DNA of 64,000 nucleotides, taken from the NCBI GenBank assembly GCA_003327435.1, contig QOQV01000008.1, positions 1-64,000 of the forward strand. Direction: 5' to 3'. Every line of letters begins with the position of its first letter. Position 1 is the first letter of the stretch. The DNA comes from Ignavibacteriota bacterium. GTDB lineage: Bacteria > Bacteroidota > Ignavibacteria > UBA10030 > BY39. A program made the position numbers and the translations under genes. This document shows positions 1 to 64,000 of this stretch, one piece after another. The notes below the pieces were generated by a model. It made no database searches. It was not told the origin of the DNA and saw nothing but the letters and a program-made list of their open reading frames with translations.

Positions 1-30
1 GTCCGCAAGCAATCCGTTGACTAACGGACA
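1..30. repeat. Dispersed repeat fragment with small hairpin
   Basis: The first bases contain the short palindrome TCCGTTGACTAACGGA (about 13-28). The same kind of TCCGTyTACyrACGGA hairpin occurs inside the dispersed repeat blocks near 14140 and 38850, so this is probably the edge of another copy cut by the window start. No gene is visible here. Confidence 0.4.
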
Positions 31-70
31 CAACCTACAACTGTTATTAATTTTTTATAAAAATACTCAT

Positions 71-108
71 TTAAAAACAAAAAGCCCTAATTTTTACATT
101 AAGGCTTT
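71..108 (-). terminator. Rho-independent terminator of tRNA-Asn
   Basis: Read on the minus strand directly after the tRNA, AAAGCC (108-103) pairs with GGCTTT (86-81), extended by TTAA/TTAG, and is followed by a T-rich run TTTTTGTTTTT. Position and form fit an intrinsic terminator for the tRNA gene. Confidence 0.7.
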
Positions 109-112
109 GATT

Positions 113-187
113 TGGCTCCGCGAGCAGGACTCGAACCTGCAACCCTCCGGTTAACAGCCGGATGCTCCACCATTGAGCTATCGCGGA
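113..187 (-). tRNA. tRNA-Asn (anticodon GTT)
   Basis: The minus strand folds as a complete cloverleaf. The acceptor stem TCCGCGA (187-181) pairs with TCGCGGA (123-117), the discriminator is G (116), and CCA is encoded (115-113). The anticodon arm reads CCGGC TGTTAAC CGG with GTT at its centre, which decodes asparagine. The T arm has the usual GGTTCGAGTCC core. A terminator follows. Nothing unusual is seen. Confidence 0.95.
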
Positions 188-466
188 ATTCGATCTCTAA
201 TATATAAAATTATTTTCTAATTTTCAATTCCATTCTATGCTCTCTTCATAATTCCCAAAAATATTTCCTTCTTTTTTGACTCTTCAACTGCTGCTCTTCA
301 TAAAGAAAAAAATACAATCAATGCTAAGCTAAAATCATCAAAGTTGCGTATCTTGGATAATTATTAACTCAAAACTAACACACACATCAAATAATTTTTA
401 TATAATTCATTTTTTATTATATTTTATGTGCAATTATTTCATCAAAAAATCATAAGGAACCATTTT

Positions 467-817
467 ATGAAATTTCCAGGTGGCGGTATGCCAAACATGC
501 AAAATATGCTCAAACAAATTCAACAAATGCAGGAAAAAGTTGCTAAAGTACAGGCTGAGCTCGAAAACAAAACCATAACCTCCGAAGCTGGTGGCGGTAT
601 GGTTAAAGTCACAATAAACGGCAAACAACAAATTCTGAAAATCGAAATCGAAAAAGAAGTCATTAACCCTGACGATGCTGAAATGCTTGAAGACCTGATT
701 GTTGCCGCAGTAAATAAAGCAATCGAAGATTCACAAAAAATGGCTCAGGAAGAAATGAGCAAAGTTACTCAAGGTCTGTTGCCTAATATTCCCGGTTTAA
801 ATTTACCTAACTTTTAA
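467..817 (+). CDS. ybaB: YbaB/EbfC family nucleoid-associated protein
   Basis: A 116-residue protein with the typical glycine- and methionine-rich start [10 protein letters not shown], a long helix rich in Q, K and E (about residues 10-40), then the beta segment [20 protein letters not shown] and a C-terminal helix. This matches the small dimeric YbaB/EbfC DNA-binding family. An upstream in-frame GTG at 428 would add 13 residues, but the ATG at 467 has AAGGA eight bases ahead and gives the family's usual start. It sits eight bases before recR, the classic ybaB-recR pairing seen in many bacteria, and is probably co-transcribed with it. Its precise role (nucleoid organisation, perhaps help in recombination) is known only loosely for the family. 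Confidence 0.93.
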
Positions 818-825
818 GTTTTTAT

Positions 826-1422
826 ATGCTATACACATCTGAAGCACTGGAAATACTTATTGACAAACTTTCACAGTTACCAAGCATAGGCAGAAAAACT
901 GCTCAACGTCTTGCTCTGTTCATAATGAAACTTCCAAAAGAGGAAGTTAAAAGCCTTGCCGAAGCACTGATTGCTGTTAAGGAAAAAGTTAAGAACTGCT
1001 CAATATGCTCAAATTTTACAGATGAAGATCCCTGTCTTATTTGTTCGAGCCCAAAACGCGATCCAAACACAATTTGCGTTGTAGAAGAACCAAACGATGT
1101 TATTGCAATTGAAAAGACAAACGAGTACAATGGTTTATATCATGTGCTGGGTGGTTCATTATCACCACTCGATGGTATAGGTCCTGAAGATTTAAAAATC
1201 AGAGAACTTCTTCAAAGAATAAACGAAAGCACAAAAGAAATTATTCTGGCTCTCAACCCAAATGTTGAAGGCGAGGCAACCACAATTTACTTATCCAAGT
1301 TAATAAAACCTCTTGGTGTAAAGGTCACACGTATTGCCAGAGGAATACCAGTTGGCGGAGATTTAGAATTTATCGATGAAGCAACTCTTTCGAGGGCAAT
1401 TGAAGGAAGAGTACAGATTTGA
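826..1422 (+). CDS. recR: Recombination mediator RecR
   Basis: A 198-residue protein of standard RecR length. The N-terminal helix-hairpin-helix [15 protein letters not shown] is at about 20-34. The four-cysteine zinc motif [16 protein letters not shown] is near 57-72. The Toprim domain starts at [10 protein letters not shown] and includes [20 protein letters not shown]. The C-terminus carries the [14 protein letters not shown] segment typical of RecR. RecR works with RecO and RecF to load RecA on gapped DNA; recF is present 5 kb downstream. It follows ybaB by eight bases, and its stop codon overlaps the TTG start of the next gene, so the three genes are likely co-translated. Confidence 0.97.
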
Positions 1423-1994
1423 AGCTATCAATCTACATAAACTTTATTTTCTTAATCATTCCAGCTTGTAATATTTTTGAAATACGCACACCCGAAAATC
1501 CTACTCAACAATCATCCACTTTCGTTCAACCAGTTACTCCAGATATTGTTATCCAAAATTTAAAAAACTCTATTGAAGACTATAACATCGATAATTACAT
1601 ACGTTGTCTATCGGATCCTGAAGTTACCGGCAGGACTTTCAAGTTTATACCTGCAGCTGTAACCGGAATTGATAGAGCAATCTTCAATAACTGGACAATC
1701 GAATCCGAACGTCAATATCTCACAAATCTTGGAAAGCCAGCTTATGGAAGAGCAAGTTTAACCCTGACCAATAAACGAGATGTATATGTTTCTTCCGATT
1801 CAGTAATTGTCAATTATGACTATTCTTTATTCTATCCACGCACGAATCAAAACTACAATGCTGGTGGAAACTTACAGTTTTACATTTCAGTCGATAAAAA
1901 CGGTAGCTGGAGCATTTACCGATGGGAAGATTTTAATACAACCCAATCAATTACCTGGACTTATATCAAAGCCATATTTAGCACAGGATTTTAA
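1419..1994 (+). CDS. Putative lipoprotein, related to the next gene
   Basis: A 191-residue protein starting at TTG 1419, which overlaps the recR stop. No in-frame ATG would keep the signal sequence. The N-terminus has a hydrophobic stretch ending IIPAC, a weak lipobox with Cys17, so export and lipid anchoring are likely. The mature part holds an alpha+beta domain of about 150 residues with paired strands ([19 protein letters not shown]) and ends [13 protein letters not shown]. That ending resembles the next protein's NSQWKIIRWRDESNF, so the two are probably diverged tandem duplicates. The fold looks like the NTF2/SnoaL type, but this is inference from strand pattern and size. No function can be assigned. 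Confidence 0.75.
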
Positions 1995-1995
1995 A

Positions 1996-2499
1996 TTGCG
2001 TATTTTATATCAAATACTCATTTTAAGCCTAACTTTTTTATCACTCAGCTGTGTTAATCCATTTGCACCTGGCTGGGACGATACAGAATCCAAAGGTATA
2101 TGTCCACCGCTCACAGAAATCGATGGTGTGTTTTGCAACTTCAGAAACGCATATGCATTTAAAGACACATCAATGTATGGAAATTTAATTGCACCTGAAT
2201 TTACTTTCATTTATCGAGATTACGAAAAAGGCGTTGATGTTAGCTGGGGAAGGGATGATGAGATGCGTACGACATACGGACTTTTCCAGAGTGCTCAAAA
2301 TATTTTGCTAATCTGGAACAACATTGTAGCAACAAGTGGGGATTCGGTTAAACAAACAATTATAAGAGGATTCAGTTTAACAATAACATTTAACCCAAGC
2401 GATATTGTAAGAGTTGATGGTTATGCTAATTTAACATTTCAAAGCGATGAAAATTCCCAATGGAAAATTATCAGATGGAGAGATGAGTCGAACTTTTAA
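1996..2499 (+). CDS. Putative lipoprotein, tandem paralogue
   Basis: Likely start is the TTG at 1996, one base after the previous stop. It gives a 167-residue protein with a clear lipoprotein signal (LILSLTFLSLSC, Cys near residue 19) followed by VNPFAPGWDD. A longer reading from 1807 would overlap the previous gene by almost 190 bases and bury the signal sequence, so it was rejected. The mature domain (FCNFRNAYAFKDTSMYGNLI ... QWKIIRWRDESNF) resembles DUF4440/NTF2-like single-domain proteins, and its end matches the preceding protein. It is nine bases upstream of ftsX. The function is unknown, and use of TTG by both genes is notable. Confidence 0.72.
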   Translation: MRILYQILILSLTFLSLSCVNPFAPGWDDTESKGICPPLTEIDGVFCNFRNAYAFKDTSMYGNLIAPEFTFIYRDYEKGVDVSWGRDDEMRTTYGLFQSAQNILLIWNNIVATSGDSVKQTIIRGFSLTITFNPSDIVRVDGYANLTFQSDENSQWKIIRWRDESNF

Positions 2500-2508
2500 A
2501 GGATAAAA

Positions 2509-3387
2509 ATGAATTTACCATATATAATAAAAGAAAGTTTTTCTGGATTCAAACGCGCTCCATTTGCAACTATCGCATCCATTTCAACCATCACTATTTC
2601 GATGTTACTAATTGGGTTTTTCTCAATTATTTCTACAAACACATCCCGCATTGTGGAATTAATTCGGAGCAGGATTGAGATAGAAGCATTCCTTGAAGAG
2701 CCAATATCAAATTCAAAGATACAGGAAATAAAAAATGCAATGTTATCCATTAAAGGTGTAGACAGTGTAAAATTTATTTCAAAAGATGAAGCAGCAAGAA
2801 TTTTTAAAGAGGAATTTGGTGAAGATATACAAAATGTTTTGAGCTTTAATCCCCTCCCACCATCGTTTAAAATATTCCTGAATAACGAAAATAAAAGTTT
2901 AGAATCCGCTTCTATAATACACGAAAAAATTCAGAATATCAACGGAGTTGAAGAGGTGATTTTCAGAAAAGATATAATTGAATTTTTAGACAAAAGAACT
3001 AAAACATTAAACTCTCTCGGATTAATACTCGGCATAATAATAGGTCTTTCAGCAATAATGCTCGTCTCAAATACCATTCGTCTTACAATTTATGCTAAAC
3101 GAAAAATAGTACAAACTATGAAATTAGTAGGAGCTACCAAATGGTTTATTCGACTACCATTTTTATTGGAGGGCTTGTTGCAGGGTTTCACAGGCGGAGT
3201 GATTGCATCTATAATTTTATACTTTATAGTCAAATTAGTTTCAAATTATATCTCGCTCGACTTGTCTCAACTACTATATGTGGATTATGTGATCTACATT
3301 TTTGTAACGATTATTGGAATGATTTTAGGTTTATTAGGAAGCATAATTTCGGTAAGCAGATTTATCGGGGAATCTATATCAAATTGA
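2509..3387 (+). CDS. ftsX: Cell-division permease-like protein FtsX
   Basis: A 292-residue protein with FtsX architecture: a cytoplasmic N-terminus with LPYIIKESFSGFKRAPFATI, a first transmembrane helix at about 20-42, an extracytoplasmic domain of about 120 residues (including ISKDEAARIFKEEFGEDI and LPPSF, a family hallmark), then three transmembrane helices near 168-190, 218-245 and 258-285. FtsX partners the ATPase FtsE to control peptidoglycan hydrolases at the septum. The start ATG has AAGGATAAAA ahead. No ftsE lies next to it here, which is common in Bacteroidota-like genomes. It is the last gene before the putative origin. Confidence 0.93.
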   Translation: MNLPYIIKESFSGFKRAPFATIASISTITISMLLIGFFSIISTNTSRIVELIRSRIEIEAFLEEPISNSKIQEIKNAMLSIKGVDSVKFISKDEAARIFKEEFGEDIQNVLSFNPLPPSFKIFLNNENKSLESASIIHEKIQNINGVEEVIFRKDIIEFLDKRTKTLNSLGLILGIIIGLSAIMLVSNTIRLTIYAKRKIVQTMKLVGATKWFIRLPFLLEGLLQGFTGGVIASIILYFIVKLVSNYISLDLSQLLYVDYVIYIFVTIIGMILGLLGSIISVSRFIGESISN

Positions 3388-3715
3388 TGCAAAGGGCTTG
3401 CTTTCAACCAACTTTCTTTTTATAATTAATCATCATAATTGATAAGCAGTACCATGTTGATAAAATGTGAATAACTTTTTTTATCATTTTTTCCTTTGAA
3501 AATTTATTAGTAAATGACTGTTTTCCAATAAAAATTTAGTGTGTTGATAACTTCTTAATTGAAAAGTTAACATATTAATTGTCAATAAGTTATTGGATTT
3601 CTTTAATGTTGATAATTTCTTGATACCAATTATTTCAATATTTTCAAAAGGAAGTATTTTGTAGACAATTATGTGGATAAAATGTAAATAAATGTTAATA
3701 TAGTGGGAAAAAAAT
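3388..3715. promoter_or_regulatory. Putative oriC segment and dnaA promoter region
   Basis: A 328-bp gene-free, AT-rich stretch just upstream of dnaA. DnaA-box matches in one orientation are TGTTGATAA at 3455-3463, 3542-3550 and 3607-3615, TGTGAATAA at 3466-3474 and TGTGGATAA at 3672-3680. The last two fit the TTATNCACA consensus exactly as reverse complements. Two sites pair head-to-tail at 11-bp spacing: 3455-3474, and 3672-3691 where the second member is degenerate. Such box clusters beside dnaA mark bacterial origins. The span also carries the dnaA promoter, probably autoregulated. No strong ribosome site is seen before the dnaA ATG. Confidence 0.7.
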
Positions 3716-5161
3716 ATGGAACAATTCACAGAACCCAACAAAATAAATGAAGTTGTAGAATCTCCATCCGTTGTGGAAAACGAAGCAAAGGAACTATGGG
3801 CTCGTTGCCTGGCTTTACTAAGCACCAAGCTCAGTTCACAAACCTTTAAATCATGGTTTGAACCTATAAAACCTGTTAGTTATTCCTCAAATCAACTTAT
3901 ACTACAGGTACCAAGCAACTTTTTCCACGAGTGGATAGAAGACCAATATTCCAGTATACTGGACGAAGTAAAAAACGAGGTACTGGGTGTAGACTGCGCT
4001 ATTAAATTTAAAGTGAATTCTGATGGCTTTGATATTATAACAGAAAGCAATGTAAAAACTGAACCTGAAATAAAAGTTCAGAATATCTCTCCAAACAGAG
4101 ATGATATAAAAATTTTAAGCAAACCTTATAAACCCGGATTAAATGATAAAAACACATTCGAGAATTTTGTTAATGGCGAAAGCAACCAACTTGCACGAGC
4201 AGCTGCTTATGCAGTTGCTAATAATCCCGGTGGTACACAGTTCAATCCGCTTGTAATTTATGGTGATGTCGGGCTTGGAAAAACCCACCTGATTCAAGCA
4301 ATTGGAAACCATGCATTGAAAACTGGTAAAGCAAAGAGAGTCATTTATGTGACAAGCGAGATTTTTACACTTGAATTTGTTGATGCAATTCAAAAAGATA
4401 AAGTTAACGAATTCTCAAATTTTTATAGAAGTATGGATATACTAATTGTTGATGATATACAATTTTTCGAGGGTAAAGACAAAACTCAAGATAATTTTTT
4501 CCATACCTTCAATACTTTATACCAATTAGGAAAACAGATTGTACTATCCAGCGATAAACCACCAAAAGAGTTAAAAGGATTAAACGAGAGATTAATATCA
4601 AGATTCCAATCTGGGTTAACGGCAGATATTCAACCACCAGATCTTGAAATGAGAGTAGCTATTTTAAAGAAAAAATCACAACAATATAAATTGGAAATAC
4701 CACAGGATATTATTGAGTTTATTGCTGTTAATGTTACTTCCAACATCAGACAACTCGAAGGTTGTTTACACAGTTTAATTGCAATTTCCTCACTCAAGAA
4801 TTTACCTATTTCTATGGAAATTGCTAAAGAAGTAGTCCGACAGGTTGTTGGTGAAATAAAAACACATATAACTATTGAAGATATTCAAAGAATTGTATGT
4901 CAGTATTTTGATATTCCAGAGAACTACATTCGTGCTAAAAACAGAAAACAGGAAGTTGTTATCGCTCGACAATATGCAATGTACTTATGTAAGGAAATTA
5001 CAAATTCATCACTGAAAACAATAGGTTTACATTTTGGAGGTAGAGATCACAGTACAGTAATACACGCCATCCAGACAATAGAAGACCTTGTTAAATCAGA
5101 TCAAAAATATGCTGATATTCTACAAACACTAAGAAATAAAATCAAACTTGTAGCAAAATAG
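3716..5161 (+). CDS. dnaA: Chromosomal replication initiator DnaA
   Basis: A 481-residue protein with all four DnaA domains. Domain I is at about 25-100 (ELWARCLALLSTKLSSQTFKSW), followed by a short variable linker. The AAA+ domain has Walker A GDVGLGKTHL near 182 and Walker B ILIVDDIQFF near 241. The C-terminal DNA-binding domain carries the signature GGRDHSTVIHAIQTI near 440. DnaA binds boxes at oriC, melts the origin and loads the helicase. Box clusters lie both upstream (3388-3715) and downstream (5162-5499), so the gene sits inside a likely bipartite origin. Length and motifs are ordinary and the gene looks intact. Confidence 0.98.
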   Translation: MEQFTEPNKINEVVESPSVVENEAKELWARCLALLSTKLSSQTFKSWFEPIKPVSYSSNQLILQVPSNFFHEWIEDQYSSILDEVKNEVLGVDCAIKFKVNSDGFDIITESNVKTEPEIKVQNISPNRDDIKILSKPYKPGLNDKNTFENFVNGESNQLARAAAYAVANNPGGTQFNPLVIYGDVGLGKTHLIQAIGNHALKTGKAKRVIYVTSEIFTLEFVDAIQKDKVNEFSNFYRSMDILIVDDIQFFEGKDKTQDNFFHTFNTLYQLGKQIVLSSDKPPKELKGLNERLISRFQSGLTADIQPPDLEMRVAILKKKSQQYKLEIPQDIIEFIAVNVTSNIRQLEGCLHSLIAISSLKNLPISMEIAKEVVRQVVGEIKTHITIEDIQRIVCQYFDIPENYIRAKNRKQEVVIARQYAMYLCKEITNSSLKTIGLHFGGRDHSTVIHAIQTIEDLVKSDQKYADILQTLRNKIKLVAK

Positions 5162-5499
5162 TGATGTTAACAAGTCTGTTAAAACTATGTGATTTTATGT
5201 TGATACAATGTAGAAAACAAAATCAATATAAATTAATATTAAGGTTGTGTTAGTAAATATAAAAATATTCACATTGAATAAACATAAAAAACTATATAAA
5301 CCATCGATTATTTTAAAAAAATAAAATTTTTACCTATTTATAAACATATTAACATATATACTAATATAAAACAGCTTTTATTTTATACTCTTTTTTATTA
5401 GATAATGTTTTTGTAAATATCACAAATTTATCGTAAATTTAATAAAATTAATTCATATAATTCATCAATATTCCATTAAAAATACTATGGAGGAAATAA
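5162..5499. promoter_or_regulatory. AT-rich dnaA-dnaN spacer, possible second oriC part
   Basis: A 338-bp, very AT-rich gap without a gene. It contains a third copy of the composite DnaA-box pair (TGTTGATAC at 5198-5206 followed by ATGTAGAAAA) and ATATTCACA at 5265-5273, one mismatch from TTATTCACA. The long A/T runs at about 5310-5470 could serve as the unwinding element. The region also holds the dnaN promoter; GGAGG lies eight bases before the dnaN ATG. Confidence 0.55.
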
Positions 5500-6612
5500 A
5501 TGAAATTTTCCGTATTGAGCGGTGAACTGCTTAAAACTTTAACAAAAGCAAGCAGTGTAATACCCATAAAATCTGCATTACCAATTCTTGAAAACTATCT
5601 TTTTGAGGTTGAAAATGATAATTTATCAATATCTGCAACAGACCTTGAAATATCAGTATTATCTAAAATGATTGTTAAAGGCAAAGAAGACGGGAAAATC
5701 GTAATACCTGCTAAAAAACTTGATGAAATTATTAGAGCCCTTCCTGTTGATATTGAACTTAACTTCAATATAGATACGGATGCAAAGAAGATATTAATAA
5801 AAACTGATCAAGCAGAATATAAACTGACCGGTCAGGATACAGAGGATTACCCACAATTCCCGGAGATAATAGATGAAAAGAAGATTTTAATTGATTCAAA
5901 GCTACTTCAAAAACTTATCAACAAAACACTGTTCGCCGCCAGTAAGGATGATTTACGACCTGTACTTACGGGTATTTTATTTCATCTACTAAAAAATGAA
6001 ATAAGAGTAGTTTCAACAGATGGACATCGGCTTGTAAAAGTGGTTAATAAAAATTTTGAGTGTGATGAAGAAAAAGAACTGGTACTTCCAAATAAGGCAC
6101 TTAATATAGTCACAAAGTATATAGATGAAAATTTCCAATACATTGCTGTCGATCAAACACAAGCAAAGTTTGTATTTGAAAATTCAATCATTAGAACAAA
6201 ACTTATCGAGGAAAAATATCCGAATTATGAAAGTGTAATACCAACAGAAAGTAATTATACAATGAGTATAAATAAGAACGAGTTACTTTCTTCGGTAACA
6301 AGAGCAGCAATTTTTACAAATAATCCAAACAATTTAATAAAGTTTTCGATAGACAATGGTGAGCTTGTGGTTTCAGCAGAAGATACAGATTACGGAATGT
6401 CAGCAATTGAAAAACTAAAGTGCGAGTTTGATTATAGCAAATTTGAAATTGGGTTTAATGCTGCATATGTGATAGATATATTAAATCACCTTGACTCGGA
6501 TGAAGTAAGCTTTTTCCTTACAAGTCCAAATAGGGCAGCTACTGTTATGCCAAAGGTCAAGGATGAAGACGAAGACATATTAATGTTGTTAATGCCTCTA
6601 AGGCTCAATTAA
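5500..6612 (+). CDS. dnaN: DNA polymerase III sliding clamp, beta subunit
   Basis: A 370-residue protein of normal clamp length with three repeated clamp folds of about 120 residues each. Recognisable family stretches include KASSVIPIKSALPILENYLF near 16-35, SATDLEISV near 44, the LTGQDTEDYPQFP loop near 108 and the C-terminal end ILMLLMPLRLN. The start ATG at 5500 has TATGGAGGAAATAA upstream, a strong ribosome site. The dimer encircles DNA and tethers the replicative polymerase. dnaN lies between dnaA and recF in the order common to many bacterial origins and is probably co-transcribed with recF, ten bases downstream. Confidence 0.97.
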   Translation: MKFSVLSGELLKTLTKASSVIPIKSALPILENYLFEVENDNLSISATDLEISVLSKMIVKGKEDGKIVIPAKKLDEIIRALPVDIELNFNIDTDAKKILIKTDQAEYKLTGQDTEDYPQFPEIIDEKKILIDSKLLQKLINKTLFAASKDDLRPVLTGILFHLLKNEIRVVSTDGHRLVKVVNKNFECDEEKELVLPNKALNIVTKYIDENFQYIAVDQTQAKFVFENSIIRTKLIEEKYPNYESVIPTESNYTMSINKNELLSSVTRAAIFTNNPNNLIKFSIDNGELVVSAEDTDYGMSAIEKLKCEFDYSKFEIGFNAAYVIDILNHLDSDEVSFFLTSPNRAATVMPKVKDEDEDILMLLMPLRLN

Positions 6613-6621
6613 TAAATATTA

Positions 6622-7735
6622 ATGATCATAGGAAGTATCCGCTTAAAAAATTTCAGAAATCATTCTGATACAGATTTAGAATTTGGGGAAAGAGCTAATG
6701 TTATACTTGGTAACAACGGCGAAGGCAAAACCAATTTGCTCGAAGCTATTTCTTATATCTGTTTAACTAAAAGTTTCTACGCAAGTAGCGACTCTGTTAT
6801 TGTAAAGATCGGAGAAGACAAATTTGAAATAGATGCAATAGTAATATCCGATTTAGGTAGCAATTATAGAATTCACATAAGTTATGACCTGACGAATTCT
6901 GAAAAAAACTATTCACTAAACGGGAAAAAATTGGAAACATTTTCCTCAATAATTGGAAAGTTTCCGATAGTTTTTCTATCACCAGAAAAAGCAGGTATAA
7001 CATTTGGAGGACCGGCAGAAAGAAGAAAGTTTCTCGATCTGGTAATATCCCAATCGGATCTGGTGTATTTCAGTGAGCTTTCTGAATATAGAAAAGTTTT
7101 ACGTCATCGAAACAAAATTCTAAGTGAAATTAAAAACTCAAGGAGCGATTATTACACAATACTTGAACCATGGAACGTGCAACTTATAAATTATGGCTCA
7201 AAATTGATGATTAAACGAGCAGCATTTATTGATGAATTCAAAAACTACATTCTTAGCACTTACAAAAACCTTTCTGATGTTAATGAGTGTCCTGAAATTC
7301 AATATACGGCATCATTTTCTTTCGATGGTGAAGCAGTTTATGAGAAAATTACAGAAAAGTTCAGAAACGAACTTATAAAAAAATTTGATGACGAAATAAG
7401 GTTTGGCACTACATTGGTAGGTCCACATAGAGACGAAGTGAGTTTAAAAATTAATAAAATGGATTTGAGAAAATATGCTTCACAGGGTCAGCATAAAACA
7501 TTTCTGGTTGCATTAAAACTTGCGGAGTATTTTTATTTGAAGGAAAGATGTCAGGAGTCACCAATATTGCTACTGGATGATGTATTTAGTGAGCTGGATG
7601 ATTCAAGAGTTCAACATATGTTAAGAATTATTGAAACTTTGAACCAGACATTTATCACATCCACGAATTTTGAAATATTCGATAAAGTTCTCGAATTTGG
7701 TAAAAGCAACAGAAAATATATTGTGAGTAGTGGAA

Positions 7736-7752
<17 letters not shown>
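6622..7752 (+). CDS. recF: DNA replication and repair protein RecF
   Basis: A 376-residue SMC-like ATPase. Walker A GNNGEGKTNLL is near residue 30, the ABC-type signature SQGQHKTFLVALKLAEYF near 286 and Walker B ILLLDDVFSELDD near 314. RecF binds gapped DNA and, with RecO and RecR, promotes RecA loading; recR is in this window. The start is ten bases after dnaN, and the 3' end overlaps the next gene by up to 23 bases, so translation of the downstream gene is likely coupled. Motifs and length are intact. Confidence 0.97.
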
Positions 7753-10080
<2,328 letters not shown>

Positions 10081-10105
10081 TTAAAGAATTTTATGGGAAT
10101 TTAAA

Positions 10106-12637
10106 ATGAAAGTATTAAACGAAAAAATAATACCTGTCGATATAGAAGACGAAATGAAGGGAAGTTATATTGATTATGCAATGAGCGTTATAGTCGCTCG
10201 TGCGCTTCCCGATGTTAGAGATGGTCTCAAACCAGTTCACCGCAGAGTTTTATATGGAATGCAGGAATTGGGACTTGGTTCTAACAAGCCTTATAAAAAA
10301 AGCGCACGCATAGTTGGTGAAGTTCTGGGAAAATATCATCCACATGGAGACGCAGCCGTTTACGAGACGATGGTCCGTATGGCTCAGGATTTCTCAATGC
10401 GTTATCTGCTTGTTGATGGACAGGGAAATTTTGGTTCAGTAGATGGTGATTCTCCAGCAGCTATGCGTTACACCGAAGCTCGCCTGACACGCTATGCCGA
10501 AGCAATGCTAAAAGATCTCGAAAAGAACACAGTTGACTTTGTACCAAACTTTGATGAAACACTTAAAGAACCTACAGTTTTACCCGCGGCAGCTCCAAAT
10601 TTGCTTGTTAATGGAACAGCAGGAATAGCAGTTGGTATGGCAACCAATATCCCGCCTCATAATTTAAATGAAGTCGTGGATGCCTGCATTGCTCTAATTG
10701 ATAATCCAGACCTTACAGATGATAAATTACTCAAGTATATCGAAGCCCCAGATTTCCCAACAGGTGGAATTATTCTCGGTTACGACGGTGTTCGCGAGGC
10801 ATACAAAACAGGTAGAGGGAAAATTATTATAAGAGCCAGAGCAATAATTGAAACCAATAAAAATGATAGACAATCTATAATAATAACCGAAATTCCCTAT
10901 CAGGTAAATAAATCATCGCTGATTGAAAGAATTGCAGAACTTGTTCATGAAAAGAAAATAGACGATATCGCCGACATCAGAGATGAATCTGACAGGGATG
11001 GATTAAGAATTGTCGTTGATCTGAAGCGTGATGCAAATGCCGAAGTGGTTCTGAATAATTTATATAAACACACTCAAATGCAAACAACTTTTGGTATTAT
11101 AATGCTCGCACTTGTTGATGGCAGACCAAAAGTTTTAACACTCAAACAACTTATTGAAGAATTTATTAAACATCGTAACAATGTAGTAGTTAGACGCTCA
11201 AAATTCGAACTTGATGAAGCAGAAAAGCGCGCTCATATTCTTGAAGGTTACATTATCGCTCTCGATAATATCGATGAAGTTATAAAATTAATTAAGAAAT
11301 CAAAAGATGTTGAGACGGCAAAAGATGGCTTGATCAAAAAATTTAAACTTACTGAAATTCAAGCCAAAGCAATTTTAGATATGCGTTTGCAAAGGTTAAC
11401 CGGACTTGAGAGAAAGAAAATTGAGGAAGAATACAAAAATCTTTTGAAATTGATAGAGAGGTTAAAGTCCATTCTAGCAAATAAGAAATTACAATTTCAA
11501 ATTATCAAGGAAGAATTGGAAGAAATCAAAAAAGAATTTGGCGATGAAAGAAGAACGGAAATAGTAAAAGATTATGAAGAATTTAGCATAGAAGATATGA
11601 TAGCAGAAGAAGATGTGGTGATAACTATTACACATAATGGATATATAAAGCGTTTGCCAGTTTCAAGCTATAAACGCCAGTCGAGAGGTGGTAAAGGTGT
11701 AACAAGCGCAGCCACTAAGGAGGATGATTTTATTGAACATATGTTTATTGCATCAACACATAACTATATTTTGTTCTTTACAGATAAAGGAAGATGTTAC
11801 TGGTTAAAAGTTTTTGAGATTCCGGAAGCTGGGCGACTTGCACGAGGTAAACCGATAATTAATTTAATACAAAAACAACAGGATGAAAAAATAGCTGCAT
11901 TTGTTAATGTTCAGAGTTTTGATGATAATTTATATGTTGTGATGGTGACAGAGAAAGGTCAGATAAAGAAAACTTCACTAAAGGAATTTAGCAATCCACG
12001 TCGAACCGGTATTGCAGCAATTAAATTACAAAAGGGTGACATCGTAACAGATGTAAAACTAACCAACGGAAACCAGCATATTGTGATTGGAACATACAAC
12101 GGTAAAGCCATTCGTTTCAACGAATCTGAAGTTCGAAAGATGGGGCGTACCGCATCCGGCGTTCGCGCAATTAAGCTTGAAAAAAATGATAAAGTAGTCG
12201 GTGCTGTAGCTATAAAACGTGCTAAAACTACAATTCTTGTGGCAACTGAAAATGGATACGGTAAACGAAGCGAACTCAAAGACTATCGTATCAGTCATCG
12301 TGGTGGAAAAGGGATTATCACAGTCAAAGTTACAGAAAAAACCGGTAAGATGGTTTCTATTAAAGAGGCACAGGAAGGTGATGATATCGTAATTGTGACA
12401 ACAAAAGGTATGCTAATCCGTCAATCTGTGGGTTCGATTCGTTTGACCGGTAGAAACGCTCAAGGAGTGAGATTAATTAAACTTGATGAAGGTGATTCAG
12501 TTGCTGCTGTCGCAATAGTTCCATCTGAAGAAAATGAAGATATAGAAATTAAAGAGAAGAATTCTGAAATAAAAAAAGAGAACCTGGAGAATAATAAAGA
12601 AAAAAGTTCTGCTAAGAACAAAAAGATAAAAAAGTAG
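10106..12637 (+). CDS. gyrA: DNA gyrase subunit A
   Basis: An 843-residue protein. The winged-helix breakage domain carries the active tyrosine in [10 protein letters not shown] (about residue 126) and the quinolone-region segment [13 protein letters not shown]. The equivalent of E. coli Ser83 is alanine and of Asp87 is glutamate. The C-terminal beta-pinwheel contains the GyrA-box form QSRGGKGV near 525, the mark of gyrase rather than topoisomerase IV. The last 35 residues are a charged Lys/Glu/Asn tail. It cuts and rejoins DNA as part of the GyrA2B2 complex. It is the last gene of the plus-strand replication cluster; the next gene faces it from 11 bases away. Confidence 0.96.
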
Positions 12638-12647
12638 AAAAATTTAT

Positions 12648-13727
12648 TTAGCTAACTTTTCCAACTATCATAGTCATATCATCCTGTTGAGGCTCTAATC
12701 CATTAAATTTTTCTATATCTTGATAAATCGACTCGCTTATCTCCTGGGGTGTACTTTTGATTTTAGAATATATGTGCTTGATTAACCGATCTTCACCATA
12801 AAATTCTTTTTGATGATTACGCGATTCGGTTAGTCCATCTGTATAAAAGAATAATAAATCACCTTTTTCAAGCTCCAGCATACTTGATGAGTAAACAATA
12901 TCCTGATTTATTCCAAGGATAAACCCTTCATTATAGAGTTTAATTATTTTATGGCTTCGTAGAACAAGCGGAGGTGTATGTCCGGCATTCACAAATGTTA
13001 GAGTCCTATTTTCACCATCGTAAACGCCAATAAAAAGTGTTGCAAACTTATCATCATCTGTTGAACTGTGTAAGGACCTGTTAATAGTGTTCATTAATTC
13101 CGTGAGGTTGTCTGTTTGATGATTTTTGCTCCTGATAATTCCATGTATATGTGCCATCAATAGAGCTGCAGAAATACCTGAACCACAGATATCACCGATA
13201 ATGAGCATTAATTTGTTTTCATCAAGAAGAATATAATCGAAAAAGTCCCCTGAAAAATTATTGAATGATTTTTTTGATCCAGCATATTCAAAATTTTTCA
13301 TAATTGGTTTGGATTGAGGTAAAAGAAACTTTTGCACTTTTTGAGCAAGAATCACTTCATTATTTGATTTAGCAATCTGGATGGATTTAAGTGTAGAAAT
13401 CATAAATCCAAATGCTAAAAAAATTATAAGCAGCTGGAGTGAGTTCCAGATTGTGATAATATTTGGGTATATAAAAAGATTTTGGGAGTGTATAGCGAAT
13501 TGACTGTTTATAATATTAGCGAATGCGCAGAATGCTGCTATAATAAGGCCATGTTTCTTGTTTACGAACCAGGAAGTAATGCTTATGGGAAACATATAAA
13601 GAACCAGTAACGATAATTCTGACCCTGTGGCTAAATCCGTCAAAAAAATCAAAAGTGCTGAAAGATACGATCTGATGAGCAAAGAACGTTTCGACTGTTT
13701 ATCAAAGTGTTCGAATAATTTTTTCAT
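12648..13727 (-). CDS. Membrane PP2C/SpoIIE-type serine phosphatase
   Basis: A 359-residue protein. Residues 1-115 hold several transmembrane helices (SLLIRSYLSALLIFLTDLAT, LLVLYMFPISITSWF, and a helix near 90-110), resembling a MASE/5TM-like sensor. The rest is an RsbU/SpoIIE phosphatase domain: FSGDFFDYILL near 155, LMLIIGDICGSGISAALLMA near 173, FVNAGHTPPLVL near 245 and LLFFYTDGLTE near 292. The metal-binding aspartates are all present. Such proteins dephosphorylate anti-sigma antagonists in partner-switching pathways, but no anti-sigma or STAS gene is adjacent, so the target is unknown. It converges on gyrA. Confidence 0.88.
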   Translation of the reverse strand: MKKLFEHFDKQSKRSLLIRSYLSALLIFLTDLATGSELSLLVLYMFPISITSWFVNKKHGLIIAAFCAFANIINSQFAIHSQNLFIYPNIITIWNSLQLLIIFLAFGFMISTLKSIQIAKSNNEVILAQKVQKFLLPQSKPIMKNFEYAGSKKSFNNFSGDFFDYILLDENKLMLIIGDICGSGISAALLMAHIHGIIRSKNHQTDNLTELMNTINRSLHSSTDDDKFATLFIGVYDGENRTLTFVNAGHTPPLVLRSHKIIKLYNEGFILGINQDIVYSSSMLELEKGDLLFFYTDGLTESRNHQKEFYGEDRLIKHIYSKIKSTPQEISESIYQDIEKFNGLEPQQDDMTMIVGKVS

Positions 13728-13850
13728 ATGATAATTTCTTTAGAAGAGGTAATTAGTCTCTTCAATATTGATTCCCTAATATACACAATATATTTGTGAA
13801 TAACTACAAAGATAAATCAATGTGAATATTAAGTGAAGGAACTGACTATA

Positions 13851-14165
13851 CTGCCACTGTCATCCTGATCCGCCTCTGGCGGACCTGTCCGCCTCTGGCG
13901 GAGAAGGATCTGACAACACGGTCATTGTCATGTTGAGCGAAGCGAAACATCTGATTATAAATCACGAGCGTTAGCGAAGCATCTGACTAAAATTCGTGAG
14001 CGCCAGCGAAACATCAGACATATTTGTTGATTTCCTTTGCGTTCTTTGCGAGAAAAAAATGAAGCGAATCAACTTTCCTGTCATGTTGAGAGCCAGAGAA
14101 ACATCTGACAGTGCTTCAGTCAGATTCTTCACTCGTCCGTCTACCGACGGAGAAGGCTCTGAAAA
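13851..14165. repeat. Dispersed repeat block (GAGCGAAGCGAAACATCTGA family)
   Basis: A gene-free block built from short mosaic units: ATCCTGATCCGCCTCTGGCG hairpins, GTCATGTTGAGCGAAGCGAA followed by ACATCTGA, GAGCGCCAGCGAAACATC, TTTGCGTTCTTTGCGAG and a CGTCCGTCTACCGACGGA hairpin. The same units recur at 38676-38930. Reading frames crossing this block are artefacts. The block fills most of the 500-bp gap between the phosphatase start and the end of the next gene. Such units are widely scattered in some bacterial genomes; their origin is not established by this sequence. Confidence 0.8.
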
Positions 14166-14192
14166 AAATTATTGTGTTACGGAAAATAAAAA

Positions 14193-14218
14193 TTGGCAGC
14201 CATTTTTTTGGCTGCCAT
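14193..14218 (-). terminator. Intrinsic terminator of the T9SS cargo gene
   Basis: A perfect nine-base-pair hairpin, TGGCAGCCA (14194-14202) and TGGCTGCCA (14209-14217), with an A7 loop on the minus strand followed by ATTTTTATTTT. It begins ten bases after the stop of the minus-strand gene at 14228. Confidence 0.85.
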
Positions 14219-14227
14219 ATGATCATA

Positions 14228-16111
14228 CTATTTAACTAAGAGCATCTTCTTTACATTTATATATTCTCTCCCTTCTGAAATTTCACCATCGTCACCTTCG
14301 TTCATTTCTAAAGCTCGGATTCTGTAATAGTAAACACCTGATGAATAATTATTTGAGTTAAATACCACACTATGTTCTCCAGCATCTTGAATTTCATTAT
14401 TCAAAAGTGTTTCAACTTCCTGACCTAAAGAATTATAAACCTTTATCGTAACCTGCGACATTTTTGGTAGCACATATTCTATTGTGGTTAATGGATTAAA
14501 CGGATTGGGATAATTTTGCATTAGATCAAAATTTGTTAATTCATCTTCATTCAACCATTGTTGTTCACTCTTTGATATTGATAAAGAACCGGTAACAATT
14601 CTCCCAATGGTTCCATTTTTACCATCCACTTTTGGTTCATGCCATACAATGTCGTAGACAAACCCTGCTTCACTGAATGTTGCTCTTCCCCATAAATCAA
14701 TATCCAATATTGCGTTTGAGAAATCGCCATCGAAAGCCGGATTGTTCCAAAAAGCCCTGTTAATATTACAACCAATCGTATCTCTTAGTGTAATGAGTTC
14801 TTTTATTTTTGGTTCAATAATATCTTCAGTACTGAGAGCTAAAACTGTATCAAATGGAACAATGAATCTTTTGGGTGTTAGTAGATATTTTTTGGAAATT
14901 AATTGCTGGCTGACTTCTCCTCTATTTGCACTTAAGAAATAAGGAAAATTTTCCAACCCACCAGCTGGAATAAATATTCGTCTATTATTATCGTTTGCCG
15001 TGGATAATAAGTGAAAAGGATAATACAAACCTAATGGCGAGCTGTATTTATTTCCTTCTAAAATGCAAACAGAATCTTTACCATCTCTAAAATATAAAGA
15101 GTTAGGTTTTAAAATATAGAGTTCAGGTTGGGTATTGCTTGCTAACCATACCTGTGAACGGAAGAAACTGTTTTTAAGATCAGGTTTTTGTGTAAAGACT
15201 ATTGCCACCAACTTACCCACAGAGCTTATATTAAAGTCCCATATGGTTAAATTTGCACCGTGATCAGGTGGATCAAAAACTTTTAAATGTGCAATACAGG
15301 TCGAAAGATCGGCAGAGTCCTTTCCACCTAACCAAATTTCAGTAAATTTTTGTGATGGGAGAGCTGGTACAACATAAAATACTTCAGGTATAAATCGTGT
15401 ACTTGTAAAAATGTCCCACTGATAAAGCGCACCTTCCACTGGTGAAAATTGGAAAATACCATTAATACCATTCATATCACTTATCCAGGCATATTTCTCC
15501 TTTGGAAAAGGATTTCGCCGTTGAATATCCCAGGGATTGTTTAATTTTGATTCAATAGGTGGATCCCAAACCCAAAAATAATCGTTGCCTCCAGAAATAT
15601 TTGGCATAAGCATACCGATTCTTCCATCTCCTGATTGAGCATTGGGTAAAGTGAAGATTGGCCTCGGTAGAAATAATCGCATTATGTCTGCTAACTTTTT
15701 TAAATCTTTAGAAGAATAAGGTGTGCCCTCGGTTATAATACCTGAAAATGGAGGATAATTCAATAATGCTGGCATTGTTTTAATACTAAAATTCCACCAA
15801 CCAAACGCAATCTTGAAAGGTTTGAATTCATAAGGTGTGTCAAAAGCCGGTGTCCACACTTTTAAATTAGCATTTAAACCTGGAGAGTTCGTTAAACGCC
15901 CAATTTTTTTCTTTCCATAATCAGTGTACCAAGTGTTGTAAGTGTTGCCTCTAAAAGGTCCAGGACTGATTCCTTGAATTTCAGCATTCTTTATTGACCA
16001 CCTTGTGACCTGTACTGGTTGACTGTAGGAGATATAGCTTCCTAAGAAGATAAGGATTATTATAAAACTTAGAAATGCAAACTTAAAGGTTGTTACTCTT
16101 AACTGTTTCAT
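14228..16111 (-). CDS. Secreted protein with type IX sorting domain
   Basis: A 627-residue protein with an N-terminal signal or anchor helix (FAFLSFIIILIFLGSYISYS) and a complete type IX secretion C-terminal domain. That domain starts at NFDLMQNYPNPFNPLTTIEY, continues with VTIKVYNSLGQEVETL and GVYYYRIRA, and ends VKKMLLVK. The roughly 500-residue central region is rich in aromatic residues and asparagine and contains no motif I can name. It is expected to be exported by Sec, cross the outer membrane through the type IX system and be attached to the surface or released. It is a single-gene unit with its own terminator. Confidence 0.85.
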   Translation of the reverse strand: MKQLRVTTFKFAFLSFIIILIFLGSYISYSQPVQVTRWSIKNAEIQGISPGPFRGNTYNTWYTDYGKKKIGRLTNSPGLNANLKVWTPAFDTPYEFKPFKIAFGWWNFSIKTMPALLNYPPFSGIITEGTPYSSKDLKKLADIMRLFLPRPIFTLPNAQSGDGRIGMLMPNISGGNDYFWVWDPPIESKLNNPWDIQRRNPFPKEKYAWISDMNGINGIFQFSPVEGALYQWDIFTSTRFIPEVFYVVPALPSQKFTEIWLGGKDSADLSTCIAHLKVFDPPDHGANLTIWDFNISSVGKLVAIVFTQKPDLKNSFFRSQVWLASNTQPELYILKPNSLYFRDGKDSVCILEGNKYSSPLGLYYPFHLLSTANDNNRRIFIPAGGLENFPYFLSANRGEVSQQLISKKYLLTPKRFIVPFDTVLALSTEDIIEPKIKELITLRDTIGCNINRAFWNNPAFDGDFSNAILDIDLWGRATFSEAGFVYDIVWHEPKVDGKNGTIGRIVTGSLSISKSEQQWLNEDELTNFDLMQNYPNPFNPLTTIEYVLPKMSQVTIKVYNSLGQEVETLLNNEIQDAGEHSVVFNSNNYSSGVYYYRIRALEMNEGDDGEISEGREYINVKKMLLVK

Positions 16112-16404
16112 ATTAAAACCCTTTCGTTTAATAGATAATTAAAAATATTGAAAAATGTTGGAAACATGATCGACAAATTGAAGAAATGAATTTTGATTTT
16201 TCATAAATACCCGTTCTGAAATATATGTATATATATTACTGAGTATTATTGTTAGCCCGTACTTTAGATGGCAGGTAAAAAATTTGATTGAGCTAACAAA
16301 TTAAGCGTTTTTATCTCAAATACATACAAAAATAGGCTATGTAAATATAGAAATAACTAAAAATAAAGTCAAATTACGAATGATGTGTTCAATATTAATA
16401 AATT

Positions 16405-18465
16405 TTATTTGCTCCCAATTTGCCGGAGACCTCCTGCTGCCTCAGAATTGTTAGGTGTGATTTTTAGAGCCATACTATAAGCTTGTTTTGCTTTTTCTAA
16501 ATCGTTTAAACCCGAATAAGCATGCCCAAGTAGTGTCCATCCAATAGAATAATCCGGGTCGTAGTAAGTTAAAGCTTCAAAATGTCTTTTTGCTGTTTCA
16601 AAATCTTTTCTTTGAAGAGCGAGATAACCAAGAAAGTTTCTGCTTTCTACCATTCTTGGATCAATACTAATGGCTTTTTCATAATATTGAATAGCTTCAT
16701 TATATCTCTCGAGCCGCATATATGCCCTTGCAATTGCTTCGTAAAGTAGCGGAAAATCTTTTGGTGCCTGTCGTAGGGATTTTTGAAAATATTCAAGCGC
16801 ATCATTGGGCCAGCGATCTATTCTGTTGACACCCTCATAAAAATTGTTGATAAAATCTGGATTGATATCTTCGTCTACAACTTGTAGCGAATCTGGTAGA
16901 GGCCCACTTGCGCGCTTATAAATAATTCCAATATCATTAATGTTACCATTTAAATGGAAATAGTAAGGATAATACAATTGCCTGAATTCCTTTTTGAGAA
17001 ACAGAGCCCGCTCGGCAAATGCACTTGGTTTGTAGCCAGTCGAGAAGCATATCCAATCTGGTTTTCTTGAAAGTACATATGTTGCATTATAATTTCTTTC
17101 TTTCCAACCACTTGTTAATCCGAATATTTTTTCTGGCTTATGAGCGATAGTTTCGTCTGTTAATCCCAACATATCAATTAATGTAACTTCCGAATAATAT
17201 GAAATTGCCCCAATTGTTGATGCTGCGATTACCGTATTGGGATTCGATTTTGATTTTATCCACAATCCATACCATTTCATTTTTTCCACGAGTCCATTTT
17301 CCAACATCTGATATCGTCTCACATAATCTTTAGGGGTTGCATAAGTGTAATATGTTAAAAGAACGATTAAAGCATAAACAATATATTTTATTTGCGAATA
17401 TTTTGCTTCGATCAATTTATATAGTTCGTAAAAACTTTCTTGAATCAACAGATAGATTATTGGCAGGATTGGTATAAAGAATCGGAAAGCTGCGAGAACA
17501 TCGCCACCTACAATAATTATATATGCGCTGTATGCGATGATGATGTAAGTACAGTAAAGTAAATCATTGTTCCATTTTCTTTTTATCAACAAGTAGAATG
17601 GTAGAATTAGCAGTGCACCCCAGAGTAGATAATTTTCTGCGAACTTTATAAAATAATCCAGACCAGCTTTAAAATATTCGACCGATATACCGGCTTTTGC
17701 ATAATAAGTGTTCGGAAACAGATAGCCATAATAGGAGAGTCGCCAGCCCATAAATATTCCGGTTGGTACTAAGTATATGATTACCCAGAGAAGAATTTTT
17801 TTAAAAAGTTGTATTTGTTTGATTCTCTCTTTTAGAGTTACAAGTTCGTAAAGTAAAAAAATAATTGAAAGGCCGAGAAGGAACATTCCTTCTGGTCGTG
17901 TTAGTGATAATAGGAAGAAAGTTACAGGAGTATAGTAGAATTTTTTAGTTTGATTTTTTTCTTGCAGGAAGAGGAACATACTGAGGGCTGTGAGGAATGT
18001 AAAAAAGGCGGTTTCCATTCCGCTGATGAACCAGTATGCAGCCGCACTTGAAGCTGTGAAAAGGAGCACTGCAATGAGATTAAAAATAAAGGGGCGAACC
18101 TGAACATTTAATTTAATTGAGAGTAGATAGGTAATAAAAAGTGTTGCGATACCGAAGAAAACCCCCAGGTATTGAGAAGTAGTGATAATGTCGAATCCTA
18201 ATTTTGCTGGTAAAGCAAGCAGAATAGTCCATAGGAAGGTTGTATATCCTTCTACGCGCTCACCGATGTTAAAGACCAGTCCGTTACCTGCGATAAAATT
18301 TTTAATGTAGCGAAATGTAATAAAAGAATCGTCCTGAACAAACTTAAAGCTTTCGATATGGTAGATAAAGATTATGGATAGAATGATTAATCCGGCGATT
18401 CCGAATTTTTTCTGGTTTATTGTAGAAGAAATGATTTTTTCTTGCTGTTTTTTCTTTTTAGTCAT
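16405..18465 (-). CDS. Polytopic GT-C-like membrane protein with C-terminal TPRs
   Basis: A 686-residue protein. After a lysine-rich N-terminus, about ten or more transmembrane helices span residues 22-375. Near the start, FVQDDSFITFRYIKNF and GERVEGYTTFLWTILLA match the DD-containing first loop of GT-C glycosyltransferases (AftB-like and mannosyltransferase-like families). A periplasmic domain follows (around 400-530). Residues about 555-680 form three to four tetratricopeptide repeats (ALEYFQKSLRQAPKDFPLL, AIQYYEKAISIDP, AKQAYSMALKITPNN). A role in transferring sugars from lipid carriers at the membrane is inferred from fold and loop motif; the substrate is unknown. It lies directly beyond the leader-distal end of the CRISPR array. 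Confidence 0.78.
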   Translation of the reverse strand: MTKKKKQQEKIISSTINQKKFGIAGLIILSIIFIYHIESFKFVQDDSFITFRYIKNFIAGNGLVFNIGERVEGYTTFLWTILLALPAKLGFDIITTSQYLGVFFGIATLFITYLLSIKLNVQVRPFIFNLIAVLLFTASSAAAYWFISGMETAFFTFLTALSMFLFLQEKNQTKKFYYTPVTFFLLSLTRPEGMFLLGLSIIFLLYELVTLKERIKQIQLFKKILLWVIIYLVPTGIFMGWRLSYYGYLFPNTYYAKAGISVEYFKAGLDYFIKFAENYLLWGALLILPFYLLIKRKWNNDLLYCTYIIIAYSAYIIIVGGDVLAAFRFFIPILPIIYLLIQESFYELYKLIEAKYSQIKYIVYALIVLLTYYTYATPKDYVRRYQMLENGLVEKMKWYGLWIKSKSNPNTVIAASTIGAISYYSEVTLIDMLGLTDETIAHKPEKIFGLTSGWKERNYNATYVLSRKPDWICFSTGYKPSAFAERALFLKKEFRQLYYPYYFHLNGNINDIGIIYKRASGPLPDSLQVVDEDINPDFINNFYEGVNRIDRWPNDALEYFQKSLRQAPKDFPLLYEAIARAYMRLERYNEAIQYYEKAISIDPRMVESRNFLGYLALQRKDFETAKRHFEALTYYDPDYSIGWTLLGHAYSGLNDLEKAKQAYSMALKITPNNSEAAGGLRQIGSK

Positions 18466-18570
18466 AGGAGTAAAATATAATTTGTGTTTAGGAATTTAAT
18501 AAAAAAAGGTGTGAATAACAATTGTAATAGTGAGAAATAAGCAAGGAAATAGGTAAGTGGAAAGAATATT

Positions 18571-21500
18571 TATTCAATCCACGCACGCGCGAAGCGTGCG
18601 ACTCAAAACCGCAATATTCGAGCGCACTCTTTACTGTTTCAATCCACGCACGCGCGAAGCGTGCGACGTACGAGGGGTATAAAACTACGGGTTGAAGCAA
18701 GGTTTCAATCCACGCACGCGCGAAGCGTGCGACCCAGAGCAGGACAACAGAGCAGAGCAGAGGAATCGTTTCAATCCACGCACGCGCGAAGCGTGCGACC
18801 AGAAGGTAATAATGAAGTAACATTTTACGATAGTGTTTCAATCCACGCACGCGCGAAGCGTGCGACCGTCTTCGCTATAATTTTCTTTTAAACATTTCTC
18901 ACGTTTCAATCCACGCACGCGCGAAGCGTGCGACAAGTTGTTTGTCCTGTGTTATTAGTTCCACTAAAGTTTCAATCCACGCACGCGCGAAGCGTGCGAC
19001 TTATAATAATAAAGGTAAAAGAATAAGTAAGGAGTTTCAATCCACGCACGCGCGAAGCGTGCGACATGGAGATTTAAAAATGAATAACAATAACAAAGGT
19101 TTCAATCCACGCACGCGCGAAGCGTGCGACCCGCCACAATTTCCTTCATACCCATCCCAATTATAGTTTCAATCCACGCACGCGCGAAGCGTGCGACTAA
19201 TTGCCCTTGCTTGCGGTTTTTTATTTTTTAAAGTTTCAATCCACGCACGCGCGAAGCGTGCGACAGGTAACCGAATCAGGTAACTGCATCAGGTAACCGT
19301 TTCAATCCACGCACGCGCGAAGCGTGCGACATCGGACGGCTATCCACAACTCGTTGCCAATAAGGTTTCAATCCACGCACGCGCGAAGCGTGCGACTGTA
19401 TTTGTTGTTGGTAATGGGGCGCACGAAGATGTTTCAATCCACGCACGCGCGAAGCGTGCGACGCAGTGTGGTAAGATACTTTGATATTGAATCAGAGTTT
19501 CAATCCACGCACGCGCGAAGCGTGCGACCATATTCTTCTTTACTTTTAATAATTGTATCAATTGTTTCAATCCACGCACGCGCGAAGCGTGCGACCTTAA
19601 CTGCATATTCCATTTGTTTGATGGATATGGTTTCAATCCACGCACGCGCGAAGCGTGCGACAATTTTTATTGCTTCACTCTTCCACATATCTTTTAGTTT
19701 CAATCCACGCACGCGCGAAGCGTGCGACCATCTGTTGTCAATTCGATATAAGCCTTAGTTCTTGTTTCAATCCACGCACGCGCGAAGCGTGCGACCTATA
19801 TTCATTTTATGATTTTATTGGATTTAACAGTTTCAATCCACGCACGCGCGAAGCGTGCGACAAAAGTCTCTTATATCCTTATCGTTAATCGTTGGGTTTC
19901 AATCCACGCACGCGCGAAGCGTGCGACGGGCTTTCTCTATAGATAAATTACTTATATCGAAGTTTCAATCCACGCACGCGCGAAGCGTGCGACCATAAGC
20001 AATGCATACGATATTCATTACTCAGGTGTTTCAATCCACGCACGCGCGAAGCGTGCGACTTTAGAAACATTGAAAAAATTAAATTTAATAAATGGTTTCA
20101 ATCCACGCACGCGCGAAGCGTGCGACACTCTTTCAATAGATTTTGGGCTTTCTCCAGTGAGTTTCAATCCACGCACGCGCGAAGCGTGCGACCGCAAGGG
20201 AAGGTCAAGAATTTATATCCTCAAAGTTTCAATCCACGCACGCGCGAAGCGTGCGACACTCTGCAAGTGGCTGGATGAGGTGCCCGAGTATGTTTCAATC
20301 CACGCACGCGCGAAGCGTGCGACCTGTAAGTTATTTTAAATATGTGCTTGCACCTACGTTTCAATCCACGCACGCGCGAAGCGTGCGACTTTACTATCGA
20401 GACTCTTGATAATACTATAATTCTAGTTTCAATCCACGCACGCGCGAAGCGTGCGACACCAATAGCACTTTTTTTATTCGCTATCGGATGCGTTTCAATC
20501 CACGCACGCGCGAAGCGTGCGACCTGATGCGGTTCCTGATTCGTCCAGAGCAGGACAGTTTCAATCCACGCACGCGCGAAGCGTGCGACCTTGCCTTAAC
20601 CCATAGTTTTATACCCCTTTTTAGTTTCAATCCACGCACGCGCGAAGCGTGCGACTTAAGCGGTATCAATACCGCAATAGTTTAGGTTGGGTTTCAATCC
20701 ACGCACGCGCGAAGCGTGCGACCCTACCAGCCGAGCGCCAGCGACCGAGCCAATAACCGTTTCAATCCACGCACGCGCGAAGCGTGCGACTGAAAGAGAT
20801 TACGCACTTGTTAAAGAAATAAATGTTTCAATCCACGCACGCGCGAAGCGTGCGACTCAATTTTACTATTTCGTTAAACATTTCGATTATAGTTTCAATC
20901 CACGCACGCGCGAAGCGTGCGACCCAGTTTTAGTTAGAGTTGTAGATGTTTCGGATAATGTTTCAATCCACGCACGCGCGAAGCGTGCGACAATTAGAAT
21001 TGGAATATACCATCCCATCCATGTGTTTCAATCCACGCACGCGCGAAGCGTGCGACGTATTCCTATAGTATCAGTAGGATTATCAAACTCGTTTCAATCC
21101 ACGCACGCGCGAAGCGTGCGACTTAAATAAATCTGTTTTTGTGTTCATAATGTTTAAGTTTCAATCCACGCACGCGCGAAGCGTGCGACGGAAACATTTT
21201 ATTTCCTCATCATAAAATATAAGTTTCAATCCACGCACGCGCGAAGCGTGCGACGAGCAGGAGAGCAGGACAACAGAGCAGAGGAATCGTTTCAATCCAC
21301 GCACGCGCGAAGCGTGCGACCCGACATTCGAGGCAACCTTCACAGCCGCCATCGTTTCAATCCACGCACGCGCGAAGCGTGCGACTTGTTTTTTTGTTTT
21401 TTTATTTTTTTGTTATTTGGTTTCAATCCACGCACGCGCGAAGCGTGCGACTTGAGAATTTTATAGAGCATTTTCTCATTTTTAAGTTTCAATCCACGCA

Positions 21501-23434
21501 CGCGCGAAGCGTGCGACCATCAGGTAATATCGGAGCATTCTGGGAGCATCAGGTTTCAATCCACGCACGCGCGAAGCGTGCGACTAAGAGTTTTTTGTCT
21601 TATTTAATATAAAAAATAGTTTCAATCCACGCACGCGCGAAGCGTGCGACAATTACCCCCTCCAATTCGCTGTAGTGATATCCTGTTTCAATCCACGCAC
21701 GCGCGAAGCGTGCGACCCTGGGAGCACAATATACCTAACGGAGCATCCTGGTTTCAATCCACGCACGCGCGAAGCGTGCGACTATTTCGGTAGGGGTATG
21801 TTACAGATTCCTAAAAAGTTTCAATCCACGCACGCGCGAAGCGTGCGACTCGTTAAATGGTTCAAAGGATGGAAAGCACAAGGTTTCAATCCACGCACGC
21901 GCGAAGCGTGCGACCGATTATACTTATAGTGAGGCGGTAGAAATATTGTTTCAATCCACGCACGCGCGAAGCGTGCGACACTATACACTACACCGAAATA
22001 TCGGTGTTATACCGGTTTCAATCCACGCACGCGCGAAGCGTGCGACTATTGTCATAGACTTGCTCAGATATTATAATATGTTTCAATCCACGCACGCGCG
22101 AAGCGTGCGACTTACAATATACAATAACTATGCCATTAGTAATTGTGTTTCAATCCACGCACGCGCGAAGCGTGCGACTTCCTAAAAATAAGAATTTTTC
22201 TTAAAAATGAGAGTTTCAATCCACGCACGCGCGAAGCGTGCGACTATTACTGTATAGTTTTGTATACAGTGTATAGGTTTCAATCCACGCACGCGCGAAG
22301 CGTGCGACTATCGTAGATTTCAATTGTCTATATTGACCTTTTGTTTCAATCCACGCACGCGCGAAGCGTGCGACAATTACCCCCTCCAAATTATTATAGT
22401 GATATCCTGTTTCAATCCACGCACGCGCGAAGCGTGCGACGCAAGAGTGGTTTTTCCCGTTCCTTTTTTGCCAAGTTTCAATCCACGCACGCGCGAAGCG
22501 TGCGACAATTGCTATTATTGTAGTTTTGCTATTTAAAAAAGTGTTTCAATCCACGCACGCGCGAAGCGTGCGACTTTCATTCTCATTTTTCCTTTCTTTT
22601 AAAATAAGTTTCAATCCACGCACGCGCGAAGCGTGCGACGTTTACTTTTCAAGATAAAAATCAATTAAAAACGTTTCAATCCACGCACGCGCGAAGCGTG
22701 CGACATTGTTGAGCCAGAAGTCAAATTTTGATTAAACTCGTTTCAATCCACGCACGCGCGAAGCGTGCGACGTATAATAGACAAAAAATACATCTCCCTC
22801 ACTCGTTTCAATCCACGCACGCGCGAAGCGTGCGACCATTTGTCTGGAGCGTGGTTTGATATTACCAATGTTTCAATCCACGCACGCGCGAAGCGTGCGA
22901 CTTAATTAATATAATTATATGTGGTATAATAGTCAAGTTTCAATCCACGCACGCGCGAAGCGTGCGACGGTGTAATTGAGCAGTTCGCAATTCCAATCTG
23001 TCGTTTCAATCCACGCACGCGCGAAGCGTGCGACTAACCACATCAATTAATCTGTAACCATAACTGATAGTTTCAATCCACGCACGCGCGAAGCGTGCGA
23101 CGTTAAGCGGATGGGATTGGAGTTATATATTAAATGTTTCAATCCACGCACGCGCGAAGCGTGCGACTGAGATTCAATTAAAAGATGTTGTAGTTGAGCC
23201 AGTTTCAATCCACGCACGCGCGAAGCGTGCGACTGATACCTGGATGCATATACTTGTTGGTGTAGATAGTTTCAATCCACGCACGCGCGAAGCGTGCGAC
23301 TTGACAAAATCAATTTAAAATATTATATTATTACCGTTTCAATCCACGCACGCGCGAAGCGTGCGACTACAGATTAATTGATGTGGTTATACAGGTGCAA
23401 CAGTTTCAATCCACGCACGCGCGAAGCGTGCGAC
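18571..23434 (-). CRISPR. Type I-C CRISPR array, 74 repeats and 73 spacers
   Basis: I count 74 copies of a 32-bp repeat separated by 73 spacers of 32-36 bp. In the transcribed (minus) sense each repeat begins GTCGCACGC, has a perfect 7-bp stem CGCACGC/GCGTGCG with a 5-nt loop, and ends GTGGATTGAAAC, giving the usual ATTGAAAC handle. All copies appear identical except the one at 18571-18602, whose handle end is altered (plus-strand TATTCAATCC instead of GTTTCAATCC). A degenerate terminal repeat marks the leader-distal end, so transcription runs from the cas2 side towards 18571. Several spacer pairs overlap or are variants of each other. Open reading frames inside the array are artefacts of the repeat. 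Confidence 0.99.
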
Positions 23435-23605
23435 TGTCTATACCTTAAGTACTTATAAAATATTTTCTTATAACTATCATTCCGCTTATATTCATTTTTT
23501 TTCTTATAAAAATGGATTTTATTTTAAAAATTTGTAAAGTATTGCATTTTGCTTAATGCTAATCTTCCTACATTTTGATGTATTCTTCGGTTAGCACTCA
23601 CATAT
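23435..23605 (-). promoter_or_regulatory. CRISPR leader
   Basis: A 171-bp AT-rich stretch without a gene, between the cas2 stop and the first repeat. It lies upstream of the array in the transcribed sense and at the end opposite the degenerate repeat. It should hold the array promoter and the signals for spacer integration; I could not identify an integration-host-factor site with confidence. Confidence 0.8.
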
Positions 23606-23896
23606 TTAAAAAATAAATGTGTCATCTGCTCGAATATTTTTACTAACTCCAAAATTCTCTAATCGGTTTTTCCAATTTGATCCTAAGTAGTAGAATCTCA
23701 AACTATCCTCTTCAGGATTATAGATTGATAGTAGCTTATTCTTCAATAATTCCCATTCTCCAGGATCTAGGATACATTCAAAAACTGAATATTGTGCTCT
23801 TATTCCATAATTTAGACAAGCTTCTGCAACTTTCTTCAGCCGTTTCTGCCCACTCTTTGTTTTTGTTGATACATCATAACTTACAACGACCATCAT
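23606..23896 (-). CDS. cas2: CRISPR adaptation endoribonuclease-fold Cas2
   Basis: A 96-residue protein of the Cas2 ferredoxin-like fold: VVVSYDVST at the start with the conserved aspartate (Asp8), KVAEACLNYGIRAQYSVFEC, and the C-terminal strand DDTFIF. This is the form that accompanies type I-C Cas1. Cas2 bridges two Cas1 dimers in the integrase that inserts new spacers at the leader end of the array. It starts seven bases after cas1 and is the last gene before the leader. The gene is intact and of normal length. Confidence 0.96.
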   Translation of the reverse strand: MMVVVSYDVSTKTKSGQKRLKKVAEACLNYGIRAQYSVFECILDPGEWELLKNKLLSIYNPEEDSLRFYYLGSNWKNRLENFGVSKNIRADDTFIF

Positions 23897-23903
23897 AAAA
23901 GCC

Positions 23904-24947
23904 TCATTTTAAATAAAATGGTGGATAATCAGATATATCGCCTCTTATATAACGAGCAAGTAATTGTGCTTGTATATGAGGCAACAGTCCTATTGTTATT
24001 TTTTCTCCTAAGAAAGGATGAGTTATTTCTTCTTGCTTCCTTTTTTGATAAGTGGAGAGAATTTCTTTTCGAGCACCATCAGAAATTCTTACTTCACCCG
24101 ATTCCCTAAATTCAAAATCCTTAATTGTAACCTGCTTTAAATTGATAAGGTTAAGCATAATTCGGTCACCCAGATAAGCTCTCAATTCCTCCATCAAATC
24201 TAAAGCAAGCGAAGGCCTTCCTGGTCTAATTTGATGAAGAAACCCAACTTGTGGATCAAGGCCTACAGTTTCTAATGCAGAACGGACATCATTTGCAATA
24301 ATTGCGTATAAAAAGGAAAGAAGAGCATTCGGTGGATCCAGAGGTGGGCGTTTTGATCTCTGAGTAAATTTAAAATCATCTTTTTGTGCTGTTATTAAGT
24401 TAGACAGAACACTGAAATAAGTATTAGCACATTCGCCTTCGTATCCTATTAATTCATCTAAAGTTTCTACTTCCTTTATATTTTTTAACCTGTAACCTAA
24501 TAATTCTGCTGCTTTAGTTACTGAATCCGGACAATTATCAGGGTGATTTCTTTGATGTCTTAAAAGCAAATACCTGTAGTTTGAAACCTTTGCGGCTATT
24601 ATCGGTCGTGCTATTTTTAAGGATTCTGTTTTTGAATCAGATAATGCATATTGCGATTTTCTGAGAAGAACATTTCCCTGCTGTTTTCCATATACACGAG
24701 CAAGGAATTGACCGGTTTCTGTTAAATAACTAATTCCAACATTATTTTCAGCACAGTAAGCCATCAATTGAGGTGTGAGTGGTTTGAATCCAAAGCAAAC
24801 AATATTTTCAATCGTACGTATGGGAGCTTGAAATGCTTTTTTCCAGTTTCCTTCGGAATCTTTAATCTCAACCACAAATGTTTCTTGTTCTTTTCTAACA
24901 TAGGCATCATCCGAAGTTATGTATAATGTGTTTAGATGTTTTCTCAT
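23904..24947 (-). CDS. cas1: CRISPR integrase Cas1 (type I-C)
   Basis: A 347-residue protein, normal for type I-C Cas1. The N-terminal beta domain is followed by the helical catalytic domain with Glu170 in GYEGECANTYF, His238 in VGFLHQIRPGRPSLALDLME, and Asp250/Glu253. These are the metal-binding residues of the integrase. The start overlaps the end of cas4 by four bases and the end is seven bases from cas2, so Cas4-Cas1-Cas2 form a tight adaptation module. All catalytic residues are present, so the module is likely functional. Confidence 0.97.
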   Translation of the reverse strand: MRKHLNTLYITSDDAYVRKEQETFVVEIKDSEGNWKKAFQAPIRTIENIVCFGFKPLTPQLMAYCAENNVGISYLTETGQFLARVYGKQQGNVLLRKSQYALSDSKTESLKIARPIIAAKVSNYRYLLLRHQRNHPDNCPDSVTKAAELLGYRLKNIKEVETLDELIGYEGECANTYFSVLSNLITAQKDDFKFTQRSKRPPLDPPNALLSFLYAIIANDVRSALETVGLDPQVGFLHQIRPGRPSLALDLMEELRAYLGDRIMLNLINLKQVTIKDFEFRESGEVRISDGARKEILSTYQKRKQEEITHPFLGEKITIGLLPHIQAQLLARYIRGDISDYPPFYLK

Positions 24948-25567
24948 ACGTTGTACAATTCTTTAATGTAGTTTTTCAATTTCTTGTGATTTAGCGCTTT
25001 TGGCTGACAAACAGTTATCAAAGAGCAATTTCTGCATTTACTTGAATATTCTACAATCGGTACTTTACTATCAGCAATCATCTTTCTTACTTTGTCAATT
25101 ACTTCCTCTGTTTGGGTCCGTAGCTCAGAAGTTATATCAATTATATTTCTTCTACGAATTTTACCATAAAAGAAAGCAGCTATATTGATTTTTGTATTTA
25201 ACATTTCTTCAAGACAAAAAACCTGAGCACATAATTGCACTTTGTCGCTAATATCTTCTTTTGGTTCGCCAGCTTTAAATTCGACAGGTAGAATTTGCTT
25301 TCCATTTTTAGTTTGTCTGAATTCAACAACATCACATCTTCCAACTAATCCATATCTGTAAGAATGAATTCTTAAGCTGTAGACAGTTTTAACATTACCT
25401 CTCGTTTCATATGATTCAGCATCTACTTTTTCGTGTAAAATTTTTCCGCGAACAGTAAAGAGATTTTCCTGCCAAACATCGTCAATGTGGATAAGTCCAC
25501 ATTGACGAGGGCAGAAAATATAATGTTGCAAAGAATTTATCATTATAAAATTGTCTTCGGTGTACAT
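24944..25567 (-). CDS. cas4: CRISPR adaptation nuclease Cas4
   Basis: A 207-residue RecB-family nuclease with an iron-sulfur cluster. An N-terminal cysteine lies in YIFCPRQC (Cys19 or Cys23), and three C-terminal cysteines in KCRNCSLITVC (Cys178, 181, 187). The nuclease core shows Asp79 in GRCDVVEF and Glu96/Lys98 in PVEFKAG. Cas4 trims prespacers and helps select those next to a correct PAM before Cas1-Cas2 integration. It overlaps cas1 by four bases and is separated from cas7 by a 214-bp REP-hairpin cluster, unusual inside a cas operon. Confidence 0.96.
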   Translation of the reverse strand: MYTEDNFIMINSLQHYIFCPRQCGLIHIDDVWQENLFTVRGKILHEKVDAESYETRGNVKTVYSLRIHSYRYGLVGRCDVVEFRQTKNGKQILPVEFKAGEPKEDISDKVQLCAQVFCLEEMLNTKINIAAFFYGKIRRRNIIDITSELRTQTEEVIDKVRKMIADSKVPIVEYSSKCRNCSLITVCQPKALNHKKLKNYIKELYNV

Positions 25568-25584
25568 AAATCATTTTGTTTTCT

Positions 25585-25781
25585 TGATATAATAAGATAT
25601 CACCCCTACGGGGTTTATATTCAAATCATGATTTAAATTTTCTATAAATATTTCATCTCTTCGGGATTGATTAAATACCGTATTAAAAATCATTGACACC
25701 TTGTCCCGATAGCGACAAAATATTTATAGAACAATAACAACCCAATAAATTGAAGTCCCAGAGGGACGATATATTATATCC
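25585..25781. repeat. REP-hairpin cluster inside the cas operon
   Basis: Four related palindromic units lie between cas7 and cas4. Two are inverted (25585-25613 with CCCCTACGGGG, and about 25642-25670) and two direct (GTCCCGATAGCGACAAAATA at 25703 onward; GTCCCAGAGGGACGATATAT at 25755 onward). They share the pattern GTCCC-loop-GGGAC-GAAA-nn-TTTATAG with the repeats flanking the IS200-like gene at 56794. Structured RNA here could alter expression of cas4-cas1-cas2 relative to the effector genes. Confidence 0.75.
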
Positions 25782-26627
25782 TCATAATTCCACCATCTTA
25801 AATGTTTCTGAAAATTTGTTACCATCAAGAAGAATTTCATAATCGGAAAATTCACGAGCTGGTCCTTCTGATAATTTATTGTGTTTCACTCTTTCGAATA
25901 ACTTGTGTGCAGAATGATTACCCAATGCGGTTTTATGTTTAAATACAATTAATTTTCTAGTATTCATTTCACCCCTTGCAGCAGAGCGGTCGTGCTCGAA
26001 CATATTTTGCATTGCTTCAAAAAACAGATTGAGGTCTTCGTCGCTAAATCCTGTTTGATTAGCAAGATGTGCAGAAATAAATCCGTGTGTTCTGTATAAA
26101 CCGTAAGGCACTGTGTATTTACGACCCATTTCGGAACCACCCGTCTCTGATCTTTCCTCTGTTGTTTTGGCAACACGAGTAATACTATGTTCAAGAGCAA
26201 CAATTGGATCTACAGAGCGAGCGAATGTTAGTTGTACCGGACCACGAACTTGCCCAGCATTCTTACCTGTTGACATAACAGCGCCAAATGTTCTAATGTC
26301 ATAATAATTTTTACACATCCAAATTCTTGCAGCTTCGGTTTTGTCACCTTTTTCTTTTTTACTTACTTCATCGTCTTCGTGAGCTTTATCAATTAGAGTA
26401 TTAAGCACAGCTTTCTCCTTAATAAAAATATCAAAGGGTGATTTTTCTTCTTTTGTCATCAAAACATAGTTTCTAACTTTCCTTTTTATACAAACATCAG
26501 TTACAAGTCCGTGTCCGGTTTCTGCATCAATGCGGGGTAAATTTCCGGCATCGGGGTCACCGTTTGGATTTCCATCTTTTACATCAAAATAAAAAACAAA
26601 GTCATAACGATTTTTAATCGGTTCCAT
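25782..26627 (-). CDS. cas7: Cascade backbone subunit Cas7 (Csd2, type I-C)
   Basis: A 281-residue Csd2/Cas7 protein. Typical features are [20 protein letters not shown] near the start, [12 protein letters not shown], the thumb-like [20 protein letters not shown], and [16 protein letters not shown]. Multiple copies form the filament that binds the crRNA spacer in the type I-C complex. It follows cas8c by 20 bases with a good ribosome site (AAAGGAGAAAG) before its ATG. Length and motifs are normal. Confidence 0.96.
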
Positions 26628-26647
26628 TTTCTTTCTCCTTTTATTGG

Positions 26648-27034
26648 TTAGTTTTTGTTTGAATTAATTTCACTTTCTTCTTTATCAGATTTCTTTGTAA
26701 AGAAATCCTGTCTTTGATGATAGTATCCAATTGCAAAGTTTGCCTGTTCATTTAAAGATAGATTTGTAGGGAGTGAACTTATTTCCGAGATTATCTCACC
26801 AATTAGTTTTTCGAAATAAATTTTCCTGCCATCGTTCAATTTTTTCAGATGAGAATTTTTCAAACTTAGCAAACGAGGGAAAACAGTTATTGGACTGCTT
26901 GAAGCTGCACCATAATACCTATCTCTGATAGTTGTGTTGATTCCAGGGTTTGCTTCTTCCTGAATTTTCTCCAGAACAGCGAAAAGCCTTCCTGTTCTGT
27001 AAGCAACATTTGTGTTGTTTGGATCGAGTGACAT
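26648..27034 (-). CDS. cas11c: Embedded small subunit Cas11c (internal start in cas8c)
   Basis: Within cas8c and in the same frame, AAAGGAG lies six bases before an ATG at 27034, giving a 128-residue protein that begins [20 protein letters not shown]. Type I-C systems are known to make the Cas11 small subunit from an internal start in cas8c, and length, position and the near-perfect Shine-Dalgarno support the same here. Cas11c stabilises the bound non-target strand in the complex. The product would be helical and shares its sequence with the Cas8c C-terminus. Confidence 0.82.
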
Positions 27035-28393
27035 AGTTATCTCCTTTTGATTTAATTTTTGAATTCTGATTTTTCTGTTTAAACAAGCTTTTAAGATTGC
27101 TGCACGAGTACGATTAACGGTTTGTTCGGCTCTTATTCTACGAATACATTGCTGCATTAAAGATTGTGGATATGGATATCCATCAATAATGCTTTCTATA
27201 ACCGCTCCGGCAAGATTAGGCGGAACATTTTCCATTTTATATTGCAATGCAGTTGCAGAAAGAATTTGATATAGTGAAAGATATTTTTGTTCTTTTGGTC
27301 CGTGAATAATCTCAAAATCATCAAAGTGCTGTTTGATGTTTTTTCCAAAATCTTCAAGCGACGGAGCCTTCCAGAACCTTACAGATATTCTTGCTGCATT
27401 CGGGGCTAATCCTAAAACATAAAAGTGATTTGTTCGTTCTGATGAAAGTTGACCTGTTTGAATAGCTTCAAATAATTTTTTGATTTTATTAACGCCGGCA
27501 TCGGGATTATCCTGCTCAGATTTTTGCATTGCGATTATCCAGGGGAAAATTTCTTCTGGATTAACTTCAGTGGTTGGTTTTTCAGACCAGAATACAATTG
27601 TGGAATCGGCAATCGTGATTTTATTTTGTGAGTCTTTTCCCAACAAAACATTTAATGCCGTAGTGTAAGCAAATGCTGCACGATTGCTAATTGGTGCGTT
27701 ATAGTTTTGAGTTTTATTGTAAGAGTTAAATGCCGGTAGGTTATATGAAACTAATGCGCCGCCTGATGTATTTCCACCTCTTACACCTTTAATTGATGGA
27801 TGCAATCTAGCAACAGTTGCTTTCTCTCCGGTTATTAGACATGTGCTATCAAAATTCTCTTCTATTTTTAATGTTTTATCTCTGATTTCATCGCAGAGAC
27901 TACTGTGTTGTTCTCCATCAATTTTAAAGACAATGAAAGGATTCTCCTCAAGGATTTTATTCCATAATTCAGCGTATCCAGAATTTTCTATTTGCTGTAC
28001 GGGATTATTTTCAAGAAATTCAATTAAATATTTTATGCTTGGCGAATCCTCAATATCAATTTCATTTTTAATTCTATCCTTAAACAAATTAAATCTTTCC
28101 TCAATGTCATCACGGTTTCGTGGATTTGCACCGAGAGCATATTCAATATTATCCCAAAGTAAGTTAGCCGCTTTACCAACCGTTCTCTTAACGGATTGTG
28201 GCACTAAAAATTTTTTTGCTCTTTTCTTTCTACCCTCACCTTCTCTCATATCTTCAATTGCAACAAATTTCCCAGTCCTATCAATTACAATTCTGTACGG
28301 TATTTCTTTCCATTCCCAACCTTCGGGTGCAATGTGGCTGTTTGGGTCGACAGCTTTTCTTTGATAATATTCATACAATGCTTGTAGTATCAT
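26648..28393 (-). CDS. cas8c: Cascade large subunit Cas8c (Csd1)
   Basis: A 581-residue Csd1-family protein: [13 protein letters not shown] at the start, [34 protein letters not shown] near 185, and [21 protein letters not shown]. Cas8c recognises the PAM and recruits Cas3. Its start overlaps the cas5c end by four bases. About 128 codons before its end there is a strong internal ribosome site and ATG, so the 3' part very likely also encodes the small subunit Cas11c. The gene appears intact. Confidence 0.95.
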
Positions 28394-29148
28394 CTTCTTA
28401 TCTCCTCACTTGTTATTGGAGGTATGTTCACAACGCCATTTTCGATTTTTGCCTTAAAGAACATTGGTTTTGGATCATCTAAATTGGTGAAGTCCAGATC
28501 GTAAAGCATAAAGCCAAGTTCTCTCGTTTCATCAATTGGTTTGGCAGGATTGGTTTCAAAATCTTTTATCAATTTGAAGCTACAGCTAAACTCTCTCGTT
28601 CCAAGATATGGTTGATTGAAACATTGCCCCTTAGATGCACGTCGTTCGAAAATAGCAAGATATTTTCCGGGTGTTTCATCTTTACGATATAAATCTTTTT
28701 GCTCCTGCCAATACTTAAATTCTTCCAAATAAAACTCTCTTTCTTCCGGCTCCATTAAAAAATCGGGAATTGCTTTGTGGTTATTATTTTTTCTTTCAGC
28801 TATAGGAATGTATTCAAGAATTGCGAAGAAGCGGTATTTAACATCTTTTAGAAAATAACCTGCTCTTTGTTGGCGATTATCTTCGATTATAATTCCAGTT
28901 TTGTTAGAAGCAATAGCCCCAACCTCATTTCTTCTTACTGAAATCCACTTGATAGGATTTAGTATTTCAATTTTTGTCGGATGCCAACGAATTGCTAGTT
29001 TCCAGAATATTGATTCAAAAACTGCTCTAACAGCAGATGGTGTTGGGACATCGTAGCTTACTCTTTCGACTTTCATCTCAGGTCGTGTAAAGCAAGCATA
29101 ATCACCCCAAACCTCAAGGCAGAATGGTTTGTAATTTAAACTATTCAT
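28390..29148 (-). CDS. cas5c: Cas5c (Cas5d), pre-crRNA processing subunit
   Basis: A 252-residue Cas5d-type protein: FCLEVWGDYACFTRPEMKVE at the start, SYDVPTPSAVRAVFESIFWK, and the signature FERRASKGQCFNQPYLGTRE near 167. In type I-C, which has no Cas6, Cas5c cleaves the repeat RNA just 3' of the hairpin and stays bound to the 5' handle. The strong 7-bp hairpin of this array fits that role. I did not map the exact catalytic triad. It overlaps cas8c by four bases and is 85 bases downstream of cas3. Confidence 0.94.
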   Translation of the reverse strand: MNSLNYKPFCLEVWGDYACFTRPEMKVERVSYDVPTPSAVRAVFESIFWKLAIRWHPTKIEILNPIKWISVRRNEVGAIASNKTGIIIEDNRQQRAGYFLKDVKYRFFAILEYIPIAERKNNNHKAIPDFLMEPEEREFYLEEFKYWQEQKDLYRKDETPGKYLAIFERRASKGQCFNQPYLGTREFSCSFKLIKDFETNPAKPIDETRELGFMLYDLDFTNLDDPKPMFFKAKIENGVVNIPPITSEEIRR

Positions 29149-29233
29149 TTCATAAATCCTCCTATGTTGTTGAATAATTTTTTTTTAAATATAATAAAAA
29201 AAATTTTTAATGCGTATCATTTAATGATATTTT

Positions 29234-31459
29234 TTATATTACCTCATTTCCGTAACTCCAGTCTTTTTCATTTGCCAGCAGTCCTAATCCGGGTTGATAG
29301 AGATTATTATCACATTGAACCCAATATCCATTAATTTCTTTAATGTATCCTGCTTCTCTAATTTTATTAAATATATTAATGGTTACATTAACAATGTATC
29401 GTTGCAGTTTTCTCAGTAATTCTTTCGAAGGACCTGCATATTTTAATTCATCAATTAATTTATCACTATTCTTATACTTAACAATTATGCTCGTCTGTTT
29501 TTTGTCATCGATCATATTAAAATTTTCTGCAAAGGTTTTGAATTGAAATTCAAATTTTGAAGAATCTCTAACTAAATGGTTATAAAAGTCAGCTGCATCA
29601 AATGAATTGAGATTTGAATAAAGATATTTGAAATACTTTGAATAAAGAGTTGGTGTGAACTCTTTTTCCTGATAATTTCTTAAAATTGCTTTCCCAGCAT
29701 CCTCGGCCTTTCTTAAAAATCCAGATGGTGAAGGATTTGGCGGTAAGAAGACATATACATTTCCACTTTCTCTCAATATATTTTCTCTATTGCATCTACC
29801 AGCTGCTTGAGCTATTGAATCGAGCCCGGTCAATGCACGATACACAGCAGGAAAATCAATATCAACGCCAGCTTCAACAAGCTGTGTACTTATAACTCTA
29901 ATGGACTCATTGTTTTTTAATTTATTTTTTATATTAGTAATTACTTCGCTTCTTTCCTCTCCGCACATAAAACCTGAAAGGTGAATCGTTCCTTCAGGCA
30001 TAAGTTTGTGAAGTTCTCGGCAATCCTTTCTTGTGTTGACGATACATAATACCTGTTCATGTTGAATAAGCCGTTCTGCAATTTCACACCATTCTAATGT
30101 TTTGTTTAAATCATTTGGAATGTGAAAATTAACCCTCTTAAAATCCTTTGCAAGTGAATCCGGATCATTAATTATCTCTGTTACATTTTCTAATCCATTA
30201 ATAATATTAGGGGGATTGCCAATTTTACCAACCAGTGCTGGTTGAGTGGCGCTCATTAAAAGTACAGTAACTCCAAAATATTTTACCAATCCATTAAGAA
30301 CTGATAAAATTGGTTTGAAATATTCTTGTGGTAACATTTGAGCTTCGTCTAAAATAATTACACTGTTAACTATGTTATGAATTTTTCTGCAAACGGAAGT
30401 TTTATTACCAAACAATGATTCAAACAACTGAACATTTGTTGTTACGATAATTGGTGCATCCCAATTTTCACTAGATATTCTATTCTTATGATTTTCTTTT
30501 TCTGGGTCAAGATTGCTATGATGCTCTACAACCTGATCTTCACCAAATACAGATTTGAAAATTTCTGCTGTTTGTTCAATTATACTAGTATATGGAATAG
30601 CTACAATTATTCTTTTCTTATTGTACTTTATTGCGTGTTCTAAAGCAAAAGCCATCGATGATAATGTTTTTCCTCCACCTGTTGGAACTGTTAATGAAAA
30701 AAATCCCGGCTCTAATTTTGCTTTTTCCCGACATTGTTGAAGAATTTTGTTTCTCTTTTGATTTAATTCTGAATCTGGTTTCATTCTACTCATATATTCA
30801 TCAAATTTTTTCTTTAATTCCTCAAGACTAAAATATCCACCTCTTTCTTTTTCTTCCATATATTTTTCTGTATCAAGAAAGTCAGCATCAACGAGGCAGG
30901 AGAAAAGCATTCGTATCCAGTGATGAAGTTGTTCACTGTCAAAATTATTATTTCGAAGTATCGACGGGGGTGATTGAGGAATGGGCGTTTCTTTAAACTG
31001 TTTAGCTTCTTCCACTTTTTTGATTTTTTCAAGATCATCAATAATAATATTTTGATTCTCATCAAAAATTCTTTGTGAAAGCTGTGGAATCCAATCTGGC
31101 AATCCCGAATGATGCCCAGCAATAACATAAGCTAATGCTTTTGCCATCGGTGAGTTTTTTAATTTTTCGAAAAGATAAATAGCGCCTACTGCACTGTGAT
31201 CAGGCCTTCCTGAAAAACCTTCAATATGTGCTTCTTCATCATAATAACCGGTCTCTTTCCTTATATATTTTTGCCAATCAGGATGGTACTTTCCAAGATC
31301 ATGTAAGTAACCAGCTAATTCAGCCCAGTCACTATTTGAAAATTCTGATGCGAATTTTGCGGCAATCTTAGCAGTTGCTTTTAAGTGTTCTTCTAAAAGA
31401 TGTGGTCGTGCCCATAACTCATTGTTGAGTCGCTTGATGTGCGCTATAAAATTTTTCAT
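29234..31459 (-). CDS. cas3: CRISPR nuclease-helicase Cas3
   Basis: A 741-residue single-chain Cas3. The N-terminal HD nuclease has GYLHDLGKYHPDW (His53-Asp54), DHSAVGAIYL and IAGHHSGLPDW. The SF2 helicase has Walker A TVPTGGGKTLSSMAF, DEAQ in VIILDEAQMLPQ, motif III SATQPAL, and the C-terminal motif DSIAQAAGRCNRE. Cas3 is recruited after target recognition and degrades the non-target strand. All expected motifs are present. It lies 22 bases downstream of the unknown 251-residue gene and heads the effector genes. Confidence 0.97.
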   Translation of the reverse strand: MKNFIAHIKRLNNELWARPHLLEEHLKATAKIAAKFASEFSNSDWAELAGYLHDLGKYHPDWQKYIRKETGYYDEEAHIEGFSGRPDHSAVGAIYLFEKLKNSPMAKALAYVIAGHHSGLPDWIPQLSQRIFDENQNIIIDDLEKIKKVEEAKQFKETPIPQSPPSILRNNNFDSEQLHHWIRMLFSCLVDADFLDTEKYMEEKERGGYFSLEELKKKFDEYMSRMKPDSELNQKRNKILQQCREKAKLEPGFFSLTVPTGGGKTLSSMAFALEHAIKYNKKRIIVAIPYTSIIEQTAEIFKSVFGEDQVVEHHSNLDPEKENHKNRISSENWDAPIIVTTNVQLFESLFGNKTSVCRKIHNIVNSVIILDEAQMLPQEYFKPILSVLNGLVKYFGVTVLLMSATQPALVGKIGNPPNIINGLENVTEIINDPDSLAKDFKRVNFHIPNDLNKTLEWCEIAERLIQHEQVLCIVNTRKDCRELHKLMPEGTIHLSGFMCGEERSEVITNIKNKLKNNESIRVISTQLVEAGVDIDFPAVYRALTGLDSIAQAAGRCNRENILRESGNVYVFLPPNPSPSGFLRKAEDAGKAILRNYQEKEFTPTLYSKYFKYLYSNLNSFDAADFYNHLVRDSSKFEFQFKTFAENFNMIDDKKQTSIIVKYKNSDKLIDELKYAGPSKELLRKLQRYIVNVTINIFNKIREAGYIKEINGYWVQCDNNLYQPGLGLLANEKDWSYGNEVI

Positions 31460-31481
31460 AAAAAATCTCTATTTTCATTCT

Positions 31482-32237
31482 CTATCCCATAATGAACCTT
31501 TTCACCTTTTTGTTCAAATCGTATCCCTCAATATCATCTCCTTCGAAGTCGTATGTATTCTCAAAACCCAACCAATTCCAGTTGTGTAAAATTCTATGTT
31601 TTATCCTTTTACTATATTTATTGTAATTGGAGTAATGATGCTTTAGCTTTGGGAAGTATTCGTACTTCTGTGGATTGACTATCGAAAAAATCCTCCTCTC
31701 TTTGAGCAAGTTTTCAACAAGTGTTTTGTCTTCTGTATTTTGTTGAAGAACAATTAAATCGCCTTCTCTTAAGTATATCTTTTTACATTTTATAAAATTA
31801 CCCTCATCTTCAACCTCTATAGTGCACCTTGTAGCAATTAATGATACTTTGATTAAAAAATCGCACACCAAATATGCATTGAACTCGTTCTGGCCAACGC
31901 GTGTGTAGCCACTTGCCAGACAATTCTCAAAATATCCGCCCTTCCTTGTGAAAATTAAACCATTTGCCTCTAGAGTTCTTATCAATTCTAACTCTGTGGC
32001 ACCCTTAAGTTTTAAAACCTGCTGAATATTTTTTACCCGTTTTCTATATTCTTCCTTGTTTATTATGGAAGATTCATAATTTGGAAATATTAAAAACATC
32101 TTGAAAGCAAGCTTGCCTGCACTCCAGATAAATTCCGAATTGTACCAGTTCTGAAGCTTTTGAATCTGTTGCCATTCCTGCTCTCCAATAAAATTTTTTC
32201 CGTCATCAGCTATCTTGTATATTAATCGCCGTGCCAT
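31482..32237 (-). CDS. Unknown 251-residue protein upstream of cas3
   Basis: I do not recognise this family. The protein is basic and soluble, with no signal or membrane segment. It starts MARRLIYKIADDGKNFIGEQ, has a helical stretch EYRKRVKNIQQVLKLKGATE, then ELELIRTLEANGLIFTRKGGYF, which could be a winged-helix DNA-binding element, followed by a beta-rich middle (CTIEVEDEGNFIKCKKIYLR). Aromatic and basic residues dominate the last 70 residues. It is 22 bases from cas3 on the same strand and 44 bases downstream of the YgiQ-type gene. It could be a cas regulator, an accessory factor, or an unrelated neighbour. Confidence 0.7.
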   Translation of the reverse strand: MARRLIYKIADDGKNFIGEQEWQQIQKLQNWYNSEFIWSAGKLAFKMFLIFPNYESSIINKEEYRKRVKNIQQVLKLKGATELELIRTLEANGLIFTRKGGYFENCLASGYTRVGQNEFNAYLVCDFLIKVSLIATRCTIEVEDEGNFIKCKKIYLREGDLIVLQQNTEDKTLVENLLKERRIFSIVNPQKYEYFPKLKHHYSNYNKYSKRIKHRILHNWNWLGFENTYDFEGDDIEGYDLNKKVKRFIMG

Positions 32238-32281
32238 ATGATTTATCCTGAAATCCTAAATAAAATATAAAATTGTATCTA

Positions 32282-33991
32282 TTAATCCAAAGGATTTTTA
32301 TTTTTTTCTGTGTCAGTTATTATTTTTTTCTGAAGCTCTTTCTGCTTGATGTTTTTTTCCACAAAAAGTTTTTCTCCAGTAAATGGATTTGTTTCCGTAT
32401 AATACATTAGAGCAGAGTATGTTGATGGAAGCGGTGTAAATATTTGCACCTGCTCAGGATTGACTTTCAATTGAGTTTTAATAAATTTTTTTAATTTTTT
32501 CATTTCTTTCTCGCTACAACCTGGATGTGCTGCTATAAGGTAATATGTTAAAAATTGTTTCTTGCCTGCTCTTTTGCTTTCGGTTAGAAATTTATTTTTG
32601 AACTTTTCAAGATATTCAATTTTTGGTTTTTGCATTAGTTTTAAAATTTTTTCCTCGCTGTGCTCAGGTGCAACTTTTATTTGACCGGAAGTGTGATGGG
32701 TGGCAAGTGCCTTTATGTAAGCATCTCCCGATTTTTTATCTTCTATAATTAAATCGTAACGCAAGCCAGAAGCAACAAAAACTTTTTTAACGCCCTCAAG
32801 CTTGCGGAGTTTTTCAAGTAGGTTAATCTGTTTTCCGTGATTAATGTCGAGTTGTGGACAGGGTTCAGGAAAAACACATTTCTTGTTTATACAAAGGCCT
32901 GTGTGTTTTTTCACCTTGCACTTCATTCCATACATATTAGCTGTAGGTCCACCCACATCGTTTATATAGCCCTTAAATTCTGGATGCTGAATTAAAATTT
33001 TTGCCTCTTTTATAATAGACAGTTCGCTGCGAGAAACGATGTTCTCTCCCTGATGAACACCGATTGAGCAGAAACTGCATTCACCAAAACATCCCCGGTG
33101 TGAGGTTATGGAAAATTTTATTGTTTCGAGTGCTTTAACTTTTCCAAATCGTTTGTAATATGGGTGAACATCCCGCTCAAAATCCAGTTCATATATTTTA
33201 TCTAACTCTTCAGTAGTTGGAGTGTCCGCTGGTGGATTGTGAATTAAGTACCTGTCGCCGTGTTTCTGCACCAAACCCTTTGCTGTTATTGGATTATTGT
33301 TGTTGTAAAAGAGATGGAACATCTTAATAAATTTATTCTTATCCTTAACAACTTCTTCAAAAGATGGTAGTTCAATAAAATCTTCTTTCGGTATTTTTGA
33401 GATATAACATATTCCTCTCAGATCTGTTACTTCTTTTTGAAGTTTAATTTTTTGAGCGAGTTCAAGGATTGTCTTTTCAGCCATTCCGTAGACGAGGTAA
33501 TCAGCTTTTGAGTCAAAAAGAATTGATCTACGAATTTTATCATCCCAGTAATCATAATGTGCTATCCTTCTCAAAGAAGCCTCTATTCCTCCGAGAACAA
33601 TTGGTCTTGTGTTCTTGAAGTATTTTTTTATGAGATTTGAGTAAACTATTACAGCTCTATCTGGTCTGCGATTGTTTAATCCACCTGGAGTGAAATCATC
33701 TGTTTTGCGTTTTCTTTTTGTTGGTGTGTAATTTGCTACCATTGAATCGACACAACCTGAACTAACTCCCCAGAAAAGAAGTGGCTCTCCAAGTCGGGTT
33801 ATGTCGTTTTCTATGTTTATGTCCGGCTGAGCAATGATACCAACTTTAAATCCATAGTTTAAAAGTAGCTTTCCAATTATAGCAACACCGTTAAAAGAAC
33901 TATCAATATATGTATCACCAGATACAATAATTATATCCATTTGATTCCATCCAAGATTTTTAAGCTCATCCGTTGTTGTTGGTAGAAACAT
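32282..33991 (-). CDS. YgiQ-family radical SAM protein
   Basis: A 569-residue member of the YgiQ (UPF0313) family. A B12-binding-like N-terminal domain starts FLPTTTDELKNLGWNQMDII. The radical SAM core carries the 4Fe-4S motif CFGECSFC in ITSHRGCFGECSFCSIGVHQ near 300-320. A later cysteine-containing segment reads GLCINKKCVFPEPCPQ, and the C-terminus has EQVQIFTPLPSTYSALMYYT. The reaction catalysed by the family is not established. It is on the same strand as the CRISPR-Cas genes, but there is no functional link beyond adjacency. Confidence 0.92.
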   Translation of the reverse strand: MFLPTTTDELKNLGWNQMDIIIVSGDTYIDSSFNGVAIIGKLLLNYGFKVGIIAQPDINIENDITRLGEPLLFWGVSSGCVDSMVANYTPTKRKRKTDDFTPGGLNNRRPDRAVIVYSNLIKKYFKNTRPIVLGGIEASLRRIAHYDYWDDKIRRSILFDSKADYLVYGMAEKTILELAQKIKLQKEVTDLRGICYISKIPKEDFIELPSFEEVVKDKNKFIKMFHLFYNNNNPITAKGLVQKHGDRYLIHNPPADTPTTEELDKIYELDFERDVHPYYKRFGKVKALETIKFSITSHRGCFGECSFCSIGVHQGENIVSRSELSIIKEAKILIQHPEFKGYINDVGGPTANMYGMKCKVKKHTGLCINKKCVFPEPCPQLDINHGKQINLLEKLRKLEGVKKVFVASGLRYDLIIEDKKSGDAYIKALATHHTSGQIKVAPEHSEEKILKLMQKPKIEYLEKFKNKFLTESKRAGKKQFLTYYLIAAHPGCSEKEMKKLKKFIKTQLKVNPEQVQIFTPLPSTYSALMYYTETNPFTGEKLFVEKNIKQKELQKKIITDTEKNKNPLD

Positions 33992-34027
33992 ATGATTTAA
34001 TATAGCATCTAATTTTATTAGTACAAA

Positions 34028-34870
34028 ATGAAAAAATTATTATATTTCAATATGAACAATAAAATGAAATCGACAATCATTAATCTGTTGAAGTTAATTG
34101 GTTTGTATAAACCAATGAGGGGAATTTATAATTTTGTAACTCTTTTCAATGCAAAAAAGAAAATAAAAATTTTGGATAAGGAAGCTATTTTCATAACTCC
34201 AACCTACAGAATCATAGAAGATTTAGACACTATTTTCGGAGAGAAAGAATTTCTTGAAGCTTTTTTAACCGAAATCAAACCAAACGATGTAGTGTGGGAT
34301 GTTGGTGCAAGTTATGGTATATATTCAATATTTTCAGCAATGATGGCAACTAAGGGTAAAATTTATGCTTTTGAACCTGAAGCTTCAACACACAAAATGC
34401 TGATAAAAAACATTAAATTTAATAATTTGAGAAATATCAGCACGATTCAAGCTGCTCTTTCGGATAAGAAAGGAGAGGCATTGCTTTATAGAGCCGAATC
34501 AGCAAATATTGGAACGCACAGTTTAACTAAAAGAACGGATTACCCTGTATCAAAAAAAGGGGTGATCATTAAAACCCTGACCGGTGATGGACTTCTAAAT
34601 GATAATGGAATCGAATCTCCCAATCTGATAAAAATCGATGTTGAAGGAGCTGAGATGAATGTTTTATATGGAATGAGAAAAATTTTAAAATCTAAAGAAT
34701 TGAGAATTTTGCAGATAGAAATCCACCCAGAAATCTTATCTCTGTCTGATTACGATGAAAACATGATAGCAAAATTTATCGAACAATATAGCTTTAATAT
34801 AATAAAGAGAAAATTAAGAGGGAATGAAATAGAGGTTATTTATAAGAAGTCGCAATCACCTCAGGATTGA
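34028..34870 (+). CDS. FkbM-family SAM methyltransferase
   Basis: A 280-residue protein. The SAM-binding motif VVWDVGASYGIYSIFSAM is near residue 92, followed by IYAFEPEASTHKMLIKNI and the FkbM signature LIKIDVEGAEMNVLYGM near 207. FkbM-type enzymes methylate hydroxyl groups of sugars, polyketides and lipids; the substrate here is unknown. ATGs at 34052 and 34064 are possible alternative starts. Its end overlaps the convergent helicase-nuclease gene by 15 bases. It is a lone plus-strand gene among minus-strand neighbours. Confidence 0.88.
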   Translation: MKKLLYFNMNNKMKSTIINLLKLIGLYKPMRGIYNFVTLFNAKKKIKILDKEAIFITPTYRIIEDLDTIFGEKEFLEAFLTEIKPNDVVWDVGASYGIYSIFSAMMATKGKIYAFEPEASTHKMLIKNIKFNNLRNISTIQAALSDKKGEALLYRAESANIGTHSLTKRTDYPVSKKGVIIKTLTGDGLLNDNGIESPNLIKIDVEGAEMNVLYGMRKILKSKELRILQIEIHPEILSLSDYDENMIAKFIEQYSFNIIKRKLRGNEIEVIYKKSQSPQD

Positions 34871-37800
34871 AATTTTTTCTCCGATACAATTCCCATTTTT
34901 CTGGTAACGACAGAAGTCGCACATCTCAGGATTTAATTTAAAATCTCCAGTTGAGATTTTATGTACTGCCTCTTGAATTGAGGCTTCAATTGTTTTTAAT
35001 TCTTCTGAAGTAAATTTGAATTTGTAATAGTTGTCTTTTTCTTTATCAGTGAAGATGATGAATACTTCAACCTGATTTTGCCTGAACATGCGATTTATTA
35101 AAAGTGCATAAAAACCCATTTGGTAAAAATATTTTTTTGCTTTTTGTTCGATACTCATACCATTAGTTCTATCTGTTTTGTAATCGATGATTAGCCAATT
35201 GTTGTTTTTGTCTTTTACAATTTTATCCATTGTTCCAGTTATAAAGTTCTCGCCAAATTGGGAATTTATTGTGTACTCGTTTTTAAATTCATTGTATGAT
35301 GATATTTCTTTGAAAATATCTGAGTTATAATAATTCTTTACATGCGAGATAATTATCTTAATTGTTTGCTCGAGCTCTTCGGGACTTTTATATAATTCAA
35401 GTGGTAAAAAGTTTTGCAGGAAATTAATAATTTCATTTTCGGAATAATACTGGAATTTTTCAAGGATTTTATGAACACCTAACCCGATTTGTTCGCTGTA
35501 TATTTTATCATCTGGTTCGTATTCTTCGTTAAATGTAAATAAAGCATTTTCAGATTCTGGAATCCCAAGTTGAAATTTTAAGTAATATTTCATCGGACAG
35601 GTAAAATAGGTTTGAATCTGGGTCGCTGAGTAAAAGTTGTTTTTTAAATGCGCAGGAATGTTTTGAATAAATATTTTATTGATTGGCAACACAGTATTTG
35701 GTTTGCTTTGAAATTTAGAAGAAATGTTTAATTCTTCCAGTGAGGTGATTATGGGAATTTTGAGTTCGTGCTCAAATTCAAATGGAATAAATTTGCCATC
35801 TCTTAAAACAATCGATTTAATTTTTTGGTTTGGGTAAACAAGTTCCTTCTGGTTAAATTGATTTATCCCCAAAGCGTCAATTATTAAGTTCAGATAGTTT
35901 AATGAATATCTTTTAAAGTTTTGTTTAACTGTACCGGATAGAATTAGCAGATCCCTTGCTCTTGTGCAGGCAACATATAGCAATCTTTTTTCTTCTGCAA
36001 GAGTTTTCATTTTGAAACGGTATTTAATAAAGTTGAAAATAGGAAATTCGTTACCTTCCTCATCTGTATTTTCTATTTTGAAGCCAATTCCAAATTTCGA
36101 GTCAACAAACGGTCCATTATCAGGTTTGAATTGCTTATGCAAGAATGGCAGGAATACCACAGGAAATTCCAGCCCTTTTGCAGAATGTATCGTCATAATT
36201 TGTACAGCGTTGCTATCTTTCAAAATATTTGCCTGTCCTTCTCTTTCTTCTTTTTCAATAAGTGTTTTTAAACGCTCAACAAAGTCGAACAGGTTTGTAA
36301 ATCCTCTTCCTTCGAAATCTCTGGCAATGTTTAACAATTTATTTACATTTAGTTTGCTTTGCTCCCCGCGTTGTATACCAGCAATCGAACCAATCCAGCC
36401 AGTTTGCTTGAAGATTGTTTGCACAAGAATTGGAATCGGAACCCGTCCTGCGTAGCTAATATTTTCATTAAGAATATTCACAGCTCGTTTTAAGTAAACA
36501 GAAGCTTTCTCGCCTGAAGCATACTTTTGAACCTTGCTCCAGAAGTCTGAATCTTCATTCACGAGAGCAATTTCGTATAATTCCGAATCGGATATTCCAA
36601 AGAAAGGAGAACGTAAAATACCAACAAGCGCAGCTTCGTCTTGATTGTTTAATAAGAATTGAAAGTAATTGTAGAAATCATAAATTTCCTGGGTCTGATA
36701 AAATCCAATTCCTCCAGAAATTATATATGGTATGTTGTATTTGTTTAACCAGTATTCCAATTTCTTTAAATATGTTCTGCTCCGAAGAAGAATTGCCGCA
36801 TCACTGTATTCAAAGTTTCTTACCTTTTCTTCGAAGTTTTTAGATGGATCAGCTTCAAAAATTGGATAAGAATCCTGCTTGAGTTTAATGATTCTACGAG
36901 CAATCATTTCAAATTCTGCGTTTGATATCGATGATAAAGAATCTTCTTCTTCCTGATTTTCTACAGTTTCATTTAGAAAATTCAACATTAACTCCACTCG
37001 TCCGTTTTCCGGATTGTTTCTACCTTTTATTAATTCCTGATAATTTACATCGAATTCATGCTTTACGGTTCCCAAAAGTTTTTTGAAAACTAAATTGACG
37101 AAGGCAATAATATCGGTTAACAATCTGAAATTTTCGGCAAGTATTATTTCTCCTTTTTTCTCTTTCTCAGATGAGGCAAGAAATTCTCCGTTGAAAGACA
37201 AATCGTTTTGGTTATCTGTATTGTTAACTATATCGCTTCTGGTTTTTTCAAATACTTCAACTTCAGCATTTCTGAAACCAAAAATAGATTGCTTCGGATC
37301 CCCGACAATGAAAAGATTTCCCTTCTTCAAATCATTTAGCAGCGGTAGAAAGATTTCATATTGCAAATAGTTTGTATCCTGATATTCATCTATCATGATG
37401 TATTTGTATCGGTTTGATAAATTACGCTGAACTTCAGGACTTTTAAGAAGTTGGCGGATTTTTAATTGCAAATCTTCGTAATCAAGGTAGCTTTTATTGA
37501 ATTTTTCTTTATCATATGTTTCTATTATAGATTTATAAATTTTAATTATTGTTCGAGAAAAGTTTAAGATTTGCGTATTTTTTTCAAGAACAATAAACTT
37601 GCGTAATGTCTGATTAGTATCTTTGCAATACTTCTTCAATTCTGTTATTTGTGTATGTTCAGCATCAGATTTTTTAGTTTTTAGATTTGTGATTGTATCA
37701 AATAATACCTGTAATTGTTGCAATAGTTTATATCTTTCATCAGAATTCTGAGTGTTTGTAATACTCTGGATTTTAGAAATGAATTCTTGTTTGAAAGATA

Positions 37801-38503
37801 AATCCGGCAAATTAATTGGTTGGATTAAAGTGAGAAGGTATTGTGGATTGATTTCACTTATTAAAAATTCAACAATGTTATCTTTCCAGTAGTTTAAAAT
37901 ATCCTCGTCGCTTTTGATATAAAGTCCGTTATCGGAAATTAATCTTTCAACCTGTTCTCTTTTCTCAATTAGATAGTTTAGAAGTTGAACAAGATTCTTT
38001 TTCCTTAGAGTTCTTAATAATTTTAGGAGCTCCTGGCGTAATAAATCGTCCGAATTTTTTAGAATGTCGGAAAATGTTTCATTAATAATTTCATCGATTA
38101 AAATTTTTTTATCGACTCCTTCGAGGATTGTGAAAGCAACATCAACATTTGCTTCGACTGGATAAAGGCGTAAAATTTTGGCGCAAAAGGAATGTATTGT
38201 GGATATATTAGCTGATGATAGGTGGGATCGAATGTTCTGGCATTTTGATTTGAGTTTGATATCTGTTGTGGAATTTATGATATCATCAACTGAATCAGCG
38301 ATTCTTTTTTTTAGTTCACCAGCAGCTTTTTCTGTGAATGTAATCGCCACCAATTCTTCAACGCTGGTATCTGTATTTAGTAAAATGTTTAGAAACCTGT
38401 TGGCAAGAACCATAGTTTTGCCTGAGCCAGCATTTGCTGTCACGGATATGTGTCTTGAAAAATCGTGTGCTTTCTTTTGATTTTCTGTTAATATTGTTTT
38501 CAT
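34856..38503 (-). CDS. AddA-type UvrD helicase with iron-sulfur nuclease domain
   Basis: A 1215-residue SF1A helicase-exonuclease. The N-terminus has Walker A ANAGSGKTMVLANR near 24, VAITFTEKAAGELKKRI near 52, DEYQDTNYLQYEIF near 373, and QIMTIHSAKGLEFPVVFLP near 765. The C-terminal PD-(D/E)XK nuclease shows GTMDKI and IIDYKTDR. Four cysteines (FTCP near the domain start, CDFCRYQKNGNC at the end) fit the iron-sulfur staple known from AddB and Cas4. It probably resects double-strand breaks for recombination. No AddB-like partner is adjacent in this window. A repeat block precedes its start. Confidence 0.88.
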   Translation of the reverse strand: MKTILTENQKKAHDFSRHISVTANAGSGKTMVLANRFLNILLNTDTSVEELVAITFTEKAAGELKKRIADSVDDIINSTTDIKLKSKCQNIRSHLSSANISTIHSFCAKILRLYPVEANVDVAFTILEGVDKKILIDEIINETFSDILKNSDDLLRQELLKLLRTLRKKNLVQLLNYLIEKREQVERLISDNGLYIKSDEDILNYWKDNIVEFLISEINPQYLLTLIQPINLPDLSFKQEFISKIQSITNTQNSDERYKLLQQLQVLFDTITNLKTKKSDAEHTQITELKKYCKDTNQTLRKFIVLEKNTQILNFSRTIIKIYKSIIETYDKEKFNKSYLDYEDLQLKIRQLLKSPEVQRNLSNRYKYIMIDEYQDTNYLQYEIFLPLLNDLKKGNLFIVGDPKQSIFGFRNAEVEVFEKTRSDIVNNTDNQNDLSFNGEFLASSEKEKKGEIILAENFRLLTDIIAFVNLVFKKLLGTVKHEFDVNYQELIKGRNNPENGRVELMLNFLNETVENQEEEDSLSSISNAEFEMIARRIIKLKQDSYPIFEADPSKNFEEKVRNFEYSDAAILLRSRTYLKKLEYWLNKYNIPYIISGGIGFYQTQEIYDFYNYFQFLLNNQDEAALVGILRSPFFGISDSELYEIALVNEDSDFWSKVQKYASGEKASVYLKRAVNILNENISYAGRVPIPILVQTIFKQTGWIGSIAGIQRGEQSKLNVNKLLNIARDFEGRGFTNLFDFVERLKTLIEKEEREGQANILKDSNAVQIMTIHSAKGLEFPVVFLPFLHKQFKPDNGPFVDSKFGIGFKIENTDEEGNEFPIFNFIKYRFKMKTLAEEKRLLYVACTRARDLLILSGTVKQNFKRYSLNYLNLIIDALGINQFNQKELVYPNQKIKSIVLRDGKFIPFEFEHELKIPIITSLEELNISSKFQSKPNTVLPINKIFIQNIPAHLKNNFYSATQIQTYFTCPMKYYLKFQLGIPESENALFTFNEEYEPDDKIYSEQIGLGVHKILEKFQYYSENEIINFLQNFLPLELYKSPEELEQTIKIIISHVKNYYNSDIFKEISSYNEFKNEYTINSQFGENFITGTMDKIVKDKNNNWLIIDYKTDRTNGMSIEQKAKKYFYQMGFYALLINRMFRQNQVEVFIIFTDKEKDNYYKFKFTSEELKTIEASIQEAVHKISTGDFKLNPEMCDFCRYQKNGNCIGEKISILR

Positions 38504-38675
38504 TTTATTTCAGATTTTCTGGTGTTAATATAATAGCAAAAGGAGAAATAAAAAAGTTGGGAAGTTTTTATTCAGGAGCGAATTATTTATTAATCACCAT
38601 CGAGCTTACTATAACATGCTTGTTAAAACGAAGCTTCACACTATGGATATTAATTTAGATTCTCCGTCTATTGGC

Positions 38676-38930
38676 GGATTCGCTTAAGAGCTACGACTGT
38701 AATGTCATGTTGAGCGAAGCGAAACATCTGACAATATTGTCATTGTCATCCTGATCCGCCTCTGGCGGAGAAGGATCTGACAACATGGTCATTGTCATCC
38801 TGAACGAAGTGAAGGATCTGACTACACTCAGTCAGATTCTTCGTTCGTCCGTTTACTAACGGACTCACTCAGAAAGACAGTCGGCAGGTTATGCTGAGCG
38901 CCAGCGAAGCATCTGACTTTAATATATAGG
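38676..38930. repeat. Second dispersed repeat block
   Basis: The 504-bp gap between the helicase start and the next gene holds no gene. About half of it is the mosaic repeat also seen at 13851-14165: GTCATGTTGAGCGAAGCGAA followed by ACATCTGA, the CTGATCCGCCTCTGGCGGAG unit, GAACGAAGTGAAGGATCTGA, a GTCCGTTTACTAACGGAC hairpin and GAGCGCCAGCGAAGCATCTG. Several units are near-identical between the two blocks. Confidence 0.8.
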
Positions 38931-38952
38931 CGTAACTGTCTCAGTAAATAAC

Positions 38953-38989
38953 AAAAAAGCCGACCGGTGATAAAACTGAGTCGGCTTTT
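38953..38989 (-). terminator. Intrinsic terminator of the porin-like gene
   Basis: On the minus strand, AAAGCCGAC (38988-38980) pairs with GTCGGCTTT (38964-38956) around a 15-base loop, followed by TTTTGTTATTT. It begins about 20 bases after the stop of the minus-strand gene at 39008. Confidence 0.85.
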
Positions 38990-39007
38990 AAGGCTTATTT
39001 CGTGGTT

Positions 39008-40450
39008 TTAAAATCTGTATGTAATTGTCGTCAAAATATTATGAGTTGAAATTTTTTCATCAACTCTTGAGGTTCTATCATAATTTACGCGGAATGAGTT
39101 CCAGAAACCATAAGCGTATGCAAGATCAATTGCTACAACATCTTGTATGAGGAAAGATAAGCCAGTGGTAATAAATTTTTTATCAAAAGATGCTGGATCA
39201 TCTTTGTATTGAGATGGCAAATAAGCAAAACCAACTCTGGCTCTTGTGCCAATTCCCGGAAATTCATATTCAATACCGGCTTTCAAATTTAATGTTGGCT
39301 GAAAAATTTCTTTTATGTCCGTGTTCAGAGCCATCAAATACTCGGGTGCGTTTTGGAATTCCATTTGTGTCCAATCGGTATATTCAAAATCCGCTGCAAA
39401 AAGGAAATCGTTCAGGATGTAGGAAAATCCACCAGCAAAAACAAAGGGAGATACAACATCATATTTTGTTTTGTTTCTTGATGGTTTATTAGCTGGATAT
39501 TTAAAATAATCACCGTTATCAAAGAAGCTTTCGCCCTGTGATGTAAAAGTTTCTTCAATTGTAAGCCAGGATGGGGTTTTTATACTTAAACCAAAGCGCG
39601 TGAAGTTGTTTATCTTGTACAATAATCCAAATTTTGCAGAAAATCCGCTTATCGTTGCATCAATAGTTTGATCTATGTAAAATGAGTGAAAATCAAATGG
39701 ATATTTTGATGTGTCATAAATATTGTTCAAATCTTTTTCCGAATAATTTCTTTGCCAGAAGTAGGAGCCTGTATTCAGGTTAATTGTTCCACCGAGGAAT
39801 AAATTTTTTGCTCCTTCGAAAGCAAGAGCTATACTCCAATTGTTTAAACCGCCATTTTCAAGAATTTTTCCAGCTTGTGTAACACTCTCTTTTATTTTAC
39901 TGTTAAAGAAATAAGAGTAAGGACCAACAGAGTCAATGTTCGCAAGATACAATTCCCAAGCCAAATTCCCCGCTGGGTTTTTTTCTGTCGCAGCTCCATC
40001 AGGTGCATAATATTGTATTATGGAACTAATTGGATTGAAACCTGAGAATGAAAGTGCACCTGCAAAATCGTTAATCCTGTTATATCCAGCTGCAAAGACC
40101 AAACTTCCTCTTACTGTAGGAAAGGGATAAGCAACACCGAAATTGTTTAACTTTGTGCTACTTGTTGAAAAGGATTTATCATTTTGAAAGAATGTGCTTT
40201 TATCGTTGAATGATAAATGTGTTAGTCCCAAAGAGAATTCAGAGTTTTTTAGTTGTGCTAAACCAGCAGGATTCCAATATATTGCTGAATAATCGTTTGA
40301 AATACCTGTGTATGCTGTTCCCAGACCAAGAGCACGAGCACCAATACCGGTTCCTAATGTTGAATATCTTAGTGCATCTTCAGGGAACTGTGAAAAGGTT
40401 GTGCAAGAAATAATAAGTAAAAATAAAGATATGATGGTTTTATGTTTCAT
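39008..40450 (-). CDS. Outer-membrane protein, PorV/FadL (OmpP1) type
   Basis: A 480-residue protein with a signal peptide (IISLFLLIISCTTFSQ). The mature N-terminus GARALGLGTAYTGISNDYSA followed by IYWNPAGLAQL is the hallmark of the OmpP1/FadL/PorV barrel family. Alternating aromatic strands continue to the end, closing with THNILTTITYRF and a terminal phenylalanine. In Bacteroidota relatives such barrels either transport hydrophobic compounds (FadL) or act in type IX secretion (PorV, PorP-like). Which role applies cannot be decided here. It has a clear terminator. Confidence 0.85.
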   Translation of the reverse strand: MKHKTIISLFLLIISCTTFSQFPEDALRYSTLGTGIGARALGLGTAYTGISNDYSAIYWNPAGLAQLKNSEFSLGLTHLSFNDKSTFFQNDKSFSTSSTKLNNFGVAYPFPTVRGSLVFAAGYNRINDFAGALSFSGFNPISSIIQYYAPDGAATEKNPAGNLAWELYLANIDSVGPYSYFFNSKIKESVTQAGKILENGGLNNWSIALAFEGAKNLFLGGTINLNTGSYFWQRNYSEKDLNNIYDTSKYPFDFHSFYIDQTIDATISGFSAKFGLLYKINNFTRFGLSIKTPSWLTIEETFTSQGESFFDNGDYFKYPANKPSRNKTKYDVVSPFVFAGGFSYILNDFLFAADFEYTDWTQMEFQNAPEYLMALNTDIKEIFQPTLNLKAGIEYEFPGIGTRARVGFAYLPSQYKDDPASFDKKFITTGLSFLIQDVVAIDLAYAYGFWNSFRVNYDRTSRVDEKISTHNILTTITYRF

Positions 40451-40478
40451 AATATGTATCCTTTTTTATATTGACTGA

Positions 40479-41438
40479 TTATCTGCCGCCGCGAGTATTT
40501 CCACCACGCGAGTTTCCATTGTCATTACTACTTCCACCTCTTGAGTCTCCACCTCTTGATGGAGCTGGACTCGATGAAGGTGGAGGGGATGAAGGTTGTG
40601 GAGCTGGTGCAGGAGGCGGTGTATATATCCTTGTGCCTTCTCTGTTCTCACTTCTTCTACCACGCTCGGAACCAGAAGTGCGATTGCTTTCGTCACCACG
40701 TCCAGGTTGTTCGTATCTCTCTCTTCGAGATGGAGGACGTTGTGAATCACCTCTGCCCGAACCAGGGCGCTCCCCGGTTCTTGGTGTTACTGATCTTGAG
40801 GATTCGTCACTTCGCGATTTACCACGCATCTGCTCAGTTGTTGGATTCTGTGACCTGCCACCTCCGGTTATACCTATCGCATTTGGGATATCATATCCAG
40901 AACGCCCTGTACCAAATCTATCATCGTTCCTGTCAAATGGTGAACGATCAGTTTGAGCTGGACCTCGCTGATTTCCAAAATCTCGTCTTGTAGACTTAAC
41001 ATCACCATCTCTACTAACATAATACCATGGATAATTCCAATAATATGGTGGATAATAAATTGGATAACTCACCATCGGTGTATAGCACCAGTAGAGTGGA
41101 TCATAGTACCAATATCTATCCCAATACCAATCGTAAAGCCATGGGTCACGATATGCTATGTAAAAAGAGTAAGAAGGCCAATAATAACTTGGATAGTAAT
41201 ACGAAAACATCCATCGATATCGAGGGTACCAGTATCCGTCAAAATAATAATTGTTAATTATTGTATTTCCTTCCCTATCGTATAAAGTATCACTGTCATA
41301 GTCCTGGTTGTTGTATGAATATTCTTCCTCTTGATAATCTGATTTTGTATCCCTGACAGTTCCAAGCTGGGTGTAACAGCCCGATAAAATCAAAACTATC
41401 GAGATTATGGTGCTGAAGAGTATAATTTTTGTTTTCAT
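40479..41438 (-). CDS. Lipoprotein with Tyr/Trp-rich segment and Arg-Gly-Ser tail
   Basis: A 319-residue protein whose lipoprotein signal ends LILSGC (Cys21). A short acidic, tyrosine-rich stretch follows (about 32-55). Residues about 65-145 are extraordinarily rich in Tyr, Trp and Pro (for example YYYPSYYWPSYSFYIAYRDP). From about 155 to the end the chain is disordered and basic, with Arg/Gly/Ser runs, a PPPAPAPQPSSPPPSSSPAP block and a final SRGGDSRGG-type repeat. No known domain is recognised. It should be anchored to the inner face or surface of the outer membrane. Function unknown; the Tyr/Trp part may pack into an aromatic-rich surface structure. Confidence 0.8.
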   Translation of the reverse strand: MKTKIILFSTIISIVLILSGCYTQLGTVRDTKSDYQEEEYSYNNQDYDSDTLYDREGNTIINNYYFDGYWYPRYRWMFSYYYPSYYWPSYSFYIAYRDPWLYDWYWDRYWYYDPLYWCYTPMVSYPIYYPPYYWNYPWYYVSRDGDVKSTRRDFGNQRGPAQTDRSPFDRNDDRFGTGRSGYDIPNAIGITGGGRSQNPTTEQMRGKSRSDESSRSVTPRTGERPGSGRGDSQRPPSRRERYEQPGRGDESNRTSGSERGRRSENREGTRIYTPPPAPAPQPSSPPPSSSPAPSRGGDSRGGSSNDNGNSRGGNTRGGR

Positions 41439-41590
41439 AATTCACCTTTAATTTTATTAACTTCTAAAGAGATAACAATGCTAATGCCAAAAGAATTCAG
41501 CATTTTGAATTAATCTTTTATTCAATCTAATTAAAAAAGTGGATAATTTCAAGAATTGTTAAAAGATTCTTATGGATGTGTTGCTTTAAA

Positions 41591-41615
41591 TATACATTTA
41601 GTTAACAAATGTATA
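41591..41615 (-). terminator. Weak AT-rich hairpin after the barrel gene
   Basis: TATACATTT (41591-41599) and AAATGTATA (41607-41615) form a perfect nine-pair stem just beyond the stop of the minus-strand gene at 41628. The T run after it is short, so terminator function is uncertain. Confidence 0.4.
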
Positions 41616-41627
41616 CAATCGAAAGCA

Positions 41628-42392
41628 TCAGATTTTTCCTATGAATTCAACAGAAATCGTGCGATTTGCAATACTTATTCTGTTTTGGTTTTTTACAATA
41701 TCTTTTAGATTTATACCAATGGTGAACCCTTTTCCAACCGAAGCTTTTAAAGCTAAATTTAAATAACCTCTACCTTTCCCAAGAGCTTTATTGTTACTGT
41801 CATTTATTGCAAGGTTGTATTCTCCAATAAGCGAAATAAAACTTGTAATTGTTTTTTCTACACCTGCAAACAGATTGAAGTCCTTATCGCCATCAGCCCT
41901 TTCGAGTGAATAATTACTGCCAATATGAAAACTTAAAAAGCCAGCTGACATAAAATTTTTGCTGAGCACTATGTAAATACCGGGAGATTTTATTTTATAC
42001 CTGTTGAGTGAGTCGATATATTCTTCTTTCCCCTGCGAATCGAAACCGATCGCAATAGCCGGAAAAAATTCCGTCTCATCTAATGGTCTTAACTTTAATG
42101 ACATTCCAGGTAATTTGTTCCATTCGGGTTTTGATGAGCCGATTAGCTGTGTTCCACCGTACGATAAGCCCAGATTTAAAGTATTTAGCAAACCAATTGA
42201 AACTCCAAATAATACTCCTCCCGAGTTGTAGAAATCTACATCTACTGAATAGTTGAGATGAGCTAAAATTCCCGCAGTTGGCATATCAATAATGAATCTG
42301 GGTTCCAGCACACTTCCTGAGCCAGCAGTTCCCTGTGAAAATGTTACAGTGCTAAATGTAATTACAAAAAATAAAATCTTGAACCGTCTCAT
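41628..42392 (-). CDS. Predicted outer-membrane beta-barrel protein
   Basis: A 254-residue protein with an N-terminal signal peptide (FKILFFVITFSTVTFSQG). The mature part alternates hydrophobic residues in strand-sized blocks (VLFGVSIGLLNTLNLGLSYG, FLSFHIGSNYSLERA, LNLALKASVGKGFTIGINL) and ends RTISVEFIGKI. The opening SVLEPRFIIDMPTAGIL resembles porin-like proteins annotated in related genomes as YjbH/exopolysaccharide-type barrels, but I cannot name a family firmly. It is a single gene, divergent from the TPR gene that follows, with 143 bp between them. Confidence 0.7.
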   Translation of the reverse strand: MRRFKILFFVITFSTVTFSQGTAGSGSVLEPRFIIDMPTAGILAHLNYSVDVDFYNSGGVLFGVSIGLLNTLNLGLSYGGTQLIGSSKPEWNKLPGMSLKLRPLDETEFFPAIAIGFDSQGKEEYIDSLNRYKIKSPGIYIVLSKNFMSAGFLSFHIGSNYSLERADGDKDFNLFAGVEKTITSFISLIGEYNLAINDSNNKALGKGRGYLNLALKASVGKGFTIGINLKDIVKNQNRISIANRTISVEFIGKI

Positions 42393-42535
42393 TCTAGTTA
42401 GGTATAATTTTTTAAAAGATACTAAAAATTAGGTTTAAAAAAAATTATTGTGAAGATGAATCCTGAAAATAAAAGAAATTTTGTTATATTGTTATATAAA
42501 GAACCCTTTAACTTAATCATTGGTTTTAATGATAA

Positions 42536-44389
42536 ATGAAGAAGATAATTTTTACAATATTATTTGCATCTGTTTTAGTTTTTCCGCAACAGAGAAATCT
42601 GGAAAACAAATTCAGAATCGCTCAAAATTATGAAGCAATTGGAGATTGGGAGAGTGCAGTGAAAATTTACGAAGAAATTTATGCTGCCGACTCAACCAAT
42701 TTTTTGTATTTTGATGCTCTGTTGCGAGGTTATGATCAACTTAAAAAGTATGATGCTGCGATTAGGATAATAAAATCAAGATTACAGAAGCAACCCAACG
42801 ATATAAACCTTTTATCAAAACTTGGGAAAATGTTTGCGCGTTCTGGTGAGATAAAGGAAGCTGAAAATGTCTGGCAAAGTATTATAGATGCAAATCTAAA
42901 TAATCTCAGTGTTTACAGTATCGTAGCAAATGCTATGATTGAAAGTCGTTTTTTTGAAAACGCTCTCAGAGTATATCAACAAGGTAGAAAGATTTCAAAA
43001 GTAGAAAGTGCTTTTGCTGCTGAGATGGGATATTTGCATTCATTATTAATGAATTATATAGACGCAACCCGGGAATATCTGATTTTATTAAAGCAGAGTG
43101 CCGAACAACTGAATTTCATTCAGTCGAGAATTTCAATGTATACTTCCAAAAGCGAGGGTTTAAAATCAGCAATCTTTGTAACAGAGTCGGCGTTACAAAA
43201 AGAACCAAAAAATATTTCATTAAACCGACTCATTGCCTGGCTATATATGGAAGGCAAGGATTATGAAAAAGCATTTAGTATATACAAAATTATTGATGAG
43301 TTAACAAAAGCCGGCGGTAAGGAAATTTTCACTTTTGCCGAGAAAGCAAAGCGCGAAAGAGCATATTCCACAGCTTCAAAAGCATTTCAAGAAATAATCA
43401 TAAATTACCCAAAATTTCAAAACATATCTGCAGTAAAATTTGGTTTTGCCGAAACACTTGAAAATTCTCTTGAAGAAGCGGATTCAATAAGAATTATTGG
43501 AGATGTTGTGACTTTAAATCAAAATGTTTCGCGAAACGATTCAGTATATAAAATATATAATGATATTGTAACTTTGTATAAACAAGTTGCTGAAGAGTTC
43601 CCTAACACAGATTATGCTTCAAGAGCTCTTTATCGTGTTGCCAATGTTTATTTCAGAAAATTTTTTGATATAGAAGGGAGCTTGAAAGCGGTTAATGAAA
43701 TTGAAAACAAATATCGTTTTAGTGGGAATATATATGTTGATGCAATCCTGTTAAAATCCAAATTGTTGATTGTGAAAGACGAAATTGCGGAAGCTATATC
43801 CAAACTCGAATGGATTGCAAAATTTCAAGGAGCAACTGTGGAACAAAAGGATATGGCGAAATATATTCTTGCTGAGTTAAATTATTTTTTAGGAAATTTT
43901 CAGGTCGCACTCGCTGGTCTGCAGGAAATTTTAAAAAATCAATCGAGCGACATTGTGAACGATGCAATTGCACTACAGGTCTTAATTCAAGATAATTTAG
44001 AAGATGAGAAAAATCTTATATTATATTCTAAATCCCAGTTTTTAAAGAGGCAACACAAATACGAAAAGGCGATTGAACTTCTGAGAGAAATTTCTAAAAC
44101 AAAATCTGAATTAGCAACATATTCAATTTCTGAGATAGGCGATATTTTAACTTTATCCGGAGATTATAAGAATGCGCTCGCTGAATATGAGTATTTATTA
44201 ACTAATTTTCCCGATGATTTGTTAGCGGATAAAACAATTTTTAAAATAGCTGAAATTTATAATTACGCTCTTAAGGATTTTAAAAAAGCTGAAGAGTATT
44301 ACAAAAAGTTACTCGAGGAATATCCTTCATCGATTTATGTTAACATCGCAAGACAGAAAATAAGGGAAATAAGAGGAGATGTTTTATGA
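42536..44389 (+). CDS. Secreted or periplasmic TPR-repeat protein
   Basis: A 617-residue helical-repeat protein with a short signal sequence (IIFTILFASVLVFPQQ). Tetratricopeptide repeats run along the whole length, for example YEAIGDWESAVKIYEEIYAA near 33, YEKAFSIYKIIDEL near 242, and YKNALAEYEYLLTNFPDD and FKKAEEYYKKLLEEYPSS near the end. It probably acts as a scaffold in the cell envelope. The stop overlaps the start of the next gene (ATGA), so the two are translationally coupled. This suggests they form a functional pair, but neither function is known. Confidence 0.85.
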   Translation: MKKIIFTILFASVLVFPQQRNLENKFRIAQNYEAIGDWESAVKIYEEIYAADSTNFLYFDALLRGYDQLKKYDAAIRIIKSRLQKQPNDINLLSKLGKMFARSGEIKEAENVWQSIIDANLNNLSVYSIVANAMIESRFFENALRVYQQGRKISKVESAFAAEMGYLHSLLMNYIDATREYLILLKQSAEQLNFIQSRISMYTSKSEGLKSAIFVTESALQKEPKNISLNRLIAWLYMEGKDYEKAFSIYKIIDELTKAGGKEIFTFAEKAKRERAYSTASKAFQEIIINYPKFQNISAVKFGFAETLENSLEEADSIRIIGDVVTLNQNVSRNDSVYKIYNDIVTLYKQVAEEFPNTDYASRALYRVANVYFRKFFDIEGSLKAVNEIENKYRFSGNIYVDAILLKSKLLIVKDEIAEAISKLEWIAKFQGATVEQKDMAKYILAELNYFLGNFQVALAGLQEILKNQSSDIVNDAIALQVLIQDNLEDEKNLILYSKSQFLKRQHKYEKAIELLREISKTKSELATYSISEIGDILTLSGDYKNALAEYEYLLTNFPDDLLADKTIFKIAEIYNYALKDFKKAEEYYKKLLEEYPSSIYVNIARQKIREIRGDVL

Positions 44390-45648
44390 AAAGAGCGCTT
44401 TGCACATTGATATTTTTATTTATTCAATCTCTAAACGCACAGAAGATTTTAATACCAATGGATTTAAAACAAACAGATCACCTGAAAGCTTATGGGATTG
44501 CGTACTGGACTTTAACCAAAGGTATTGAAGTTGATTGGTTGTTAAATTATCGAGGCGGTTCGTTTATGATGGATGGCCATAATATAATTGCCTCTGAATG
44601 CAGAATAAGAGGAGTATATTTTGAGGAAATAAGCGGTGCTTCGGCAGCAAAGATTTATGCTGAAATTCAGGAAGATGATAACAATATGGATGTGGTTCGA
44701 CTTGAAAAAGCACCTAAAATTGCTGTTTATGTTCCACCAAATTTCTTACCCTGGGATGATGCTGTAGTACTTGCTATGGAATATGCTGAGATTCCATACG
44801 ATAAAGTGTGGGATGAAGAAGTTTTACAGGGCAAACTTTATGAATACGATTGGTTGCATTTGCATCATGAAGATTTTACCGGTCAATATGGTAAATTTTA
44901 TGCATCGTTTGCTACAGCTCCATGGTATATTGAACAACAGGTTCTTTATGAAAAAAAAGCAAGAGAGCTTGGATATCGAAAAGTATCTGAACTAAAAAAA
45001 GCAGTTGCACGAGCAATAAAAGATTATATTGCTTCAGGAGGATTTATGTTTGCGATGTGTTCAGCAACTGACTCTTACGATATTGCACTTGCAGCTGAAA
45101 ATACAGATATTTGCGATGTGATGTATGATGGGGATCCTCCGGATCCAGATTTTCAAAAAAAATTGGATTATTCAAAGTGCCTTGCATTCGAAAATTTTAC
45201 AATTGAACGAAATCCACTAAGATACGAATATTCTGATATTGATATTCCACCAAGTGATATGGCTGGGATGGTGAATCAGGAGACGGATTATTTTACACTT
45301 TTTGAATTTTCTGCTAAATATGACCCAGTTCCTACAATGCTTACACAGAACCATGCCAATATAATAAAAGGTTTTATGGGGCAAACTACTAATTTTAAAA
45401 AAAGCTTGATAAAGAAAAATGTAGTAATTCTGGCTGAAAAAGAAGGCACCGAGGAAGTTAGATATCTACATGGAAACTATGGAAGAGGCACATTTACCTG
45501 GTATGGTGGGCATGATCCTGAAGATTATCAACATGCTGTTGGAGATCCACCAACAGACCTGCGTTTATATAAAAATTCACCCGGATATAGATTAATATTG
45601 AATAATATACTATTTCCTGCTGCTAAGAAAAAGCAGCAAAAGACCTAA
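44386..45648 (+). CDS. Secreted 'asparagine synthetase B-like' protein
   Basis: A 420-residue protein with a signal peptide (LCTLIFLFIQSLNAQ). It matches, almost block for block, a highly conserved Bacteroidota family usually labelled asparagine synthetase B: ILIPMDLKQTDHLKAYGIAY, EVDWLLNYRGGSFMM, YDWLHLHHEDFTGQYGKFY, FMFAMCSATDSYDIALAA, IIKGFMGQTT, and GTFTWYGGHDPEDYQHAVGD near the end. No ATP-pyrophosphatase motif is visible, so the label is doubtful. Conserved His, Asp and Cys residues suggest an enzyme of a glutamine-amidotransferase/ThuA-like fold, by inference. It is coupled to the upstream TPR gene and converges, by a four-base overlap, on the GNAT gene. Confidence 0.82.
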   Translation: MKRALCTLIFLFIQSLNAQKILIPMDLKQTDHLKAYGIAYWTLTKGIEVDWLLNYRGGSFMMDGHNIIASECRIRGVYFEEISGASAAKIYAEIQEDDNNMDVVRLEKAPKIAVYVPPNFLPWDDAVVLAMEYAEIPYDKVWDEEVLQGKLYEYDWLHLHHEDFTGQYGKFYASFATAPWYIEQQVLYEKKARELGYRKVSELKKAVARAIKDYIASGGFMFAMCSATDSYDIALAAENTDICDVMYDGDPPDPDFQKKLDYSKCLAFENFTIERNPLRYEYSDIDIPPSDMAGMVNQETDYFTLFEFSAKYDPVPTMLTQNHANIIKGFMGQTTNFKKSLIKKNVVILAEKEGTEEVRYLHGNYGRGTFTWYGGHDPEDYQHAVGDPPTDLRLYKNSPGYRLILNNILFPAAKKKQQKT

Positions 45649-46076
45649 CTCAAAAGTTTATAGTATTGAAATAACCTCCGACTTGATTTATAACCCATTT
45701 TTTTTGCCAATTGATGTATTGGTTTATTAGATTCATATGCTGTAAATAATATATATTTTCTTTTTTCTTTTTTAGCTATGCTCTCAACTTTTTCAAGTAA
45801 GCGTTGTGCTATTCCGCGCCTTCTATATTTTTTGTCAACTGCTGCAAAAGGCAAAAACAAATAATCATCAGAACGAAATGCAGTAATGTAACCTACAACT
45901 TTATTTTCAGTTTCAGCGATATACATAAATGCATATCTGTTATCAATGAATTTTTCGAATTCAGATCTTCCCAGCTTCTGATTGGGATAATTTTCAAGTT
46001 GCCTCAAATTTTTGCTAATTTCAACTACTCTTTTAATATCTTCAAATTTAGCTTTTCGAATCTTAATTTTAAACAT
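45645..46076 (-). CDS. GNAT-family N-acetyltransferase
   Basis: A 143-residue GCN5-related acetyltransferase. It has IRKAKFEDIKRVVEISKNL at the start, the acetyl-CoA-binding loop KYRRRGIAQRLLEKVE near 83, and the C-terminal motif AYESNKPIHQLAKKMGYKSS. The substrate is unknown. It ends the minus-strand operon that begins with mnmE, lying three bases after the DUF2461 gene, and overlaps the convergent upstream gene by four bases. Confidence 0.9.
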   Translation of the reverse strand: MFKIKIRKAKFEDIKRVVEISKNLRQLENYPNQKLGRSEFEKFIDNRYAFMYIAETENKVVGYITAFRSDDYLFLPFAAVDKKYRRRGIAQRLLEKVESIAKKEKRKYILFTAYESNKPIHQLAKKMGYKSSRRLFQYYKLLS

Positions 46077-46079
46077 ATT

Positions 46080-46790
46080 TTATCTTATTGCACTGTTTAT
46101 AAAATTTATAAAAGGCATCATTTTTTTAAAAATAAAAACCACCTCGTTTATAAAATTCCTTTTTAAACAAGTTGATTCAGCCAACTCATATCCAATATAA
46201 AACTGCTTTAATTTTAGATATTCACATAGAGGATGGCTGTTAGAAAACCCAATAGGAACGCGTTTTAACCGATCGCCCTCGATCTTTGAGAAATATCTTT
46301 TGAAGTCTGCGGAATTTATAATTTTAATAAATGTGTCAGTGTTTGTTATTAGTGTGTTGCGGAATTTTTTTAAGTGTAGAGCACCTGGCATATACATACC
46401 ACCACCAAGGAAAATGCCACCTGGTTCGATATGCAAGTACAAACTCGCACTATCATTCCAATGTTTAGTTGGTTGAAATATCGCTGCTATGTGGGTTTTG
46501 TAGGGAGATTTGTCCTTGCTAAAGCGAACATCTCTATAAATTCTAAAAATAGATTTTTGTGGATCAACGATAAAATCCGGTGCAAATTCATGTATGAGAG
46601 GTTTTAAATCAGAAACCAATGATTGCATTGGTAATTTTACAAATTCTTCATACTCTGATTTATGAGCTTTAAACCATTCTCTGTTGTTGTTACGTTTCAA
46701 GTTCCTTAGAAACTTTAAACCTTCAATTGGGAATCCATTAAATGGTGGGTAGAAAGGAAGCTCTTTTGTTAATATACTGTACTTTCTCAT
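46080..46790 (-). CDS. DUF2461 family protein
   Basis: A 236-residue protein of DUF2461 (TIGR02453). It has FLRNLKRNNNREWFKAHKSE near the start, FIVDPQKSIFRIYRDVRFSK near 95, KSPYKTHIAAIF, and GGIFLGGGMYMPGALHLKKF. The function of the family is not established. It overlaps murQ by four bases and sits in the mnmE-mnmG-rsmG-murQ operon. Confidence 0.88.
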   Translation of the reverse strand: MRKYSILTKELPFYPPFNGFPIEGLKFLRNLKRNNNREWFKAHKSEYEEFVKLPMQSLVSDLKPLIHEFAPDFIVDPQKSIFRIYRDVRFSKDKSPYKTHIAAIFQPTKHWNDSASLYLHIEPGGIFLGGGMYMPGALHLKKFRNTLITNTDTFIKIINSADFKRYFSKIEGDRLKRVPIGFSNSHPLCEYLKLKQFYIGYELAESTCLKRNFINEVVFIFKKMMPFINFINSAIR

Positions 46791-47728
46791 TTTAAAGCTA
46801 GTCGGACAAAGCCATTAGCTTTTTTCAATCTTCTCATAGCTTCTGCTCTACTGACTTTTTTAGTAATCATAATTAATGCAAGTTTTACATTGCCTCCTGA
46901 CTTTCTTAGATAAGTGTCGGCAGTATCATAGTCAACGCCCGTGATTAGCATAATTATTCGTTTTGCTCTTTCTTCTAATTTACGACTATTCATTTTGAGG
47001 TCAACCATTAAATTTCCATAAACTTTACCTATACGAATCATTGAAGCCGTTGTGAGCATATTGAGAACCATTTTTTGAGCTGTTCCAGATTTCATTCTTG
47101 TTGAGCCAGCAATTACTTCAGGTCCAACTTCCGGACAAATTGCAACATCTATAATCTTTTTCAGGTTTGTAAAGTTTTTGTCATTAAGTAATTTTCTTGA
47201 ATTAGTAGATATTAGGATTGTTTTTGCCCCAATACTTTTAGCGTAAGCTAAAGCCGCTACAACAAACGGGGTTCTCAAACTGGCAGCAATTCCACATACC
47301 ACATCTTGATCAGAGAGTTTAAGCTTTCTTAAATTTTTAATTGCTTCAACTTCTCTGTCTTCTACACCTTCTTGGGATCTGAAAACGGTTTTTTTCCCGC
47401 CGGCAATTATTGCTTGCACTAAACTCGGTTCGGTTCCATAGGTTGGAGGCATTTCGGCTGCATCAATAATCCCAAGTCGACCACTGGTACCTGCACCAAC
47501 ATAAAAAAGTCTGCCTCCGTTTTTAAACGATTTTACAATAAGCTCTACAGCTTTTGCAATATACTTTAGTTCTTTCTCTACTGAATAGGCAACTGTTTTA
47601 TCTTCATTATTTATAATTTCTAAAATCTTAAGTGTATCAAGCTCATCAATTCTTTTTGAATTTTTATTTTGAGCTTCTGTTTGCAATAATTGAAGCTGAT
47701 TAAACAATGTGTTGTTTTCTTTTATCAT
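46787..47728 (-). CDS. murQ: N-acetylmuramic acid 6-phosphate etherase
   Basis: A 313-residue SIS-domain enzyme. It shows FYVGAGTSGRLGIIDAAEMP near 91, the family's central motif, together with GTEPSLVQAIIAGG, SQEGVEDREVEAI and GSTRMKSGTAQKMVLNMLTT. It removes lactate from N-acetylmuramic acid 6-phosphate to give N-acetylglucosamine 6-phosphate, a step in recycling peptidoglycan. The C-terminal UBA-like helices (YLRKSGGNVKLALIMI) are present. It overlaps both neighbours by four bases in the mnm operon. Confidence 0.96.
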   Translation of the reverse strand: MIKENNTLFNQLQLLQTEAQNKNSKRIDELDTLKILEIINNEDKTVAYSVEKELKYIAKAVELIVKSFKNGGRLFYVGAGTSGRLGIIDAAEMPPTYGTEPSLVQAIIAGGKKTVFRSQEGVEDREVEAIKNLRKLKLSDQDVVCGIAASLRTPFVVAALAYAKSIGAKTILISTNSRKLLNDKNFTNLKKIIDVAICPEVGPEVIAGSTRMKSGTAQKMVLNMLTTASMIRIGKVYGNLMVDLKMNSRKLEERAKRIIMLITGVDYDTADTYLRKSGGNVKLALIMITKKVSRAEAMRRLKKANGFVRLALK

Positions 47729-48414
47729 TTTATTTTCACTAAAATTAGTTTTTTATCTACTAACAATCCTTCTTTGATTCCTTTTATGGAAATATTTATA
47801 GTAAAGGTTAGAAGGTTTTGACTATATAATTTAAGTTTTTTTATTTCATTATCCAATTTCCCACCTTTATATGATATTATAAGTGGAGAATTAAAAGTTT
47901 GATTATTAACCTTTTCAATGATTGAAAAAGCTTCTGAGGTATCTAATAAATTTTTTGACCATTTGAATAATTGTGGTAAATCGGTGACCGCACGACTAAC
48001 TATCAAGTTATATTTTTTATTGAGTGATTCTGCCCTTTTACATAGGGCGCTAATATTTTTTAATTTTAAAATATTTATAAATTCCTGGACGGCGGATACT
48101 TTTTTTTGTATGGAATCCACCAAATCCATTTCAATTTGGGGTTTTAATATTTTTAGAGGTATTCCAGGTAATCCACCACCGGTTCCTAAATCCAAGATTC
48201 TTATTCCATCAGGTAAATCTAAATAAAATAATAATGATATTGAATGTAAAATATGTCTTTCCCAAATGTGACCAATATCTTTTCTGGAAATTAAATTGAT
48301 CGATTTGTTTTTTTCGATTAATATTTTTACGTAACAATCTAATTGCTCTAATTGTCCTGTGGAAACATGAATACCATTTTTTTCTAAAATACTTTTAACT
48401 TCAAAGAGTTGCAT
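47725..48414 (-). CDS. rsmG: 16S rRNA m7G527 methyltransferase RsmG
   Basis: A 229-residue protein with the RsmG SAM-binding motif IRILDLGTGGGLPGIPLKIL near 70, IWERHILHSISLLFYL before it, and NLIVSRAVTDLPQLFKWSKN near 135. RsmG (GidB) methylates G527 of 16S rRNA. The start codon abuts a parS-like site that fills the 14-bp gap to mnmG. The gene lies in the common mnmE-mnmG-rsmG order and overlaps murQ by four bases. Confidence 0.95.
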   Translation of the reverse strand: MQLFEVKSILEKNGIHVSTGQLEQLDCYVKILIEKNKSINLISRKDIGHIWERHILHSISLLFYLDLPDGIRILDLGTGGGLPGIPLKILKPQIEMDLVDSIQKKVSAVQEFINILKLKNISALCKRAESLNKKYNLIVSRAVTDLPQLFKWSKNLLDTSEAFSIIEKVNNQTFNSPLIISYKGGKLDNEIKKLKLYSQNLLTFTINISIKGIKEGLLVDKKLILVKIK

Positions 48415-48429
48415 GTTTCACGTGAAACC
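48414..48429. promoter_or_regulatory. parS-like centromere site 1
   Basis: TGTTTCACGTGAAACC matches the ParB/Spo0J parS consensus TGTTNCACGTGAAACA at 15 of 16 positions. The palindrome GTTTCACGTGAAAC exactly fills the 14 bases between the mnmG stop and the rsmG start. ParB loading here would help organise and segregate the origin region. parA and parB are not in the window. Confidence 0.88.
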
Positions 48430-50327
48430 TATCTTTTTAAGTATATTAATAATGCTGCGACGTCTGCGTTAGTTACCCCCGGAATTCTGGCTGCCTGCCC
48501 AACAGATTGGGGCTTTACCTTGTTAAGTTTCTCTCTACCTTCAGCTGATATGGATTTCATGCTATAATAGTCTATTTTTTCAGGTATTGGTACATTTTCC
48601 ATTTTCTCGAACTTTTCAATTTGCTCCAGTTGTCGAAGGATATAACCCTGATATTTTAGTTCAATCCCGACTTGTTCGATAATTTCCTGTTTTAGTTTGT
48701 TTTCTAAAGAATTAATTTCTTTAAGTATTGGATTTTCAATTAATTCAGGAATGTTTAATATCTCTTCAAGCTTAACATTTGCTCTTTTTGCAATGTTTTC
48801 GAGACTTTCCTTCTGACTTATTTCCGGTTCCCCCTTAGATTTAAGATAAATGTTTGCAATTTCAGGGGTTATTAAAATTGATTTTGCATTATTAAGTAAT
48901 TTTTCAATGTACATTTCCTTTAGCAACAATTTCCTATATACTGAATCTGGAATTAAACCCAGATTGTAGCCAATTTTCATTAACCTACGGTCTGCATTAT
49001 CCTGGCGTAAGAGTAATCTATATTCAGCTCTGGATGTAAACATTCGATATGGTTCATCAGTACCAATATTTATCAAATCATCAATTAAAACACCAATATA
49101 TGCATCTGAACGCTTTAAAATTACTGGATCTTTATTGTCCAGCTGTAAACAGGCATTGATTCCAGCTATAAGTCCCTGTGCTGCAGCTTCTTCATATCCA
49201 GATGTCCCATTTATTTGGCCTGCGAAATATAAACCCCTGACAATTTTGGTTTCTAAACTTAATTTTAATTGTTCTGTTGGGAAAAAGTCATATTCAACCG
49301 CGTAACCAGGTCTGAGCATTTTTACATTTTCAAGCCCAGGTATTGTTTTTAAAGCTTCTTCTTGAATTTTTGCCGGCAATGAGGATGAAAAGCCGTTTAT
49401 ATAAACGATGTTAGTATTATAACCCTCTGGTTCCAGGAATATTTGGTGCCTTTCTTTCTCTTCAAATCTAAAAATTTTATCTTCAATGGACGGGCAATAC
49501 CTTGGTCCTTTACCTTTGATTATTCCGGTGAAAAGAGGAGATTCAGCAAATCCTTTCCTTAGAATATTATGAGTATTTTGATTAGTGTAAGTAAGGTACA
49601 TTGGGATTAATTTGTTTGTAATTTTTTCCGTCTGGAAGGAGAAGGGTTTTGGTGGATTATCACTATGTTGAAGATCGACTTTTGAAAAATCGATACTATT
49701 TATATCAATCCTTGGTGGTGTTCCCGTTTTTAATCTGCCAGAAATGAAACCAATCTTTTCGAGGTTGCTGGTTAAACCATTTGCAGCTGGTTCACCATAT
49801 CTTCCTCCAATAAATGATTGCATCCCGGTAAACATCACACCTCTTAAAAACGTACCAGCAGCAACTATAACAATTGGGGAAAAAATTATACTTTCTTTAA
49901 GTGTTTTTACACCCTTAATTTTCTTTAAATTATCTGAATTTTCTATAAGGATTTCTTCTACTGTATCTTGCAATACATCCAAATTATCCTGGTTAAAAAT
50001 TCGTTTTTGCGCTTCGATTGCGTATTGTCGGCGATCCGACTGGCATCTGGGTGACCAAACTGCTGGACCTTTTGAGGTATTAAGCATTCTGAAGTGAATG
50101 CCTGTTGCGTCTGCTATTTTTGCCATTTCTCCACCAAGTGCGTCAATTTCACGAACAAGGTGGCCCTTTGCGGTGCCGCCAATTGCTGGATTACAGGATT
50201 GCTCTCCTATTTTAGTGATATCCATTGTAATCATTAATGTTTTAAAGCCCAGCCGAGCGGATACCAAGCTGGATTCGATAGCCGCGTGGCCACCACCAAT
50301 AACTATTATATCATATCTATTTTTCAT
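48429..50327 (-). CDS. mnmG: tRNA U34 carboxymethylaminomethyl synthase subunit MnmG
   Basis: A 632-residue FAD protein. The N-terminus has the dinucleotide-binding motif [20 protein letters not shown]; the family norm is GGGHAG, here an alanine and isoleucine variant. Further motifs are [20 protein letters not shown] near 46, [11 protein letters not shown] near 157, [20 protein letters not shown] near 368, and a C-terminal helical domain ending [19 protein letters not shown]. With MnmE it modifies uridine 34 in tRNAs. It is flanked on both sides by parS-like sites and lies in one operon with mnmE and rsmG. Confidence 0.97.
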
Positions 50328-50330
50328 TAC

Positions 50331-50346
50331 TGTTTCACGTGAAACT
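50331..50346. promoter_or_regulatory. parS-like centromere site 2
   Basis: TGTTTCACGTGAAACT is a 15-of-16 match to parS. The palindromic core lies in the short gap between the mnmE stop and the mnmG start, mirroring site 1 about 1.9 kb away. Two copies this close strongly support genuine ParB sites rather than chance. Confidence 0.88.
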
Positions 50347-51736
50347 ATTTACCGATACAAAATTTTGAAAATATGTTGTTTAATATCTCATCTGTTGTGA
50401 TTTTGCCTGTAATCGATTCAAGTGCATTTAATGCGCTTCGGAGGTCTAATGCAATAAATTCGCCACTCATCAATTTAGATGCACTTGATTCCGCCATTGA
50501 TAAGCTTTCAAAGGATTTAACTAAAGCCTGTTTATGTCTTTCATTTGTAATCAGGATGCTGGATTGGGAGTCCAACATCGGTTCTTTAAATACACTGTTA
50601 AAGATAATATCAGTTAAATTTGAAATATTTATATGCTTTATTGCAGATATTTCCACCTGTGGATAACTTGTGAATATTTTGAATGGTTCTATAGCATTTT
50701 TATTAAAATTTAAGTCTATTTTATTAAAAACGAGGATTATTCCTTTATGAAAATTTGATAAATTGTGGATAAATTCTATGTCCTCAACAAAACTATTCGA
50801 AGCTACATCTATAATATAAAGAATTAAATCAGAATTTTCAATTTTATCGTATGTTCTACGAATGCCTTCCATTTCAATGGGATCCTGTGAATGTCTAAGA
50901 CCAGCAGTATCAACAATTTTAAATAATGCCCCTTTTATGATTAAATTTTCTTCAATAAAATCTCGTGTAGTGCCGGGAATTGGTGTTACTATAGCTCGGT
51001 TTTCGTTTAATAAAGTATTTAATAAACTGGATTTCCCCGAGTTTGGTTTTCCGACAATAATTAATTTTACACCTTCACGGTAAAATTTTCCTATTTTAAA
51101 TGAGTTAATTAATTTTTGAACTTCATTTGATATTAATTTAATTTCCTCAACTAAATTCGAATGTTCCTTAAGCACAATGTTTTCTTCTGAAAAGTCTAAT
51201 TGAAGCTCAATTATACTCAGCAGATCTACAATTTTTTTGCTAATTTCGTTAATTTTTTTAGAAAGATTGCCCTGAAGTTGCTCAATTGAGCTTTTGCGAG
51301 CCATTTCGGATTTTGATTGGATAATATCTGCAACTGCTTCAGCTTGTGAAAGATCAATTCTGCCATTTAAAAATGCTCGCTTGGTGAATTCTCCTGGTTC
51401 GGCAAGTCGGGCTCCAACATTCAAAATAAGCTCAAGAATTTTATTTGTGACATACCAGCCGCCGTGACAATTAATTTCAACCATATCCTCGGCTGTATAA
51501 GATCTGGGTGCTCTAAAGACAGCAGCAAGAACTTCATCGAGAATAGTTCCATCCGTATCAATAATTTTTCCATAATTTATAGAGTTTGCAGGGGAATTGT
51601 TCAGGCTAACAGTGCTGTGAAAAATTTTATCCACCAGCGAGATTGAATTTTTTCCGCTCACCCGTACAATTGATATTGCACCATCTCCAACAGGTGTCGC
51701 AATAGCTGCAATTATATCTTCTTCATACATTTTCAT
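50345..51736 (-). CDS. mnmE: tRNA modification GTPase MnmE
   Basis: A 463-residue GTPase. The N-terminal formyl-THF-binding domain has [20 protein letters not shown] and [19 protein letters not shown]. The G domain has [17 protein letters not shown] near 226, [18 protein letters not shown] and NKID. The C-terminus is the family hallmark FCIGK, whose cysteine is conserved. With MnmG it installs the 5-substituent on uridine 34 of tRNAs. It is the first gene of the minus-strand operon. Confidence 0.97.
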
Positions 51737-51844
51737 AAATGATTTAAAATTTAATAAATGTTATTCAATTAAAAAAATAAAATTTTATAAAAGATTAAAC
51801 GCGAAGATGTGTATCTAATTTTGTTTTGACTTAATTAATTCTTT

Positions 51845-51862
51845 TATTTGCATAAACGAATA
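51845..51862. promoter_or_regulatory. ArsR-type operator-like dyad 1
   Basis: TATTTG-CATAAA-CGAATA is an imperfect inverted repeat (5 of 6 arm positions) 13 bases before the first Cys-Cys gene. It matches in arm sequence and six-base spacing the perfect dyad at 52300-52319 before the paralogous gene. Likely bound by the ArsR protein encoded at 56208, by inference. Confidence 0.5.
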
Positions 51863-51875
51863 ATGTTATTATATT

Positions 51876-52094
51876 ATGCGTGCTCGTTGCTGTTCAAATC
51901 CAATTACTCAATTAATAAAGATAAATGGTATCGAGACGGATATCATTGGATTGAAAGGATTTCCTGAAGAAATTTATGATTTAAACGTGGAGAAAATTGA
52001 TCTTACCGCAAATGCAAGTTTGGTTGCATTTGAGAAAACGATTGAAGGGAAGGTCTTAGCAACTGCGAAGATAACTGGAACATACGAAATATAG
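51876..52094 (+). CDS. Small Cys-Cys protein, paralogue of the next gene
   Basis: A 72-residue protein: MRARCCSNPITQLIKINGIE near the start, then a GLKGFPEEIYDLN segment and a beta-rich end. A vicinal cysteine pair (Cys5-Cys6) is the only cysteine content. The N-terminal half aligns with the 80-residue protein at 52348 (CC-x-x-P ... IKI-x-G-x-E ... GL). A vicinal cysteine pair in an arsenic island suggests binding of trivalent arsenic or another thiophilic metal, but this is inference. No clear ribosome site is seen at the ATG; GTG or TTG starts are not better. I do not recognise a named family. Confidence 0.65.
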   Translation: MRARCCSNPITQLIKINGIETDIIGLKGFPEEIYDLNVEKIDLTANASLVAFEKTIEGKVLATAKITGTYEI

Positions 52095-52299
52095 GAGTTG
52101 ATTTTATAAAGAAAAAATATTGAAAGAATAATATCCAATTCTTTTGCGATGGTCATTTAATAACTACAGAAAACACAGAGATATGGAGAGAATTACTAAA
52201 TAAATTTTCTTTGCGTTTAGTTCTATTCCAACGCAATACATAAATAGATCGACAAAAGTAATAATTATTTCACTATTGCCTTTTTCTTAAAAAATTACT

Positions 52300-52319
52300 A
52301 TATTCGTCTATGCGAATAT
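52300..52319. promoter_or_regulatory. ArsR-type operator-like dyad 2
   Basis: ATATTCG-TCTATG-CGAATAT is a perfect seven-base inverted repeat with a six-base spacer, 28 bases before the Cys-Cys gene at 52348. The form is typical of ArsR/SmtB-family operators. The related dyad at 51845 strengthens the case. Confidence 0.6.
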
Positions 52320-52347
52320 CGTTATTAACAAAATTGGAGCAATATTT

Positions 52348-52590
52348 ATGGGTAACTGCTGTGCAAAACCTCTTTTCAAGATAATTAAAATTGGTGGCGT
52401 TGAAGTCGGCATCAAAGGATTAGATCAAGCTTTTGATGAAGTTCGCGCAACCAATGAACAGGATCCAGACAAAATCAAAGAGTTGTTGCTCGCTAAAATT
52501 AAAGAATATGGAAATTATGTCTCCCAAAGCCGAGAGAGCGTTTATAAAGAAGACCTTTTTCGTGAATATGTAAAAAGATCTAATTCCTAA
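52348..52590 (+). CDS. Small Cys-Cys protein heading the arsenic island
   Basis: An 80-residue protein with a GGAGC ribosome site. It begins MGNCCAKPLFKIIKIGGVEV followed by GIKGLDQAFDEVRA, then a helical, charged C-terminal half ending YKEDLFREYVKR. The vicinal Cys4-Cys5 and the short beta-turn-beta start are shared with the 72-residue paralogue upstream. It precedes the ArsP-like permease by 124 bp and has an operator-like dyad in front. A role as a metalloid-binding carrier or sensor is inferred from context; I do not know a characterised homologue. Confidence 0.72.
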   Translation: MGNCCAKPLFKIIKIGGVEVGIKGLDQAFDEVRATNEQDPDKIKELLLAKIKEYGNYVSQSRESVYKEDLFREYVKRSNS

Positions 52591-52714
52591 CTAATATCAT
52601 ATAGTAAATTTTTTAACTGATTAATTGTAGATTTCTTTTCGTTTTTTGCAAAACACAAAGGCGCAAAGGATCGCTAATATAATAGCCTATTTTTAATTTG
52701 AAGAAGGATAATAA

Positions 52715-54013
52715 ATGGATTTAAAAAAAGAATGGAAGCCACTGCTTTTGATAATAGGAGTTTTCTTATTTAGTTTTTATTTACCGGTTGGCACACCGCG
52801 CTTCGACAATGCTGTCACCGAATCTTTGCAACTTGTGAAATGGTATGCACAAGAGCACGTTATACTTTGTTTAATCCCTGCTTTTTTTATCGCAGGTGCG
52901 ATTGCAGTATTTGTGAGTCAAGCTTCTGTAATGAAATATTTGGGCTCGAGAGCAAATAAATTTCTTTCGTATAGTGTTGCTTCGGTTTCAGGAACAATTT
53001 TGGCAGTTTGTTCTTGCACTGTTCTTCCGCTGTTTGCAGGTATTTACCAAATGGGTGCGGGACTCGGACCTGCAACTGCATTTTTGTATTCAGGTCCAGC
53101 AATTAATGTGCTTGCAATAGTGCTTACTGCTCGCGTACTCGGACTTGAATTAGGTGTTGCACGTGCTGTTGGTGCTGTTGTGTTTAGTGTAGTTGTCGGG
53201 TTGCTTACGCACTTCATATTTCGTAAAGAAGAAACAGAAAAAGCCAACGCTCAAATGAATTTACCTGAACCAATTGTCCACCGACCACTATGGCAAAATA
53301 TAATTTACTTTGCCTCGATGATAGGAATTCTCGTTTTTGCAAATTGGGGTAAATCTAATGATACATCAAGTTTTTGGTTTGCTATTTATTCATTTAAATG
53401 GCAAATAACAAGTGCGTTTTCTATTCTCTTTGGTGTAGTATTGTTTTTATGGTTTGGATTGGAATGGTGGAAAATAACTCTTACAGCTATTGCTGTAATC
53501 ATCGGAGCAATCTTATTTCCGCACGAGCCGATGTTGCCTTTTGCAGTTGGAGCAATCGGACTCTCGATAATTACAAGTACACACAAGGGTGAAACGAGAG
53601 AATGGTTTAATCAAACATGGGGTTTTGCAAAGCAGATTCTTCCTCTTCTATTAGGTGGAATTCTTGTTGCTGGTTTATTATTGGGTCGACCTGGACACGA
53701 GGGGATAATTCCTTCCGAGTGGGTCGCAAGTGCGGTGGGTGGAAATTCACTCTGGGCAAACCTTTTTGCTTCCATCGCAGGTGCGTTTATGTACTTCGCT
53801 ACACTCACCGAAATTCCAATTTTACAAGGATTGCTCGGAAGTGGAATGGGCAAAGGTCCTGCTCTTACATTGCTTCTTGCAGGTCCTGCACTATCACTAC
53901 CAAGTATGTTAGTATTGAATAAGATTATTGGTTTTAAGAAAACTATAGTTTATGTTGTACTTGTAATTATCATTGCAACAATAACAGGAATAATTTATGG
54001 TGCCATTTATTAA
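52715..54013 (+). CDS. ArsP-like permease (UPF0718/DUF318)
   Basis: A 432-residue polytopic protein, about ten transmembrane helices, of the DUF318 permease family that includes ArsP. The conserved cysteine segment VCSCTVLPLFAGIYQMGAGL is near residue 98 and the matching half-repeat FATLTEIPILQGLLGSGMGK near 365, as expected of the internal duplication. ArsP exports trivalent organoarsenicals; here the substrate is inferred from the neighbouring arsenic genes. A good ribosome site (GAAGGATAATAA) precedes the ATG. Its end overlaps the next gene by 17 bases. Confidence 0.85.
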   Translation: MDLKKEWKPLLLIIGVFLFSFYLPVGTPRFDNAVTESLQLVKWYAQEHVILCLIPAFFIAGAIAVFVSQASVMKYLGSRANKFLSYSVASVSGTILAVCSCTVLPLFAGIYQMGAGLGPATAFLYSGPAINVLAIVLTARVLGLELGVARAVGAVVFSVVVGLLTHFIFRKEETEKANAQMNLPEPIVHRPLWQNIIYFASMIGILVFANWGKSNDTSSFWFAIYSFKWQITSAFSILFGVVLFLWFGLEWWKITLTAIAVIIGAILFPHEPMLPFAVGAIGLSIITSTHKGETREWFNQTWGFAKQILPLLLGGILVAGLLLGRPGHEGIIPSEWVASAVGGNSLWANLFASIAGAFMYFATLTEIPILQGLLGSGMGKGPALTLLLAGPALSLPSMLVLNKIIGFKKTIVYVVLVIIIATITGIIYGAIY

Positions 54014-54392
54014 ACAGAGTTTAATTTTTATTTTAGTATTATCTGTTTTTACAGTAGTTACTCTTGCTCAAAAGAAAGTAACTCCGAAAATCACATTTAT
54101 TGAACTTGGTTCGGTTAGATGCATTCCTTGTCAAAAAATGCAACCGATCATGAAATCAATTGAAGAGAAGTATGGTAATCAAATTAAAGTGATTTTCTAT
54201 GATGTTTGGAAACAAGAAGAAAGGCATTATGCCGAACAATACAAGATTAAAGTAATACCTACCCAAGTATTTTTAGATTCGAAAGGTAACGAGATAATGA
54301 GACACGAGGGATTTTTCCCCGAAGAGGAAATTGACAAGTTTTTATTATCGAAAGGATTAAAAATTAAAAAAAGTGAAAGGAAAACTAAATGA
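53997..54392 (+). CDS. Exported thioredoxin-fold protein (CIPC)
   Basis: A 131-residue protein with an N-terminal signal or anchor helix (SLIFILVLSVFTVVTLA) and a thioredoxin fold with active site CIPC in LGSVRCIPCQKMQPIM near 34-49, then VIPTQVFLDSKGNE containing the cis-proline. It probably acts as an envelope-side thiol reductant. It overlaps the permease end by 17 bases and the next small thioredoxin by four, so it belongs to the same transcript. The link with arsenic thiol chemistry is by context. Confidence 0.88.
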   Translation: MVPFIKQSLIFILVLSVFTVVTLAQKKVTPKITFIELGSVRCIPCQKMQPIMKSIEEKYGNQIKVIFYDVWKQEERHYAEQYKIKVIPTQVFLDSKGNEIMRHEGFFPEEEIDKFLLSKGLKIKKSERKTK

Positions 54393-54622
54393 AAAAACTA
54401 CAAATCTTAGGAACAGGTTGCCCAAAATGTAAGAAGCTTACAGAGCTTACAGAAGAAGCAGCTAAATCACTCGGTATAGAATATCAATTGGAAAAGGTTG
54501 AAGACATCAAACAAATAATTTCATTCGGTGTAATGATGACACCAGCACTCGTGGTGGATGGAGAGGTGAAGGTATCTGGTCGCGTTCCTAGTGTTGACGA
54601 GATTAAAAAATTAATTGCATAA
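54389..54622 (+). CDS. Small thioredoxin-like redox protein (CPKC)
   Basis: A 77-residue protein of the small archaeal-type thioredoxin/glutaredoxin family (TM0996/MTH895 type). The active site CPKC is in ILGTGCPKCKKLTELTEEAA, followed by MMTPALVVDGEVKVSGRVPS with the cis-proline. It lacks a signal, so it acts in the cytoplasm. Genes of this type are frequent in ars operons. A nonsense-mutated relative lies at 58383. It overlaps the previous gene by four bases. Confidence 0.9.
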   Translation: MKKLQILGTGCPKCKKLTELTEEAAKSLGIEYQLEKVEDIKQIISFGVMMTPALVVDGEVKVSGRVPSVDEIKKLIA

Positions 54623-54638
54623 CAGAGAGGAGCAATTT

Positions 54639-55022
54639 ATGTCAGACCAAAGCAACGGGTGTATATGCCAGGCAGCACCAAAATTGATATTTCCATGTTC
54701 CGGTGCGGCTGATGTCGGTGAATTAACAGACCGTGCTGCACGAAGACTTACACGCGAAGGAATTGCGCGAATGTATTGTTTAGCTGGAATCGGAGGTAGA
54801 GTAGATGATATTCTTGAATCAACGAAAACTGCATCAACAATACTTGTAATTGATGGATGCCCCGCAGACTGCGCTAGAAGAACACTCGAATCAGCAAATT
54901 TGAATTCATTTAAACATCTACGTCTCACTGATATAGGATTGGAAAAAGGAAAATCTCCCGCTATAGGTGAAAGAATTGAGCTCGTTATTTCTAAATGTAA
55001 AGAACTTCTTCAAGCACAATAA
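54639..55022 (+). CDS. DGC-domain putative zinc-binding protein
   Basis: A 127-residue protein from the ATG at 54639, which has GAGAGGAGCAA ahead; an upstream in-frame start at 54615 would overlap the previous gene. Cysteines occur in NGCICQAAPKLIFPCSGAAD and in IDGCPADCARRTLE, the pattern of the DGC family of putative zinc-binding proteins. Such proteins accompany organoarsenical or aromatic-arsenical genes in other bacteria, but the function is not established. It is followed 13 bases later by the ArsF-like gene. Confidence 0.85.
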   Translation: MSDQSNGCICQAAPKLIFPCSGAADVGELTDRAARRLTREGIARMYCLAGIGGRVDDILESTKTASTILVIDGCPADCARRTLESANLNSFKHLRLTDIGLEKGKSPAIGERIELVISKCKELLQAQ

Positions 55023-55035
55023 AAATGTATTATTC

Positions 55036-55497
55036 ATGAAAATTAAAAGTATATTAACTTTTCTACTTCTTTTATTTGTTGCTACGAGTGTCGGTTATCT
55101 TATAATACAAGAAGTAAATTATAACTCGGGTATTCAGGCTGAAAATAGTATTACTTGTACAAAATATATTGTTTATTATTTTCACCGCACGATGCGATGT
55201 CCAACCTGTATAGATATTGAAAATTTCACAGATGAAGCAATAAAAACAGGTTTCACAGATGATTTGAAATCGAAACAATTGGAGTGGCGAGTTGTAAACA
55301 TCGAAGATAAAGGTAATGAACATTTTGAAAATGATTATCAACTATATGCTCAATCTGTTATTTTGGTGGAAATTAAAGATGGTAAACAAGTAAGATGGAA
55401 GAATCTTAAACAAATCTGGGATATTGTTGGAAATAAAGAAGGGTTCATAAATTATATTCAGGAAGAAATTAGATCGTTTATGGGGGGAGAATCTTAA
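55036..55497 (+). CDS. ArsF-like thiol protein
   Basis: A 153-residue protein from the ATG at 55036; the longer frame from 54967 would overlap the previous gene by 56 bases. A transmembrane or signal helix (SILTFLLLLFVATSVGYLII) precedes a thioredoxin-like domain with the motif FHRTMRCPTCIDIENFTDEA near 54-73. This HRT-x-RC-x-TC pattern is characteristic of proteins annotated as nitrophenyl compound nitroreductase subunit ArsF. With ArsE and ArsG in Shewanella, ArsF takes part in reducing nitroaromatic arsenicals. Here the assignment rests on motif and on the ArsG-like gene that follows with a one-base overlap. Confidence 0.78.
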   Translation: MKIKSILTFLLLLFVATSVGYLIIQEVNYNSGIQAENSITCTKYIVYYFHRTMRCPTCIDIENFTDEAIKTGFTDDLKSKQLEWRVVNIEDKGNEHFENDYQLYAQSVILVEIKDGKQVRWKNLKQIWDIVGNKEGFINYIQEEIRSFMGGES

Positions 55498-56189
55498 TGG
55501 ATACAATTCTCATTAGCGGTATCTCGGCATTATGGCTTGGCATAATGACAAGCATCAGTCCTTGTCCACTTGCAACTAATATTGCTGCGATTTCATTCAT
55601 TGGAAAACGTTTCAGCAGTCCAAGAATGGTGACGATTACGGGATTAGTTTATACATTGGGTAGAATGATTGCTTACATGCTTCTCAGTGTAATAGTCGTT
55701 GAGAGTCTATTAACCATTCCCAGTGTTTCAAATTTTTTACAGAAGTACATGAACAGAATTTTAGGACCGATTTTAATAATTGTTGGAATGTCATTACTTG
55801 AACTGATTCGATTTTCCACATCTTCGATAAGTGTAAGTGAAAATCTACAAAAGCGAGTGATAAGTTTTGGAATAATTGGAGCTGGGTTATTAGGAATTAT
55901 TTTTGCCCTTTCTTTTTGTCCAATCTCTGCTGCCTTATTCTTCGGAAGTCTTATACCACTTGCTATGCAGCAACAGTCTGTTGTACTTCTTCCGTTTTTA
56001 TATGGGATTGGAACTGCAATTCCAGTTCTAATTTTTGCTATGTTGCTTTCGATTAGCTCTACGCTTGTTAGTAAAACTTTTAGTAAACTTACTCAATTTG
56101 AATTGTGGACAAGAAGGATAACGGGAGTAGTTTTTATTTTAGTGGGAATTTATTACTGTTTAGTTTATATTTTCAGAATATTAACTTAA
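55497..56189 (+). CDS. ArsG-like aromatic arsenical efflux permease (CcdA/DsbD fold)
   Basis: A 230-residue membrane protein with six transmembrane helices of the LysE/DsbD-CcdA type. Near the start LGIMTSISPCPLATNIAAIS holds the first conserved cysteine, and FALSFCPISAALFFGSLIPL the second, near residue 142. Proteins of this exact form, following an ArsF-like gene, are annotated as aromatic aminobenzyl-arsenical efflux ArsG. A DsbD-like electron-transfer role is the alternative. It starts at the last base of the ArsF-like gene and is 18 bases before arsR. Confidence 0.8.
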   Translation: MDTILISGISALWLGIMTSISPCPLATNIAAISFIGKRFSSPRMVTITGLVYTLGRMIAYMLLSVIVVESLLTIPSVSNFLQKYMNRILGPILIIVGMSLLELIRFSTSSISVSENLQKRVISFGIIGAGLLGIIFALSFCPISAALFFGSLIPLAMQQQSVVLLPFLYGIGTAIPVLIFAMLLSISSTLVSKTFSKLTQFELWTRRITGVVFILVGIYYCLVYIFRILT

Positions 56190-56207
56190 AAATAGATATA
56201 TAAATTT

Positions 56208-56603
56208 ATGGTTGAACTTGCAAATCTTTTTAAGGCATTGAGTGATGAATCACGTTTGAGGATTTTAAACCTTCTTGTGCATTCTAGTGAATTGTGTGTA
56301 TGTGACATCCAAAGGATACTTGGTTTTTCACAACCAAAGGTCTCTCGGCATCTTACTTATCTCAAAAATGTTGGATTGGTTAAGAATGAACGGAAGGGAA
56401 TGTGGGTGATATACTCGCTTGCAAATATTGAAGATGAAACAACCGAACGATTGATGAAGGAATTAAAGGACATTTTCGACTTGAATAAAGAATTAAAAAA
56501 TGATTTAGTGGAATTAAATAAAGCTATTAAACTCGGGATGTGCACAACATATTGTGTAATTTATCCTGAGAAGAAATTTAAAGGTGTCCGAAGTAAAAAG
56601 TAA
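56208..56603 (+). CDS. arsR: ArsR-family metalloregulatory repressor
   Basis: A 131-residue winged-helix repressor. It shows ELANLFKALSDESRLRILNL near the start, the metalloid-binding motif ELCVCDI (Cys30 and Cys32) in the first DNA-contact helix, and FSQPKVSRHLTYLKNVGLVK as the recognition helix. Binding of As(III) or Sb(III) to the cysteines releases DNA. Operator-like dyads lie at 51845 and 52300. A carboxyl-terminal extension of about 35 residues follows the core. It is the last gene before the IS200-like element. Confidence 0.93.
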   Translation: MVELANLFKALSDESRLRILNLLVHSSELCVCDIQRILGFSQPKVSRHLTYLKNVGLVKNERKGMWVIYSLANIEDETTERLMKELKDIFDLNKELKNDLVELNKAIKLGMCTTYCVIYPEKKFKGVRSKK

Positions 56604-56618
56604 CAATTGATATTTTTT

Positions 56619-56736
56619 TGTATCGCTCCGCTGGAGCTAACTTATTTGATTTTGCTTATGCTATAAACGTGTTGCTCCTACGGAGCTGTCTGATTAAGAA
56701 TGATGTGTAGAGTCCCGTAGGTAGAAACGTTTATAG
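56619..56736 (+). repeat. Left 118-bp direct repeat flanking the transposase
   Basis: This stretch matches 57269-57387 with only about five differences. It contains CTCCTACGGAG and the REP-like GTCCCGTAGG...AAACGTTTATAG. Between it and the transposase start lies a decayed TTCGTATGGCGCGAAAC unit (56760 onward). The pair brackets the transposase as direct repeats. Confidence 0.85.
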
Positions 56737-56793
56737 ATTAAAATAATAAAATCAGCGAACTTCGTATGGCGCGAAACAGAAAGGGTAACGAAT

Positions 56794-57267
56794 ATGGCTA
56801 ACACGTATACAAAAATTTACATTCACGTTGTTTTTGCAGTAAAAGGTCGAAATAGTTGGATCAAAAAAGAATTTAAAGAGCGATTGCATAAATATATAGC
56901 GGGTATTATAAAAAATGAAGACCAAAAATTGATTGCAATAAATAGTATGCCCGACCATCTTCATATGCTTATTGGCATGAAACCAGATGTAGCTTTATCT
57001 GATTTAATTAGAATTATAAAATCAAACTCATCGAAATTCATAAATGAACAGAAATTTACGCATGGTAAATTCAATTGGCAGGAAGGGTTTGGTGGGTTTT
57101 CTTATTCACATTCTCAATTAGACATAGTAATACGATATATTCAGAATCAGGAGAAACATCATTCAAGGAAAACATTTAGAGAAGAATATCTGGAAATACT
57201 TAAAAAGTATGCTGTTGATTATGATAATAAATACCTATTTGAATGGATTGAAGATTTGAACGAATGA
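56794..57267 (+). mobile_element. IS200-like/RAYT Y1 transposase gene
   Basis: A 157-residue HUH transposase of the IS200/IS605 TnpA, REP-associated family. The HUH motif is in NSMPDHLHMLIGMKPDVALS (residues about 50-69), and a conserved tyrosine lies in GGFSYSHSQLDIVIRYIQNQ near 108-127. It is the form widely spread in Bacteroidota. It acts on single-stranded DNA and hairpins and could mobilise the REP-like palindromes beside it. It lies between arsR and arsC, splitting the island, and is flanked by 118-bp direct repeats. The reading frame is intact. Confidence 0.9.
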
Positions 57268-57268
57268 T

Positions 57269-57387
57269 TGTATCACTCCTCTGGAGCTAACTTATTTGAT
57301 TTTGCTTATGCTATAAACGTGTTGCTCCTACGGAGCTGTCTGATTAAGAATGATGTGTAGAGTCCCGTAGGGACGAAACGTTTATAG
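57269..57387 (+). repeat. Right 119-bp direct repeat flanking the transposase
   Basis: Second copy of the 56619-56736 repeat, here with a complete GTCCCGTAGGGACGAAACG hairpin followed by TTTATAG. Another hairpin unit, AGCTCCGTATGGAGCGGAAC, follows at about 57411-57432, just before arsC. Confidence 0.85.
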
Positions 57388-57444
57388 TAAAAATTAAAAA
57401 TCACATTTAAGCTCCGTATGGAGCGGAACGGATAAAAGAAAATT

Positions 57445-57882
57445 ATGAATCAAAAAAATAAAATTCTTATTCTTTGCACAGGTAATTCATGCCGCAGCCA
57501 GATGGCTGAAGGATTTCTAAAATCATTTGATAATAATTTAGAAGTGTTTTCTGCAGGAACTAAACCAGCTGAAAAAGTGAATCCAATAGCTGTTCAAGTC
57601 ATGAAAGAAGTTGGAATAGATATATCAAAAAATTACCCCAAAGTGGTTGATCAATTTCTTAATGAATCTTTTGATTATGTAATAACAGTTTGTGACAATG
57701 CGAAAGAAGCTTGTCCGGTTTTTATTGGTAAAGTTGGAAGACAATTGCACATTGGATTTGAAGATCCTGCAGATGCAACAGGAACTGAAGAAGAAATTCT
57801 TTCAGTATTTAGGAAAGTAAGAGATGAAATAAAAAGAGAATTTGAAAAATTATTAACGCAGATAAATCTTAAACGAGTTTAA
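57445..57882 (+). CDS. arsC: Arsenate reductase ArsC, thioredoxin-coupled type
   Basis: A 145-residue protein of the low-molecular-weight tyrosine phosphatase fold. The active-site loop is LCTGNSCRSQMAEGFL with nucleophile Cys11 and Cys16. The redox pair Cys83 and Cys90 lies in TVCDNAKEACPVF. This spacing equals that of the S. aureus pI258 enzyme (Cys10, Cys82, Cys89), whose last disulfide is reduced by thioredoxin. It converts arsenate to arsenite for efflux by Acr3. It lies right after the IS200-like element; its promoter may be affected by the inserted repeats. Confidence 0.96.
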   Translation: MNQKNKILILCTGNSCRSQMAEGFLKSFDNNLEVFSAGTKPAEKVNPIAVQVMKEVGIDISKNYPKVVDQFLNESFDYVITVCDNAKEACPVFIGKVGRQLHIGFEDPADATGTEEEILSVFRKVRDEIKREFEKLLTQINLKRV

Positions 57883-57952
57883 TTTCCTCAATGCTCAATA
57901 AACAATATTCAAAATTCAATTTACAATTATTTATAAACTTTCTTAGACTAAA

Positions 57953-58327
57953 ATGATGAAACAAAAAAAATATGATCTTGAAGACAGATTTGTTAATTAT
58001 ACCTGTTTAATGATAGATATTGTAGAAAGTCTACCTAATACAAGAGCAGCTAATTACATCGCTGGTCAGCTGATTAAATCCTGTCATTCTCCCACTTTTA
58101 ACTATGGTGAAGCTCAGGCTGCCGAATTAAGAAATGATTTTATTCACAAGATGGGAATAATTCTTAAAGAGTTGAAAGAATGTCGTACCGCATTAAAGAT
58201 TATAAAAAGAAAAGAGATGATAAAGTCATTAGAAAAACTTGATGAAGCATATAAAGAAACAGAAGAATTAATTTCAATTATAGGTAAAAGCATTTCTACT
58301 GCAAAAAGTCATAATAAATCTACTTGA
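57953..58327 (+). CDS. Four-helix-bundle protein (S23/IVP family)
   Basis: A 124-residue all-helical protein of the family first named for ORFs in 23S rRNA intervening sequences. It shows DLEDRFVNYTCLMIDIVESL near the start, ANYIAGQLIKSCHSPTFNYG near 33, and ELRNDFIHKMGIILKELKEC near 62. The family forms a pentameric four-helix bundle of unknown function and is scattered across Bacteroidota-like genomes, often next to unrelated genes. Here it is simply an insert between arsC and the broken thioredoxin. A function in arsenic resistance is not suggested by its sequence. Confidence 0.88.
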   Translation: MMKQKKYDLEDRFVNYTCLMIDIVESLPNTRAANYIAGQLIKSCHSPTFNYGEAQAAELRNDFIHKMGIILKELKECRTALKIIKRKEMIKSLEKLDEAYKETEELISIIGKSISTAKSHNKST

Positions 58328-58382
58328 AGATTGAATATTGATAATTGATTGCTGAAAATTTTTTAATAAAAATGGAGGAAAT

Positions 58383-58631
58383 ATGTTAGACATTAAAGTT
58401 CTTGGTCCAGGTTGTGCAAATTGCATTAAGCTGGAAAATCTTGTAAAGGAAGTTGTATCTGAAAACAATCTTCCAGCTAATATTTAGAAGATAACTGACA
58501 AAGAAAAATTTATGGATTACGGTGTTATGATTACACCGGGACTGGTGGTCAATGGAAAAGTATTAGTGATGGGTAAAATTCCCACTAAATCAACTTTAGA
58601 GCATTGGTTGAAAGACAATTTAAACAAGTAA
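58383..58631 (+). pseudogene. Thioredoxin-like gene with in-frame amber codon
   Basis: A GGAGGAAAT ribosome site precedes ATG 58383. The frame runs 82 codons with the motif LGPGCANCIKLENLVKEVVS (active site CANC), then hits TAG at 58485-58487 (codon 35). It continues in frame as KITDKEKFMDYGVMITPGLV and ends at TAA 58629. It is a relative of the CPKC protein at 54389. The stop replaces what is probably GAG or another glutamate-like codon by a single change. It is best called a recent nonsense pseudogene; a sequencing error or suppression cannot be excluded. Confidence 0.85.
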
Positions 58632-58658
58632 TAAATAAATCATCTGAAGGGTAAATAA

Positions 58659-59711
58659 ATGGAATCCTCTGTTTCAAAAAAATTATCATTCTTTGATCGT
58701 TATTTAACACTGTGGATTTTTATCACAATGTTCATAGGTGTGGCAGCCGGATCAGTTTTTCCTGGTATTGCTGGTTTCTGGGACTCACTTAGCGTAGGCA
58801 CTACAAACATCCCAATTGCTATTGGACTAATTTTAATGATGTACCCACCTTTGGCAAAAGTTAGATATGAAGAGCTCCCAACCGTTTTTAAAAACCTAAA
58901 ACTTCTCGGTTTATCTTTAACGCAAAATTGGATTGTTGGACCGCTGGTTATGTTTATATTGGCTATTATTCTTCTACCGGATAAACCCGAGATGATGATT
59001 GGCGTAATACTTGTAGGATTAGCACGATGTATAGCAATGGTTTTGGTCTGGAACGACTTAGCAAAAGGCGATTCAGAGTTAGCCGCTGGGTTAGTTGCAT
59101 TCAACGCAATATTTCAGGTACTTTTCTATTCAGTATACGCTTATATTTTCATAACGATTCTTCCACCAGTATTTGGATTGAGCGGGGCATTAGTTGAAGT
59201 TTCAATTGGAGAAATAGCAATAACCGTTTTAATATATCTCGGCATTCCATTCTTCGGTGGATTGCTTACAAGGACATTCATGATAAAATGGAAAGATAAA
59301 CAGTGGTACCATACAAATTTCATCCCAAAGATTTCACCGCTTACACCGATTGCACTTCTGTTTACAATTTTTGTGATGTTTTCACTCAAAGGTGAAAAAA
59401 TAGTTGAGCTACCATTGGATGTTATCCGGGTGGCGATTCCTTACACAATCTATTTTGCATTTATGTTCTTTATAACATTCTTCATTGCAAAACGAATGGG
59501 TGCATCATACGAAAAATCAACGACGATGGCTTTCACAGCAGGAAGTAACGACTTTGAATTGGCAATTGCTGTTGCAGTTGCTGTTTTTGGAATAAATTCA
59601 CAGGTAGCATTTGCCACAGTAATTGGTCCTTTGGTCGAAGTTCCAGTTTTAATTTCACTTGTTAATGTAGCATTATGGTTTAAGAAAAAATATTTTAATG
59701 ATGCAAAATGA
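58659..59711 (+). CDS. acr3: Arsenite efflux permease Acr3
   Basis: A 350-residue protein with ten predicted transmembrane helices of the ACR3 (BART) family. Key stretches are [20 protein letters not shown] near the start, [20 protein letters not shown] near 87, and [20 protein letters not shown] near 120, whose Cys124 corresponds to the essential cysteine of Acr3. [20 protein letters not shown] is near 295 and [15 protein letters not shown] near 325 carries the essential glutamate. It exports arsenite produced by ArsC. The start has GAAGGGTAAATAA ahead. Confidence 0.95.
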
Positions 59712-59803
59712 GGTAATCCATAAAATTCAATATGATGAAAATATGATCAGTCACTTATCAGATTTCCTTACTATTAAATCGAATAATTAGAAAGAGTTTA
59801 ACA

Positions 59804-60358
59804 ATGAACTGGTTAACAAATATTGAACAAGCAAAAGAAGAATCATTAAAATCTCACAAGCCTATACTTCTTCAATTTGAAATGGATGGTTGCGGTGGAT
59901 GCAAAAAACTTGAAGCCACAACTTATAAAGATCAAAAAGTAATCGAAGAAATGAACGAATGGTTTGTTCTGCTTAAACTTGATTTGATTAAAGATCGTGA
60001 TGTAAGAAAAATGCTCGGAGCTTACTGGACGCCTGCAATGTATTTTCTTGATCAAAATGGAAATTCTTACTATCACTTTAATGGTTATCTGCCAGCTGAT
60101 GAATTCCGGGCAATGATGAGATTAGGAATTGCAGAAACGATTATGCCTCGTGGCAAATACGATGATGTTATCAAAATTATTGATAAAGATATTGATGATT
60201 TAGTTAATACATCTTTCTATCCGAAACTTTTAGTTGCCAGAGAAACAGCTCGTTACATCAGATTAAAAGACAATTCACAGTTAAAAAAAACATTAAAGGA
60301 AATACAGAAAACGCATCCTCAATCAACAGAAGCGAAAATGTATTTCTGGGATGAATAA
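59804..60358 (+). CDS. Cytoplasmic thioredoxin-like protein (CGGC)
   Basis: A 184-residue protein with a thioredoxin domain: ILLQFEMDGCGGCKKLEATT near 22-41 (active site CGGC) and YWTPAMYFLDQNGNSYYHFN near 85 with the cis-proline. A helical C-terminal part of about 70 residues follows. No signal peptide is seen. It resembles the thioredoxin_7/DUF255-like proteins that act as disulfide reductases. Its position suggests help in recycling ArsC or other thiol proteins of the island, by inference. Confidence 0.85.
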   Translation: MNWLTNIEQAKEESLKSHKPILLQFEMDGCGGCKKLEATTYKDQKVIEEMNEWFVLLKLDLIKDRDVRKMLGAYWTPAMYFLDQNGNSYYHFNGYLPADEFRAMMRLGIAETIMPRGKYDDVIKIIDKDIDDLVNTSFYPKLLVARETARYIRLKDNSQLKKTLKEIQKTHPQSTEAKMYFWDE

Positions 60359-60378
60359 TTACTGAAAGGAAGAAGCAA

Positions 60379-60702
60379 ATGAAAGTAAAACTTGAATTCC
60401 AATATTTCGAAGGTTGTCCTAATCATATAAAGATGCAGAAGAATCTTACTGAAGCAATAAAGGGATTAGAAGATAAGATCGAAATTGAAAAGGTTCTAGT
60501 GGAGGATAAAGTAACAGCACTTCAGGTTAAGTTCAGAGGTTCACCAACATTATTAATAAATGGCGAAGATTTTTTAGGAATGCCTGCACCTGAGGAACCC
60601 TCACTTGGTTGTCGGTATTATCCGAATGGAATTCCTTCATCGAATGAAATAAAAAATAAAATTCTCGAAAAATTTAATAAGAAAAATAAACCATCTAAAT
60701 GA
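60379..60702 (+). CDS. Thioredoxin-fold protein with CPNH motif
   Basis: A 107-residue protein: FQYFEGCPNHIKMQKNLTEA near 7-26, RGSPTLLINGEDFLGMPAP near 54, and a second cysteine in SLGCRYYPNGIPSSNE. The second active-site cysteine of the usual CxxC is histidine (CPNH), as in the so-called DF (seleno)protein or alkylmercury-lyase-like group. It may bind a metalloid or act as a one-cysteine thiol enzyme. It ends the arsenic island and has AAAGGAAGAAGC as ribosome site. Confidence 0.83.
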   Translation: MKVKLEFQYFEGCPNHIKMQKNLTEAIKGLEDKIEIEKVLVEDKVTALQVKFRGSPTLLINGEDFLGMPAPEEPSLGCRYYPNGIPSSNEIKNKILEKFNKKNKPSK

Positions 60703-60773
60703 GATTTTAGATATTTTTCATAAGAAGATAAATTGAGAATGGAATTGTAAAAAGAGGTAATCATTAATTAAAA

Positions 60774-60800
60774 TGCGGCGTATTCTTGAAATACACCGCA
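60774..60800. terminator. Hairpin between the arsenic island and the YCF48 gene
   Basis: TGCGGCGTATT and AATACACCGCA pair with a single C-A mismatch around a five-base loop. CTTCTTTT follows on the plus strand, TTTTAATT on the minus strand. It lies between two convergent genes and could stop transcription from both sides. Confidence 0.55.
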
Positions 60801-60884
60801 CTTCTTTTCGTTCACAAGTGATTCTACTTATCTATCGGGAACATCAAAAATTTTCGGCGATATGTAATTCCCTACCGGCAATTG
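60801..60884 (-). pseudogene. Decayed remnant of a type IX sorting domain
   Basis: In a shifted frame from the preceding gene, the minus strand reads QLPVGNYISPKIFDVPDR, a stop (60830-60828), then VESLVNEKK. This is the middle of a type IX C-terminal domain (compare QLP-x-VTLKVYDVLGREVETLVNE in intact members). The frame shift lies between 60893 and 60884, and the in-frame TAA replaces a probable GAA. The rest of the domain is gone. Confidence 0.65.
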
Positions 60885-63634
60885 ATAATTGTCATAGGGT
60901 TAAATGGGTTGGGATAATTTTGTGATAATGAAAATTCTGTTGGTAGATTTTTCACTTTGTAAATATTTAAAATTAAACTGTTTATTGGTTTATTGCTTAA
61001 TGTAATTTGGCCGCTACCTTTGAGCTCTATAGTTTTATCATCTGTACTGGCTGACAATATATATGAAAATAATTCGCTTTCTAAATTTGAAAGGTTTTTA
61101 ATTTCCCACGAAATTGTCAGTGGATATTTTTTTGATACAATGTTTATAAGTGCTGGTTCATTCTTTTCTAAATTAGAATCAAATGTTTGGAGTATGTAAC
61201 CTTTTCCGTCGTTAATGAATCGAGCGTCAAATTCGGAAAAACTGGCAAATGGAGGTAGTTCATAAAATTCTATATCTAAGTTCTCTTGCTGGTTCAAACC
61301 GAAGAACAGTTTTTGTGAGTTACCGTCTACGTCAGAGATATTTAACCAGTTAAAGCGATCAAGATAATTCAAAGCACCATCATTTGGAGAAAGCTTTTGT
61401 GTGACATTTGAAATCAATACCAACTTGCCGGCATCGTTACATTTTACCCAATATCCTTTACCTGGTACAATTAAAGTGGATGCATAGTATCCAGATGAGT
61501 ATCCATATAATAATGAATTTATCAAGCCAGTGGGGATGCTATTCATAGATGAAGTTTGTACATTGTACGAAAGTGAACCAATTAGATTCCATCCCTGCCT
61601 CACATCTATCGTGTCGGTGGTAATATATGTTCCATTGATGTAACTGGTTCCTGGAGCATTAAATTTTCCCCAGTAACCTTTTCCATTTAACATTATAGGT
61701 TGAGCAACATAACCGAATTCGCCATATTCAAATACATAGTTAGTTAAAAGGTTCGGGAATAGAGTTTCGGCACTATCAGTTCCGATCGCTCTTAATACTG
61801 GATTAGAAATTAAATTCCAACCATTTTCGTAAGATACACTTATTGAGAAAAATTGGACGGTAGTATCGCGCGTGAGTATCGTACCGTTGTCGCCACAAAT
61901 CCATGCCTTAGAATCAGATATGACTTCTAACCCGAATAAATCATAGCCTGTTTTGGGGAATTCGCTAACCCAATTTAAACCGGCATCAGTGCTATGCAAA
62001 ACTAAACCGCTGTCGCCAATTGCCCAAACCGAATTATGTGATATTCCGCTCGCTATATAAATATTTCGAGATGTGCCTGTTATTAATTTTTCCCAGTTTG
62101 TACCGCCGTTAGTGGTTTTTAAAATTAAACCGTTTGTTCCAGCACAGTAACCGTTATTTACATCAAAGAAATCTACATAAAAGATAGTTTCAGTGGTGTT
62201 GCTCAATTGTTGAGTCCAAGAATTTCCACCGTTCGTTGTACGAAGAATGAGTCCACCGTCACCAACTATCCATCCATTATTTGCATCTTTAAATTTTACA
62301 CCAAAAAATATATTCGACCAACCTGTTACTCTTTTAATCCAGGAGTTACCTGAATTTGTTGTATAGAAAAATTCACCTACGTCTCCAACGACCCATCCTT
62401 GAGTTCTATTAATAAAGCTTATACTTAAAAGTGTGTTAAAAGTATTAGTTGTTTGTTGGATCCAACTGTTGCCACCATTTGAGCTATGTAGAATGACTCC
62501 ACCATCGCCAACAGCCCAAACATAATTAGAATCAATAAGCTCAGCACCGTAAAAAGAATCTCCAGTTATACCGTTGTTAAGATCGATCCAGGTGTTACCT
62601 CCATTTGTGGTACGGGCTATTTTGCCATATTGTCCGAATACGAATCCATAAAGATGATTTGAAAAAGTCACCCAGTTAATGCTCTTATTTATTCCAGTAT
62701 TGTTGTATGTCCAGTCAGATCCATTTTTATAACCTAACAAACCGTACTCACCGACTATAAAGGTTGTTGTGTTTACACGTGTAATTCCATATATCGAGGC
62801 ATAAGTTGGAATTGACTCTGAAAACCAGCTTGTACCGGAATTTGTCGACCGTAAAATAGTACCGTTATGTCCTACTATTAAGAATTCAGTGCTGGATGCG
62901 AATAAGATCTCGTTTAAACCTTGTGTTGTACCAGAGGGGATTTTTGTCCATGTATCACCTGAGTTTGCTGTGAAATATATAGAACCATCAGCACCGACGA
63001 CAAAGCCTTGGTTATTGTTATAAAATTTTATATTATAGCCTGCTTGTGTAGTATTGTATTGCAGGGACCAAGTGATACCACCGTCAGTAGTTTTTAATAT
63101 ATATCCATTTGAACAGGTTGCCCACCCGTTGCTTAATGAAGTAAAGAAGATGGAGTTTATTCCGGTTCCAATAGGTACACCCATCAATGGAACTTTTGTC
63201 CAATTTGCTCCACCGTTTGTGGTTTTTAAAATAGTTTTTTCATCTCCTCCTGCCCAGCCATTTATTTTATCATAGAAAAAAATTGAATTTAAACCATACT
63301 GTGGAAAACTTGTTTGGTCGATCCAAGTAGCTCCGTTGTTAGTTGTATAGAAAATTGTTCCGTTGTCGCCAGCGATCCAGGCTGTAACAGAATCTTTTAC
63401 ACAAATATCACGAAGATTATCAGTAATACCTTCATACTGAATTTCCCACGTTGTTCCTTTATCTGATGTGAACATAATGGTGCCGTAATCACCGATTGCA
63501 TAACCGTACCATTCATTGTAAAAGGAAATTTTATATAATGTATTACCCTGGGGTAAAGGATTCTGCCATATCCACTCAGCAGAAAATCCGATTGAATTAA
63601 TGAACAAAACAAAAAGTATTAATCTGTATTTCAT
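60872..63634 (-). CDS. Secreted YCF48-repeat (propeller) protein, truncated sorting domain
   Basis: A 920-residue protein with a signal peptide (LILFVLFINSIGFS). About a dozen repeats of roughly 45 residues each carry the GxxGTIxxTxxGGxxW pattern (GDYGTIMFTSDKGTTWEIQY, GWAGGDEKTILKTTNGGANW), which should form BNR/YCF48-type beta-propellers. Later come two segments resembling YENGWNLISNPVLRA, common in Ignavibacteria surface proteins. The type IX sorting domain begins FSLSQNYPNPFNPMTI but stops after INCR, about 70 residues short. It was probably once surface-sorted; sorting may now fail. Confidence 0.82.
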   Translation of the reverse strand: MKYRLILFVLFINSIGFSAEWIWQNPLPQGNTLYKISFYNEWYGYAIGDYGTIMFTSDKGTTWEIQYEGITDNLRDICVKDSVTAWIAGDNGTIFYTTNNGATWIDQTSFPQYGLNSIFFYDKINGWAGGDEKTILKTTNGGANWTKVPLMGVPIGTGINSIFFTSLSNGWATCSNGYILKTTDGGITWSLQYNTTQAGYNIKFYNNNQGFVVGADGSIYFTANSGDTWTKIPSGTTQGLNEILFASSTEFLIVGHNGTILRSTNSGTSWFSESIPTYASIYGITRVNTTTFIVGEYGLLGYKNGSDWTYNNTGINKSINWVTFSNHLYGFVFGQYGKIARTTNGGNTWIDLNNGITGDSFYGAELIDSNYVWAVGDGGVILHSSNGGNSWIQQTTNTFNTLLSISFINRTQGWVVGDVGEFFYTTNSGNSWIKRVTGWSNIFFGVKFKDANNGWIVGDGGLILRTTNGGNSWTQQLSNTTETIFYVDFFDVNNGYCAGTNGLILKTTNGGTNWEKLITGTSRNIYIASGISHNSVWAIGDSGLVLHSTDAGLNWVSEFPKTGYDLFGLEVISDSKAWICGDNGTILTRDTTVQFFSISVSYENGWNLISNPVLRAIGTDSAETLFPNLLTNYVFEYGEFGYVAQPIMLNGKGYWGKFNAPGTSYINGTYITTDTIDVRQGWNLIGSLSYNVQTSSMNSIPTGLINSLLYGYSSGYYASTLIVPGKGYWVKCNDAGKLVLISNVTQKLSPNDGALNYLDRFNWLNISDVDGNSQKLFFGLNQQENLDIEFYELPPFASFSEFDARFINDGKGYILQTFDSNLEKNEPALINIVSKKYPLTISWEIKNLSNLESELFSYILSASTDDKTIELKGSGQITLSNKPINSLILNIYKVKNLPTEFSLSQNYPNPFNPMTIINCR

Positions 63635-63643
63635 ATTGAACTC

Positions 63644-64000
63644 CTAATAAATTCCAATTCCAAAACCTCCAGATATACCCTGGAGTGAAAAATCATTATA
63701 ATTATCATTAGATTGATTTCTTAATAAAACACCGCTTAAATATATGTCTAAACCTAAACCATCGGTGATGTCGATATATTTTGATAGATATATTTCAACC
63801 GATGACCTGAGGTCCTTTCTGTTTGTAGAAATTTTTTCACCAACCAAATTTAACGCAGGGGCTTCAAACCTTTTTTGCTGATAAACTATATCGAGTAACA
63901 TATTTATCTTGAATGGAAGAATCTGTTTAAATCGGATCTTAGTTTCTATTCCTCGGTAGGAAAAATGGTCGTTATATATATCATCGGTAAGAATTGAAGA
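63644..64000 (-). CDS. C-terminal part of a beta-barrel protein (cut by the window edge)
   Basis: The frame ending at 63644 stays open past the ATG at 63901 to the window edge, giving at least 118 residues from SSILTDDIYNDHFSYRGIET onward. Alternating hydrophobic strands (IRFKQILPFKINMLLDIVYQ, GLGLDIYLSGVLL, GGFGIGIY) and the final aromatic tyrosine fit an outer-membrane barrel. The start lies beyond the window. It is nine bases upstream of the YCF48 gene and may be co-transcribed with it. Confidence 0.7.
   Translation of the reverse strand, partial: SSILTDDIYNDHFSYRGIETKIRFKQILPFKINMLLDIVYQQKRFEAPALNLVGEKISTNRKDLRSSVEIYLSKYIDITDGLGLDIYLSGVLLRNQSNDNYNDFSLQGISGGFGIGIY

Follow-up and report, generated by a model that had tools for sequence, protein, structure and literature searches.

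Opposite-strand overlap between two spacers of a type I-C CRISPR array in an Ignavibacteriota bacterium, and its bearing on primed adaptation

Type I-C locus and its described relatives

The type I-C array of Legionella pneumophila Toronto-2005 targets the element LME-1 (PMC5071653), and priming in this system is robust; the new captures were not enriched around the priming site and slightly favoured the same strand (PMC5071653). In one Legionella array, older and newer spacers form pairs that match overlapping stretches of one element, for which natural priming after escape was proposed (PMC5071653); overlapping I-C spacers, with natural priming as a possible cause, are already published, and such overlaps are a known feature of the subtype. 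In type I-F primed adaptation, captures come from both strands and are clustered near the primed protospacer (PMC4117759). The DNA analyzed here, termed the window, is a stretch of 64,000 nt from an Ignavibacteriota bacterium (contig QOQV01000008.1, positions 1 to 64,000), and has the same subtype and gene set as Legionella Toronto-2005. In Legionella, however, the element has been identified, protection was tested and PAM or seed mismatches occur in the older spacers, whereas the element targeted from the window is seen only through its spacers. Type I-F is a different subtype, and priming in it was shown experimentally (PMC4117759), whereas the evidence from the window is confined to sequence.

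The window carries a complete type I-C CRISPR-Cas locus on the minus strand. All seven cas genes were found by Pfam: cas3, specifying an HD nuclease and helicase (29234-31459; PF18019, PF22590, PF00270), cas5 of the Cas5d family (28390-29148; PF09704), the subtype I-C signature gene cas8c or csd1 (26648-28393; PF09709, 612 bits), cas7 (25782-26627; PF05107), cas4 (24944-25567; PF01930), cas1 (23904-24947; PF01867) and cas2 (23606-23896; PF09827). The Cas1 protein shares 85% identity with its counterpart in an Ignavibacterium MAG, from which the host can be placed as an Ignavibacteria-like bacterium. Adjoining cas3 is a reading frame of 251 aa on the same strand (31482-32237), which has no Pfam match.

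The array (18574-23434, minus strand) consists of 74 repeats of 32 nt and 73 spacers of 32-36 nt, and between it and cas2 lies an A+T-rich stretch (23435-23605, minus strand) that, judging by its position, is probably the leader. As in other type I-C arrays, the 32-nt repeat ends in GTGGATTGAAAC, the spacers are about 34 nt and the array is found downstream of cas2; this layout of repeat, spacers and array relative to cas2 matches that of 72 related arrays. The crRNA sense is that of the minus strand, in which the repeat reads GTCGCACGCTTCGCGCGTGCGTGGATTGAAAC, and the distal-most copy, at 18574, is degenerate. Three features place spacer 73 next to the leader if the array is read in the direction of cas2, in agreement with the original prediction: the ending of the repeat in GTGGATTGAAAC, the degeneracy of the copy at 18574 and the location of cas2 immediately past the opposite end. 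Spacer 73 is probably newer than spacer 68.

Overlap of spacers 68 and 73

Spacer 68 (23035-23069, minus strand, 35 nt; crRNA sense TATCAGTTATGGTTACAGATTAATTGATGTGGTTA) and spacer 73 (23368-23402, minus strand, 35 nt; crRNA sense TGTTGCACCTGTATAACCACATCAATTAATCTGTA) share a segment in opposite orientations. On the plus strand, spacer 68 begins with the 22 nt TAACCACATCAATTAATCTGTA (23035-23056), and these are exactly reverse-complementary to the 22 nt with which spacer 73 begins (23368-23389). Both segments form the crRNA 3' ends of their spacers, so that in crRNA sense the last 22 nt of each are the exact reverse complement of the other's. Joining the two spacers gives a sequence of 48 bp, TATCAGTTATGGTTACAGATTAATTGATGTGGTTATACAGGTGCAACA. 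The original prediction had described this opposite-strand overlap and the length of the joined sequence, and both are borne out. It had also spoken of neighbouring acquisitions, and here a qualification applies: the two spacers are five positions apart, with spacers 69-72 in between.

Similarity of this kind between unrelated spacers by chance has nothing in its favour beyond the A+T-rich composition of the array. When all 73 spacers were shuffled 20 times with composition retained, the longest match in any pair, on either strand, was 10-14 nt, against the 22 exact nt observed, and the local alignment score of spacers 68 and 73 is 44, compared with a best of at most 40 in 15 resamplings of dinucleotide type. 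Chance is refuted by the shuffles, and its probability is negligible.

Alternatively, the spacers could come from different places, if the common 22 nt belong to a repeated sequence, such as an inverted repeat, or to a conserved segment that occurs in two separate elements. Some targets of the array are indeed repeat-rich, as seen in spacers 3 (18734-18767), 11 (19265-19298), 30 (20524-20557), 41 (21255-21288), 45 (21518-21552) and 48 (21717-21750). The 22 nt, however, are neither palindromic nor of low complexity, and the match extends to the end of both spacers and occupies all of the overlap that is possible, in keeping with a single site. An origin in a repeated or widely conserved segment is unlikely. 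A match that fills the whole possible overlap is expected if both spacers were cut from a contiguous 48-bp site, and it is very likely that one such site was sampled twice, from both strands. This reading was also that of the original prediction, and the exact match ending at both spacer ends supports it strongly.

We consider it highly probable that the I-C machinery acquired both spacers, on separate occasions, from a single 48-bp site of a recurring mobile element. Cas4-Cas1-Cas2 would have made two separate captures from this site, and the lineage would have met the element at least twice. A separate PAM would anchor each protospacer, the two PAMs lying on opposite strands in the arrangement TTC-48 bp-GAA, and the PAM-distal ends of the two would overlap by 22 bp. 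Since it is the PAM-distal ends that overlap, both PAMs would fall beyond the 48 bp, and the array contains neither of them; TTC PAMs facing outward on both flanks are what the arrangement implies. The only stop-free frame through the joined site with its presumed PAMs would, if coding, specify SISYGYRLIDVVIQVQQ.

Overlapping spacers in other type I-C arrays

The survey set comprises 72 distinct I-C arrays, including that of the window, with 2,033 spacers and 62,352 within-array pairs; its sources were 80 loci located by means of Cas1 and 40 regions lying downstream of csd1. Nineteen pairs overlap partly, of which eight are opposite-strand and 11 same-strand. Some pairs within an array are not independent, for example 72/90 and 73/90 of array L099, which involve a duplicated spacer. 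At least one partial overlap is present in 10 of the 32 arrays with at least 20 spacers, and five of these 32 have an opposite-strand pair. Partly overlapping spacers can be expected, as a base rate, in about a third of I-C arrays of this size. Among I-C arrays, the frequency of overlaps like that of spacers 68 and 73 is ordinary, and partly overlapping pairs alone should not be taken as priming. Full-length spacer duplicates are also common (32 pairs, all same-strand). In array L051, the identical spacers 27/37 and 30/40 recur at a spacing of ten, which suggests that a block of repeats and spacers was duplicated.

Partial opposite-strand overlaps of 13-23 nt are found in L047 (spacers 35/43 and 52/87), L051 (38/43), L099 (72/90) and L107 (14/54), which are I-C arrays from Ignavibacteria and other phyla. 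In four of these five pairs it is the PAM-distal ends that overlap, as in spacers 68 and 73, and the same geometry recurs in L047 (both pairs, 23 nt each), L099 and L107. Only the L051 pair is as close in the array as spacers 68 and 73 (five positions), the other compared pairs being farther apart. In 15 cases the PAM of the partner is contained within the overlapping spacer and can be read, nearly all of them in arrays other than that of the window. TTC (6), TTT (4) and CTC (2) make up 12 of the 15, the PAM type expected for I-C. The sole readable case in the window, spacers 3/30, has TGT.

The original prediction suggested primed adaptation for the second capture. In this account the crRNA of spacer 68 recognizes an escape variant of the element, and Cas3-driven processing feeds a nearby opposite-strand protospacer to Cas1-Cas2. 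The exact overlap means that the same site or a homologous one was captured, and it is compatible with priming: only the PAM-distal portion of the target of spacer 68 is covered, which leaves room for an escape mutation in the PAM or seed alongside the exact match, and the robust priming of Legionella I-C, where overlapping older and newer pairs were taken as natural priming (PMC5071653), provides a precedent. The survey, however, shows no significant closeness in acquisition order. Five of the 19 overlapping pairs lie within five positions of each other, against 3.1 expected from random order (p = 0.15; 19 pairs give low power), as do two of the eight opposite-strand pairs, against 0.8 expected (p = 0.20, again with low power). 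The overlapping pairs likewise show no strand preference, with eight opposite-strand against 11 same-strand, and the Legionella results noted above, in which captures were not enriched near the priming site and leaned toward the same strand (PMC5071653), also speak against priming here. Priming of the second capture by spacer 68 crRNA is a tentative reading, to which we give rather less than an even chance. The original prediction is therefore partly supported, being correct as an observation and over-interpreted in this one step. A stronger version, in which I-C crRNA in this clade directs the capture of an overlapping opposite-strand protospacer with its PAM outward, and such pairs are a specific product of priming, is very doubtful.

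Independent resampling would need no priming: if many spacers were captured, unprimed, at the PAM sites of an element that is small or recurs, some would overlap by chance. The pooled overlap rate of the survey predicts about 0.8 partly overlapping pairs for a 73-spacer array, and two random captures would overlap on opposite strands in about 0.4% of cases for a 5-kb element and about 0.05% for one of 40 kb. Resampling would be improbable if a large phage had given few spacers, the 15 pairs among spacers 68-73 multiplied by 0.0005 giving only about 0.8%. We place this explanation just short of an even chance.

Target searches and other related spacers

A database search for the joined 48-bp sequence, proposed along with the original prediction, was carried out and retrieved no target from phages, plasmids, IMG/VR or genome contigs. 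The exact 22-mer had no match in IMG/VR or in the genome contigs of 84,980 species, and when the 48-mer and the entire array were run by BLAST against phages and plasmids, only chance matches and other CRISPR arrays came up. In the bacterium's own genome the sole match was the array itself, and no self-targeting spacer was found; five genomes of the family contained no target. Among 395 genomes of the phylum, with up to three mismatches allowed, 10 were matched, the level of a reversed-pattern control, while the youngest spacers matched only fragments of 20-28 nt in 391 genomes of the class (E of at least 7e-4). Degenerate patterns for spacers 71 and 65 had no match in IMG/VR, nor did some of the searches there with degenerate codon patterns of SISYGYRLIDVVIQVQQ. 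The codon patterns gave two matches that are antisense to longer frames and five that lie in short out-of-frame stretches, all of which were set aside as chance. Since no target was found, the TTC PAMs and the common element are neither confirmed nor refuted, and we infer the single target site of spacers 68 and 73 from the array. The 48-bp sequence offers a doubly confirmed probe for an element that would have attacked this Ignavibacteria lineage recently.

Four pairs of spacers in the array are related beyond random expectation: 68/73, 2/31, 3/41 and 47/58. The last three each have a local alignment score of at least 44, against a shuffle maximum of 40. With these three further pairs, repeated sampling of related elements thus appears to be a general property of the array, and the repeated encounters with related elements envisaged in the original prediction gain support from all four.

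The pairs differ in form. Spacers 47 (21651-21684) and 58 (22375-22408) have the same strand and borders and are identical at 29 of 34 positions, the five mismatches all being central, which can be read as captures at one PAM site in two variants of an element. Spacers 2 (18668-18701) and 31 (20590-20623) are on opposite strands, identical at 26 of 29 nt and co-terminal at one base; this amounts to capture of a homologous site in both orientations, with near-identical borders and apparently with PAMs about 34 bp apart at its two ends. Spacers 3 and 41 have the crRNA 5' end in common and are distinguished by their repeat units, which suggests a target with repeats that vary in copy number. Both of these, and likewise spacers 11, 30, 45 and 48, are composed of short direct repeats that are related to one another, among them GCTCT and GGTAACTGCATCA units. 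Spacers 66 (22902-22936) and 72 (23301-23335) both contain a promoter-like TTGAC(A/T)-17 nt-TATATT arrangement, in opposite orientations relative to the array.

Follow-up and report, generated by a model that had tools for sequence, protein, structure and literature searches.

To our knowledge, arsenic metallochaperones have been described essentially in the form of ArsD acting with the ArsA pump. ArsD illustrates that the N-terminal vicinal cysteine pair of a small ars protein can act as an arsenite carrier (PMC4562236, PMC6205960). The passage of PMC4562236 that cites Lin et al. (2007) places its arsenic site at Cys12, Cys13, and Cys18. On the efflux side, ArsP of Campylobacter is an exporter of trivalent organoarsenicals (PMC6205960). 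In ArsP/DUF318-MTH895 operons, the permease gene and a small thioredoxin gene are adjacent, often together with arsR, and such a pair is also present on a Leptolinea plasmid.

The window, i.e., the whole stretch of 64,000 nucleotides of Ignavibacteriota DNA that was analyzed, contained an operon with this pair of genes and, unlike most operons of the type, an extra mini-protein with a vicinal cysteine pair (CC; Table 1). A preliminary description had placed two paralogous short proteins with a Cys-Cys near the N-terminus at the head of the arsenic island, each behind a dyad with TATTyG/CGAATA-type arms and a six-base spacer. Both ORFs were recovered, with the cysteine pair at residues 5–6 in P1 and 4–5 in P2, and a pattern search returned both dyads as perfect matches to TATTYG-N6-CRAATA (51845–51862 and 52301–52318). 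The operon has the order P2-arsP-thioredoxin-arsE-DGC-arsF-arsG-arsR, with short or overlapping junctions except for a gap of 124 bp between P2 and arsP, in which no terminator was found. Its permease passed the PF03773 profile with 236 bits against a cut-off of 32.3. In NCBIfam, the permease stayed below the cut-offs for Cu/Zn SO_0444, its best match, and for SaoE, and its sequence thus does not specify what it transports. Further downstream, a protein of the 23S rRNA intervening-sequence (four-helix) type (57953–58327; PF05635) was encoded between arsC and acr3.

Table 1. Features of the CC mini-protein region and the adjoining ars operon (positions in the window).
Feature	Position	Strand	Remarks
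Dyad 1, TATTTGcataaaCGAATA, putative degenerate ArsR-type operator	51845..51862		13 bp 5' of P1; matrix score 13.2
P1, 72 aa, chimeric ORF, probable remnant	51876..52094	+	CC-family N-terminus + PEBP/YbhB tail
CC-family part of P1, residues 1–27	51876..51956	+	Match to G395 L029:4802-5131
PEBP/YbhB tail of P1, residues 33–72	51972..52091	+	Match to PEBP of G397/G398
Promoter-like TTGCCT-17-TATATT	52276..52304	+	Consensus match only
Dyad 2, ATATTCGtctatgCGAATAT, probable canonical ArsR operator of the P2 operon	52300..52319		34.4 bits, best in the window
P2, 80 aa, intact CC mini-protein, first gene of the operon	52348..52590	+	Homologues in two genera; predicted fold
ArsP/DUF318-family permease, CSCTVLP motif	52715..54013	+	PF03773, E 5.6e-70
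Thioredoxin-like protein, N-terminal hydrophobic stretch, probably exported	53997..54392	+	PF13098
ArsE/MTH895-family small thioredoxin	54389..54622	+	TIGR00412, over cut-off
DGC-domain protein	54639..55022	+	PF08859
ArsF-family protein	55036..55497	+	NF040494, over cut-off
ArsG-family transporter (DsbD_2/CcdA type)	55497..56189	+	NF040495, over cut-off
ArsR repressor, ELCVCDI arsenic-site motif	56208..56603	+	NF033788

The pattern TATTYG-N6-CRAATA occurred at four sites in the 2.63 Mb genome, two of them at these ORFs, and its reversed control at none. Compared on opposite strands, the two dyads had 16 of 18 bases in common, spacer included (TATTTGCATAAACGAATA and TATTCGCATAGACGAATA for dyads 1 and 2, respectively). 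The stricter ATATTCG-N6-CGAATAT was found 25 times in 381 genomes of the class vs. five times for its reversed control. Leaving out the site in the window, 15 of the remaining 24 lay at promoters of arsR (14, including L067 and L074, where the arsR frame was recognized from the translation) or of arsC-acr3 (one). When an operator matrix was built from these 15 sites, dyad 2 not being among them, dyads 2 and 1 ranked first and second in the window (Table 1) and the next window site scored 3.0; the maxima in five sequences of the window's length generated as a Markov null were 3.1–7.0. These results strongly support the assignment of dyad 2 as a canonical ArsR operator. The TATATT hexamer of the promoter-like element overlaps dyad 2, so that the element ends within the dyad, which fits the expectation for repression.

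Among the proteins of the genome, the ArsR encoded in the operon was the sole HTH_5 (ArsR-family) member found, and its recognition helix, QPKVSRHL, conforms to the Q-[PTA]-[KR]-[VI]-SRHL motif that it has in common with the ArsRs at TATTCG sites. Together with the occurrence of the same dyad at the arsR promoters of relatives, this argues in favor of the ArsR control proposed in the preliminary description. In the other genus, the helix reads QSNLSRHL and the arsR genes have ATATGAG-N6-CTCATAT dyads, located at the arsR start in L031:9642, L032:4303, and L036:3242, an apparent co-change of repressor and operator. Given the short or overlapping junctions and the lack of a detected terminator between P2 and arsP, ArsR is probably autoregulated from dyad 2. 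As in ArsR/SmtB systems, an imperfect inverted repeat lies over the promoter, a CVC-type ArsR is encoded in the operon, and autoregulation is expected; unlike in those systems, the operator is of the TATTCG-N6-CGAATA type seen in Ignavibacteria-like relatives and the repressor gene is last rather than first. One arsR behind a canonical dyad (L079:1173-1487) was seemingly truncated or frameshifted. No operator-like dyad of the TATTCG type was present upstream of arsC and acr3 (57445–59711), the window holding no further site above 3.0, and a small ORF that appeared transposase-like by sequence (56794–57267) was located between arsR and arsC. For these reasons, arsC and acr3 may be controlled separately from the P2 operon.

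P2 contains the complete family core CCxKP ... GL ... GNY ... YK..EY and has no third cysteine. Homologues were found at eight loci in five genomes of two genera, namely in the sister species (G395), G414 (two), G471 (two), G455, and G441 (two, one cut by a contig end), and overall the CC family was present in six of the 98 genomes of the order. Eight family sequences had 18 invariant columns (CC, KP, I, G, GL, LL, GNY, E, Y, and EY), and no cysteine outside the pair was invariant. Evenly sampling 395 genomes of the phylum added no members and no homologues were found in plasmid and viral sequences, while of two contig scans the first returned none and the second only records from the same group; the search effectively covered Bacteroidota, and statements on the spread of the family hold within that group. 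There was no match for P2 in Pfam, NCBIfam, or PDB sequences, and the PHROGs search gave marginal matches only. The matches to Sel_put (E 0.001) and KCU-star were weak, concerned one family member each, and were not accepted as homology. The AlphaFold model of P2 (mean pLDDT 87.4) predicted a flexible N-terminus bearing the cysteines, a beta-hairpin (residues 10–15 and 18–23), and three helices (25–34, 40–53, and 60–79), and fold searches with this model gave no clear structural match. We found no report of a CC protein in ArsP operons in the literature. The conserved core and the gene neighborhoods described below support P2 as a member of a rare, undescribed family tied to ArsP/thioredoxin operons. 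A role as sensor, which had also been suggested, gains no support, given the lack of a DNA-binding domain match for these mini-proteins and the presence of the island's own ArsR.

In analogy to ArsD, P2 is small, has an N-terminal vicinal cysteine pair, and is encoded in an ars operon beside an efflux system. However, P2 did not match the ArsD profiles (PF06953 and NF033727), nor did P1 or any of the eight family members match ArsD, and it lacks a third conserved cysteine, so membership of the ArsD family was rejected. The predicted hairpin with three helices may also set it apart from the thioredoxin-like fold of ArsD, no arsA was seen among the ORFs of the island, and the partner of P2 is apparently the ArsP-type permease. 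Based on the analogy with the vicinal cysteines of ArsD and with organoarsenical export by ArsP, P2 would most likely be a cytosolic dithiol carrier or adaptor that is induced by arsenic and serves the permease. In the absence of arsenic, ArsR, the product of the operon's last gene (56208), would occupy dyad 2 over the −10 region and repress P2-arsP-thioredoxins-DGC-arsF-arsG-arsR, until trivalent arsenic bound to its CVC motif and released it. P2 would then be produced, and we infer that its flexible Cys-Cys would bind the trivalent arsenical and help present it to the permease, the pair being maintained in the reduced state by the co-encoded small thioredoxins. To this explanation as a whole, i.e., an ArsR-repressed operon with P2 as dithiol carrier or adaptor and P1 as a remnant, we assign a probability of roughly 0.4; the absence of a TATTCG-type dyad from the CC promoter of the sister species G395, the subthreshold NCBIfam matches of the permease, and the occurrence of the CC family with two permease subtypes but not at most ArsP loci of the order count against it. 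More tentatively, the CC mini-proteins may form a new family of carriers or adaptors for trivalent arsenicals that serves ArsP-type permeases, with no relation to ArsD in its sequence and probably none in its fold.

All eight homologous loci were ArsP-type permease/thioredoxin operons or contig-end pieces of such operons. Six had an ArsP-family permease no more than a few kilobases away; of the operon's genes, the two contig-end loci retained those for CcdA and thioredoxin (L033) or for CcdA (L035). The check proposed in the preliminary description, whether homologues keep company with ArsP, ArsR, and small thioredoxins, thus had a positive outcome. Gene order was CC, permease, and two MTH895 thioredoxins in G395, and arsR, MTH895 thioredoxin, permease, MTH895 thioredoxin, exported thioredoxin, CcdA, and CC in the second genus. 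Proteins combining a C_GCAxxG_C_C redox domain with a type IX secretion tail (PF09719 with PF18962) were encoded near CC operons at L029:2000-3046 and L032:4571-5758. Such neighborhoods could also point to P2 as a redox partner or substrate of the small thioredoxins in a transmembrane dithiol-disulfide relay (MTH895-type thioredoxin, CcdA/ArsG, and exported thioredoxin) that binds no metalloid, which we regard as rather unlikely. The homologous loci do contain MTH895-type thioredoxins, in most cases together with genes for an exported thioredoxin and a CcdA-like DsbD_TM protein, and L029, L032, and L036 have the C_GCAxxG_C_C redox protein nearby. However, in L031 and L029 CC adjoins the permease with no CcdA gene between them, so that the link to the permease seems tighter, and redox relays more typically rely on CxxC motifs than on neighboring cysteines.

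The genes arsC and acr3 followed CC in L030 and adjoined it in L034, where arsR and a probable arsM were close by. This adjacency at both loci argues against P2 serving the DUF318 permease as carrier or adaptor in the export of some other soft metal (Cu(I), Zn, Hg, or Sb) with only incidental control by arsenic, as do the CVC-motif ArsR governing the operon, its ArsE/F/G-type genes, and the arsC and acr3 just downstream. Although Cu/Zn exporters do exist among DUF318 permeases, and the subthreshold SO_0444 match was the best that the permease obtained in NCBIfam, we consider such a function improbable. We attribute a similarly low probability to P2 being no diffusing carrier but a small subunit of the permease with a regulatory or assembly role, its cysteines gating transport or sensing the arsenical. 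This would be consistent with the direct adjacency of CC and permease genes in G000, G395, and L031, with the occurrence of the family alongside two permease subtypes (CSCT and CSCS), and with the predicted fold of P2, which is well packed with an exposed and flexible N-terminus. On the other hand, ArsP was present in 52 of the 98 genomes of the order, including all six with CC, and most permease loci of the order lack CC. Judging from this distribution, CC is an optional accessory that is not essential for ArsP.

The designation of P1 and P2 as paralogous mini-proteins held for P2, an intact family member, but for P1 in residues 1–27 only, and the two were rejected as equivalent paralogues. 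These residues were identical to the G395 protein at 20 of 26 positions, while the tail (residues 33–71 in this comparison) was identical to the C-terminal end of the PEBP/YbhB proteins of G397/G398 at 21 of 39; in both comparisons the score was reached by none of 1000 shuffles, and neither half matched the partner of the other. The tail also gave weak matches to PF01161 and TIGR00481, at the C-termini of the profiles. On these alignments, P1 is a chimera of a CC-family N-terminus and a PEBP/YbhB end: its last 40 residues resemble PEBP/YbhB (PF01161), but the rest of that fold is absent and a CC-family N-terminus is joined on in its place. An origin of the tail from this genome's own PEBP gene was not supported (no significant DNA match and 17/39 identity). 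P1 covers only positions 1–35 of the CC-family profile, without the GNY and YK..EY core, and the DNA from mnmE to its start codon could be aligned with G395 at the same chromosomal place. The simplest history would be that a G395-like operon occupied the P1 locus and that an in-frame deletion later fused its first gene to a PEBP end. By this account, P1 and dyad 1 would be all that a truncation left of an older operon of this type, which the sister species still has intact. The newer operon containing P2 lies just downstream, and dyad 1 would be a relic or degraded operator. We infer that P1, probably a deletion remnant, is non-functional. It is very unlikely that P1 is a functional two-part protein with the PEBP tail in a new role. 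Its parts are in frame, the ORF stops at the natural PEBP end, and an operator-like dyad is retained upstream, but the family core and most of the PEBP fold are missing and no homologue with the same fusion was found in the 98 genomes of the order or the 395-genome sample of the phylum.

Overall, the regulatory part of the preliminary description is well supported, its two-paralogue part is wrong, and its carrier idea is plausible for P2 alone. The P1 result is a warning that a truncated chimera should not be taken for a second conserved protein, and the operator result offers a motif by which the ArsR regulon of these anaerobes, at the level of the class, can be tested. If true, a separate dithiol mini-protein tied to ArsP would suggest that organoarsenical efflux, too, makes use of a delivery protein.
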